DNA from: Halichondria panicea
Lineage: Eukaryota; Porifera; Demospongiae; Suberitida; Halichondriidae
Length of the DNA: 64,000 nucleotides
NCBI RefSeq assembly: GCF_963675165.1
Contig: NC_087392.1
Span: forward strand, 2,743,001 to 2,807,000
Reading direction: 5' to 3'
The notes under the pieces are model-generated. The model ran no database searches. It had not been told where the DNA came from and saw only the letters and a list, made by a program, of their open reading frames with translations. A program made the translations under genes and the position numbers. Positions 1 to 64,000 of this stretch are shown one piece after another. Positions within the stretch are counted from its first letter, which is position 1; each line of letters opens with the position of its first letter.

Positions 1-669
1 TGACTGGAGTTTGTACAGCAATTAATCCCTATCACATCCGGTCCAGTAATTGTACATCGTCATTAACAGACTGTAAAGTTAATAAAACTGCAGAGAACTT
101 CATCGTAAACGATTAGAAATCAATAGTATGGTTACTCGTGCAACAATAGCACTCACAACAAGCTCTGGCAAGGTAAATTGCATGAGGCGTAGCAATTATG
201 GAAGCCTTGCCATTGCTTGTTACTAGTGCTATTATCCCATATTGCACCCTTAAACCATACTATTAATTATAGGTTATAGCCTGGTAGTAGTCTCATGAAT
301 TAGCCGCACTTATGCTCAAACTAATTATATAGTGCTTTATTTTCGAGCAGCTAAAACTTGTTACTTCCGGTATTGTAAAGACCTCTATTGTAGGGGTGTG
401 GTCAATGTTACCTTACATGCATGTTGTTGCACATCAAACTCTAACCACATTCTTGAGAACCTCTTCGCAGATTGCTCATTATATTTTCAGTATTATCACA
501 AAAATATAATGAGCAATCTGCGAAATATTTGCTCTAAACCAAAGTGCTTTAAGGTATAGAGCTTAGGGTAGCCTAAATAAGCCTAAATAACTACTTGTAC
601 TGATCTGTCATAAGTATAAGTACTGCTAGCAATATCACGAGGAGTTGAGTTGGTGTGATAATTATGTTG
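1..669. other. Non-coding stretch with a hairpin
   Basis: No gene is recognisable here. Short open frames such as 332-559 begin with GTG and show no family motif. The one clear structure is an inverted repeat at 466-487 and 501-522 (22 bp arms, 13 bp loop), which probably belongs to the many small foldback elements in this window. Confidence 0.5.
466..522. repeat. Inverted repeat, 22 bp arms
   Basis: The left arm (466-487) and right arm (501-522) are exact reverse complements of each other around a 13 bp loop. It is not followed by a T-run and has no obvious gene relationship. It is read as a small foldback element rather than a terminator. Confidence 0.7.
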
Positions 670-680
670 ATTTCCTTCTT

Positions 681-1336
681 CAGCACACAAGGGCTCAAAT
701 GGAGGCAGTGCTAGGAAGTCTGACAAAAAGGCCCTAGTGGAGCCACCTACCCCTTCATCGCCACAACCTACATCCTATCCTCCGACTGATGATCCAACAG
801 GCGAGCTGCCTACATCCTATCCTCCGACTGATGATCCAACAGGCGAGCTACCTTCTTCCTATCCTCCGACTGATGATCCAACAGGCGAGCTACCTACATC
901 CTATCCTCCGGCTGATGATCCAACAGGCGAGCTACCTTCTTCCTATCCTCCAGCTGATGATCCAACAGGTGAGCTACCATCCTATCCTCCGACTGATGAT
1001 CCAACAGGCGAGCTACCTACATCCTATCCTCCGGCTGATGATCCAACAGCCGAGCTGCCTACATCCTATCCTCCGGCTGATGATCCAACAGGCGAGCTAC
1101 CTTCTTCCTATCCTCCGACTTATGATCCAATAGGCGAGCTACCTTCTTCCTATCCTCCGACTGATGATCCAACAGGCGAGCTACCATCCTATCCTCCGGC
1201 TGATGATCCAACAGGCGAGCTACCATCCTATCCTCCGGCTGATGATCCAACAGGCGAGCTACCTACATCCTATCCTGCGATTGATGATCCAACAGGCGAG
1301 CGTGCACAAAGTTGGTACAGCGCAAAAGAATTTTGA
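681..1336 (+). CDS. Proline-rich tandem-repeat protein, probable last exon
   Basis: An open frame follows a good acceptor (polypyrimidine then CAG, ending at about 680) and runs to a stop at 1334-1336. It has no ATG near its front, so it is best read as the C-terminal exon of a gene whose 5' exons I cannot identify. The first residues are Lys/Ser/Gly-rich. From base 770 come 13 tandem units of 13-14 residues (consensus T/S-S-Y-P-P-T/A-D-D-P-T-G-E-L-P), then a short unique tail. Units differ only by whole codons, which argues for translation. The other frames of the repeat are also open, so chance cannot be excluded. No known family is recognised; it would be acidic, Pro-rich and disordered. 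Confidence 0.45.
770..1303. repeat. Minisatellite of 39/42 bp units, 13 copies
   Basis: There are thirteen tandem copies. Ten are 42 bp and three are 39 bp; the 39 bp copies lack one whole codon. Sequence identity between copies is high, so array size is probably polymorphic. It is not a CRISPR array because there are no unique spacers. Confidence 0.9.
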
Positions 1337-4018
1337 TTCGAAAAAACATCATACATACATGCATAGTAGATTTACTGTTAAAGACGTTATCCAAGTGAAT
1401 TATCAACCGATTTTGTATAATGTCAATTCTATCCATTACTCAAAATAGTGAAAGCTACCTTTCAACATTTCCTGTCATGTAAGGCAACATAAGACATTAA
1501 AAGTATATAAAATGTGATTGGAATGGCTTCAGGATTTTTTGGAACTACCGCGGTATATTATATAGACAGGACTTTTGTTCCCAGGAGATGTATTAGCATA
1601 ATTAATTGTTGCAGTTATAAAAAGCAGTATATTATTGCCCTCTGTGCTGCCGTGACAAACATCGATAATTGTTGTGTCTGTAAATGGTTGCGGCATATCA
1701 TGACCAGGAAAGTGCCTATAGAAGCACCAAAACTGTGTTTAAAAAAAATAGAATTGGCAAAGCATACACATTAGCATTACCCAAACTGGACAGTGATTGA
1801 GATGCCTTATTATTATTGCGAGGATTGCTAGTTGATCGTCAATTTTTAATAGAGCTAGCTAAAACCACACGTAATGATTTACTTGATTTCTGCAAAAATG
1901 AAGCTGTTCCAGTTTGTGTTACCAGAAAACCGTTTAGACCTCCATTGCAACCATTTTTGAACCTCATCTCCGATATCTTCGATTTACTTCAGTTTTCAAA
2001 TTCAAAAATGGCTACATCCATTGGTGTATACATTATTTTGTATCCATTTAATTGACGATCATGTAGTGTGCCAACTTCTTCAAAATTGATTGTACACATG
2101 CAAAGAGTACTATTCCCCCAAGTATCAACTGTACCAAGGCTTTATTTCCACTATCAGATTTCAGGAAAAATATTTTCCCAATATCCTTGACCACTAATTG
2201 AGATCATTAATTTTAGAAATTGGCCAAAGTTCACCATTGGCACACCGATGAGCATGCCTGGATACAGAAAACCGCACTTTATTGCAGTCAAAACCACTTT
2301 ATTTACAAGCAGATGATTTTCTGGGACTGCACTGCAAGTCATTGACTTTTCCCATAATTATTGTGCAATGAAATACACAGCAACTGCATGTTTTCTCCAT
2401 TGTAAAATGAATAGAACTGCAACATGTAAAGCTACAAGCAGCACCAAACAAGAAACGAATGTTTCTCAAGCTTGCGCTGTTTGTGACAATGTGAACCCTT
2501 AGAATAATGATTTCTTTCAATAGTAATGTTTTTTATAAATTAGTTTCTTCCTGCGTTTTCTGCACTGTTATGAATGAAAGCACCGCAGGTGCTGATGCCT
2601 CGGTGGAGGTGCCAAAGCTACATAACATAAAACTACTAATAGCTAGCTTTTATACACACACATTTATCTAGCCTCGATTCTAGGCCGCTTGACAAGGCCT
2701 TGTTTAAGCGGCCTGGAATCGAGGCTAACATTTATCATGATGAACATCTTTATGCAATCAACCAAATAGTGGGTAATGATCAACCATGATTGTTGTTAAA
2801 AACGATCGATGCCAAAAGTTCAAGTCTAAAATTATGGCTGCAAGTCAGCAGAGCTAACTACTAAGTAGAGTAGTAACACTCGGTGAGCAAGTTTTGCTAC
2901 GGACTCTTCTGAAAAGGCTGCAATAGCATTCCAAGTAAGCAAAACTAGGCATAACTCGAGAACGAAGCATTATTTTGCAAATCCACGAATTAAAATCCAA
3001 GTAAACATGACTAGAAGCCTATAGAAACTCTTACTTGCACTTGATTCATCCTTGAGCAGCAGCTGTAGCGGTCTACACAGACACACAAACACACTACCGT
3101 ATACCTCGCTTGTGCATGCGCACCGAGGCATAACTAGATCTACATCGCTATCTGTAGCTGCAATAATTACCCCGTGCGTGCACAGCAGGGGGTAGAGTGA
3201 TTGGTGTGTGTGTGTGGATATAACTGTTTGACACTTTCATGGTAACTTACTGCATGCTAATTAGAGACACAGTGGTTGAAAAATAATAGGGCGATACTTG
3301 TATATAGGCGATCTTTGAAGGTGATAAAAAACACTATCGTTTTCACGATCATTCTACATAATGTTAAGGTAATTACAATAAAAAATTACACTTTTATCGT
3401 GTTCGTTATGTCAATGCACTGCCATGGGGGAATGCTCTAAGGATTTGAATTATAGGGGTAACAAAAATAAACCCGCTTGCATCCGTAACATGTAATTAAA
3501 TGGAATGGCCTAAATTTACTGACCTGGTTTATGCGCTTATTGCTTTTCTACTGATTAATTCCTTTCACTTCTCCTTCTGTCAAAGATGATCGCCTTTTTC
3601 TTCTTTGTGGCCTCAACGAAGCTCTCGCTGTCGTATGTCGTAGGAGCTGCTATCTGTTGAGGTTGATTAGAGTAATCAGAGGACTGTGATGTCGTTTATC
3701 CTCTTTGTGTGTACATGTCTTAATTAAAGTTGTCAAGTGGGCACATAGAACATGCATAGAAGTTGCTTGCTCAATGACTGCTCACAAGGGAATGGTAATT
3801 GATAGATCTCATAAAGTATATTTTTTGCTAAATCTGGAACTATTTAGCCTAATATCCACGGCCATGATGTGTGTGTGTGTGTGTGTGTTGTGGGGAAGGG
3901 TATTTAAATTTAATTGAATGGGTATAAAACCAAGAACACTGAAAAACACAAAACTATACTGATAACTGGCAACTGCTGCTAGGCTAAATAACATGTTTGA
4001 TACAGTGTAAAACTCTGA
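1337..4018. other. Non-coding stretch rich in dispersed repeats
   Basis: No supported gene lies here. It contains a hairpin at 2670-2726, a dispersed repeat at about 2898-3030 that recurs at 45105-45240 and 50390-50500, and a second repeat at about 3195-3415 that recurs at 18617-18845. A short GT microsatellite lies at about 3868-3889. The open frame 1816-2055 sits between short inverted repeats (near 1831 and 2060) and matches no family I know. Confidence 0.5.
2670..2726. repeat. Hairpin, 21 bp arms
   Basis: Arms at 2670-2690 and 2706-2726 are reverse complements with one mismatch. The 15 bp loop contains its own palindrome. Confidence 0.7.
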
Positions 4019-7000
4019 TTAATTAACAATGTTCCGAACAATTTCTAATATTTGATTTGCAACCATTGCAGCTTCCCTTGCATTACTTGGGCTGAACTTG
4101 TTTGCTGGAGCAGCATGAGGACAAAACGCATTAGGATACCTTGTCTTGACATAGTAGTCCTCCAATATTCGTGTGAGACTTTGTAAGCCAGCTGCAACAG
4201 TGCTTCTCTCTTGCTCAAGGGCACCAGCATACCCAACAAATTTGTGGTGAATCAGGCCTTCAGGTTGAAGCCCACACACTTGATACATGCCAGCTTTGAC
4301 CGACTTCTCAGCTACCTGACAGGCAAGGAAGCACACATGTGCAGAGAGTTGCTCTCGAGGGTTCTGCAGACAAGTGACCTTCTCCAACAAGAGATTCATC
4401 GCTTCAAAGTCATACTCTGCTTGTTCAAACCATGCCTTCGCTTTATCTGGCTCACGATGAACACGCACCCTCCCCACCCAATCGCTAGCAGAGGACCCCC
4501 ATCCAAAACGTTGGTAACTTCTCTGCTCTTGTCGCCAGGCGGTTCTTCGTGATCTAACAATCTCATCCCACAGATCAAAGTTATATCGACTATAACTGTT
4601 ATGAGAGTAGTGAGCATCTGGCTCCCAATCCTCCCTGGGGTCTTCAAGAGGCCTGCCATCATTCAGTCGTTGGATTTGTTGTTGCAGGAATTGGAATGCT
4701 TTAGTAGCCAGAGGGTTAGAATTCTTGTCAGGGTGCCATTTGAGGTACATTGCCTTGATGGCTTTTCGTTTTGTATTCTCATCTTTTATCTTAGAGATTT
4801 GACGAAGTTCATCACAAATTTCTGCCATGATATCTTTGAGCTTGTCTCCTTTTACGGCGTCCCATATCTTAACATTCTCATTCTCTTGGTCCCATATTAC
4901 CAGCTCTGTGGAATCGCTGTTAGGGTTTCCAAACTCTTTCACACTGAAGATTTTGTATAGCTCGATTACAGATACAATTTTTGTTTCCGAACCATCATCT
5001 TCATCCTCAATTTTTACCCTTATCAGGTATTTGTCAGGCTCAAAAAACTCATCTTCATCACAACCATCAGCAACAATGTCAGAAGGAATCTTATACTCCA
5101 CGACGACATAAATGTACTCCTCCTCGTCAATTTCCAATGCAGCCATTTCTTGGGGTCTGAAGAAGTTGTTGATATCTGACTGAAGTCTGTGATGCCATGC
5201 CTTCAGAACTGGATCGCCTACTTTAGGTTTGTAAGTTCTATCTAAGGACTCTTCCAGTTGAAGGTCTGAAATACTGATGCCAAACCTCAATAGGTAATCC
5301 TGGAGCTCATCTATATTATCAACACGTATCATAAGTTTAACGGCTTTGAAAGCATCAGTCTGATTTAAATCTGTTAAACTTGTGCTCATTTGCATGTTTA
5401 GCACAGATTTGGTAACTTCTTTTGACAAATCGTCGACAAGGTCCGTAACACTAAAAGGATCTAATTTTTCCTCAAGGTAGAGAAAGTAGCCTTGATCATC
5501 ATGTGGCGGTTGGAAAAAGAAATCAACAGAGGCTGTTCCTATCTTAGCAGGTGGGTCCACTAATTTTAAGAAAACATTGACTTTAAGATTCTTTACTGTG
5601 AAGACTTGAAGATTCTCAAGAAACTTGCTCAAATGAGCTGAAAAGCACCGACAAAGATCTGCATTATTGCCCTTGTGTATCAAGATCTTAGATACCACAC
5701 CAGCAAAATGAGGAACACTGCAGGCTTTCTTCAATTTCAAAGCAAGTGGACATTGGTCTGCCTCCTTGTTTGGTGTGCATGTCTCGTTGAGCTCTAGAGT
5801 GCAAGACAACGACAGCGGATGGGGTTGTACATGTGTTGGGATCTTCTCGAAAATATCTTTTGCAGTAAATCCATATTCCCCACGCTCTTCTCTCCTTCCC
5901 ACCAATAGAGCCATGAATGAGTATTCTACTTGGCTCATGTCAAAATGACCATTTTTGAATCCCATGTCATCAAAGAGCAGCGTTTTGCTGTCAACTAGTA
6001 CGCCTGTTTGCGCTGACTTATCTGGTAGGTACAATGGATACTTTATCCTAGAAACTTCTGTTGGGATGGCTGTGTTCGGTAAGAGTTGGTACAGTTTCTT
6101 TAATAGCTCTTTGAGAACCTTAATGTCGTTAGGATCGTAAGGCTCTTGGCTGTACTGCTTGATGGTATCCAAGCCATATTGTACCTGCTCAAGTTCTATT
6201 ACAGTGTGTACACCTATTAGTGATAATCGAGGGAGAACATTAAAGAACTTATTCGGAAGTGGATTCAGAATGGGTAGAAAGTTCTTCAAATTTTCTGGAT
6301 GAGTAGCTACTACACCCACAGGTTTGACGAGCACTGGTCTCACAATGTCTGTAACCTTTCCCTCTTGACAAACAGGAATGCAGGTAATGTCTCTAACCCT
6401 ATCTAGTTGTACCTCAGTTCCATTGATGTTCAAGAAGAGGAAATGATCATAAACAACATCAACCAGAGAAAAGCTTCGTTTTGGAGCTATCAGCTTGTTT
6501 GGATACTTGTGGAGAAGACTAACGTTAGAAAACTCTGTTTGAGAGATGTTGCAAAGGTTCTGAATGACATCTTTAGGAGTAGGTTCCAAAGCAATTCCAA
6601 TATTGTCGAAAAACCTATTTACTTTTTTTCTCTCATAGGTGAAATGGAGCCGAGGTAATTCAACAATACTTCTCACCGTCCAGACAATCGTTACCGTTTT
6701 GCTTTGAATAACAGAGTCACGTAGTGTGGTAAGGCTGAAAGATTTTTTGCCTTGCATAACTATATTTTTAGCAGGAATAGGTGATTTTATCCACGCTAAC
6801 CTCGGCAGTTTTTGAGCACAGACAAAGGGGATGTTTGATATCTCCCTTAAGAACATTTCATCTTCTTGCCAATCCTCCTCATAACAAAGGTGCTCAACCA
6901 GGATTTTGGATGCTGCTAGTAGCTCTGAATGCTTACCATTTGTAATCCTCTGACAATTTAAGGTAAATTCTTCCTTGGTTGGTTTAGTCCTCAAACCAAT

Positions 7001-10000
7001 ATTGCGAAAGAAGGGAAGCCATTCCGCATTTTGCAATTCTTTTGGTGGGAAGTAAACATTATCTGGAAAAAGTTTGAAAACTTTTTCGTCGGGGTCACAA
7101 AACTCACACAGTGGTTTTAGTACTCCATTCACGGGCAGACATGGAAGCTGTTGAAGAGCTGCCACAAACAAAGCAGCTTCATTCTTTCCTTGAAGGGATT
7201 TACTCTTACTTACTGCAAAGGCAGTTTTAAAAAGTTCTTCAGTGTCTCGAATGTGTTTTAGATGACTTATTCTTTCATCGTGACTGAAATTACTAAACTT
7301 TGGGAAAATGAACTCTGTGTAGACTGAGAGTGGTGATATGTCTCTAATTTGAAGCAGCTCTTTCCCCGTTCCTAGTTGACTCCAATCTCCGTCAGCTGGC
7401 AGAAATATAGCCTCGTGTTCATGTAGCCATTTGTCACTTCCAACAGTTGAGACAATTCCAGGCCAAAGATAAACATTCTGCCGGAGTGCTTGATACTGGT
7501 GGTTGATGTCACAGAAAATAGGGAGATTTTTGATTTTTGATAGGCTATCCATGTCTTGGGACAAGTGAATTTTGGCAAGATACATAATGATCTTTTGAAT
7601 GTTAGTATCAAGGACAGCACGTGTATAGAGTGTACCCGAGCCACTCATTTTCTGATGCAGGTGGAACATATTACTTAGGATGGAACCTGGCTGTGAGAAT
7701 TGTGGACAAAACTTTTTGCACATTGATACACTGCAAGTGGTAGTGTCAAGGACAGGCATACCATGTTTCGAAAGCAGTTCATACATACTGTAACCAAGAG
7801 AGTCACACACTGGATCTGTATCACTTGGCTCAGGTTTATGTGGAGGAATCACAGGAAGCAGCTGGTCCAGCTTGCTGCAAGAAAAGCCCTGACCATCAGT
7901 AGAGAGGAGTATGGCCCATTCTTTCACTGTTTTCGTCAGGCAGTTTGAGAAAACTATCTCGTTTTCAAAGCATTTCCATAGAAGAACAAACTTGTCTTTT
8001 GGGAAATACCTTGCTACGTCCTTCACTGTATGCACATTATGGAGTACATTTGGCATGGCACGCTTGAGAATTTCATGAACAATATTCGTATTTTTATCAG
8101 AAGACCGTAGAAAGTATGAATTTTTGTACCTAATCTCTACGAGTGAAGGATGCAGAAAGTGATTAGGGCTGTCTGAAAATATACTGGAGTAATCTTTAGT
8201 AGTGTGAATCACTTTTGATTCTTTGTCAAAGCAACATAATTGATTGTCAGCGGTGAGCAACAAGGGAAGGCTCCAAGGCTCATCTGGAAACTCCACAGCG
8301 CTCGTTTGGGCATCTTTCTTTCTAAGAAGGTACTTAGAGAACACCTTAAAGTCTTCAACTGTTTGAAAAGAAGTGTTTTTGATATAGCAAGGGAACTCCC
8401 CACTATTAGCAACTTGATCATGGAATTGCTTGTAGTAGGCATATACAGTGGCTGGTGTGGCTTCAGGTAGTTCAATTTTAACGTCTCTGAAATGCTTTCT
8501 AAGCCAGATAGGTGCCACAGAGAGATGAAGACCAATTCTTTTCAAGATAGGTGCAACGTTCCCAACTCTCCTACTTGATTCCCAAAAATGGACTTGATTT
8601 GAGGGATCCTCCTTATTCACAAGTGGATGAAACTCTGTGAGAAATACTTTGTCGTTCCCCATACCAGATGCTCTAATGACTATATGCACTTTTGCATTCC
8701 TTTCATAAAGTTTTTTGTACATTTCTTCAGCAAGTACTCTCATCACACCCTCAGGTACTACACCGACTAAACTGGTGGTACTGCCTGTTTGGGCTTCTCT
8801 AGGTGGAGTTGTATCTCTTTCGGACAATTCATCAGCTGATGCAGATTCAGATTTTTGGTCAGTTTCTCTAGGACCATTAGTAGGTGGTGATTTGTGCCAA
8901 TAAGGAAAAATACTGTAGTAGGACTGACAACTGTTTTGAATCTTCCTTCTTGCAGAGTAAGAAGCTAGCACATAACATTGTTGACAAGAGACTACAAATT
9001 CAGAATATGAGGAAGCTATGGCTTCAATCAGATTTATGTTCCATCTGGCTTTGTCATCAGGTGCTTTTAAGTCTCTATGCTGCCATATACTACTTCTGGC
9101 AGCATCAAGAATGAAGTTACCGTTGACATGAACTGGCAGACTTGAGTGCATAGGGAGCGGCAGAAAGCAGAACACATTGCCCTTGAAACCTGTACTGCCA
9201 ACTGGAGTAGCAAGGCCATGATTGGGTCTGATTTGCTGAAGAAATTGCCACGTTTGTTTAGACTTCATAGAGTCACCGATTCCTCGTTTGACAACCCATT
9301 TTTCAGATGTCTTAATGGGAGCTTCTTCAGACAGGGTGAGATCATAGAACACTGACGTGGGTGTCGTGTCTCCGTCTGATGTGAATTTGCTAGCACTGTG
9401 TTGGATAGCAAGACGCTGATCAATAGCTCTGTCCTCTAGGCAGGCCTTATAATGGAATTTTAGAAGCATGTTACTATCATTTGCGATGATAAAAAATTTC
9501 ATCTCAACTACATTGTTCAGAAATATGAGCCCATCTTTCATCTTTTGAGCCCAATCAAGAAGATGCTCCTCCAGTTTGCTTGCAGAGAGAACAAGAGTGG
9601 CTGTGTCAGTTACGGTATCTATATCAATAAGTTTAGACTTCTTTACAAGTTCAATATTGTGTCGAAGAGGGAATCTAAACAGTGAACCACTCTGCTTGAC
9701 CTCCATGGGACAGCCAGACACGTTCTCACGAAGATAAGAGCTTTTTATATCGCTCCAATTTTCCCAAAATCCATCAGTAACTTTATCGTACATTCGCCCA
9801 GGCTTAAGCACTGTAGCACCTGGGATGTATCGCACATGAGGATCTAATATACACATTGTGTTGCCATTGGTGAGGAAGCTAGGACAGTCGGTGAGATGGT
9901 ACACACAATTGAACCCAATACCAAATTGACCAATGGATTCTGATTTGGATCGCTTGCTGCCCAGACCCAGTTTCTGAATGCCTTTCAGGTCGTCTGGTGA

Positions 10001-13000
10001 GAACCCCATATCATTCCACACCAGCAATGCCGGCCCTTGAAGATCCTTCCAGTTAACAGAAGGGATTTTGTTTGTACCATGATTTCGTTTGTCCAGAATG
10101 AAATACAGTTGCTTGGCCTTTGCATCATCAGCATTTTGTAGCAGTTCTTTAATGACAGTTATATCAAACGGGTACTCGCTTAGAATGGTCTTGATTCTTT
10201 GAGTCAACTCTTCGTGTTGTCCAAACTCTACCCCATCAAAATCTTGCTCTGATGACTCGTAGCTTTCCAAAGCCTTTGAACGTATGGGTTTTACTCCAAG
10301 TTTTAGTGCCACAGGTCTAGGTATTTTGTAATATATTTCATGATAAACGCAGTCACTGCCCATTTTGCACCAGGGAGCATCATTGTAAACCAATAAACTA
10401 GTTGATCTCATGATCTTCTTTTCATCTGGGAGGTAAACCGCTTGCTCACTTGTATCAAATTCAACTTCTTCATCATCTAGTTGAGATACGATTGCTTCGA
10501 CTAGTCTTAATTCTCGAGATCCAATAGGTTCATCACTATGAAAGGTATATAAGCTTTCCAGTGCTTTCAATAGCTGATCTTTCGGAAAAATGTCTTGTAT
10601 GCCGAGAGCTTTAATAAGGTTTTCCTTTGATTTTAAAGAATCTGGGAGCTTGTACAAAAAAGGACCACTCCTACCCCACTGAATAGCCACACTTTGCGGG
10701 GACACAAACTCTTCTCCGGTCCAGAGGCATGGAGTGCCACGAAGTTTCTTCAGCTCGCTAATCTCCGATGTGTTCTTGCCCAGCTCAGTTTCAAAGAACT
10801 TGCAAATGTCTGAACACATTTCTTCAATCCACTTCTTTACTGCTTGTTCTTTGTCGGGGTTTTCTGTGAGATATTTTGTGACTTTGCGACCAGCAACATA
10901 TTGCAGGTGTTTTACCACGCAACTTAAAGTAGGAGTTGCTCTAATTTTGAGTGCACGAAGAGCATTATATGGAATAGAGCTACAACCACCATGTTTTGGA
11001 GCCTTTTCACAAACGATGGCAGTTTGAGATCCAACAAGTTTGTAATTATCTTCTCCATAAATGACATCACTACAACTCTGTAGGGGTCGTCCCCTGCCTT
11101 GCCAGAATAAAAACTCAGGATACCTTTTAGGAGGACTCATGACAGGGAGAAAGTCTATTTGAGCTAGTTCGCTTAAACCATCTGGAAAATCGTTTGTTGA
11201 CTTGACTTGTTGGTCTACACACTTCAGAATAACTTCCACTTTTAGCAAAGCTAATGCTTTGTTGCTTTTGTAAAGCTTCTGGATATGCTTTGCTCTCTCG
11301 ATCAACATCTTTAGTGGCAACAGATCACTAATCATATGTAACTTTCTCAGGGCTACACGAGCAATTTCATTGTCATAAATGCTAATTGGAAACACTTCAT
11401 CTTCTTCATCATAAAGAATTGAAAACAATGCGTTGGGATCGACAATCTCACGGCAATGTTTCACAGTTTTTCCTTTTGGCTTGCAAGGGATACATTTGTT
11501 GTTTACGAGGTAGGAATTCAAGTAATGGAGACCAGTAATTCTTGGATTAGCAATTGTCTCTGCATACTTTAGCAAAAGCAGGTGCAGAACTTTATTTCTA
11601 GTGTCCTGAGATACAACTAAATTTTTAAAGTTTTTGAAGAATATTTCTAAGAACTTCTTTTCCTCCATAAGATAATCAGTGCTCTGGGTAGGCAAACTTT
11701 GCCTATAAATCGCTGGTAAAGAAACCAGAGAATACTTTAAGCTCTCCATCACCTTCACTACACATTCTGGCAGGGAGTGGGAATGTTCGTGGGCTAGACA
11801 GAGAATCGTTTTTGAAAGAACTATTATCTCATCAAAAGACATCCATTTCTGTCGATTGGAAGAGTAGAACAGTTTGCTGTCCATAATAAGCTCATAAGTT
11901 GGTTGCACTAACTCCTCCCATGGATTCACAATCTTCAATTTGTTTTTCAATGGCCACAAGGAACTAAACACATAGCTACTGACTGACAGATATTTATCTT
12001 CACACATAAACCGTACAGCGACGAGGAGTGTATGAATTGCTTCTGGGACAACAGATTGCATCAGTGTAACATTCCAATCGGCTTCACTGTTCTTCCGAGA
12101 ATTCCTGTCAGAGGAGTGAATTCCAGTTCGATCGTTTCTAACAGCAAAATTGCTACTGATATGTATTGGCAGTCCTGTTTTCTGTGCAAGAGGTAAGAAA
12201 CAAAACATTTCTCCTTGTACTGGAGAGGGAAACTTTACAGTGCCATTTTGAATGATGCAACAGGCGGCTGAGGAGACTCTGTATTCAGGGTCAGTACTTC
12301 TGTGAGTGCCTACCAGCCACTTCTCAGTTTGCTTTGGTATTTTTGAACGATGTTCTATCACATCAATAGAAAGAAGGTTTGCAAAAGTGCTCGACACCAA
12401 AGAGCTCTCTGCAGAAATAACTGCCCGATTGTTCTCTCTCCGAATTTCAAAAATGAGAGTTGGATCACTTTCTGTTGGATTTATACGACTGAAAGTTAAA
12501 CGATTAACATGTTGTAGAAAAAGCAGAAGTTTTGAGCCAGCTTCCCTTATCTCTGTTTCCAACTTATCAATTAGGGTAGAATCGTATACCCTGCTGCTCA
12601 ACTTACTGCCGTCTGTTCTGAATGGGAATCGAAACATTGTCCCTTTGTAACGTTGGTTCTTCTTAAAGCCAAACAAGCCAATGTAAGGATCAAGTTGATG
12701 AGATTGTGCAACTATCTCTTCTGTAATACGCAGACACTTGCCAGGTCTAGACCTATCTTGATTTTCTTCCCTCAAAAACTTAAGCGCAGGATCAAATATG
12801 TACAAACGATCTCCACTGACGAAAGATGGAACGTCAGTAATGTGATATACTGAGCAAAATCCGAGGCCAAATTTGCCAATTTTCAAGTGTTGATCACTTT
12901 TTGTGGCACCAGCTAATTTCTCAATGTTCTTAAAGTCATCGTCAGAGAATAAGCTATTGTTATGGACCACAAGAGAAGGCCCGTGGCATTTAGCAATTCC

Positions 13001-16000
13001 TGGAAACAGAAGCACATCAGGATTATCTGTATGCAAGCGTGTGTCATAGCAGATATTGACTTCAGTAGCCTCTGCATCGTCAGCATTTTGAAGTAGTTCT
13101 TTGATAATAGTTAGGCCGTCATGATAATCCTTCAAAATGTTCTTAAGCCGAGTAACTAGTGACTCATGTGGACCTACATCACCAAATGCCTCAGAGATGT
13201 TCAGCTGCTTACTAAGGGGTCTTACTCCCAGAGCACTTGCTAAATAGGACACATTACTGTGAATGAATTTGTAGTCTTCGGCTTTGTAGAAAGACCTTAG
13301 ATACGTCAAGTCCGAGAAGACGACATCTTTAACATTCTCAAGTTGAGGAGATGCAGAACTAGAGCTAGAACTGATAGGCACATAAATAATCGATTCATTA
13401 CTTACATTTGAAGGCACTGACACTTTTCCTTCATCGGTGAGCCATCCAAGAATGCTTTTGACCACAAACCATTGTTTTTTGGGAGATACTTCCTGGAAAC
13501 TATTGTTTCGAATGTCAACAAGGACATGGAGTATCTGAGGTGTAGAAAATCTCTGCATCGCTCCAAATTTGAGAAAAAGTTTAGAAAATCGCTGTAAATC
13601 TTCCGGAAGGAGGTATAGATATGGTTCTAGCTTGTCTGAATCGGAAAATTCTGCGTGCTCTTCCAATGCTACTACTTGAGGTCTCACAAATTTCTTCTTA
13701 CTCTGAACCCATATCCATTCCTTGTTGTACAAGAATGTACGTGATTTGCTGGCTTCTAAGTTATTACTGAGAAATTCATACACATTGTATGCAACTGGTT
13801 TAATGAACTTTTCTAGATTCACAGTGCTGCACTGCTTACTGAAACTCATCACACTCTTGAAGTGATTCAGTACCATACTTGGCTGCAACTTAGTAGATAG
13901 CAGAGAGTCTAACTGTTGAGGTATCTGCACAAAGTACGCTTGTGAGCCAACTAAATATGCACATTTCGTGAGGGTTCTACTTGTACAGCATACAACATTA
14001 GCAGAAGCAGCAACAAGGTGGGATGCACAAGTAGCACCTTTCCATTTAAAACTTTCAGGATAGTTCCCAGGACTTGTTTGCAGCACTGGTAAACAGTTAA
14101 TTTGGCTGAGAATATACCTGAAATCTCTATCTAACTGCAATTGCTGATTTCTGAAGTAAACAATTTCTTTGAGCAGACTTAGATGTGAAGACATGTAATT
14201 AAGCACTGCTTCCATCCTTGAGAACTCTTGTTCGGTCGCTTTCACAGGAATATCTGTATTCCTTCCGTTGACAGTTGTGAGTATATCAAGCAGTCTTTGA
14301 GCATTAACGGACGTTTGAAGACCACATCCTCGAAGATTGGCAACAAGTTCCCATTCGTCAAATGGTGATAGAGGAAATGCATCTTGACCTTTAAAGAGAT
14401 CTTTTAGCTCCTTACTGGTTGGATCAAATAGATCAATTGGTGCTTTCCGCTTGCCCAAACTGGATGGGAGGAACGGCAGTTTACTCAAGGATACTGGTAT
14501 TCCTGCTCCACTTTGAATTTTGAGAACAGGAAGTAGCTGGACGATCTCCTTCATCAGCACATCAATCTTTGAGCTTTCAACACAATTATCAGTAATCATA
14601 GGGAAAATGCTGTGTTGAATGAGGTCACTCATTGTACTAGGCATTCCCACGTGCATTTTCAAATGATTGAATAGTTCCACTTGATTTTCTGCTCTCGAGA
14701 AAATGTTGAGTTTATCGGGAATGTTAGTTATTGTCAACTGAAATCCACGGGGCTCAAGGATTGCTTGGGAGTTCCAGGATAGGGTTTGTGCTGCGATAAC
14801 AGAGATCATCGTAGGACTGTTGAGTAGTTTAAACATAGATAGGTGTGCTAGCACTGATTTCTGAGATGATCCTAAATGGACTGGCACCTTCATACTCAAA
14901 AATCGTTGGAGATTCGTGGCCTCTGGCGTACTAAAACTGACACGGGAAACGTTTTTTGTGGCAGGATTAGCATTACCAATGGCCGTAAGAATTCCAGCGG
15001 GACTGCTACTCTTGTGTACATACTGATACAGTTCGTTGTGCCATATAAATGGTACGTACTTGAGCATTCCACAGTTTACTTTCAGTTTGGATAATGCAGT
15101 CAGTATCTCTCTAGGGCAATCATCTGACACAATAACAACACTTGACTGAGCAGTTTGTGCTAACTTTATCACACGGAAACCATCTCTAACACTTGTGGTG
15201 GCTAAAGGAAGAACTGGCAGACCGATAAAGAGTGAGAGGTCATGACTTTGAACCCAATTCCAGAAAATTTTAAACCAATCGGTAGGAAAAGTTGAACAAG
15301 GAAGTGTCACAATTGATTGCTCCTTCCATTGTTGAGGAAAACAATGAGGTAATAATTGGGCTACTCGATCGGTATTGAGTATTTTCAACTGGGTCTTTCC
15401 ACTTTTAGCTACTTTTAACAACTTGCTCTGTAGCGTTCCCGAGGCATCAATCAGAAACGAATCCAGATTGGGAAGAAGGCTCCTAGGATATCCTTTAGAA
15501 CAGACGTATCGAGCATTTGAACCTGGTTGAGCAAATTTACTGAACTGACCATTGGCAAGAGGAACTAGAGCAATGGTTTGAAGATCAGAAAAGTTTTCGT
15601 CTGCCAAGCAAAATTCAAGCAGCTTAAGTTTCTCAGCAGTGGACTCTCGCTTGTAAGATGCTTCATTTCGGCTTATCTCTCTTCGAGTGATCTTTGCTGT
15701 AATTGTCTGAACTTTTATGTGACTTCCATAGTGTGCTAAAGCTGTCCACACAATCTCTGGAGCCTCAACTACGTAAAGAACACACCCAGTGAGAACTCTA
15801 GTCACAACGGTTTCAATAATTTCCTTTTGGGGAATGAAAATTGCATTTCGGGGAATGATCCAGCAGTTGAATGCAGCGCACCACAAACAGTCTATCCCTA
15901 AGATTTTAGGGTATAGATCTGGCAGAAGACCTGACCAGTGTGAATTGTGAAGCTTAACAGGATTTGGCCAAGCAAGGTAGAACTGCTCTTTACCATAATC

Positions 16001-18171
16001 TTTGATCTTTAGAAGAAGTTGAAAATAGCATTCAGGAAGCAAGTTTTTAATGAGGAGATCATTCCAGTGGGACATTGTGTCATTAGTGCGTTCGGAACTT
16101 GTCCATTTTAGGGCTCGCCTATTATCATTCAAGCTGAAGGTGCCGTTGACATGAACTGGCAAATTAGTAAAGACTCCATCAGGTAGGGGAAGAAAACAAA
16201 ACACTCGCCCATTATCATCTAGATGCTGTGACAATTCAAAGGCAACTCCTACCCAAGGAAATATTTTGAGTTCATCCGCTATATCTAACACCTCTTGATT
16301 TCTTGAGCCCACATGAGTAGATACAACCCAATGACTTGTGTCTGATCGACCCAAGGAATTGTTTACGGTCACTTTGAAATCAACAGTAAATGGCGTGCTG
16401 TTGGTAACACGGCAAGAATTTGTCTTGTGTAGTTGAGCAAGGAGAGCGGATCTTCGTTGATTAACTTCTAGCAAACATCTGGAATCAATTGAGACGGAGA
16501 AGGAAGGTTTATATTCTTTAAACACTGAGTCAATGTAAACTACTTCAATCTTGGTCACTGATTTCAAAAACAGGAGCAAATACTTTGCTTCTTTTCGCAA
16601 TGCATCCAAAAGCTTCTTAACCTTATCAACAGTGTAAATGTTTCTAGATAGAACAGAAGCTTCCTTTCGCAGTGGAAGTCGAAAGATTGAATAGGAATAT
16701 TCTGAAGAGCCGCTACGGAAATTTGCAAGACCATGTAGTGCTGTAGCAATACTACCATCTTGCAATTCACGAAGCTGAAACTGCCGACCTGGGTCACCAG
16801 GCCATAGCTTTCCTATAGGGTCCAGAAAACCAACATCCCGACCGCTCACAAGGATTGGGAGATCTGAAAATGGTATAACACTAATGGTTATTGTGCAGAA
16901 CCATTAGAGACACTACATAACTATTTTTTCCCCACTGATTGTACTGCTGAAAGAATTAGTATTATGCTCAGATGTACCTGTAATGTGATAGACAGAGTTG
17001 AAGCCAATCCCAAACCTCCCAACTTTAAAGGGATCCTCGGCTTTGATACTTTCTTGCGGTTTCTGTATCCCTTCCCAGTCGCTATCAGTAAAACATGCAT
17101 CATTGGCAACCACTAGAGCAGGCCCTTGGAACTTGGCCAGGTCAGGGTGAGGGAGGTTGGAGGTGCCATGTTGTCTCTCATCTACGTAGAACCAAACAGT
17201 CGTTGCTCCAGCATCGTCAGCATTCTGGATCATTTCCTACACATGCAAACAACTCACTATATATAATTATACTCTTGTAACAACAAAGGGAAAACAAAAG
17301 TCATATAGGTACATGTAGCACAGCAACTGCCAACCACAATGCTATAACAGTTCCAAACCACAATTAAGGTGGTATTGTATAACACAAAATTGGGGTGCAA
17401 AATATGTTTTTAACAGGAACGAGCTCCTTCTTGGGCTATCCTTCAGGAAAGAAATTCCAAGAGAAAGCTTGGATTTGTGTTTTCAATCTAATAGTATCAG
17501 CATGGAGATCTGCAGACTGTCTTGGCTCTGCAGCCAGTAATGCATTAGCTCTTCTCAACATTGTCGATCCCGGTCTGTAGCAATTATATAGAAAGTAGAG
17601 TTTCCAGCTATTGTTGCTAGGTACTTTCAGTTTGTTGCAGCTCTATAGTTCTATAGCCCCGTGCTATTTGCAGTGTCTCCAAAATTAGGGACAGAAAAAA
17701 TACGTTCGTAGAAAGTTGCTGTTCTACTACTATGTAGAACAGCAACTTTCTACGAACGTATTTCTACACTAGGCTAGGTGTTATAGGTGGCTGCATGCAA
17801 GAGAGCGAAAATATAGGTGTAGAGCTACACTTCTAACTCTAGTGTTGGCATGCAGCAACCAACACAAGCCAAAAGTACTACGTGAGCTCCTGGTAGTACT
17901 ACAAACCACAAATGCACCATTTACACTCATACTCATTAGCCTCCCGGAAGTTTGAGAAGCTTATAACTCAGGTGTGTTAACTATAGTAGTACACCACATG
18001 ACTATCATTATAAGTAACTATAAAAACACAATGCATGCATGGGATGACACAATTCACCTTGAAGATCTGGCCATCTGGGTACCGCTCCAGTATTTGCTTT
18101 ATCGTGATATAAACTGGTGGCTGCCTTTGTCCGAACCTCCGACCCCTGCTTGCTGCAGCAAACTGACTCAT
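4019..18171 (-). CDS. SACS: Sacsin-like co-chaperone, giant exon
   Basis: Three coding exons are read: 18171-18058, 17236-16978 and 16863-4019, giving about 4,405 residues (human sacsin is about 4,579). The junctions keep frame and the start is the first ATG after an in-frame stop. Three sacsin repeat regions each open with an HSP90-like ATPase fold carrying the N-A-D-D-A motif, near residues 43, 1379 and 2366. Each also has a G-x-F-G-x-G-F glycine loop. A J-domain with H-P-D lies near residue 4168, and a HEPN domain fills about 4270-4405. Known sacsins link Hsp70 and proteasome work on filaments and mitochondria. The N-terminal ubiquitin-like domain of the vertebrate protein is not seen. Sacsin-like genes may be multicopy, so orthology is less sure than family. 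Confidence 0.93.
17698..17763. repeat. Perfect 30 bp inverted repeat in sacsin intron 1
   Basis: Arms 17698-17727 and 17734-17763 are exact reverse complements separated by 6 bp. It lies inside the 821 bp first intron of the sacsin-like gene. Confidence 0.85.
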
Positions 18172-18384
18172 TGTATATCTCAAAGGATCAGCTCTGTCGA
18201 CTCATTAGATGATGTCAGCCATAAATCCTGAAATTCGAATAGCTAAAGGTAGTGTTTGATCCAACTTAGAAAATCATGTACTTCATTTAGAAAATCATAT
18301 ATAGCAAGGACTAGATAGGAACATGCAGTCAAATCTGATTGGCTAGGTACTCACGGTTGCTACATGTATGATCTAAAATGCTTA

Positions 18385-18512
18385 GACACTGTTCAAGAAG
18401 TATCTACGTGATTTAGAAGCCCAAAGGATTAGTTGTAGTATCTTAAACTCAGTGATGGTTGTACTAAGCCCTGAAGGCTTCTAAATCACGTAGAAACTTC
18501 CTAAACAGTGTC
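18385..18512. mobile_element. Small foldback MITE-like element
   Basis: Terminal inverted repeats of about 37 bp (18385-18422 and 18476-18512) with few mismatches enclose a short centre. No protein is encoded. It is most likely a non-autonomous foldback element. Confidence 0.6.
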
Positions 18513-18616
18513 CAACTATTATGTACAACCTATCACGCAAAACCTCATAGCACATTAAATATAAATATAATTATATACATGCATGCACACAGTGCACATG
18601 CATATTAAACATAGTG

Positions 18617-18845
18617 CGCAACAGGGGTAGTGATTGGTGTGTGGTGTGTGTGTGGGTGGGGACACAAAAATGAGCTATTTGAGCGAACTAGATGACTGCT
18701 AATGAGACAGTAGTTGAGCCCGTGTAGGCAATCTTTGAAGGCTACAAAAACCTAATCCCTAATCAGTGCTTTATATTCACGATCATTCCCCATTATAATG
18801 CGGAAAAAGTTATTGTATCCGTTTTGCCACTGTGCAATGAAGCTC
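18617..18845. repeat. Dispersed repeat, second copy of 3195-3415
   Basis: The two copies share a start (G-T-rich run after GATTGGTGTG), a middle with ATCTTTGAAGG and an end with CACGATCATTC, in the same order and orientation. The copies are diverged. The family is unknown. Confidence 0.6.
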
Positions 18846-19786
18846 AAAGCACGGGGTGAATGCTGCTATGAGCATCAAGTTTATTATATAAATACAATGA
18901 TCTAAAAATAACATTCAACATAATTTATTAGGCAATGCATGGTATTCTGAGAGTTATGATTTTACCATGAATATCGGATCTGTAGAGATCTGTATAAGGA
19001 AAGCAATAGTGGAGTAGCCATATTGAGCATTTCTCTTAGACAAAACGATACGTATGTTATACATCGGCACTGCTCAGGAATCACCAAAGAAATACGACAA
19101 TCGACAATCCACTACACTTAAAAAACCCATATCAAATAGATCTAGTAAGAGCAGAAGAGAGTATTGTGAGCCAGGTACCAATTACAATACTGAAATTACC
19201 CTTCAATCGTGTTGACAAAGATACCACAATAGTTTGTTTAAGTACAGAAGAAGTAATTAGAGAAAACATTTCATCACAAAACACACAAAAAAGTGTTTTT
19301 ACTTTCATGCAAAGCCTGACCATGGTTGTTAGTGAGCAAACTAAGTTTGCTTCCCTAAAACAGAGGGGTCCAAAATACGTTGTTGTAGACTCTAAGCTAC
19401 ATAGGTCCTCTACGTACATAGCCATAATTATTTATGATAATTATATAAGACCTACCACAGGGCTAGGGCCATGCGAAATGATCATGGCTTTCTTTATAGC
19501 TGTAGCTTGATCAGATCTATCTTAATTATGGCTTCATCATTATCAGTTTTTATTTACCTCAACCAAGGGCTTCATCCACTGGTGGCCAATCTCTGCAGTG
19601 AACTGTGGACTGGCTGTTATCATAGAATTTATAATCTATAATATTATTGCAGCAACCCCTTAACATTATTAATATAAGGCGACCCCCCCACCCCCAGCCC
19701 TGCCAACCCCTGGCCCTCCGACAACACGTGGATAGTCTAGTCTGAAACTTTCTGGTGAAAGCGTACACATACACTTACTTGTCAAG

Positions 19787-22700
19787 ATGGCTGGTATGCG
19801 AGGTAGAGAGGGAGGTCGCAGAGATGAGCACCCCAAGGAGAAAGCTATGAGATCGATATTTGGTGAGACTAGTAATAGTGTGTGCAGACTGAGAGCATAG
19901 AAATGTAGAGAAATTCTATGCTCCATTAAATATGTAAATATTGACAGTTTGTGGACCCATTTGCTTAAACTGTGTGTCTTTGCAGTTGCCAATATAGCGT
20001 TTGAGACCACAGAGGAACAGCTGAGAACAGTTCTCAGTGAAATAGGACCTGTTATGAATCTCAAGTGAGTTTTCATTGCACCGACCAGTAAATTTCCACT
20101 AGTAGCTGGAATCTACGTGACCTTAACCGGTGTCATAGAACTCTGCCCCCCTAGAATCTTAACAGTTTAGGCCACCCAGGGATCGAGTCTATTCTGTGAA
20201 TGTTTAAGATAAGAGTGGGCCCTAGAATTTTAATTCTATGCCTGGGGGGCTCCCAAAATTTTATGACATCGGTGTACGGTGTAGCAGTGAAATGGGCACC
20301 CCTAGATTTTCTACCCCTAAACCACTAGAGATTTGGGGATCCTCGTGTGCCTAGGGATTTGATAACCCCTAGGAAAATAGTACTCTTGCTGGACCATGCT
20401 GCACTGCACAGCTTAGAGCTGCATGTAGCTATTAGAGTCAATCCAGAGGAGGTTCGACATGCCCGCACGAATCACTACAAGTCAGGGGGTGACTAAAGCC
20501 TATAGTGATAGTCATCCCTAGGGCTAGTGGTCCCCATATCTCTACTGATTTGGGGGGTGCTACACCGGTAGCATACCGTATAACTGGTGGATTATGTAAC
20601 TAATTTCCCCGTTATATGGAGTAGCTAGAGTTCATATGTTATATTTCTATGCTGCAAAATAATTATGCTTGGGCCCTGTGTGTTTAGGCTCATCTATGAC
20701 CCAGCCACTGGCAAGCCCCGAGGGTTCGGTTTCTGTGAGTACAAGGATCCACAGACGGCCAGTAGTGCTGTGCGTAACCTGGCAGGTCGGGAGGTCAACG
20801 GGCGCCCCCTCAGGATAGACTCTGCAACCAATGCTCCAGGAGGGGAGGGGTCAAAAGGTCCATCTCCCCCCGTTGGAGGGGGGCAGCCCGAGGTAAGGTG
20901 GTAGTTGGAGCAATAATTATTATTGTAGAGTTCGTATGCCCTCCATCTCAGATATAGACACATGTCCACTGACACTGTTGGAACAGCACTAATGTATTTG
21001 TATAGAGTGAGAAGTTTTCCTTCACTCAGAGACAGTCTCCTTATGGAGGCAATTCCCCATAAACTTTGCCTAGTATTTTTAAATATGCTGTAAAGTATTG
21101 TGAAGGGGGTTAAGCAGTATACAACATAATGTTTTAACACCCTGTCCAGCAGCCTCCCACCCATGGTCCATCTGTTGCCCCAGAGAATGCTCCTGAGGTA
21201 ATAACCAAGGCAGTGGCCTCACTCCCCCCAGAGCAGATGTTTGAGCTCATGAAACAGATGAAGTGGTTCATAGCTCAGAACCCACAGGAGGCAAGGCAAC
21301 TGCTCTTACACAACCCACAGTTGGCCTATGCTCTACTGCAAGCTCAGGTAAACCTTGATTCGTAGTGGATTTACATTGATAAAAGATTGCAATAACTGAG
21401 TTGTTTTTGTCTCAGGTTGTGATGAAAGTGGTAGATTTGGAGACTGCTCAGAACCTCTTGCATCGCACTCCACGGGGCCCACCAATCACACAGCCCTCAC
21501 AAGGTCCACCCCCTCCACAGCAACAACACCATCCGCCTCCTCAACAGCATCGTTCGCTTATTCCACAACAACACCCACCTTCACAAGACCCACACCCACC
21601 ACCACCCACCCGTCCCTATCACGGCCCACCCCCTCCGAGAGATGACAGGGGACCCTTTGGTGGACCACGCATGCCCATGCCGCCTCAAGACCACTTTCGC
21701 CCTCCTATGAGAGTGAGTGCATGTTTTATGTAAAAGATTTGCCTGAAAGGGCCACCTGTCTGTTACAGTGATGCCTGGTCACTCGCTGTTTAGGGAGGGC
21801 AGACAGCATCACGTGAAAACAAAATTAATGTTTGTTGAGTTTTTTTACATTTAGTTCAATGTAAAATTTTTTTACTAAATTTGTTTGCGCAAAATCGGTT
21901 TGAATGAGGCTAAGAAGTCAATCTTGTTATGTAACGGTGCACCCTTGTCTGTCTCCCTGGTTACTGGAGACTATTCTAAATGCTTCGAAAATTTCTAGCT
22001 ATAATTAATACATTTACTCTCGTTAATCCGGTCACCCCTGGGACGGTTCAGCTTGGCCGGAATAGCAAGGTAGCTGTATTTCAGAAAATAGCCGCGGCTA
22101 AAAAACCAACCTTACCTCAAATCTAATGACTAATTTTATGGTTCTATCTCGAGGATAGTAAAGAATCATTCTGCTCTCTATTTAAGTGTAATTCAATTTT
22201 ATCTTCCAAACCACACCCAAAACATCATATACAGCCGTAATATACCTAGTTTGGGGCAGCCAGTACTGGCCAGTATACGGAATAGTGAGTGGCCGCATTT
22301 CAGGTCGAGTTTTGTGCAGTAAACATCTAGCTAGCAATCCGTGCCAAACCAAATGGCCGGTATACCGAGTTGGTCGCAGAGAGCCAGAATAGCGAGAGTC
22401 TACTCTACAGTAGACTCTCGTTAATCCGGTCACCCTTGGGACCATGCAGCTTGGCCGGAATAGCGAGGTGGCTGCATCTCAGGAAATAGCCGCGGCTTAA
22501 AAACGACCTTACCTCGAATCTAATGACTACTTTTGCGGTTCTTGTCTCGAGGATAATGTAGGATAATGTTCTCTATTTAAGTGTAATTCAATTTTATTTG
22601 CTAAACCACACCCAAAACGTCATATCCGGCCGTAATACACGTATAAAAGTACATTGAAAACCTTGTTTGGGACAGCCAGCACTGGCCGGTAAACGGAATA

Positions 22701-23528
22701 GCGAGTGGCAGTACTTCAGGTCGAGTTTTGTGCAGTAAACATATAGCTAGCATTCCGTGCCAAGCCAAATGGCCGGTATATCGAGGTGGCCGTACTTCAG
22801 GGAGCCGGAATAGCGAGAGTCTACTGTAGTCGCATCGTCAACAAAGCTTCTTTATCGAACATCAGTGGGCCAAAGTTAAGAAGCTTGTAGTTGTAGCTAC
22901 TAACTGCTCTATTTCAAGGCTGTTCTATTACGCATTTTGCACTAGACCACATGAAATCTTTACCCTATTAGTTTTGTGTTTTCGCTGACTTTGCTGTGAC
23001 CTTAGTCACAGTGCATGACAATTTGCATTGTTGTTCTTAACGCCTTGGGGCCTTGCCCCAGCAATGATTGCAACACTCTTCTTGCTAGGCTTGTACAATA
23101 CACATTTACTACACTCTTCCAATGAGTCATGCTATAGATACCTAATGGTGAGCTAGCTAAAATTATACTAAGTCAGAATATTGGTGTTCAACTAGTGATG
23201 ATTGATATTTATGCAGGGCCACCCGCCAGAGCAGCGTGGTGGAAACTATGGTGGTCCCCCTCCCCCCAGGGCCCCACTGAGTCGCCCCCCTCCACCCAAC
23301 CAAGAAGATGGGCAGGATCAACAAAAGGTGAGCAGCTATGCGACATGTTTGGGGATAATGGGGTGTACTACACACACAAAGGATCATGCCCTCTTCCTAT
23401 CGTCTTTGCAGGCTGCCCTGATCATGCAAGTGCTGAGTCTATCGGACGATCAGATCCAGATGCTCCCACCAGACCAGAGATCCAGTATCTTGAAACTGAG
23501 AGAGCAAATAGCTAGAAATGGACCTTAA
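19787..23528 (+). CDS. CSTF2: Cleavage stimulation factor subunit 2 (CstF-64)
   Basis: Seven exons: 19787-19862, 19986-20064, 20688-20892, 21150-21347, 21416-21712, 23217-23327 and 23412-23528, giving about 360 residues. CstF-64 binds the GU-rich element downstream of the poly(A) site and supports mRNA 3'-end cleavage in the nucleus. The N-terminus is an RRM (RNP motifs FVANI and GFGFCEY), followed by the CstF hinge helices ([14 protein letters not shown]) and a long Pro/Gln/His-rich linker. The C-terminal Pcf11-binding three-helix domain carries [18 protein letters not shown]. The protein is shorter than the human one (577) and lacks its MEARA repeats. The exon 4 acceptor is a CAGCAG tandem. 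The gene converges on MEAF6 with 122 bp between stops. Confidence 0.95.
22016..22404. mobile_element. pogo/Tigger-like MITE, copy 1
   Basis: In CSTF2 intron 5, this element starts with a diverged ACTCTCGTTAATCCGG end and finishes with CGAGAGTCTACT. Its interior (ATGGCCGGTATA, TAGCCGCGGCT) recurs in the adjacent copy and at 58073-58460. It has no transposase frame. Confidence 0.65.
22405..22828. mobile_element. pogo/Tigger-like MITE, copy 2
   Basis: The ends are CAGTAGACTCTCG and CGAGAGTCTACTG, perfect inverted repeats flanked by TA on both sides. That matches the TA target site of pogo/Tigger elements. It lies directly after copy 1 in the same orientation and contains no transposase. Confidence 0.75.
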
Positions 23529-23650
23529 GTTAAATCTTGCATATCTTAGTATAATTATATCGTTGACATATTAATTTTTGTTACGGTGTACAAATTTAAT
23601 TTAATGACGGTGTGAGCAATTATAATTGACGGTCTGTGCTATATACAAAG

Positions 23651-25435
23651 CTACTTGTGGTGCTTGTACTTTCGTTTCTTAGTTGGTGGACCTCTATCTC
23701 TCATCCTTTCCTCTTTTTTACCATCCTTTTCTTTATGGGGTGTGGTTTTGTCGCTCATGGTGGAGCACTGGGACTGGGAGTCACTCAGCTCATCATTGGA
23801 GTCATTGAGGTCTTCGTTGAGTGAGTCTCCCACTCCCAAAGGTTGGTGGACGTGAACAGCAGTAGAATGAGCGGCATTTGCCTGGACAACAAAACACAGT
23901 ATGAAAAAACACAATTATGTTTTTATTTGCTTCTGTTGCCATTGACAACTCAAGAACATGGGCAAAGCACATGCATTTCATGAAAAATAAAATATAATTA
24001 TACACACAACTTGGTGGAACCATCTGCTATACATAACGGCCTGGATTAAAACTACATGCACGTAGAAGTCAAGGTAAAGTAACCTCTCAGGAACAGCCAC
24101 CTTCCTATTACGTACAATGAGCAGGTTTAGCGATTGAAAATAACCCAGATAAGACAACTGAAATCAGCATGTATATAATTATATGGCTTGGCATTCCAGT
24201 ACGAAGCATACATGTACTCAAAGGATATACAAGCCTGAGGGTGAGCTTCCTGTATGTAACATCATGCTACAATTACTGTATTTGCGTGATCAGAGGTCGT
24301 ATAGCCTCGATCCCAGCCCGCACTTCCTCTGAGAGTGGGCCTGGTATCGACTGCTTGCGCATGCGCTAATGTATATGCAATGACGTCACAACGAATGGTG
24401 GATTGAGCCCATCTGATAGCATTCCCTTAGCCTGCTGACTCACAGCCTGCAGCAGTGCATGTGGATGACAATCGTCTGAATGAAGCCTATATGGACAGGC
24501 CACACCCATCTAATACTAACAGTCTGTCTAAACTTTGAAACTATACTACTGTAAGTAACTACTGCCTACTAGCTAGCTATATAGCTCTGTGTATATGACT
24601 TTAATTATGAATTTGTATTCTTTGCAGGATATAAAATGTCAGTATTAATGGGAAAAATATTGCGCATGCGCATGCGCAAGCAGTCAATAGCAGGCCTTCT
24701 CTTTAATCCAAGGCCTGTGAAGGAGGTTAAGGACGTGGCTACTAAAAGTTTCATATGCTGGTAAAGGAGGCTACAGTTCAAGAGAGGCGTTTATTACTAT
24801 ACTCGCACCACCCAATCAAATTCAACCCACTTTTACTTTCCATCAAAACATCCCAACAACCCTTACCACTTAATCCCTCGAGGCTACGTGACCATGTAGT
24901 AACACGGAAGGGACTATAAGACTTTTAATATATCCTTGCTACCTATTAATTTATCAGGAGTGCACTCTTGATTTTATACATACACCCAAATTACATACAA
25001 CTCACCATTTGAGAAGTTACTGAAGATCGTGAAAATAAACGTTCTGATTCAGAAAACTTCTTTCGTTTTCGTTCACCTTTTGTGCCTTGAGATCTATAGT
25101 ATAGTACATGGCACATAAATACTGGACGGACAAATAAAGTTGTTCACTTACTTGTTTTGAGATTGGTATCCATCCCAACCTCTTATAACATTACCATACG
25201 CAATTGTATCTTCAAGATAACTTCCCTCAAAAGCATAGATTTGTCGCTCTAAATTGGCCAGACTTTCCTGAGTGTGCAATTAAGGTGTGGGAACAGATTC
25301 TAAATGAAACCCATCAACAGACCAGACCTGTGTCTCTAAATTGGCTTAACTACAATGGCTTACAGATAACTCATTCCTTCTTTTGAGCAGCTCTGCCAAC
25401 TCAGATCTTGTGTCATGTTGTCCAACAGATGCCAT
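23651..25435 (-). CDS. MEAF6: MYST/Esa1-associated factor 6 (Eaf6)
   Basis: Four exons (25435-25364, 25267-25152, 25093-25006, 23881-23651) give about 168 residues. MEAF6 is a small nuclear subunit of the NuA4 and MOZ/MORF histone acetyltransferase complexes. The N-terminal coiled coil and core are unmistakable: [10 protein letters not shown], then [17 protein letters not shown], then [10 protein letters not shown]. Exon 3 has the conserved Lys-rich stretch and [11 protein letters not shown]. The last exon is acidic/Ser-rich and ends in a Lys-rich tail, as in human (191-201 residues). Starts of MEAF6 and NDUFAF4 are only 165 bp apart, which implies a shared promoter. The third intron carries a long-armed inverted repeat (24338-24696). 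Confidence 0.95.
24338..24696. mobile_element. Inverted-repeat element in MEAF6 intron 3
   Basis: Imperfect inverted arms of about 30 bp at 24338-24366 and 24662-24696 share the core GCAGTCAATAGCAGGCC or its complement and GCGCATGCGC palindromes. No protein is encoded. It is probably a non-autonomous DNA element. Confidence 0.5.
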
Positions 25436-25600
25436 TCTCTTTTCCCACTCTTCTTGCTACACTGTACTATACTATTGTGCGCTAGAGGCTAAACATTTTA
25501 ACTCTGTCATCACTGGAAACGTAAACAACTCTGTGCACGTGGGATAGAATCTAGCTGTAAGCCTGAGATCTCATTCGATTCAGGACGTGTACCGCAATCA
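25436..25600. promoter_or_regulatory. Divergent promoter MEAF6 / NDUFAF4
   Basis: These 165 bp are all that separates the two start codons, so they must hold both 5' UTRs and start sites or overlap with them. No TATA box is placed with confidence. The role is inferred from position only. Confidence 0.6.
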
Positions 25601-27520
25601 ATGGGATCTAAAATAGGGAGGTTGTTTACTCGCTCAGCAAGTATCCCAGCAGCTAGTAACAGATCATCTCCCAAAATAGGTATGAACTTTACTGCATTGC
25701 TTCTGCTGGTTTTGCGTTTTGTATTAATGATCCTTACCACTCTTTAAGTAGCATCTGTCAAAACAACATAGTATTAGTGATAATATTATATTACGTTTAG
25801 TTATGCAACTGCATATTTACCATCACCATTGTGCCGTAAAAGGGTATAATACCGTAGTTGATTACACCAGAAAAATTTGTTTTTGCGAGGCTATGTATAA
25901 AAAGTAAATTTATATGGTACTATAATTATGGGCAAAATATGTTGCGCTGTGATTACATCGACTACGGTAAAGGCACATCCACATTTTTTTATTTGACCTT
26001 AACTGGCACTGCATTTAGAGTAACAAGCACATTTAAAGTGCAAGGAAAATAGCTTATACAGCAAGAAGAATTTGATCATTCAGTTCAGCTGTAATTAGAA
26101 TGGCACCTTTATTACGGTATATAATTATAGTGTCAGCCTGCAAACTTTATAAACATAATTGGCTGGCACTTGTTTTTCAGTCATACAATATTGGGAGTTA
26201 CACAACTATGAAATGCTGCGCTGCCTCCACATTGTCTTGTTATCTTAATTCTAAATTTGGCTATGAATGGATAGCATTAGATATTTACTTATTCCTCTTC
26301 AAGAAGAGGCCTATCAAAATTATCACACAGGTGTATCGTATGTATCAGCTTGTTAGATATACCTGTTAAAAATATGTTGTTTCAAGCTTTATACATTTGA
26401 AGATGTGACACCAATACCTGTATAGTATTCATAAAGGAATATCGTGCTAAGATTGTCACCCATGCAGTTGCTTCAACTGATGCGAGTGTCCACGAACGAA
26501 GTTCAAAACTTCTCCACAGACTCAAGGATGTCTACGTGGAATCCACCACGGACATAATCACGGTAAGCCTCACTGATAGGTATGCGTCTCTTCCGATGAA
26601 ACTAGCACTGAATGAAGAAGCTGTTGTGTGACATCACAGTTACACATTACAGTATATGTTGTTCAGTGCCTTTATATCAGAACAATCCGATGCAGATATG
26701 TGTGTCCTGCAAGTAATTGAACCTGTTGCAAATTTGGGTGGTACACGTAAAACATTTTCCATTACTACTCAATCTTAATGGAGTGTGGAGAGATCCTTTG
26801 ATCGAACTACAGTATCGGTCCTCTGTCTTTCCTGGGAAAAGATATATTATAGTATGTGTTCCAAATAATGTAACCTTATCCAGTATTAAATCTTTTAAGC
26901 TACTTATAAGTTGTCCTTGATAAATAAGAGTTGAGTTACTGAATAGTTGTCATGAGTGATTGACACACCACTCAAGTACGTACCCCATAATATTTTCATA
27001 CTTGGTGTAGGATGGGCAGGCTCACTTGTAGTGAAGCTTGTTATGAGTTTGGTAGCAATCTTTCTACAAAAATATTGACATTTTAGTGGTAGTGCTGATT
27101 CTTGCAATTTGGTTATTGTAAACAATACACATCTGGCAAATAAATAGATAGCTAGAGTTTCCTTGCACACACAAAATTGTGGAATTTGTTTGTGGGAAAG
27201 AAACAATTAACTGTACATGCACATATGAACATGTAGACTTAGTCTGCATGAATGCATGTGTAGGTATTGTCTGGTGCTTGAAATTAAGACTTAGTGGCTT
27301 GTCTGTGAGCTTATTTGGTAGAGTGTGTTTGTAGGTGGAAATTGGACACCAGAGAGCTAACTCAGTTACAGCTCATGAATATAATTAAGGGTGTACTGCT
27401 TGGTGGCAATGTGGCTCTCTAAAATCTACATAATATGCAATCTTCTGGTAAATTATCCATGTCATTTAATGTGTTCCCTTTCCCCCTCTGCTTTTTTATC
27501 TGTTTATTAAGTGCATTCAT

Positions 27521-27564
<44 letters not shown>

Positions 27565-28346
27565 GCGTGCGCGTGCGTGCGTGTGTGTGTGTGTGTGTGT
27601 GCGTGTGTGTGTGTGTGTGTGTGCGTGTGTGTGCACACACGTAACTTTTGTGTGCATGTCATTAAGCAAAAATGTACCTTGTTCATCCGTTAGTCTGTTG
27701 GCTCTACACTATAATTATAAATTATCTGTGAATATACATTAAATTTGTAGACTAGTTGTCAGGGCACATATCTTACAATCCAGGCGCTATGAAATCATTG
27801 GTGCCACATTCTTTGCATTCCTCACTCAATGTGCCCACTTAATCCACTGCTCTCCTACACACCAGTGTGTGTGCATGGGGAAACATAAATGTCAAATACA
27901 CATTCATAATGTGCCCATCCTAGTAGTAAGTACCTTGTGGTTTGGACACCAAACCACATGTTCTTTTCATTACTCACACTGTATATATGTGTTATGAAAA
28001 CTTTAATTATGTTTGTTGCTTTAATTCACACCTACTCACTCAGCAAAAGAATCCGTATGAATCTGACAGACAGAAGCACAAGCTTCCTCAAGACAGAAGA
28101 TTTGTGGATAAGGATAGCTACCTGACAAGTGGAGTTCCTGACGGCTATGTGACTTATCAACAAGTTTTAGAGGCTCTACATAAATGCAAAGACTCTGACC
28201 AATGGCCAATTGAAAAGCTAGCCTCTGAGTACAAAATGGACAAGGCTGACCTCGATACTTTGGTCAAATATTTCAGTAGCTACAAGGTGGTTAGTAAAAC
28301 TGAAGACAATGCTCCTCCTATGGAATTTCATTCACTCATCAGTTAA
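25601..28346 (+). CDS. NDUFAF4: Complex I assembly factor NDUFAF4
   Basis: Three exons (25601-25679, 26468-26562, 28044-28346) encode about 158 residues (human 175). NDUFAF4 acts in mitochondria in early assembly of the NADH dehydrogenase Q module. The start MGSKIGRLFTRSAS matches the family's MG...RG.RNF start. The block LLHRLKDVYVES and the last-exon block (KLPQDRRF, VTYQQVLEAL, WPIEKLASEY, LDTLVKYFSSY) are the family core. Phases agree at both junctions. An antisense frame over exon 1 (25740-25510) looks protein-like but has no ATG and is a shadow. Intron 2 holds a long GT microsatellite. Confidence 0.93.
27523..27640. repeat. (GT)n microsatellite with GC interruptions
   Basis: An almost pure GT run of about 118 bp, broken by a few GC steps, lies in NDUFAF4 intron 2. 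It is expected to be length-polymorphic and can form Z-DNA. Confidence 0.95.
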
Positions 28347-29200
28347 TTTGCAATTATATGTTACTGCTGTGTCTTTTTGTTAACATTTGATTATGTCATA
28401 GATTTAGTGTACATTAACAGGGTGACTTTAGGTCCAGTATAATGTAATCTGAAGTCTGAACCTAGTGTTATTCCCAGGTTTAATTCAATTATAGCATTTT
28501 AATTAATTAATTACATGTAGTGACAGCTGCAAGCTGAGTGGAACATGCAGGTGTGCAAGTTACATAAGCCAATCTGATAGAAAACTGCCAGTTTTTTTTC
28601 TGTCCCCATATTGTCATAACTACCAGCGACAGTCAATAGAGAGTCAGTTTTCATCTCAATGGCCATGGCATCTCAACTATTCAAACATGGACATTCAACA
28701 CACATTGCTAACATTGCACAGGGCGCTTCCCACCTGCTCAGTATGTATATTGTTGGTGGATTGATACCCTTTACATGAGAAGTTGACAAATTCCTCCTGA
28801 TAAACACATCAACTGTGCTTTGAAGTTTTCTAAGATATTGCTTTCTAGCTAAGGATTAATATCCATACACCTTAAATTGGCAATATTCTTATAATAATAG
28901 GTGTTTGATGTAGAGACATGAGGATATTGTCAACATCTTGTTCAGAAACAATCTTTGACAGGAAACCACAGAATTTCAATATAAAACAAGAATGGAATCT
29001 GAATCTGAATTGGTAAACATAAAAATTTAATAGAGACTGAATTTTAGTTCTGGTTGAGAGCCACAAGGAAAACAATGAAAACAAAGTGCGACCACAAAAA
29101 TAATATTAGAGTTTGTGAAAATCCCTTAAAGGTGAGATCAAAAATGGGATCTATAAAATTATAGTACTGTTAGATAATTACCTAATCGACGCATATTAAC
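28347..29200. other. Convergent 3' intergenic, NDUFAF4 / LATS
   Basis: This is an AT-rich stretch between two convergent stop codons. It should contain both 3' UTRs. Apart from that I see nothing gene-like in it. Confidence 0.6.
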
Positions 29201-32200
29201 TCAGACATAGACCGGCTGTGACCTCTTATCCTTTGAAGAAGTAGTTGTGGGTGAAGGGGGTGGGGGGTGGTCGTTTGAGGCATGTGACGTGTAAGAGCTA
29301 GTGCCATTGTTGTGCACAGATGATGGTGTAACTGTAGGGCGTTTGCCTTGACCAGTACGCTCTGGATAGAATCGAATGAATGTCCACTCGTAAAAGGCAT
29401 GTTCTGGTTGTCCTTTAGGTAGAGACGACACATCATGTTGTTTCTTGTTGAGTTTCTGCAGCTGTCCTTGGGGTATGGGGTCAAAATTTGATGTGTCAGT
29501 TTCAAACATAACCTTGGGAATGTAGGGAGGCTCGTAATTTCTGATGCCCACACTCCAGTCAATGGCCGAAAAGAACGGATGACGCTTGATCTCGTCAACT
29601 CCTTTTTTCCCGATTCTGTGTTCAGGGTCACAGCAGAACTTGACGATAAGGTCAGCAGCAGCTGGCGAGAGAACAGCGTGCCGAGGAATATGCAGGTGTT
29701 GTGACCAGTTGATTATCTTGAGCTGAGTTTCAGCAGGAGTGGGGGCCATGAATGGAGGCTGGCCTATCAACATCTCGTACATGATGACTCCGACAGACCA
29801 CCAATCACATGGCTGCCTGTACCCCTCTCGTCTAAGAATTTCTGGAGCAATGTAGTTTGGGGTTCCCACTAGAGAGTGAGCAATGGCACGATTGCGAGCT
29901 CCGTCCGTCAGTCTGGCCACCTCCAGAGGCTTAACAGGAACCTCGTCATCCCACTGCCCTGGCTCCATAGAGTGATGTCTTTGATGGTGGCCTTTAGGGA
30001 GGTATCGTTTGGAGTCGTGGGTCCATCGGAAACCGGTGCATAGACCGAAATCTGTTAGCTTGATGTGGCCGTCACCACCAATGAGGATGTTGTCAGGTTT
30101 GATGTCACGATGGATGAATCCCATCTTGTGTACCGACTCTATGGCACACACAAGCTCAGCAATGTAGAACAGTGTGAGGTGCTCGGGGAAAGTGCCTAGC
30201 TTGATCAAGAGACTCATCATATCTCCACCAGCAATGTACTCCATCACAAAGAAGAGGTTCTCAGAGTCTTGGAAGGAGAAGAACAGCTTGACCACCCACT
30301 CATTGTCAGCCTCTGCTAAAATATCACGCTCAGCCTTCACATGGGCTACTTGGTTTCGTCTCAAAACATCAGCCTTTCGTAGAGTCTTCATTGCGTACAG
30401 TTTGTTTGTGTCGGTCTTACGAACAAGAGATACAACTCCAAATGCACCAATGCCCAAGGGTTTCACCGTGTCAAACATCTCAGTATCCATTTTCGCTCGC
30501 TTGATCCGCAGGAAATTGGACCTAAAGTGAGAACAATGCAGGTAAAATTAGGAGCAATCAAATCAGGGGGAATGACACTTTAGTGTAAATTACAGGTACT
30601 CACTCTTTCTGGTATAGGATACGTCTCATTTGCTCTGAAGTGGCTTCATCAAGTTTTCTCCTTCCCATCTCCTGCTCTAGTTTCAGCCTCCTCTGTTGTC
30701 GCTGGTGGTACGCCTTGTACACATTCTCTATGTGCTGCTCAATGAAGAACTTGAATGCCTCAGGGGGTATGGAAGGTCGCCTAGGGGTCACCTCCTCCTC
30801 AATTCCACTGTCTGAGAAATCCCCTGGAGACGTGATTCGTGTGCCATAAGCTGGAGTGGGCTTGTGGACATATGGACTCGAACTCTTGATTGGATAAGAG
30901 TAGGGGGAGTAAGATTGGGGATGGACATCAGGGGGGGGAGACACATGTACGTGGGTCTTAGACTCGGGGCTGCTGCTGTATGGGGGAGGACTTGAGTGGA
31001 CGTACGCAGGTGATGTTCTTGTGGGGGAAGAATCAGAGTGGGTATCGACATCGTACTTGGAGCTGTAAGTAGGAGTTGGCACCTGATCCTTTGGAGGGGG
31101 TGGCAGATCCGCGAAATTGATCGGAGTTTGGAAGCCAGGAAGTGTTATAGGAGATATTCTTGAAATACCTCCAGTTTCATACTGACATTCTGGTCGAGAG
31201 GGGTATGGGGAGCCAGATGACATTTTTTCTGGGGATCTTCTTCGATTTCTTCTCTGCTCATAGTTGGGTGAGGGAGAACTATTGTCTGGTTGAGGTGGCT
31301 GCTGTGTGGTTGATGCTCGGAGACTAGAAGGGGAATCTTCATGGATGGCGGACAACCCATGGGTCTTTTTTTTGAAATCCCTTTGCTGTAGCATGTCCAG
31401 GGCAGCATCCACGCTTTCATTGTTGCAAGCTAGCAGAGCATTCACGGAGGAATTCTGGAATAAAAAGAGAGAATTTTAATTAAATCACAGGCAGTCTAGA
31501 CAACATCCTGACCAATGGAAACAGGCTATTCACTACATTAAAAGGGGGGAACAAGCTGTTGTGGACACATAAGGATGTGATGGCTACAAATCGTGCCAAA
31601 TAGGAGGATCTGCTGTGCTGGATACAGTTATACCTAAACCATACACACCACCTCTGTTTATCAAGAAAAATTTACTATATTACTATAATGTTTGTGGGTG
31701 AAAAACCTTTGCAAACGAGCCAAATCAGCAGAAATGTTGACACTTTGAGTACTCTTAATTGGGGTGGGGGGGGGGGAGGGGGGTTGTGAGATCATACGTC
31801 TAGATTTTGCTATCTTACTTTTGCAAAGCCATTAGCACTCGCAAAGTTCGCACAGGTTTGATGCTTGCAAAACATTGTAGTAATACGGTATTATAGCCTA
31901 CAGCTAGCTACATGTACACGAACAAATGTTACGCACAACTATACTAGGATATCACAACAAACACTTGGTAAAAGCATGATCATACCTCGTTGTATCCCAG
32001 ACTGATGAGTTGTACCAACATAGCTTTGTTCACTTTGTCTTGGGCAGGGTGGTGAAATCCTGGATCTGAATAAGCAAAAGGACCTAAGCTCTTCTTGATC
32101 TCTCGTAGTTTCTCTTTGGTCCCATGTGAAGTCAACTGTTTGGTAGGCGTACGACTTGAGCTGCGCTGTACAATTCTTTGTGTGTTGCTGGGAGAAGCAC

Positions 32201-32444
32201 TTGTCAGTTCACGATCGCTAGGTGGCGATCTCCTAGATGATTCTCTATCCTCTCTAGGCTCTTTGTCTGTGCTCAAAGCTTGAGCAGGGCCAGCCGAGCC
32301 TTCACGGTCACTGGCTGTGCTAGCGGTGCTGGTAGCCTGGGCATTTGTGCCCAGGGTGGTTCTAATGTCGTTTAGCATCTGTTGATTTTCACTAGGATTG
32401 GGCCCAGGAAAAGTCTGTCTTTGTCTCTTGTCTCTCTTTGCCAT
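29201..32444 (-). CDS. LATS1: LATS kinase (Hippo pathway)
   Basis: Three exons (32444-31986, 31454-30604, 30521-29201) give about 876 residues. LATS phosphorylates YAP/Yorkie in the Hippo pathway. An N-terminal UBA domain spans the first junction (about 137-175). A PPPY motif for WW domains is at 309-312 inside a Ser/Pro-rich region. The MOB1-binding helix (EQHIENVYKAYHQRQQRR) leads into an AGC/NDR kinase: glycine loop GIGAFG near 460, catalytic Lys near 482, HRDIKPDN and DFGLCTGF. The activation loop is AHSLVGTPNYIAPE. The C-terminal hydrophobic motif FYEWTFIRF is followed by a VYV end as in human LATS. It is one gene, so LATS1 versus LATS2 cannot be assigned. Confidence 0.97.
31758..31788. 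repeat. G-run in LATS intron 1
   Basis: A run of G broken by single T or A bases, on the strand opposite to LATS. It has enough G-tracts to form a quadruplex in principle. On the LATS transcript it would be a C-run. Confidence 0.6.
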
Positions 32445-32813
32445 ACTACTACCATTTGATGTTTATAAGACACAGGCTTTCTAGAGAATTTGCTGTAACT
32501 GAATTTAGGACACCGCGTTCAAAGGTAAATCAATTGCATATTTCACATTCCACAAATATTTGAGTAATCACTAGAGAAGCACATGCCCATAAACACCGTT
32601 TATGATACCACCTGCTAAATACCAGTTGAGAATTATTATTACCTTTTAGTTAGCAGGTTATGTGATAATCTAAATGCTATGATTGTTAATTACGCAACGA
32701 CAAATTGACCTAAATTAGCTATACGAGGGTCTAATTATCAATCCTGGTGTAATACAACATACAATGTGACAGCTTGTTCTAAAGCAGTACAAAAAAATAG
32801 AAAAATAGATTTC
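32445..32813. other. LATS upstream / MATCAP-like 3' region
   Basis: These 369 bp separate the LATS start from the stop of the next gene on the same strand. They should contain the LATS promoter. No motif is assigned with confidence. Confidence 0.5.
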
Positions 32814-34080
32814 TTACAGAAAATTTGCTGCCTTGATTTCAGCTAGAGTACAACAGTATAACCTAGCATTTTCTTCTGTGCAAATAAACTGAGGTAGTTT
32901 GAGTACGGTAGTCTTAGCCAGTCTTCCAACACGTTCACAATCCTCTACACTTAATTTTCCTGAGTGCATCAAAGTGAAATCGATATTATCCAATTGCCGC
33001 AAAATGTTAACTGCCCCAATGAAATAGCACTGATCCCACCCACATCCAAAGTAATCAGTGCCTTCACTTGATTTCAGCCCGTGGGAACGCTTAGCTCGCA
33101 GAACAATCTTCCTTCGTATGTCAGGATCAAGCACACAACACTGAATGTGACTATACAGCTCATCTGTGTCCATTCTCTGGGCCATGTGGGCTGTATCTGG
33201 TGTGTGTACATTTGAGGTAGCAAATTCATCACCATAGAAACTTTCCCAACAATACTGTACATGTATACCCAGTACAAAATGTACTTAAACATGGAATCAC
33301 TCACAGTAAGTTAGAGCTGGTTTCCAAAGCAATTTGCAATTAAGAGAGAGGTACGTATTCAGTGTGGCCAATCCTTCTTCACTCAGCAGCATTTCATAAC
33401 AGCGACTACGGGACATATCAAACTTTGCTCGACAAGGATACCACACTTGAAAACCATCATTGCGGGCTCTATACTATACCTTTGTCAAGGAAGCACACTG
33501 TGTATAATGATGATGGAATGATGCTAGCATACCTACAAGTTGGTGCACTTAGTTTAGGAATGTAGGTATAGGATACATAGTGTGTTCCAATTTCATGGTT
33601 AGCCAAAGCAGTGAGTCCATGTGCTCTCAAGTACATGTTCTCACGTGTGCTGTTTAGGAAGAGGGTGTACTTTCTTCGATGTGGCTTATTGAGTTTTCTG
33701 GGGCCCCCAGATGTGGCCATGCAAGCAGTACAGGACAGCGTATCGCTCCATTTCACTTGGATACTTCCCTCTAGTCCCTCGTTTCTTAAGTAACTCACCA
33801 ACTGTCTGTTTCCAGACTCCACATCTACTTTCCGACCAAACACATCATCCAGGTAAGCATCTCCAATTCCATACTGAAAGTTTACATGCTCCAATATCCT
33901 CACAGCATCGGACAAAAGAGACCTCCTCACTATCACTGCTTTGGGAATGGACCTAGCTCTGGAGTGCCACTTGCGTTCAGCTTTTCTTGAGCCTGGGGTA
34001 ACTTTACTCAGAGAAAAAGGAGCTTCTTGCTCTTCTTTATCCTTATCCTTTTGCTTGCAAGGGACTTCCAATTCCATCAT
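32814..34080 (-). CDS. MATCAP: MATCAP-type tubulin tyrosine carboxypeptidase (DUF1704)
   Basis: Three exons: 34080-33577, 33473-33305 and 33196-32814, giving about 351 residues. Vertebrate MATCAP (KIAA0895 family) removes the C-terminal tyrosine of alpha-tubulin. The zinc-peptidase motif HEIGTHY is at residues 162-168 with the likely catalytic Glu at 163. LSEEGLATLN and LLWKPAL follow, then AHMAQRMDTDELY and VLRAKRSHG in exon 3, in family order. The exon 1 donor is not the only choice: a second donor 44 bp downstream with an acceptor 5 bp later also keeps frame and inserts residues after HEIGTHY. I preferred the version that matches the family spacing. It is shorter than vertebrate members and begins with a Lys/Glu-rich stretch. 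Confidence 0.85.
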
Positions 34081-34179
34081 TTGTGTGTTGTGGTCTGGTT
34101 GCTAAGATACTCATAGGTTTAAAATTAACCTCGTTGGCCTTTACTTCTCCCACGTGGCTTAGAGACAAGAGAGAAGACG
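34081..34179. promoter_or_regulatory. Divergent promoter MATCAP-like / EEF1AKMT1
   Basis: Only 99 bp lie between the two start codons, so the genes almost certainly share a bidirectional promoter or have start sites inside each other's leader. This is inferred from position. Confidence 0.6.
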
Positions 34180-35103
34180 ATGAGTTCAGATGAAGATGAT
34201 GTACCCAAACTTTCAGCCCATACTCTTGCAGCACTTCAAGAATTCCAATCTGAAAGAATGCAAACATTGAGCTTAAGTGATAGGGCTACTACTGAAGACC
34301 CATCATCAAAACCCCCAGTAATAGAAGAAGATTGGGTAAATTAATAATTATTATGAGGTGTTTAATATAAACTTATACATGTAGCAACTGAGTCAGTTTT
34401 GGTATGATGATCGAACATCTCAAATTCTTGCTGAGGAAGCAATGAGGGCTAGTCGATGTAAGAGGTATGTGTTACAGTGTACCCTACTACTGTTGAGTAC
34501 GAGTTCATCACATACTTTCCTGCATACTATTACGGTATCTACAGGATAGCCTGTGTCTCCTGCCCAACTCTGTACTCTAAACTGATCTCAATTAAGCCTT
34601 CCCATTGCCAAGTCACTTTATTGGAATATGATAGAAGATTTGAGAAGTACGGTGACGACTTTGTTTTTTATGATTACAACAACCCTCTGGATATTCCTGA
34701 TAAGCTGGGACAAGCTACTTTTGACCTCGTTGTTGCTGATCCACCATACCTATCAGAAGAGTGTTTTTCAAAGACTGCTGAAACAGTCAAATTCCTGTCC
34801 AAGGACAAAATCCTACTATGCACAGGTGGGGCAGTCGTTACTGATTATGTAGGCGGTTATTATACCCATAATAGTCACTTATTTTATTAGGATACTGTGC
34901 TGCCCACAGTGTGTTCACCTTGCCTACACATTGCAGGTGCCATTATGGAGAAATTAGCCCACAAACTACTGGGACTAAAGACTTGTGCTTTTGTGCCCAC
35001 ACATGCAAGAAATCTAGGGAATGAATTTCGATGCTATGCCAACTATGAAACTAGCCTTTTATACCAGCAACTACATATCACAAATGACTTAGCAATTGTC
35101 TGA
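34180..35103 (+). CDS. EEF1AKMT1: eEF1A lysine methyltransferase 1
   Basis: Four exons (34180-34335, 34385-34464, 34545-34825, 34937-35103) encode about 227 residues (human 214). The enzyme (formerly N6AMT2, yeast Efm5) methylates a lysine of translation elongation factor eEF1A in the cytoplasm. The N-terminus [12 protein letters not shown] and exon 2 QLSQFWYDD are diagnostic. The methyltransferase fold contains [20 protein letters not shown] and the DPPY catalytic motif near residue 144, followed by [16 protein letters not shown]. The end has [20 protein letters not shown]. Its stop is only 68 bp from the NUP43 stop on the other strand, so the 3' UTRs probably overlap. Confidence 0.96.
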
Positions 35104-35171
35104 TTCAAATTTTGTTTGTCAAGTGTGTTCAAATGACATGAGCAATGTAACAAAATTAATATCCACTAAGA

Positions 35172-38100
35172 TTATCTTAGCATCAAATCTGGCACCATGA
35201 ACAAACCCTCACAATCAGAACCACATACAAGATTATTTGATTCAATGTCTAGAGAATTTACCGAGAGAATGTTCTCGGGTAAATAGTTAGTGATATCCAC
35301 TTTGCCTTGATGAACGGCTCCAGAAAGCCAAGGGCTTGCCTCGCGAGTACTTATAGATTGATCTAGTGTAGGGGAGGACGAGCGATGAGTGGAGTGTGAG
35401 TGACGTGTGAGGGGGGTTGACTGGGTTGGAAATAAGCCAGTTGCCTGTGTACGAGACATGTTGACTGAAGGAGAGAAAGGTTGGGAGGAAGATAATTGTG
35501 TTGCAGGTGAATTCTGAGTAGCATCCCAATGCCAGAGAGAGCCATCCTCTGAGCACGAGAAGAGATGATTCGGTTGAGACGGGTGGAATTTCACCTCCCA
35601 CACTGAAGAATGACAATCAGTGATTAGGCGAATATTTTAATCAACATACTTTACTCATTTTATTATAGTCACATTATCAGAATACAGGCTGCTTCATAAA
35701 CCCATAAGACATTCACCATTTGACGAGTGTCCTTGTATGATTTGCACTGGCTGGCTTTCCTGCCTGAGATCCCAAAAACACAGTGAGCCGTCTCCACGCC
35801 CCAAAACAATCAGGCGAGGCTGGTGAGGGTGGCGATCCATGCTTTGAATAGACAAATACTCTCCGGACCTACGTAGGCACATTACAATATAACCACAACT
35901 GTAATTGGTGACATGCAAGTGTATGTATAAGCGTACGTAGGAGGATTGTTTTGTACACAAAAATAGAAATGCCTAGCCTTGCTTCCTATTTACTGGAAAG
36001 GAAATGTTATATTATTTACACTGTATGGCGTATAACATCATACACAAGAGCATTGTAGACAAAAAAATAGCATTCTTCTACAGTTAGTAAACATTCTTAT
36101 ATTTAAGAGTTCTTCCTTGAGATAAACAAACTCTTTTGATGTGAAATAGTGATAATATGCTATGTCCTGGATCTCGGAAAATGCACATTCTACAATGCAC
36201 GACCTTAATAGTTAAAATCTCTTTGGAGAGCCCTTGCAATACCCTACACATTCGGAAGCGCTTGTGAGAAAGCACCCCACATCTGTATAACAGACTCTGA
36301 TACTGTATATAGTCACAACAAATGAGGGTCATTGCACACAAGATATCTATTAGCCTGACCTCTGAACTTAAACAGGCCTTACTTTCTGATGCAACCTATA
36401 GGCATTAAGCTGGCTTCCATTAATTATTCGAGTATTGGGTAAAGGAGAATACATGATTAAGGGAAGTGGCAGAATAGTTGAGGGGATTCAGTATGCATTG
36501 CCACCCACACACACAGCTACTATTTACTCAACACCAAGAACTTATTGACCCACCCAACACCACTAACCCGATATGCCAGGTAAAGTTACAGCCACTGGAA
36601 TGACCGACACATGGCCTCAGTCGCAGGATATTTAAAAATAACATACCACATGGTGGGTAGTAATAGCAACGTGACTCTCAATTACCCCATTACAGGGATA
36701 TGGTTGCACCATTAACAGCGCGCCTCACCCTTAATCGAATACCAAACCCACATGGTAGTAAACATACACCCACTCACAAGACAATAGTCTTGACAGGCTT
36801 AGAGCCAGCTGTCTTGAGGTCCCACAGTTTGAGTTGCCCTGACGAGCTGGTGGAGAGGACTTCAGACAACAGTGTACACTTTAGGGAGGTCACTGTTGCA
36901 TTGTCAGCATTATCTGCACCATGTTACAAACTCAATCAGTGGCTATTATACTAAATACCATACAGCGCAAAATTTCGAGGCACCTAAATTTCGTGGAATA
37001 GCCTCTAATTAAAGCATTTCGTTGAATGAATTTCGTGGGTTGACCACTTACCGGAAGCCACGTTTTCAATCTTTGCACGTTATAGCAGATAATTAAAGAA
37101 TGATTTTAATTTTCACGTAGGATTACTAACCCACGAAACAGCGAAAATTAAGCCCCTCGAATATTTTGCGCTATAAGGCATTAGCTTTGTATACACCCAA
37201 AAGAGAGTAACTATTACAGGCCAGTAAAAAGGTGGTACATCACCAAATTCCATCACATGACATCCCTAGTGCCGTGGTTAATAAGAGCATGTGCTTATAT
37301 AAAGAGGAAAGAGTAGGCCTTTATGCGCCTAGAGATTAACCACGCCCATGACGTTTCAATGACGCATGCACTTCTCCATTAGCTGGCTCGATCGTCGTCT
37401 GCAGTCATATCGGCAGTAACACAAACTAGTGAAGAAGACCAGTTGTTGGGCAGAGAACCATGTGCCTTCTATCGAGGCTCTTGGTCTGCTCATAGATAGA
37501 GTAGAGAGGGATTGGCAACGGAAGTGGTTCACGTGATGATTCTACAATGAATTCTATATGGTACGTAGCTCAGAAACAATCCGTGTTTCGCTTTTACTCC
37601 AGGAACTTCATAATAAGTTTCCCGGGAAACTTATTAAGTCTATATGCATGCGTTTCTTAGACCCCTCTAAAACTTAAACAAGTGCCCCATGATGGTGAAT
37701 ATCATTTGAAACTGAAGAAAATATAATCCTGATTGTTGTGAAGTAGCTAGTCTAACACAGAGCGATTTTTCATGCTTGTGTTCGTTTAGCTGCTAAGGTT
37801 CTGTTAGTGTGCTGTGTCCCAAATGGCCACAAATAGTTGATGACGTTGATGTTTAGCAGCAAAACTGCTCATGGACTTTTTACAAACAGCAAAAACAATT
37901 CTCATGAATTATTCATGTTTAGACTGTTTAGACCCCCACGTTGGAAGTAAGCCTCGATTAAAATTGCGGGGAAACACGGATGGTACTTCGAGGGTACATC
38001 ATTTCCAATCCCTCTCTACTCTATCTATGGTCTGCTAACCAATTGATGTGCGCTTATTAACCAGATTATACGCCGTAACGGTATGCTGTATACGTGCAAG

Positions 38101-38906
38101 TAATAAATGCTTGGTTCTAAAGGACAATCATAGTTTAATGTCAACAATAATACGCTTCTTACCAATGTTTCTGGTGACCTGCTGAGACTCCACCTCTATG
38201 ACATTCATCCTTCCGTCTTCCCCGCCTGTCACAAGACTCACACCTCCACACACACCAACAGCCGTGCAGGGTGACATTTGCCCACTGGCCAGATAATGCA
38301 GTTGTTCCCATGCATGGACTGTATCAAGGCTCTGTAGCACGCAAACCACAAGTGCACGTCACTGAGATCAAATCGTATAATGCAGCATACATGTAATCTA
38401 GAGGAGGGCTTTCTGATATGAATTTGCTCTCTATGGTAGTAGATACATAAATAATGGGATTAATGACAAGAGATCAATGACTATTTATGTTATGATAATA
38501 CCTTTCGCAAAGTCTGATACTTGAACAGGGCTACACAGCCATTGGAGAAGCTGGCCACTAATCTACGCTCATCAAGGAAACTCATATCTGTCACATCAGA
38601 CGGCACCATAGCCTCACAGACCAGCTGGGGCTCACTGTTCTGCTCGTTGTGCCCATACTCCCATATACTCAACCAGTTTTCAGACTGCAAGCAGTAGAAA
38701 GAGTTTAATAATAATTATTATAAATATTATTATGATGAAATATTCCAGAAAATGCCCACCTCATCATCCCAGCTCCCTGATGCGAAAACGTCAGAGCTAG
38801 CAATAGCTCCTGAAGGCTGGGGTTTCCATCGCACTTTGGATATCTTTTGTCCCACAAACTTGACTACAGGCTCTGAATTGTGTACGCCATTCGCAACAAC
38901 AGCCAT
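35172..38906 (-). CDS. NUP43: Nucleoporin Nup43 (WD40)
   Basis: Six exons: 38906-38760, 38684-38502, 38331-38163, 36913-36778, 35868-35717 and 35602-35172, giving about 295 residues (human 380). Nup43 is a seven-bladed WD40 protein of the Nup107-160 Y complex of nuclear pores and kinetochores. Family blocks appear in order: KFVGQKISKVRWKP with FASGSWDDE; ENWLSIW; CTAVGV with GGEDGRMNV; DNADNATVTSL with SSGQLKLWDLK; MDRHPHQPRL with DGSLCFWDLRQ; and VWEVKFHPSQPNHLFSCSED. All phases agree. The start could lie further upstream, but the chosen ATG precedes the conserved block closely, as in human. Intron 3 carries a complete 539 bp TIR element. Confidence 0.95.
36950..37180. repeat. Dispersed palindromic repeat (TATAGCG-GAAA family)
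   Basis: In NUP43 intron 3 the outer ends CATACAGCGCAAAATTTCGAG and its near-complement (AATATTTTGCGCTATA) point inwards. The same outline recurs at 45890-46145, 46145-46500 and 47808-47970. No coding capacity is seen. Confidence 0.6.
37491..38029. mobile_element. TIR element, 539 bp, with 7 bp target duplication
   Basis: Terminal inverted repeats are perfect over 25 bp (starting CATAGATAGAGTAGAGAGGG). The element is flanked by the exact 7 bp direct repeat GTCTGCT (37484-37490 and 38030-38036). It lies in NUP43 intron 3 and has no transposase frame. A related 745 bp element occurs at 52230-52974. Confidence 0.88.
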
Positions 38907-39054
38907 GCTACGTACATGTACAAAAGCTGTATAGACCACATGTTCACTTTTGAATCTCAATTCACATGCGCATTGGGCTGAGACACACCTCCATGAGGCA
39001 TCCACATGGCCTCCTCCCCAGCCTAGCTAGCTTGCTAGCTGACCACACTTCAGA
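38907..39054. promoter_or_regulatory. Divergent promoter NUP43 / XPO4
   Basis: 148 bp separate the two start codons. Both products act at the nuclear pore (a nucleoporin and a karyopherin), so co-expression would make sense, but that is inference from position. Confidence 0.6.
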
Positions 39055-42000
39055 ATGGAGGGAGAAGAACTAGCACAGTTGGAGAGGGCTGCTTTGGACA
39101 TCATGGTAAACTTACTTAGGAGAGGGCCGTTTGGGATAGATAGCTAGATCTATCTAGTAGATCTAGATTAATGTTAACCAGTCCTTACAGATATTCCAAT
39201 TGCCTAGGACTGTAAAGAGCACATCAAGAAACTGTACTGGTCATGATGTTGTGCACTTCCATTTTATATGAGCCACACGTGTATATTTTTTAAGCGTGTA
39301 TATCTTTTAATAACCTCTCTATTGGGACGCATGAAAAGTAGTTACTGTTCACAGCCTACATGTATGTTGTTTACGTTTTTGGAGGGTGTGGTCTTGTGTT
39401 ATGCATACAGTTGCTTCTGGAGAGTTGCTAGATTTGAGTCTCTCCCGTGCAGTCTCCTCCTCATGCTGTAAGTGACGATAAGCGCAAGCAGTCTGAGGCC
39501 CTCTTCATGGAACTACGACAATCAAAGCTGCCCTACAACATGTGCAAGTTTATCCTAGGTGCTTGTGCCAGCTAACACTTAATCAACCTCCACACTCCAT
39601 AAATTTGCTATTCTGTTCTCACTTTTCTCTAACTACTCGTAGAGAACAGTGGGTCTGACTTCGTGTTGTTCCAAGCTGTGTCTGCTATTAAAGAGGCGTC
39701 CATGCGTGAGTGGCCCCTCTTGCCTACAGTAGAGAGAAAAGGACTTCTCTCTTACCTGCTTTCCTACCTCACTGCACACATCGAGCTTACCAGCTATGTC
39801 AGAAGTCAGGTGTGTGTTGCTACATTGTATGCATTAAGTCTGTAAGGAATCAAAGGGTACAGCCAGGCGAAATATTTAAATATTATTTTGTGCAACGGAG
39901 GCAAAAAAAGCTTAGTGAACTTGAAGAGCTGTTACATGTATGTGCTTCTTTATAGTCAATGTGCATATTCAATGTAGGTGTTGCATACCATAGCCCTGCT
40001 AGTGAAGAGAGCCTCTCTAGACGGTGACAAAGGAGATGTGTTTGACTCCATCTTCACTGCTGTCACACAGCTACTGGCCTCAGAAATCACCAAAATGGTG
40101 AGCTTTGACGAAACTATTTTGAGTGCATACAGGTATATCTACTTCCTAGCTTCTTGTGTTCCATTTTCATTGCAGTTTGTAAATTAGTGCAGCAGTTGCT
40201 ATGCTTAGATGTGCCAAGAAAGTTACTGTGTTCTATTTCCAGCGTCTCCTGGGTTGCTCATTGTTAAGTGCTCTCCTCACGGAATTTGCAAGCTGTTCCA
40301 GTCACATGAACCTCCCCCTCGGCTTCCACATACAGGCCAAGAACACTATGCAGGTACATGTATAATTATGTTTGTACATTGGATGCGTACCGAGCAACTA
40401 ATGTAACTAGAGCACTAAAGTGCAAACCCTCGGCTGGTGACATGATTATAAAGAAACCAGAAGACTGATATAATGCAGTGCATATAGTGATGTTGTTATC
40501 ATCATCATGCATGACTTGCACAGCAACTCAGGAGCAATAAAACTAAACCAGACTGGAGGCATGCTGAAACATTTGAGAACAGGTAGTAGTACTATAAATA
40601 TATGCACTGTGGATTAGGATCACAGCAAAGAAGCATGGAGTCTCAGAGAAGTATGGCTCCAGGTCCTGCATGGATCCCAGTCAGCTAAAGCAAGCTTTCT
40701 GGTTTAGTGACCCTGTTCCAATATTGTTCCTGGTATATACAGCTTTCTACTTTAGTGACCCTGTTCCATTGTTTCTGGACCTGGTACAGGATCACTTCAG
40801 TTATAAGTAACGCATGTGCAAGTTCTGTTCAAGCTACATTTTGCTCGCTTTTATTAGACAACGAAGCTTTAACACCGAAAGCTGCCACTATTAGAAGTAC
40901 TGACTTGTTGTGTGGAGGCTACCCATGCTGTAAACGCAGTGCTAGAGCATCCAGGTAAGCAGACCCAGTCACAAGCTTCTTAGCTTTTGCTCGTTTTTAT
41001 TTGACAACGAAGGTTTAACATGAAATTCTGCCACTATTAAAATTAATAACTTGTTGTATGAAGGCTATCCATGCTGTAAACGCAGTGCCATGGCATGCAG
41101 GTGAGTAGACTCACACATTACAAACAAACAAACAAACAGACCAACGGACTACTATACCCGTGGCCGCCCACGCGCGCCTCGGGTAATGACCTGTATATTT
41201 TTTTGCTGCTAGTTTGCACCTAAAAGGGTAGCTATACCATATCATTATTACATAAAAAAAAAGCAAAATACATGTATTAGTGGCAGTCCTACAGATAGCA
41301 GTATAATTATCATTATTTCTTTCTTCAGACTGAACAACTGCTCAAGGTTCTTCATCTCTGTGTGCAAGTACTCCAATGCTATTCTGACCCTACTCACAAT
41401 GACGAGCTGCTTCCACCGTTCATTCAACTCACATCCCAAATTCTCAACTGGGACTTTCGACAGCGCAACTTCTTCAAAGCCACCACTCTTGAGCACACCC
41501 ATATAACCCTTCGCCCCCCTAGGTCCTTTGCCCCTACTTTCTTGGACAAAAACTTTCTGAGTTTGTTTTTCAGAGTGTTGCCGGCAGTAAAGAGGAACGA
41601 GGAGCAGCTGCATAATGTGATCCAGTGTCTCACACAGCTGGCCTCCCTCACCAGACCGGTGTTTGTGTCCGAAGCTGAGGAGGAGCAGTATGTCCACCAT
41701 TTTGTGTCTGGGCTCCTTTTATATCTCTCTGCAAGGTGAGTCCTACTAGTGTTGAAGGAAATATTTTTAACTATTTATTAAATTTTTTTTTTTATTTTTT
41801 TTTAAAGATTGAAAATTTAGGCAGCCAGACGTCAGCTTATTTTTTTCAGCTAGATTACTGTTATACTAGTTCATCCATGTACATGTATGAAAACTAAAAG
41901 TTGATGCTGTGCAATGTATGTTAGTGGTTTACAGTCAATATTAACCTTGGATACACACATATCTTGTACATTTAGTGCTGAGCTGAGCTCTCAGGAGGTG

Positions 42001-45000
42001 TATGGTCTCTCCTGTGTTGCTAGGAGATTGGCCGCTACCTTCCCTGCTCACCACTTTGGCTCTCTGGAGCAGAGCCAGCTGGCTCTCCTCGTGACAGCTC
42101 TGTCCCAGCTCACTGTGCTTTGCGCTCAGAGGTCCGCTCAGGAAGAGGTGTGTAAAAGGTTGTTTTATAGTAATGAAACGTCTCGTTATGTACATAATCA
42201 TTTGTAAGCTAAGCTACATTGTATAACTCGCTAATGTGTGCCGTGTTTAGTTTGAAGTCTGTCCCTTCATGTTGTGAGCTTCTTCGCATCGATTCAAATT
42301 CCTTGTACTCAAGTAGCCCCAAACATACTGTCTTTCTTAGATGGAGGAGAACAGTCTGATGTATCAAGAGTCATTGGAGCACTTCCTGGAGGTTTGGGTC
42401 CACCTGGTGCAAATGGCTCCCCAGCTACTCTCTCAGCCCCTGGCTGAGATCTTCACGGCCTATCTCCAGAGCAAGCTCGCTGCCCCACGAGGATGGAGAC
42501 TAGACAGAGACGACTCAGAGGAGATTCTTGACACGCAAGAAGATGATCGTGTAGCATACAAGAATGAACTTTCCAGTGTGGGCTGCATCGCTAGGGCTAT
42601 TCCTCACCACTCACTCCCTCTGTTGCTTGGACTACTGACACAGTGTATATCTAAAGTCATGCAAGTGCTGTCTATCGTACAACAGACCCCACACACCCTC
42701 CCCTCACATCAGGCACATCTCCACATGCTCCACGAGGACCTCCACTGGCTCGTTCTCATCACTGGCTACACACTTTGTGACGTTGCAGAGGGAGAGAGTG
42801 TTCAAATCCCCACTGAAATCATGAAGCACTCCATAGCTCTAGCAAATAACCGATCCAGCCCTGAGCTTCAAGAGGGGTTCAACATTGCCGGTCTGGTTGC
42901 TATGGTAACAGAGGGAGGTGGGCAAGAGCTGGAGTTGAACGGATACGACCCTGTTGTGGCACTAGTAGTGGTGGTGTGCCAATTGTGTGCTGTTGAGAGG
43001 ATGTTCATCTCACAACACCTAATGGAGGCACTCAGTCCACAGCTATGCGACTCGTGTGTATGGTGCTTGGCGAGGATTACTGAACCTTACATCCTCTTCT
43101 CGGACGAGACCCACAGCCAGGTTTGTGAGTGTAGGGCTAGTACAGTTTCTAGTATATGTACTGAGCATGAAGACTAGACTACTACATCTTGTAAGATGGA
43201 GAAAACTAGTGTCTACATTGAAACACTTACCGCCACAATAATGTTGAACATCAGTTACCCCCGATACACACACGTGCTCAATTTTGTGTCACTCCATAGG
43301 TTAGTGTGACACTGTCAGCTGTATTTGGAGCCAGCAGTGAAAGTGGGCGGTGGTTGACTGGTCACATGCTGGAGAAGGTGGTGTTTAACCTCTCAGTATG
43401 GGCTTCAGAAGAGCAGCTGGCCCTCTCCACCCTGCAACTACTCAAGAGTATCGTCAAGTCCAATAGGAGGCGAGTATACATTCATCATTCAGAAAGATCA
43501 TGTTATGCTTCTACATCATAGTGCCCATCTCAGTTTTTCTATACACTGTATTACATAATTATTGTATACTTGACAATTTTCATATGTACATTTTTCACCT
43601 GATTAATCCGTCCTCCCACCAGAGCCTCTCTGGCTATCGAGTGTGATGTCCTCTGGTCACTGATGCGTAGCTTCTCATTGTGGGAGGAGCCCCTTGCATC
43701 TCTCCCACCCCCCGTTCAACGAGACCTCATGGGAAGTCTTGTACGATGTGCCTTGGGGCAAAAGAGACAGGAGTTCCTTGCACAGGTATGTTTGGTTAAG
43801 TATGGTCAAGGTCAAACACACTCATGGTGATAACAGATCATAGCCCATGTTTTCATCATGTATTCTATACTCCTTGTCAATGTGGCCTAGTAGGGAAACA
43901 TTCTTGTACGCGTTACCCTTTCTACAGGTTTTATAATTGTCGTAATCATCTATTTGCAGCTCTTGCAACCATTGAGGAGTCGTTTCCAAAGCATTGTAGG
44001 CTCTCCTCATCCCCATGACTCTGCTATCCAGTGCTCCCTGCTGTCTATCTTGGAGTCTCTGTGTGGTCTATGTCTGAGCGTGTGGAGCGAGGGTGCAGTG
44101 GACGCATTCTCCTTTCTTCTCCCCTTCATGGAAACCTGTGTCTCTCTCATTGAGGTGTACCGTGAGAACAGTGAGGTGATCCCACTCGTGCTTGAGCTGT
44201 TCTCATTGGTTGCCGAGAATCTCATTGTGTTTCTGGACCAGGTATGTGCAAAGTTAGTTGATGCCTATACGTGTACTGTATATGTATAATATGTGCACAT
44301 GTGATGTACATATGTATTAACGTTGCATTAAGCCTCAATTGGAGGGCTAGCCTGTAAATTTCATCAAATCTCTCTCTTTTTTAGGCGCACACTGTAAAGC
44401 TGTATGAGATCAGTTTAGCTCTCATACGAATGTATGCCAAGTGTAGTACAGGTGAGGATTTTGATACATTTGTATTGAGGTTACTGGGCTTAACCACATA
44501 CCCAATTACATTCCCTATTTATGGGCTAGTTGCAAGGCTACAAATTGTATGTACCGTAGCACAGCTGAATATTGACGGCCCTCAACCTATAGTACAATAC
44601 TTGGTATTGTTTTTGGTTTCCCCCAGGCAAATACAAGCGAGGAGGTGTGGCAGAGGAGGAGACTTGCGACGATCTGCTCCTCTTCATGAAAATGTTGTCC
44701 CACCTAACCACGAAGGATTTCCTGGATTTCGGGGGAGTGTCCGGTCAAGAGGTGGGCGTGTCACCTGCTGATGTAGTCATCACTGGCGTACAGATCATCA
44801 TTCCTCTGATGACTGAAGATATATTAAAGGTACGGAATAGGTTTGCTGTTAGTGCCAAGTGGTATCAATTAGCTTTGTGTGTATGCCTACGTACTCGTAT
44901 ATGTACGGTGTACCTATCCCTTGACTCCGCCAATCATCAGGTCAATCTAAGTAGACAATAAAATAGTTTTTCTGTTCTACCCTGCACCTTCTCCATTTGG

Positions 45001-48000
45001 CATTAATTATACCTCGAAGCGTAGCCACATGAGAGATACGGTAAAGCTGACTGTTTGTGTCTATCTGTCTGTTTCAGTTGTAACTGCTCAACGGTTGCAA
45101 TGTAACAAAAACTAATAGCTTCTATAGGGTTCTAGCCACGTTCTCTTGGATTTGATTCATAGATTTGCTTCTTTCTCGAGTTATGGCTAGCTTTACTTGC
45201 AGCGAAAGCTGTTGCAGTCTCTTCAGAATCTTACGTAGCATCATCTGTTTGCACAAACTTTCTATTCGAGTTAGCCTTGTACTAAAACTCTATCTGTTTG
45301 TTAGCTACTGTTAATTAGAAAAGAGCTGCAAAGCTGTACACTGCCAGAACCAGCAGCCATTGTGAACTCTTGAACTCGGGGTTCTTTGCAGATCCACCCA
45401 TTATTCATCAAAATACTCTATATTGTAGATCTATCTATACATGCATGCTTCTATCCTTGAATCATTCACAGGGTGTCATACAGGGGGGGGAAGGGGGGAT
45501 ATTCCCCCCCCCCCTTTTTTTTTTACTTGTACTAGTTGTATGACTGAGTGTCCATAGCTGGGTATTGAAATAACAGTTGACCTTTTTTTAGCTGGTTACT
45601 TTTCTCGTTTCCCCCCTCTACTTCAAAATCCTGTATGACACCCTGATTCATGTAGTTCTGTCTTTATTAAGCTCCTCTTCTGTAACACTCTCGGAGTAAT
45701 GTATGCAATTCAATTTGTTTGTTAACAGTTGCAAAATTAATGCAAACATTTTACCTCTTCTGTAAACACTCTAATACTTTTTGAGCGAAGCAAAACATGC
45801 CGAGAGGCATTAATTGGCACAGCGCAGCTTGTAACGTTCATATTTTGTGCTGATAGAAAAATCCCACAAGCACCTTGGGGGCATGTTTTCCGTAGAGCGC
45901 GAATTTTTCGAGGGGCTTAGTTTTCGCTGTTTTCGTGGGTTAGCAATCAATTAGATCCACAAAATGCTTATCGTACATGTATAGCGGGTATATTTCGAGG
46001 GTATAAACTTTCGCGGAATAGCAGGCCTTGGGCAGCATGCATGCATGCGATATTAAATTCGTAGGTATAAATGTTCGCAGTATATACATGCTTAATCAGC
46101 GAAAACCGCGAACATTTTTATACCCGCTATACGGTATCTAATGGAAGACACAAGTCAATTTGACCAAATAGCGCGAACTTTATTCAACGAAATGCTTTTC
46201 AGTGGCGGATTCAGACAGGTTCCATGGAACCCCCCCCTTTCACACAAGAACACACTGGAGATCAACTTACTATAGCTAGCAACTCAGCTGGAATGATCGT
46301 GATCAGGCTGTAGTTACAGGCTGATTTCATGCAATTGATATGTGGGCAGGGCTCTCTAATGCACATGCTCATTGCTTAAGAAAAGTGATGAAATTGTAAC
46401 TGTTTGGAACCCCCCCTCTCATTATTCCTGGATCCGCCACTGCTTTTAGAGGCCATTGCACAAAATTTTAAGTGCCTCGAAAATTTCGCGCTATGTGGTA
46501 TACGTACTACCAAGCCCTTGGTACTACATTGAACTTGCTCTCTATCATACATTCACACATACGCTATCCTTTTCACCATTACTACTCACTACAACTTCGC
46601 TAAGGCTCGCCCCACACAATGTTTTTAGCATTCCCATACATGTAGTTAGTGGTCGATTGAATTGTCATCTGTCTGTTTGTGTTATATTACCCGAGGCGCG
46701 TATGGGCGGCCACGGGTATAGTTAATATCAACTCACCTGGGTGCCATAGCACTGCAATTACAGTATGGATAGCTTCCACACAACAAGTTTTAGTTTTAAA
46801 AGTGGCAGATTTCGATGTTAAAGCTTCATTGTCGTGTAAAAGCAAGCAAAAGCTCAGAAGCTTGAACTTGCACATTGCCTATAGCTCATTGCCTATAGCT
46901 CTACATGCGACCTTTATTCGAGGTAGATCTACATAATTATTTGCAGCTGTCTGCTGAAGTGGTCCTTTACCGGTCTTTGTTAACAGTAAGTTGTTGCTTC
47001 TTGGTTTTTATAATTCATGTCAACAGCCGAGGGTTTAAGCACTTCAGTGCTTTAGTTTCTGAGCCAAAGCGGTTAGAGCAGCTATCAGCGCTATAGCAGC
47101 TCTTCCTATTGGACACTCCAAGGTTGAAAGATCGGAAGAAACTGAGGAGAAGACGAAGAAAACGATAACTGTTTTTGTGTTAACTTTTTCATACAATGTT
47201 TAATCATTAAATTTCAGCAAATAATTATAGCAAGCAAAACTGAAAAGGGTAAAAAAATCACATGAAAATCACTTGACAACAGTAGACACGTTTTGTGGAA
47301 AATACACATTTTGTGCATATAGTCTGTTTGTCAAATCCTCTTCATCCACAGCTGGTCTGCGGCGGTTTCGATAAAACCACATGACAATTACATACATCAG
47401 GAATCCTAGAGCAGCAACGATTGTGAGCAAGACGTAAAACCATAAAATGTAGTTAATTTTGTCCACTTTTTGACGACTGAAAGGGAAGTAGTAGAACACA
47501 ATGTTGGAGATACCACCGAATACTCCAAACATGAAGTAGAAGAGTCCAGTTAGAAGTCCTTTCATGGGCTCTGGAGCTTGAGCATAAATGAATTCCAAAC
47601 CTATTGAACAAGGAAAGCAATTTATTATCTTGTATTACAAGTCATGCATGGTAATGAGTGCATGCCATGCAGTTTATTGGAGTGGTCGCACGTAATTTTT
47701 TTGTGTGCAAATGTTTCGGATTCTAAATAGTACAGCTCAGAATAGTGACGTAGAACCTGTTGCAACCTTAATTAATTTCGCAGTTATATTTTTTGGTAAT
47801 GCTGCATGTACCGTATAGCGTGAAATTTTCGTGAGATGCACCGGTATTTCACATGCAAAGCTATTGGTGGATGTGGTTTCCTGGCATTGAAACGTGAATA
47901 TTAGAACCCACAAAAATGTCTGCTGAGGGCTCTAGAGCCAAATAGCGAAAATTTCCCGCTATACGGTATACAATACAAACATTTCAACCAGGTACTAATA

Positions 48001-51000
48001 ATATACAATTAAGTGCCAATTAATCCAAGCATTCCCATTCCAGTGTATTAAATAACTACTTTGTAACAGAAAAAAAATAAATATTAATTCTTTTCTTTGT
48101 CACTCAACTGTGAACAGTAGATCAGTACCTATACTGGCATTCTGAAGCTTTGGAAGGATTCAGGCAACATGATAGACAATGCACGCATACACAAGCATGT
48201 CAAAAAAACTTACAGGAGACGATGGTGAGAGTCTCTGCCACCGAAAATACAATAGCAGGCAGAAGGAGCCAGATCAACTTTTCGTTTCCAGAATCATTCC
48301 TGTCAATCTCCACAGTTATTTCGATAAATACAGCTGTTAGAGTTGCTATTAGGTTAAGAACTAGACCAATTATCATCCTGAATTTTAAGGACATGCTCAA
48401 AAGAGGGAGGAAAGGCAAGGCCACATGGTTGAAGAGTGGAATGAATATAACAATGGTAACAGTATTGACCAAATCGTTTAGATAAAAAGCAATACTGTAG
48501 TATGATTTGCTCAGCTCCTCCGTAATGTCTTCAAACTGATACGGGAGGATTGATAGGGCCTGTGTAAACAAGAGAACATTGAATCAATCTCAAAGTTGTG
48601 AATATACAAGAAAACAAGCTTACCCCACCATTACATATCAAAAATCCCCCCAGAGATAATATGAGAAACAGGATTTGATAGAAGGACTTCACATTCTCAA
48701 CCTCTTCAGCCTCAAAGATCCCATCAAATTCCTTTTTTGCCAGCTCAATTCGAGGCTGTCTAGCTTCTCCGTAGCGAAATGTTCTCCTGTAAACGGGAAG
48801 GTGTCTCTTCACAGTTAAACTGTACCAACTGACGTTAATAATTGTCTTGACAGGGTTTTCACGTTGGGAATTCTTGAAGTACCAATTATGTTTGAAAATA
48901 TGCAAAAGCAGACTGCAAACGATAGCACTAGCTGCTATTAAGATAACTATTAGAGTCTTGTAGTGTATATCAACTGATTTCATCAGTACTTTAAGACCTT
49001 TGTAGTAGTAATAGTCTTTTTCGAAGGGGAAAAAAAGTGGGACAACTTGTAGCATTAAAAATGCAATAACTCCCAACAAGGAGCTGGCATTTCGAGCGAA
49101 ATAATACCATAGAAAGTAAGAGCTTATCTGATCTGATGTGCAACCTTGTGGCAACTGGTCAACCCCAAAGGAAATAGCATTGACCTCAACACATGCAGAA
49201 CCAATAGCAACCAATAAAATGCATATGATTGGTAGAAATATCCCGCCAACTGGTTCAGTCACATCATCGATTATAGAAAGGTTAATGCAAATGAAGCCTA
49301 ATGCAAATGCAATTAGCCACAGCCCAAATTTGATAACCTTGTATCTGCCCCAAAACGTATCTGCTAAAACACCAGCAAATGGATAAAAGAGACGACCAAG
49401 AGTGTTGTACACAAGTGAGAATAGAAAACTCCCCCGGGCCTGACTGGTTTCATCCTTGAAGAGTAGCTCCCGAATGCTCTTGGTCGCACAATAAAAGGCA
49501 AAACTCTCAACAAAGTAAACGAACAATAACAACAGCAATCCTTTTCCTTGGGGGAATGGACGTCTGGCACATGAGGCTCTACAGCCACTCACACTATTAA
49601 CAGTGTCACTGTTCTGACTGCTACTTTCATCAGATGTTTGCAACAGGGGTGATGTTTCTGTCAGATCCTTAGATACCTTTGTAATATTTCTCATCTTCTG
49701 TGAATCTCTCTTTCTATTTTCTGCCATGTTTTGACACGTTGAGCAACACTTATTTGCAGCTGAAGTGATCCTATACCAATAACAATGGAAAAGGGTCACT
49801 GAAGTAGAAAGCTAGAATTATGATGTCAAACCATCATAATTCTAACTTTCTACTTTAGTTTAACGTTTTAGTGGTGCATAAGACATGCACTGTGGACTAA
49901 GATCACAACCAAGTCAGCAAAGAATCCTGGAGTCTTGCTCCTGGATACGTTCTTATGATTGTGGTTGTTGCTTCTTTGCTTATCCTAGCCCCAGGAACAT
50001 ATCAAGAGCAAGACTCCAGGCTTCTTTGCTGACTTCGTTGTGATTTTAGTCCACAGTGCATGTCTCATGCACCACTAAAAAAGTTTCAACATGCCTCTAG
50101 TCTATAATTATTGCTCCTGCTGCTTAGCTAGCTTACATGCTCATGCATGCAATAGTTACATGTTAATGTTAATTATGTTAATGTATACCAACTGCATTTA
50201 TTGTGTAACACTCCTAGTTTCTATAAATCTTTATTATTCGTGTCAACAGCGGAATGTAGAGTTCACAATAGCTGCTTCTGGCAGTACAGCATTGCAGCTC
50301 TTTTCTAACTCTTGTAGCTAACTAGCGCTTTAGTGAAGGCAACTCATAAGTTGAATAGACACCGTGTGCAAACAGGTGATGCTACGAATGATTCTAAGGA
50401 GACTGTAACAGCCTTCACTGTCAGTAAAAGTAGCCATAACTCAAGAAAGATTTAGTTTTCTAATTCACAAATCAAAATTAACTGATTATAGAAGCTGTGT
50501 TTTCGTCTCTGTTTAACAATTACAGCTGGAATACATACAATTACACACAGTCAGCTTTACCGTATTCTCTTCGTGCGGCCACGCCTCGAGGCATAAATAC
50601 CATGACATTGTGTTTTGTGTGTGTCAACTACATGTACTATCACACTTGCTTCTATACTTATCCCCACACACACAACAATCAGTTCCCTACCCTCTGTTGC
50701 CAGTTCTACTCGCTGCTCCAGTACATGTGTGAGACCCACCCTAAGGGCATTGCGGGGCTTCCTGCAGACATGCTGCTCACCCTTATGACATTGCTGGAGG
50801 CTGGACTATTACGGTCAGATTAGCAACACATAAAACCGTAACTATAATAATAGATCCCTACACTCTACTATATTCACGTATTTCAAAGCGATAGTCAGTT
50901 ATTGCCTACGTTGTAAATGAGCTCAATCACTTTTTTACCATAATATTATGTGTGTATGTATACATGCATGTACGTATATATAATCTGTGGTGTACCTGTG

Positions 51001-54000
51001 TAATAAAAACGTAGTTATGGAATGGATGTGTCGACTTGCTGCCTGGAGAGTATAGAGAGCCTGGCTGAGCACTATGGAACCACCCCCTCCCTCCACTCCG
51101 TAGCCTCGTTTACACAGTCACTCCAACACTTTTTACAGGTTAGTAGGTCGATACAGTAATTGAAATCACCTCTTATCCTACACAGCACAGTGCTAGTGTT
51201 ATTACAGGGTGTTAGATATACAATGTACATGACATTGTGTAATTAGTAAGGGTGTGCACAGCGAGTCCCTACCTAGTACTTAGTGTTAGAATTTTGTCCA
51301 TCCGTCTGTCATGAACTGGCACAATAATTATCTGCTTTTTGGACTCTTGATCTCTACGTGAGTCATTGTACTTTAGCTACATCATGTGCATACAACTCAG
51401 ACAGGACACAGAGACTCTTGAGGCCGTATATAGGCATGCAGGTTTCCAGCAGGTCTTGTTCACTATCCGGACGGCAAAACCTATTTACATAATACTTCAC
51501 CGGGCTCCAGCTATCCTGAGGGTAACTTCAGAGGGAACTAGCTACTAGATGGTTTGACTAGTCTTTCGCCCCTGTGATGCCCAAATTTAACTATCGATTT
51601 GCACGTCAGAATCGCTACAATCTTTCACCAGAGTTTCCTCTGGCTTCGCCCTATTCAGGCACCATCTTTCGGGTCGCAACAGGCACACTCTCACTCAAAC
51701 CCGCCACAGCATTACCTGGGTGTACTTGTGTCCAGCAGGAGCCATATTATCGTATTGTGCTCCTCCTGTTACATGTTTCACTTTCTGCATACTTGTAATT
51801 TATAGTTAGTGTGTATAATATTTGGTCACGTACAGTATTCAGATGCTAAACAATTAATACACGCTTGCAGCTTAACTTCGTATTAGAGAAAAACCTCCCA
51901 ATGTTGCAATGGCACAATCACTACTTCTCGTACACAAATCATATAACCCAACGATACACAATTTGCCCCAAACTGAAACATGCTCTTTATGCTCCTAGTT
52001 TATTTGTTTGTGTCATGTATGTAGGTACTGTTTGAGATAATGTTGAGTAGCTCGTTTGACCTTGATCTGCTGGAGCCCTTTGCCGCAGCAGTTTTTGCAC
52101 TAATTTGTTCCTTTAAGGTAAGTGTCACATAATTCTCTGTTGTAAATTCTCTGTTGTAATTTAAGTGTTTACTCTTAATGTAACTGGTACGGATGATCCT
52201 ATGAGTTCTTATCACACTGTTTGTAATGGCATAGATTGAAGAGTTAGAGGGATTGGAAACAATTAAAGGTACCCTCGAATAACATCCGCGCTATGCTGCG
52301 GTTTAATCGAGGCTGTCTCATGTACCTATTTCTACACACAGTGTATAATAAATTACAAGTATCTGTGCTCAGTCCGTGCAACTCACTTATATTTCAACAT
52401 CTATACTCATTGTAGTAGTTATAACCAGCACGCTTACATGTTATAGCAATAAAACTCCGTCTCTTACTACAGTTTAACCTCGATTATCCGGACACCTTTG
52501 GTTCCAGAGGCAGGCCAGATAACTGATAATCGAATAGATAACCACGCCTTGATCCACCCACTTTATTGATAACAGCAGTGCCACATAGTTGTCTGCGCAT
52601 GCGCAGAAGATAAGCAGGCCTGTCTCCATAGTAACAGCTGCACCGCGCATGCGCATTTAAGGGACACGCCCATTTTCTGAATTATTAAAAAGAAAATTGC
52701 CAAGCCAAGGTTGTACTGTACTGGGTGTGGTCAGTCATTAGCAAGTACTACACGTGGCTCACGGACTAGGCGTGTCTTTCATGTCGGAAAGAGATGATGT
52801 CTCGAGGAAACACAACTTTCTTATTTGAGGGAGTTACCTGGTAAAATAGCCTCGTTCATAGGGCGTAGCGCCGATAGTTTTCGAGGCTCCGTTGCAGATT
52901 CAATGTAAAAGTATCAATGCAAAAGTATCACGTGCACCACTCCGTTATCAATCCCTCTAACTCTTCAATCTATGGTCATGGCTAGGGAAGTTTATTTATG
53001 GCTCCTGTTGTATCGAGCCCAAAGCCATATTAGTTCAAATTCTGAGGTTGTGAACCACAAACTAAAATGGCAAAGAATGTTGAAACTATCGAGTCTAGCT
53101 ATGGTGTTAGTAGCAGGGAAGAACAAGACACAGAGTTTGATTTCCTGGAACAACCAAACCCAGATTTCTTCTGCCCTGTTGCCATGGAACTATTAGTGGA
53201 ACCTCTGCAAACCACTTGCTGTGGTAATCATTTATCTTTAGCTGTAGTCAACAGGATCTTTAAAGAGGGGAAACCGTGCCCACTGTGTATGAACGAAACG
53301 TTTGCTCTGAATGATGACAAGTACTTCAAACGAAAAGTAAAGGAATTGAAAGTCCATTGCTCCCATAAGAAATGTGGGTGTGAGTGGATCGGGGAATTGG
53401 GGGACCTGAACCACCACACCACCTCCTGTCCAAAACGTCCCTGGAAGTGCCAATACTGTGACTTCGAATCAATCTATGAGACCGGACCAAATAACCACAC
53501 CCCCAACTGTGCCAACTACCCCTTGCCTTGTCCCAACCAGTGTGAGATTGGCACCATCTCTCGCTGTGATATTGAGAAACACCTGATGGACTGCCCTTTG
53601 CAACTTGTGGAATGTGAGTTTTTCGATACTGGGTGTGAGATGAAGGTCCCTCGGAGAGATCTGGCCAAACACATGACAGAGAATGCCCAACACCACCTCA
53701 TGACAGCCACCCTCCTCAACCTGAGACTCACGAGAGAGTTACACCAGAAAATGGAAGAGAAAGACAAACAAATAAGCAGTATTCAGGAACATGTTATTAA
53801 ATTAGACAGTCAACTGCAACATTCTGAAACTTTGCTACTCAAAACATCCAACAAAGTCCATGGAATTGAGCAGCACCTGGCAAAATTGGATACCAAATTG
53901 AGCGGCCAACTGACTAGACTCCATTGTCAGGTTGAGGACACAGTTCGTTTGAATGGCTTCACCTATGATTCTTTCAATCTTACGGACTTCAAGAAACAGC

Positions 54001-55936
54001 AAGCCAAAGGAGTGACTGGCTGTTGGCTAAGCGAACCATTCTACAGCTTTCCCCTGGGCTACGTCTTCAAGCTAGGTATAGATACCAATGGCTGTCGTGA
54101 AGGAGCTGGAACTCACCTCTCAGCATGTCTATGGCTTGGGCCAGGGGAACATGACAAAGAGTTGAAGTGGCCAATCAAATGTGACGTACATCTTCTGATG
54201 CTCAACCAACGAAGAGATCATGGCCATCATAGAGTTATGGGTACAGTAGTGTACAGCAGACCATCTGTCATTTACGAGCACAAAGTGATCGGAGCCTCGT
54301 ACAAGTTTTTCCCAACTTCTAAGCTAGGCTACGATTCCGATACAGATACAACGTACCTTTTTAACGATATCTTGCGTTTTCGTATGTACCTTCGAGTGAG
54401 ATCATGATTAATTTTTATGTTAGTTCATGATATAGTTTACCGTACTGAGTGCAAGTCACTTTTTCTGTGCTAGTAGCCACCTCAGTTCAAGTCATGGGGT
54501 TGTTGTATGTTATTTCTTCACATTAATTGTTGTCCTTTGGTATGAATGAATTTTTCGATATTATCAAGGACATTGGATAGTAGGACATCAACTAAAATTG
54601 AACAAAAATCATTAAGCCTGCCCACTTTGTCACAGACTTTAATGGGAGCAGGCATTAAATCAAGGGTGTGAATTAACAACTTAAAAAATTGTGTCGCTCC
54701 TAAAGTATCAGTCTTAAAGCTACTTTTGGGGAAAATAAATCCATGTGACCAGCTCAACACCGCTGTTTACTTACTGTGATACTAGGAAACATCCAGTACT
54801 GTGGAGTGTGACTTTGCTGATGCTAGATGTACCAGTGGCCACTCATTAAAATACAGCACTCCACCATGCATTTAAGCACTTCTAAACTAACTAGAGCACT
54901 GAAGGGCTAACCCTCGGCTGTTTACTTGAATACAATCAATAAATAGTATGTATGAAGCATGTAAGCTGGCTAATTAGCAAGTAACATGAGCAATGAAATT
55001 CCATCGTTCCTGGTACAGGATCACTTTAGCTGTAAATACGTACCTCGAGAAAAGGACGCATGCAAGTAACGTGAGCAATGAAATTCCACTGTTCCTAGTA
55101 CAGGATCACTTCAGCTTTAAATACGTACCTCGAGAAAAGGACGCATGTAGAAGCTAGAACGTGTAAGTTTAAGCTTGGCTTTTATACGACTTTAACATCG
55201 AAATCTGCTGTTAAAACTAATAACTTGTTTCTAAGCATCTAGAAGCGGCTATTTTTGCTGGGGGCTTGATTGAGCTGTGTTGCAGCATAGTTGTGAGGTA
55301 TATATATAGACTATCGAGCAGCAGTAGTGGGTGGAACTATTTTTGCAGCAGCAGCAGTGGGGTGTGGCTGTTTTGCAGCAACAATTTGTGTCAAGCCATT
55401 CGTTGGTCCATGTCAATCTTATACGCAGCAGATACTGGCACATAATAATCGTCTAGAAGAGAGGAAGAGATGGAGCTGTGTCTAGGGTTGTCTGTCATTT
55501 TGTGCAGTTCTAATTATTGTGGTACTAAGACAGTGTTATGTTGCTATGCCCTTGGGATATAAACTTAGGATGCATGGCATATATTGCACTCAGTCCTCGG
55601 GGCTTATTGCTTCGGTGCAATATATGCCATACATCCCTCATGCCCATGTTATAACTTATGGTGCATAATCATAATTGTGTTTTCCACCTATTATTATTTT
55701 GATCCAAAAATTTTTTTTTATTTGTACACACACAGGACCACTACTCATCTCTTGCTGGAGCCATAGTAGGCAACCAGTGCAGTGATGCTCATGCCCAGTC
55801 CAAACTGATCGAGTCGTTCAATCAGCTGACCCCTCCCTCACTCAACCTGGACCTTTCAAAGCACTCTAGAACTCAATTTCGAAAGAACCTGGAACACTTT
55901 TTACCACATGTAAAAGGATTTTTATACTACAGGTGA
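39055..55936 (+). CDS. XPO4: Exportin-4
   Basis: Seventeen exons are read: 39055-39105, 39453-39558, 39643-39809, 39978-40097, 40243-40353, 41329-41735, 41976-42147, 42341-43120, 43300-43469, 43623-43785, 43960-44241, 44385-44451, 44627-44829, 50683-50813, 51015-51138, 52025-52117 and 55736-55936. They give about 1,115 residues (human 1,151), with frame kept at every junction. Exportin-4 is a Ran-dependent HEAT-repeat karyopherin that exports eIF5A and SMAD3 and imports SOX-type factors. Recognisable blocks include KLPYNMCKFILE, DFVLFQAVSAI, LQEDDR-type HLAAP region, LSVWASEEQLA, GVAEEE with DDLLLFMKML, and SPADVVITGVQIIIPLM. The exon 9 donor is GC instead of GT. Intron 13 (5.9 kb) and intron 16 (3.6 kb) each contain another gene. 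Confidence 0.95.
40354..41328. other. XPO4 intron 5, dispersed repeats
   Basis: This intron is built largely from repeat fragments: a piece starting GAGCACTAAAGTGC, a piece shared with the foldback at 49862-50086, and two related copies (about 40840-40960 and 40985-41100) that recur in inverse orientation at 46680-46870. A CAAA run lies near 41120. Confidence 0.55.
45469..45645. mobile_element. TIR element, 177 bp, with G-run/C-run interior
   Basis: The ends CAGGGTGTCATACAG and CTGTATGACACCCTG are exact inverted repeats flanked by the 5 bp direct repeat ATTCA. Inside are runs of G, C and T that could fold on themselves. Non-autonomous. Confidence 0.8.
46200..46442. mobile_element. hAT-like MITE, 243 bp
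   Basis: The ends CAGTGGCGGATTCAG and CTGGATCCGCCACTG form near-perfect TIRs of the kind typical for hAT elements. A CTTTT-containing direct repeat of 5-7 bp flanks it. It interrupts another dispersed repeat, so it is younger than that repeat. Confidence 0.75.
47269..49727 (-). CDS. Proton-dependent oligopeptide transporter (POT/SLC15 family)
   Basis: Three exons (49727-48624, 48559-48214, 47600-47269) give about 593 residues. The protein is a multi-pass membrane carrier of the POT family, which moves di-/tripeptides or histidine with protons. Evidence: the first helix (LLLLLFVYFVESFAFY), GRLFYPFAGVLADTFWGRYK (the classic GG-ADxxxGR-type loop), then YFLWYYFARNASSLLG at the FYxxINxG motif. 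The last exon has LEFIYAQAPEPMKGLL, the family's E-x-x-Y-x-Q-A-P signature. The start is the second in-frame ATG; the longer frame upstream reads into a dispersed repeat. The gene lies antisense inside intron 13 of XPO4. The subfamily is unassigned, though the length suits SLC15A3/A4-like members. Confidence 0.88.
47808..47970. repeat. Palindromic repeat of the TATAGCG family
   Basis: It starts TACCGTATAGCGTGAAATTT and ends with the inverse (CCCGCTATACGGTA), giving TIRs of about 20 bp around 120 bp of unique sequence. It lies upstream of the last SLC15-like exon. Confidence 0.65.
49862..50086. mobile_element. Long foldback element
   Basis: Arms of about 90-95 bp (49862-49950 and 49991-50086) are near-perfect reverse complements around a loop of about 40 bp. 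One arm-like fragment also occurs in XPO4 intron 5 (near 40598-40690). No protein is encoded. Confidence 0.8.
52230..52974. mobile_element. TIR element, 745 bp, next to the TRAF-like gene
   Basis: Terminal inverted repeats are perfect over 26 bp (starting CATAGATTGAAGAGTTAG). They resemble those of 37491-38029. Flanking 7 bp repeats GTAATGG and GTCATGG differ at one base. Its right end is 92 bp before the ATG of the nested TRAF-like gene. Inside, near 52470, is a CAGTTTAACCTCGATTATCC stretch resembling a pogo/Tigger end. Confidence 0.82.
53067..54407 (+). CDS. TRAF-like adaptor with MATH domain, intronless, nested in XPO4
   Basis: A 446-residue single-exon frame. Layout: RING-like segment about 33-76, TRAF-type zinc fingers about 95-215 (repeated Cys/His spacing, ending in RRDLAKHM), a coiled coil about 215-290, and a TRAF-C/MATH domain about 300-446. 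TRAF proteins carry TNF-receptor/IL-1/Toll signals to NF-kB and JNK. The RING is degenerate: FCPV, CCGNH and PCPLC are kept, but the usual C-x2-C pairs are incomplete, so E3 activity is doubtful. It lies on the same strand inside XPO4 intron 16 and must be transcribed separately or spliced out. A possible AATAAA poly(A) signal is at 54734-54739. The specific TRAF orthologue cannot be named. Confidence 0.88.
   Translation: MAKNVETIESSYGVSSREEQDTEFDFLEQPNPDFFCPVAMELLVEPLQTTCCGNHLSLAVVNRIFKEGKPCPLCMNETFALNDDKYFKRKVKELKVHCSHKKCGCEWIGELGDLNHHTTSCPKRPWKCQYCDFESIYETGPNNHTPNCANYPLPCPNQCEIGTISRCDIEKHLMDCPLQLVECEFFDTGCEMKVPRRDLAKHMTENAQHHLMTATLLNLRLTRELHQKMEEKDKQISSIQEHVIKLDSQLQHSETLLLKTSNKVHGIEQHLAKLDTKLSGQLTRLHCQVEDTVRLNGFTYDSFNLTDFKKQQAKGVTGCWLSEPFYSFPLGYVFKLGIDTNGCREGAGTHLSACLWLGPGEHDKELKWPIKCDVHLLMLNQRRDHGHHRVMGTVVYSRPSVIYEHKVIGASYKFFPTSKLGYDSDTDTTYLFNDILRFRMYLRVRS
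54978..55152. repeat. Tandem duplication of about 85 bp
   Basis: Two adjacent copies starting GCAAGTAACATGAGCAATGA and GCAAGTAACGTGAGCAATGA end in the same CTCGAGAAAAGGACGCAT. They belong to a dispersed repeat whose middle (TGGTACAGGATCACTT) also occurs at 40780 and, inverted, at the 5' end of the SLC15-like gene. Confidence 0.7.
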
Positions 55937-56337
55937 CCATGATAATTTTTTTGTCTGTTCTGGCTCATAAATATTTCACTGATAAACAGGCTTGAAGTGG
56001 GATAATGTCTAGTGCATTTTGCTAGCCGTTGCACCGGATGTTGTAGTATCGCACACGATACTTTAAGAGACATGTTTTGGCCTGGTTATATATATATATC
56101 ATATACCAGTACAGTATAAAAATATAGCCCACGGCTTGTACGTGTGCATGTGAATGAATCCTTGGCATTCATTATAATTATACACATGTGTGGGCATGTG
56201 TAATTTATGTCATTCCGTTTACTTGGTTTTTGTTTTTGTAGTTAACACGTTTACTGAATATAATTGTGCTCTTTCAATATTCACGACATGCACATGTAAA
56301 GTCACATGATTTGTTTCAAATAGAGCTAGAGAGCACA
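55937..56337. other. Intergenic XPO4 / second TRAF-like gene
   Basis: These 400 bp should contain the XPO4 3' UTR and the promoter of the next gene. A short TA run lies near 56087. No motif is assigned. Confidence 0.5.
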
Positions 56338-57519
56338 ATGGCAACTAGCACATACTATACTAGCAGTGACCAATCACAGATTGAGTATGAATTTGTTGGT
56401 GAGAAGCCAAATGAGGATTACTTTTGTCCAGTCAACTTCAAACTACTACTTCATCCGCAACAAACCTCGTGTTGTGGACACCATATATCGAGGGAAGCTG
56501 CTAGCAAGCTCTTACAACAGCGGGCTCCTTGTCCACTATGTAAAACACTCACTTTCAACACATACAATGACAAGTACTTTTGTCGTAGAGTTGAAGAAGT
56601 AAAGGTTTTTTGCCCATACAAAAAAAGAAGTTGTGACTGGATTGGAGAAGTGGGAGCACTAAACAAACATGTGTCCGCTTGCTCGTTACGTATGTGGAAT
56701 TGTGTTCACTGCAAGTTAGATTTTGATCAACATATGATTCATTGTCCCAAAGCTTTAATTCCATGTGAAAATAATTGTGACACTACTTTTTTGAGGCCTG
56801 AGGCTACAGACCACAAGTTGATTTGCCCCTTGGAAACTGTAGAATGTGGTTTTTATGGATTTGGTTGCACTGTGAAGATACTGCGAAAAGATCTTGCCAA
56901 GCACATGGAAAAGACCGGCATGCAACATCTAATAGATGCCACTGTCAGCAATCTTAAAATGACGACTAAAATTAGGCTGGAAATGGAAGACAGAAATCGG
57001 GAAATCACTACCATGCAAAAATCGATTAATGATGTGAAACAAATTATGTTAGATGTGCTCAAAGTGTCATCATCGCATGGAAATCAACCGTTTGCTGGCT
57101 GTAATCAAGTAGGCTTTTCACCTCAGGGACAGCGTACTGCATTTGACCAATATGTAAACTCCCAGCAGCAGCTAAGACAGGGGGAATCACCTCCCTTCCA
57201 GTTTGATGAAGTTGGACATTTTGGGGCAGCTACATCACAAAATAGAAATCCCAAACAACAACCACGACCCTCACAAGGTTACACACCCCTTGGCAACCCT
57301 CCTGCTCAGCCCAAACCTGGTGAAGTGCCATTCAGAGTGAATATGGTGGCTGAGCCGCCTCGTCAGCGAGCAGTTGGAGGAGGTGGTGCGTTTGAAAAGC
57401 TACTGTGTGGAACTCCTGGCTGCTCATTCAAAGGATATCGTGACCTGAGAAATTTATGCCCTGATTGTTATGAAGAGACCACTCGTCTTAAAGCCCCAGA
57501 CAAGTTCCCGCTTGTATAA
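56338..57519 (+). CDS. TRAF-like zinc-finger protein ending in an A20-type zinc finger
   Basis: A single-exon frame of 393 residues from the first ATG; the upstream part of the frame has no ATG. Residues about 1-215 parallel the neighbour at 53067: the same degenerate RING-like block (YFCPV, CCGHH, PCPLC), then TRAF-type zinc fingers ending RKDLAKHM, and a short coiled coil. There is no MATH domain. Instead a Gln/Pro-rich linker (about 255-350) leads to a C-terminal finger with Cys at 357, 362, 374 and 377, spaced C-x4-C-x11-C-x2-C, with the A20 pattern CGTPGCSFKG and LCPDCYEE. A20 fingers bind ubiquitin and occur in A20/TNFAIP3, Rabex-5 and ZFAND proteins. A ubiquitin-binding modulator of TRAF signalling is inferred. 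XPO4 ends 401 bp upstream. Confidence 0.88.
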   Translation: MATSTYYTSSDQSQIEYEFVGEKPNEDYFCPVNFKLLLHPQQTSCCGHHISREAASKLLQQRAPCPLCKTLTFNTYNDKYFCRRVEEVKVFCPYKKRSCDWIGEVGALNKHVSACSLRMWNCVHCKLDFDQHMIHCPKALIPCENNCDTTFLRPEATDHKLICPLETVECGFYGFGCTVKILRKDLAKHMEKTGMQHLIDATVSNLKMTTKIRLEMEDRNREITTMQKSINDVKQIMLDVLKVSSSHGNQPFAGCNQVGFSPQGQRTAFDQYVNSQQQLRQGESPPFQFDEVGHFGAATSQNRNPKQQPRPSQGYTPLGNPPAQPKPGEVPFRVNMVAEPPRQRAVGGGGAFEKLLCGTPGCSFKGYRDLRNLCPDCYEETTRLKAPDKFPLV

Positions 57520-57775
57520 ATTGAATTGTGTGCATGCACTAGCTATAGCTAACTGCAGGAGTTCATGCACTCCTGCTAACTGTTTATTACATTGTGTTAT
57601 GAACTTTGTGTGTAGCTGTTTGTACATTGTAAATTATGATCTTTAATTTATTAATCCCCTTGAGTACTCCAACCTGACTCAACTAGTGTACGATGTTTCA
57701 ATAGTGAACACATTAATTCCGCAATTATAACGTGTCATAAACACACACACATGTCACATAAATGCAAACAATAAT

Positions 57776-59069
57776 CTAATTGTCATGAGATAAGTTTGTC
57801 ACAGCTGTAGGCGATGTACGAGGTCGATCGGGTGACCGCTTAAACAGCTGTCTCCTACTCAGGGAGGGGGGAGGTACATCAATGCAGATATTTGGTGCAA
57901 ATAATTTGGTGTCGGCATTTACACTAGAAAGAATAATGTTCAGCTGCCCCAGATCTTTGTCACTTTGCTTTAGTTGTGAGTTCACTTTCTGCATTTTTAT
58001 CGTGAACATACAATGCATATAAATTACAGTTTTGACATGAAAATGTGAAAATCCACAATCAATACTTCTAACTACAGTAGACTCTCGTTAACCTTGGGAT
58101 AGTGCAGCGCTACTTGGCCGGAACAGCGAGATGGCCGCATTTCAGAAAATAGCCGCGGCTTAAAAAGCGATCCCTACCTCGAATCTATTGATAAAATTTT
58201 GCGGTTCTGTCTCGAGGATAATGACTCATTTTGCTTTCTCTATTTTGTTATCTGCCAACCAAAACGTCATGTCCGGTCGTAATAAACGTCATATTAAAAA
58301 CCTAGTTTAGGGCAGCCAGTACTGGCCAGTATACCGAAGAGCGAGTGGCCGCATTTCAGGACAAGTTTTATGCAGTGAACATCTAGCTAGCAATCCGTGT
58401 CAAACCAAATGGCCGGTATATCGAGGTGGCCGTACTTCAGAGAGCGAGAGTCTACTGTATTTATTCATCCACTGCCCCCACCCTCCTCCTTACTCAACCA
58501 CAACTGCTGCCTAGGGAAAAAGTGCCAATGCCAATTCTACGTTACTTTCCACACAAGCACATGATGACCACCATACCTCTGCTGTTGCTTGGACTTTGCT
58601 CAGATTGTCGTTGACAGTGGTAAGGTTGTAGCAGATGGTGCGATATAGCCGTAGTATTCTGTTCATAATCCTCCGTCTCAGATCGACGTTCGTTTCTCGC
58701 AACTTTTTGTGAAGCAACCTACAAAGGTATGTATAGATTCTAAGAAAACTGGCATTACAATAAAGCTACGTACGATTGAGGGGCCGGATTATTGGAGTCC
58801 ACTGAGGATTTCTGCGAGTGCCCAGGACTAGCACTGGCCGTTTCACTGGGTAAAACCAGGTGGACATCTGGGGGCTCTGTTGACCCATCAGGTTCATCCT
58901 CATCATCAGTTTCTGACTCCTCCCCAGCAACAATACCAGCTCCTTTCCCACGAGCGGTGTCTGGTTGAACGGTGGTGAGGGAGCCATCAGGAGTGAGTGT
59001 CAGAGCATGAATCTGGTCAGTGTTGATCTCTTCATCACTCTCAGTGTCCTCACCTTGAACCAGAGCCAT
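57776..59069 (-). CDS. BLOC1S3: BLOC-1 subunit 3-like protein
   Basis: Three exons (59069-58774, 58718-58577, 57988-57776) give about 216 residues (human 202). BLOC1S3 is a subunit of BLOC-1, the complex for lysosome-related organelle biogenesis and endosomal sorting. Support: two acidic E-S/T-D motifs near the N-terminus (GEDTESDEE and GEESETDDEDE) as in the human protein, then SLLHKKLRETN at the place of human SLLQLRLAES, then a coiled coil ending in the last exon. Overall similarity is modest, so another coiled-coil BLOC/BORC-type subunit is possible. An in-frame ATG 45 bp further up falls next to a hairpin element, so the nearer ATG was chosen. Intron 2 carries a pogo-like MITE. Confidence 0.7.
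58073..58460. mobile_element. pogo/Tigger-like MITE, copy 3
   Basis: It has the same ends and interior as the copies at 22016-22828: CAGTAGACTCTCG at the left, CGAGAGTCTACTG at the right, flanked by TA. It lies in intron 2 of the BLOC1S3-like gene. Confidence 0.75.
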
Positions 59070-59529
59070 ACTGTTTGTGGTTAAGGTTATGGAGCAGTAG
59101 GTATATCCTAGCATAGATACTATAATTTATAGTATCTATGATCCTAGACTGAAAACCACTCCCTTAGCTCTGGGCTTTCTTTCTCCCGAGAGAAGGGGAG
59201 TGGTTTCCAGTCTAGGTATATCCTATGCTTACCATACTTATAATAATGCTGCATAGCTAGATGTAGGTGACTTACATAAGTTTCTGTGAGTCAAGTATGA
59301 ACGTCTATATTTTATATACTCTAGCTTGAATTTTCTCTAGCTCTTGAGTTGTGTCACATGCAGATTGACGTCATCATATTTGCGCAATTATTGCGAAACA
59401 ACACGAGGCAACGCTGCGACCTTTTCAACTAGCTGACTCATGCTGCCGTCAGGTTTTTCCCAACCGGATCACCACCAAGCAACTGCAGTGAAGTAACAGT
59501 TACCAATCGCAAGAGAGAAACCAATAATT
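59070..59529. promoter_or_regulatory. Divergent region BLOC1S3-like / eIF1A with hairpins
   Basis: 460 bp separate two divergent starts. A 29 bp perfect palindrome (59112-59140) is followed by an inverted repeat with arms 59143-59163 and 59195-59216. These probably are mobile-element remnants placed between the promoters. Confidence 0.55.
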
Positions 59530-60910
59530 ATGCCAAAAAACAAGGGTAAGCTTAGGATTAGTACTTTAGTTGAGCACTTTCTTGTGTACACCATGGATCT
59601 AATGTGCTGTAACTTCCCTTACTCCGATCCCAGGAAAGGGAGGTAAGAATCGCCGTAGAGGCAAGAATGAGAATGAAAAGGAGAAGAGAGAGCTGATTTT
59701 CAAGGAGGATGGGCAGGAGTACGCTCAGGTCATCAAAATGTTGGGGAATGGTAGACTAGAAGCACACTGCTTCGATGGTACTCAGAGACTGTGTCACATC
59801 AGAGGAAAATTGCGGAAGAAGGTGAAGGAAAAGTAGTTGAGATTCGTTCATTATGTTGTGTTCTTGTCACGGAAATGTTGATCCCAACAATATATAAGCC
59901 CTAATTCGAACCAACTACTGAAATAATAATGGCCCAACCCACATTAAATGGAATTTTGGGCCCGGCCCCCTGACATTTTTTTGGTAACAAAAGTATCTAT
60001 TTCGACTAACAAGGTGAACAGGTAGCACCATTAATTTTCTTTAGGGTAACTATTGGGGAATTTGTTGGGGAGAGTAAACTTAGAGTCAAACATTGTGGGA
60101 ATAATTTTCGTTGTGAAACGTGTTTGTGTCCCTGTTGCACACATCAGTACTGTAGTGGTGTAAAAAGTGAAGAAACAAACTTTTAATGTTATACTCCTCT
60201 ACAGGTGTGGATTAACCAGGGAGACATTGTCCTGATAGGGCTGAGAGACTACCAAGATGCAAAGGCTGACGTTATCCTCCGATACAATCCTGATGAAGCC
60301 AGGAACCTCAAAGCATATGGAGAGCTACCAGAAACTGGTGAGCTGGGTGGCAGTTGTTAGTCTACTTCTGGTAGGATCGTACTTATCTGGTAGAGGACAT
60401 TTGCTAATAATTAGTGGGAATCGTGAATCAGGACAAGTTTGAAGGAAGTGGTGAACTAGCTTCCACAATAATTTGCATTCCTTTGATAGGAAACTCGCAA
60501 TACTAACTATTAACTCTTTATCCCACCACCAGCTAAGCTGGCAGACCCTGGAGCATTTGAGCCTGATGATGAGGCTGATGTGGTGTTTGATGACATGGTG
60601 GATGATTATGACGATGAGGATGACGCCATTGATGCAGTGAGTTGTTACAGTAATTAGTTGCCTCCCGTATTTACTTACTTATATTTGTTTTGCTAATTAA
60701 AAGTGGAAGTGACCTAATAATTGAATAGTATACATGTTACTGTGGGCGCTATGTACAGAAAGGATAACTGTATCTCTTGAAGCACAAATAGAAAATGTGT
60801 GTGTAGGTGTTTCTTGAAGCACAGAATAGAAAATGTGTGAAGGTGTTTTTTGAATCACGGAATAGAAAATGTGTGTCAAGTTTAAGGTGTCTCTTCCTCT
60901 GTAGATATGA
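59530..60910 (+). CDS. EIF1AX: Translation initiation factor eIF1A
   Basis: Five exons (59530-59545, 59634-59821, 60205-60337, 60533-60636, 60905-60910) give about 148 residues (human 144). eIF1A binds the 40S A site and supports scanning and start-codon choice. The N-terminal basic tail ([19 protein letters not shown]), the OB fold ([42 protein letters not shown]) and the acidic tail ending DDAIDAI are all present. The last exon would hold only one sense codon (ATA) plus the stop, after a clean TGTAG acceptor. Without it the frame reads past GATGCA into the intron. It converges on ACAT2, whose stop lies 198 bp away. Confidence 0.96.
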
Positions 60911-61108
60911 AGTGGAGGGCCATGCAGGCACTAAGCAGCAGCACTCATCATGCACAGCATTCATTGCCTTCATAAACTCTTCTCAATCAAGCTTTAACTG
61001 TTGTACAATGTATGTTTGAAAATTTAATTTTACTGTTTGTAGTGTTGAAAAACCTGCTAAAAAAGTTTATATAAAAATTAGGTATTGGTATTAGAGATCG
61101 CACAGTGT

Positions 61109-62838
<1,730 letters not shown>

Positions 62839-63021
62839 AACTAGAATCTAGATCTAGTATCACTTTACAGCCCTTGCAATGAAGTTTGAAAAATGGGCTT
62901 TACAGGTAGGTGATATGAATTTTCTTCACTGGAATCATCAGATGAGATGGGAGCTGAAAGATGCACACATGGCCTGCAACAGTTTGATCACACCATGCAG
63001 AATGATCGAACCGGGAGGGTT

Positions 63022-63078
63022 CACTAAGTGGGCTCTAAATAAGACATAGTCATAGGTCTAATTAGAGCCCACTTAAGT
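63022..63078. repeat. Small inverted repeat upstream of the NDUFB4-like gene
   Basis: Arms 63022-63037 and 63063-63078 share AGTGGGCTCTA and its complement, with one or two mismatches. It ends just before the acceptor of the first coding exon. Confidence 0.55.
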
Positions 63079-63107
63079 ACTTAGCTGAACCTGAAGTTGG
63101 GAGATTG

Positions 63108-63555
63108 ATGGCAGCCAACCAGTATCCTAAGCTAGTTAAACGTCCAGCAAAGCCACCAGAACAATGGGGAAGAATTGATGTAAATTTTAGTTGACCTACT
63201 AAAGTAATCTAGCCCTATTTATAAATGTCAGAATTGTATTGCTCGTTTCGTAATTGTTGCACTCTACACTAATGCCCCTTTTCAACCTGTGAATGAGGTT
63301 AGGGTAGCTATATCATTTTGGTAGACATTAAAGGATTATCACAAGTCTACAATTTCTTTCCAGCGTTCTCAAGCCATTGAGAGATGGGGGAGCATGCGTG
63401 AGACTACGAACAAGCACTTCAAACTGACTCCCAAAACATCAGCCTATGGTATTCTGTGGGCTGGACTGGTCCCGTTGGCACTCCTTGCTCTTATCAAATG
63501 GGACACAAGACGCAGAGATATAAAGAAAGGTGTAAAGCCAAGAGAACATTTCTGA
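63108..63555 (+). CDS. NDUFB4: NDUFB4-like complex I accessory subunit
   Basis: Two exons (63108-63179, 63364-63555) give about 87 residues. NDUFB4 is a single-pass subunit of the membrane arm of mitochondrial complex I. The second exon matches the family's end: ERWGSMRETTNKHFKLTPKT, a hydrophobic membrane segment (ILWAGLVPLALLALIKW), then a basic tail DTRRRDIKKG. The first exon (MAANQYPKL, KPPEQWG) resembles the family start only loosely. Human NDUFB4 is 129 residues, so a middle exon may be missing from my model or truly absent. A possible 5' leader exon starts near 62879 and would share a divergent promoter with ACAT2. Confidence 0.65.
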
Positions 63556-63757
63556 ACATCATTGTAACTGTCAGTGTAGCTATTTCATTAATTTTATAAT
63601 AAGTATGAGTGGATGTATCGAAGCCAGCACTTAGCCTAAGTCTAGGCACACCGTAAAAATATAATTATATCAATGTGATTATATTTCTGTTAAAAACAAA
63701 AATTGCTATAGCTAAAGAAATTTATTCAGGGATCGTACAGTTATCAATAATTTATCT

Positions 63758-63901
63758 TCATTTCCTTGAGAATGTTGTGTCGTTTGACATAGAGCGTCTA
63801 ACTAAACTCCTCAAGCTCTGTTCAAACTGCTCCGTGGAGTCTCCTCCCCTCTCACTCACACTCATCTTTTCCAACTCCACCTGCAGCAACTTCAGTTCAT
63901 C
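63758..63901 (-). CDS. Last exon of an unidentified coiled-coil protein (partial)
   Basis: After a T-rich acceptor ending at 63902 (complement CAG) comes an open 48-codon exon ending in TGA at 63760-63758. It starts DELKLLQVELEKMSVSERGG and ends NDTTFSRK. Heptad-like Leu spacing suggests a coiled-coil end. The rest of the gene lies beyond base 64000, so no family is proposed. Confidence 0.55.
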   Translation of the reverse strand, partial: DELKLLQVELEKMSVSERGGDSTEQFEQSLRSLVRRSMSNDTTFSRK

Positions 63902-64000
63902 CTGTAATTTTTTTTAATGATAGCTTGAAGAAAGATACAAATTGCTCCTGGTAATATAAAACATTTCCGTAGTGTGTTTTGCGACAAGGATTACACTAAT

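Follow-up and report, generated by a model that had tools for sequence, protein, structure and literature searches.

A predicted TRAF gene whose C-terminal part appears to come from the genome's own A20-like gene

In animal ubiquitin-driven inflammatory signalling, TRAFs promote the response and A20 restrains it. The gene examined here, an uninterrupted single ORF of 393 aa at positions 56338..57519 (+ strand), raises the question of how parts of both came to stand in one polypeptide, and what such a protein might do. Positions are those of the window, the whole 64,000-nucleotide stretch of DNA that was analysed (C16:2743001-2807000), in which the gene starts at C16:2799338; the genome searched is eukaryotic, with 131 Mb in 39 contigs. 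The original prediction held that one polypeptide joins the N-terminal part of a TRAF to a finger of the A20 family, and this is what we find, both halves lying in one open frame with no intron required. The start codon is supported by related TRAF genes, since 9 of 14 paralogs likewise begin with MAT, MAS or MAK.

A TRAF-type half that lacks MATH

Residues 1 to about 240 form a predicted member of an expanded TRAF subfamily. Residues ~12-240 are 39-46% identical to 14 close TRAF loci on C16, C14 and C4, and many further, more distant TRAF loci also match this half. One of the 14 is the neighbouring gene at 53067..54407 (+; 446 aa, 41% identity to the N-terminal half), which carries zf-TRAF and MATH and is the paralog on which the Pfam scan was run. 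Three of the 14 (L006, L008 and L010) have shorter or cut frames and are possibly broken or split genes. In a 14-row tree of the chimera and 13 paralogs (L016 and L018 were unused, and L008, with its cut start, was left out), no branch is longer than that of the chimera, which lacks a close sister. Its N-terminal dN against the same 13 paralogs is 0.45-0.52, with dS saturated in nine of the comparisons and 2.3-2.7 in the other four.

TRAFs are laid out as RING, TRAF zinc fingers, coiled coil and MATH, and the chimera resembles them in having a RING-like block and zf-TRAF fingers homologous to those of the paralogs. The predicted TRAF fingers are confirmed by Pfam, with PF02176 (zf-TRAF) at residues 132-189 (56731..56904, +; 2e-9) and PF15965 (zf-TRAF_2) at residues 123-193 (1.7e-9), both above the cut-off, and their Cys and His are common to the chimera and its MATH-containing neighbour. 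A first TRAF-type finger, Sina_ZnF-like, lies at 56593..56676 (+) and scores 2.3e-6 and 28.4 bits, below the cut-off of 32. The RING-like block itself (residues 30-68; 56425..56541, +) can be aligned to TRAF6 (3hcs), retaining C46, H48/H49, C65 and C68 at equivalent positions, while three of the four Cys of what we take to be zinc site 1 have gone (N33, S51 and A54). No RING family exceeds the Pfam cut-off in the whole protein or in a 56-aa fragment holding the block, for which zf-Nse (0.0011) and zf-RING_2 (0.0016) both fall below it. The top match of that fragment is thus zf-Nse, a MIZ-type finger, at sub-threshold level. The predicted RING-like block therefore stands as a region alignable to TRAF6 but not as a complete RING. 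Cys is missing from the same three positions in 13 of the 14 paralogs (the remaining row, L008, is unread there, having been shortened by the start-codon rule), so the loss is a trait of the subfamily and not of the chimera alone. Because these three ligands are absent across the subfamily, E3 activity of the block is doubtful.

The chimera departs from the TRAF layout most plainly in its C-terminal half. Pfam detects no MATH in it at E up to 10, although the same scan detects MATH in the neighbour, and no OTU, which is found in the A20-like protein described below. The finger region occupies the position that MATH holds in the neighbouring paralog, in agreement with the proposed replacement. 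The coiled-coil signal is not significant: the simple heptad score was matched by 61 of 1000 shuffles, and alignment identifies a short, possibly helical stretch (56920..57057, +) that is longer in several TRAF paralogs. The accompanying premise of a terminal MATH in known animal TRAFs was overstated, as TRAF7 ends in WD40 repeats. TRAFD1, TRAF7, RNF41 and FBXO30 are all TRAF-finger proteins without MATH and in this respect resemble the chimera, whose best PDB match is FBXO30 (2yre, 5.6e-5); we know of no A20 finger in any of the four. The MATH repertoire of the genome is itself very large, with at least 150 scored places (on C3, C12, C14 and others).

Several other features of the window were recorded. 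An uninterrupted sacsin-like ORF of 4276 aa occupies 4019-16849 (-), with SACS at 6.8e-156, HEPN at 1.3e-9 and a sub-threshold DnaJ match, and a eukaryotic 28S rRNA fragment (positions 675-954 of a 3401-position model) lies amid protein genes at 51538-51821 (-). A weak Exportin-4 match (E 0.086) at 55736-55936 (+) may mark the final coding exon of an exportin gene, and there is a weak TPR_XPO7 match (E 0.041) at 42341-43177; if these two belong to one gene, the TRAF gene at 53067-54407 would sit within its intron.

The source of the tail and the identity of its finger

TRAF similarity runs to residue ~232-242 and A20 similarity begins at ~235-247, which places the fusion junction at 57040..57077 (+). 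Elsewhere in the genome, residues 237-393 match a single place, the terminal part of an ORF of 1388 aa on the same contig, 112 kb away (C16:2683037-2687203, -). This ORF has OTU (1.2e-14), zf-A20 in five stretches, nine A20-kind Cys patterns and, within its OTU region, the strings DGNC and GGHFV, and is a predicted A20/TNFAIP3-like deubiquitinase. Because the N-terminal half is homologous to the TRAF subfamily and the tail to the C-terminus of the A20-like protein, we read the gene as a chimera, consisting of a diverged TRAF N-terminus (residues 1 to ~240) and an A20-like tail (~244-393). We hold this status, and the origin of the tail from the genome's own A20-like gene, with high confidence. 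Neither this apparent source nor the extent of the transferred piece, ~150 codons and hence more than a finger alone, had been foreseen. Another OTU protein of this genome (L024 3194-5137, -) has two zf-A20 fingers, in a layout that is presumably Cezanne-like.

The A20-derived segment (57077..57519, +) shares 71% DNA identity with the A20-like gene, continuing through to the stop codon, and at the DNA level the tail is found in two places in the genome, the chimera and the A20-like gene. A convergent Cys motif is ruled out by this DNA-level homology. Protein identity over the tail is 63% by one aligner and 55% over 168 columns by BLASTP. At the very end it is far higher, with 94% DNA identity over the last 146 bases (137/146) and 43 of the last 44 residues identical; comparison with the A20-like gene thus delimits a terminal module of 44 codons at 57385..57516 (+), made up of the finger and a tail that closes with FPLV. 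No similarity between the two 3' flanks is detectable in the 400 bases past the stop codon. A shared 3' UTR was accordingly not found, the local score of 13 being matched by 115 of 300 shuffles.

The finger itself (C357-C377; 57406..57468, +) has exactly the predicted spacing, C357-x4-C362-x11-C374-x2-C377. The Pfam zf-A20 match, on which the original prediction had made the identification depend, is absent: there is none in the whole protein or in two C-terminal fragments, and the finger is not among the 24 places (nine above the cut-off) returned by a genome-wide PF01754 search. We nevertheless set this negative aside, because 43 of 44 residues are those of the last finger and tail of a protein with OTU and zf-A20, and the assignment to the A20 family holds by that homology. 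Custom profiles gave results that varied with the profile. One built from seven A20 fingers of other proteins scored the finger at 17.0 bits, reached by none of 2000 shuffles and by one of 2000 with the Cys fixed. A broader, 19-finger profile gave a weaker 9.0 bits, reached by 8 of 2000 shuffles and by 45 of 2000 with the Cys fixed; under leave-one-out, 3 of the 19 accepted fingers themselves fell below that score. Against PDB sequences, the 46-aa tail matched ZFAND5 (E 0.3) and human A20 within E 0.3-0.5, behind a chance match. The finger is thus A20-type by descent, not by Pfam.

ZFAND proteins and Rabex-5 carry a single, N-terminal A20 finger on a non-OTU protein without TRAF fingers; the chimera likewise has one such finger on a non-OTU protein, and ZFAND5 is a weak match of its tail, but here the finger is C-terminal and TRAF fingers are present. 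Human A20, which has seven A20-like fingers according to PMC5135002, has in its ZnF7 (2eqf) the same Cys spacing, and the chimera shares its terminal finger and tail by homology with the C-terminal end of the OTU and A20-finger protein encoded in this genome. Unlike A20, the chimera has no OTU, a single finger and a TRAF N-terminus instead.

The coupling of a TRAF scaffold to ubiquitin binding was also part of the original prediction. Were the finger a ubiquitin-binding domain like ZnF4 and ZnF7 of A20 or that of Rabex-5, the chimera would act as a ubiquitin reader, and its A20-family descent and ZnF7-type spacing are both compatible with such a role. In the genome, HOIP-type LDD pieces are present and suggest that linear ubiquitin chains may exist; no OTULIN was found, in a search that had no positive control. 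The residues of the finger, however, argue against it. In human ZnF7, H769, E781 and F785 act in linear-ubiquitin binding, and E781D lowers linear tetra-ubiquitin pull-down by 65.9% and weakens NF-kB suppression, as reported in PMC13380576. In a by-eye alignment anchored on the 2eqf Cys, these positions read F364, D376 and E380 in the chimera, and the A20-like donor has the same F, D and E. With these residues unconserved, and E781D alone impairing human A20 in that account, ZnF7-style binding of linear ubiquitin by the chimera finger is doubtful. A double aromatic after the second Cys, which we take to be needed in ZnF4 and Rabex-5, is replaced by F-K in the chimera, as opposed to F-F in finger 5 of the A20-like protein. 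The prediction of ubiquitin coupling is therefore weakened, keeping the descent of the finger on its side but not the binding residues, and we regard a ubiquitin reader as unlikely.

Selection on the terminal module and the direction of transfer

We compared the chimera with the A20-like gene by pairwise substitution counts, which pool the changes on both branches. The last 44 codons differ by 7 synonymous changes and 1 non-synonymous change (dN 0.010, dS 0.27; P = 2.5e-4 against neutrality), as against about 21 synonymous and 66 non-synonymous changes in 94 aligned linker codons (dN 0.39, dS 0.43), counts that are rough because the alignment has gaps and low-complexity stretches. The two regions differ in this balance (Fisher P = 7e-4), whereas their synonymous rates are alike (P = 0.47). 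Gene conversion confined to the finger is unsupported, because the synonymous rates do not differ. The simplest reading of these sequence counts would be one duplication age, a linker free to change, and a constrained finger and tail.

This pattern bears on whether the gene is a young, drifting, lineage-specific chimera with no present role. The longest branch of the tree and the single copy of the fusion fit that description. However, if the chimera branch were unconstrained and carried half of the synonymous changes, simple arithmetic gives ~11 expected replacements, against the 1 seen in all; moreover, the 393-codon frame is open, the N-terminal dN of 0.45-0.52 stands against a dS that is saturated or above 2 for 13 paralogs, and the TRAF-finger Cys and His are shared with the neighbour. 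We consider it improbable that the chimera is without a role, more so than that it reads ubiquitin.

The order of events was read from two genes of one genome, and a rival view is that the tail moved in reverse, from the chimera to the A20-like gene. Two features oppose this. The GNQ of the chimera linker belongs to a repeated motif ([YHVD]GNQ) that has 12 copies in the A20-like protein and 1 in the chimera, and the A20-like protein bears nine of the Cys patterns to which the finger belongs. Because of the distribution of the GNQ repeat, the tail was probably donated by the A20-like gene, and we give reverse transfer very little weight. Although misassembly is able to produce chimeras, an artefact of assembly or gene model is scarcely credible: the frame is continuous without need of an intron, and misassembly is rejected because the two tails disagree at 29% of their aligned DNA positions, so that neither is a misjoined copy.

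Two further genes on C4 carry A20-type fingers, L022 (1604-3697, +) and L023 (1479-3977, +), each with four A20-type Cys patterns and 83-89% identical to one another. Their zf-A20 scores are 22.5 and 22.7 bits, above the cut-off, in the genome search, and 16.8 and 16.4, below it, in the protein scan. Residues 400-637 of L022 match residues 895-1189 of the A20-like protein (29% identity, E 3e-26), and its N-terminal part resembles an adjacent ORF (31% over 334 columns, E 1.6e-43) that has a sub-threshold match to PPPDE peptidase. In L022 and L023, A20-type fingers thus stand behind an unrelated N-terminus, in what looks like a second and older capture. This points to repeated capture of A20 fingers in the lineage.

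Possible roles of the chimera

Selection appears to have kept the terminal finger and tail of A20 nearly unchanged while the linker drifted. Because the finger and tail were kept in this way, the 44-residue module probably serves one and the same function in the chimera and in the A20-like protein, most likely the binding of an A20 partner. Lacking MATH, the chimera should not dock on receptors in the usual TRAF way. It could instead be an adaptor or decoy, tying TRAF zinc-finger assemblies to the A20 partner or competing with A20 for that partner, and the outcome would be a tuning, most likely a damping, of TRAF/ubiquitin signalling. The brake on NF-kB signalling that the original prediction raised remains a conjecture. 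Three pieces of a Rel homology domain are present in the genome and, with the MATH repertoire, fit an animal, perhaps a sponge. PMC5135002 describes vertebrate A20 as being recruited via ZnF7 and as competing with NEMO; by analogy, this would show that a terminal finger can act without catalysis, and is no evidence for the chimera.

We put the adaptor or decoy role forward tentatively, at somewhat less than even chances. The reading as a whole, a chimera with an A20-derived tail and this kind of role, we moderately favour. A related and equally tentative view, if anything slightly less probable than the adaptor or decoy role, is that of an activator-inhibitor hybrid, in which the terminal module of the resident A20 took the place of MATH and was kept by selection as a built-in regulator, as part of a wider habit of this genome of copying A20 fingers onto other proteins.

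We found no relatives of the chimera in viral_contigs or genome_contigs with six short peptide patterns each. In the literature, no TRAF-A20 fusion appeared in titles or abstract starts among the matches listed, and queries pairing the domain names returned nothing. Since donor, junction and selection pattern can all be identified for this natural fusion, the gene offers a small, testable module, 44 residues long and preserved in both proteins. It also indicates that a lineage so rich in MATH domains may rewire innate signalling through domain capture.
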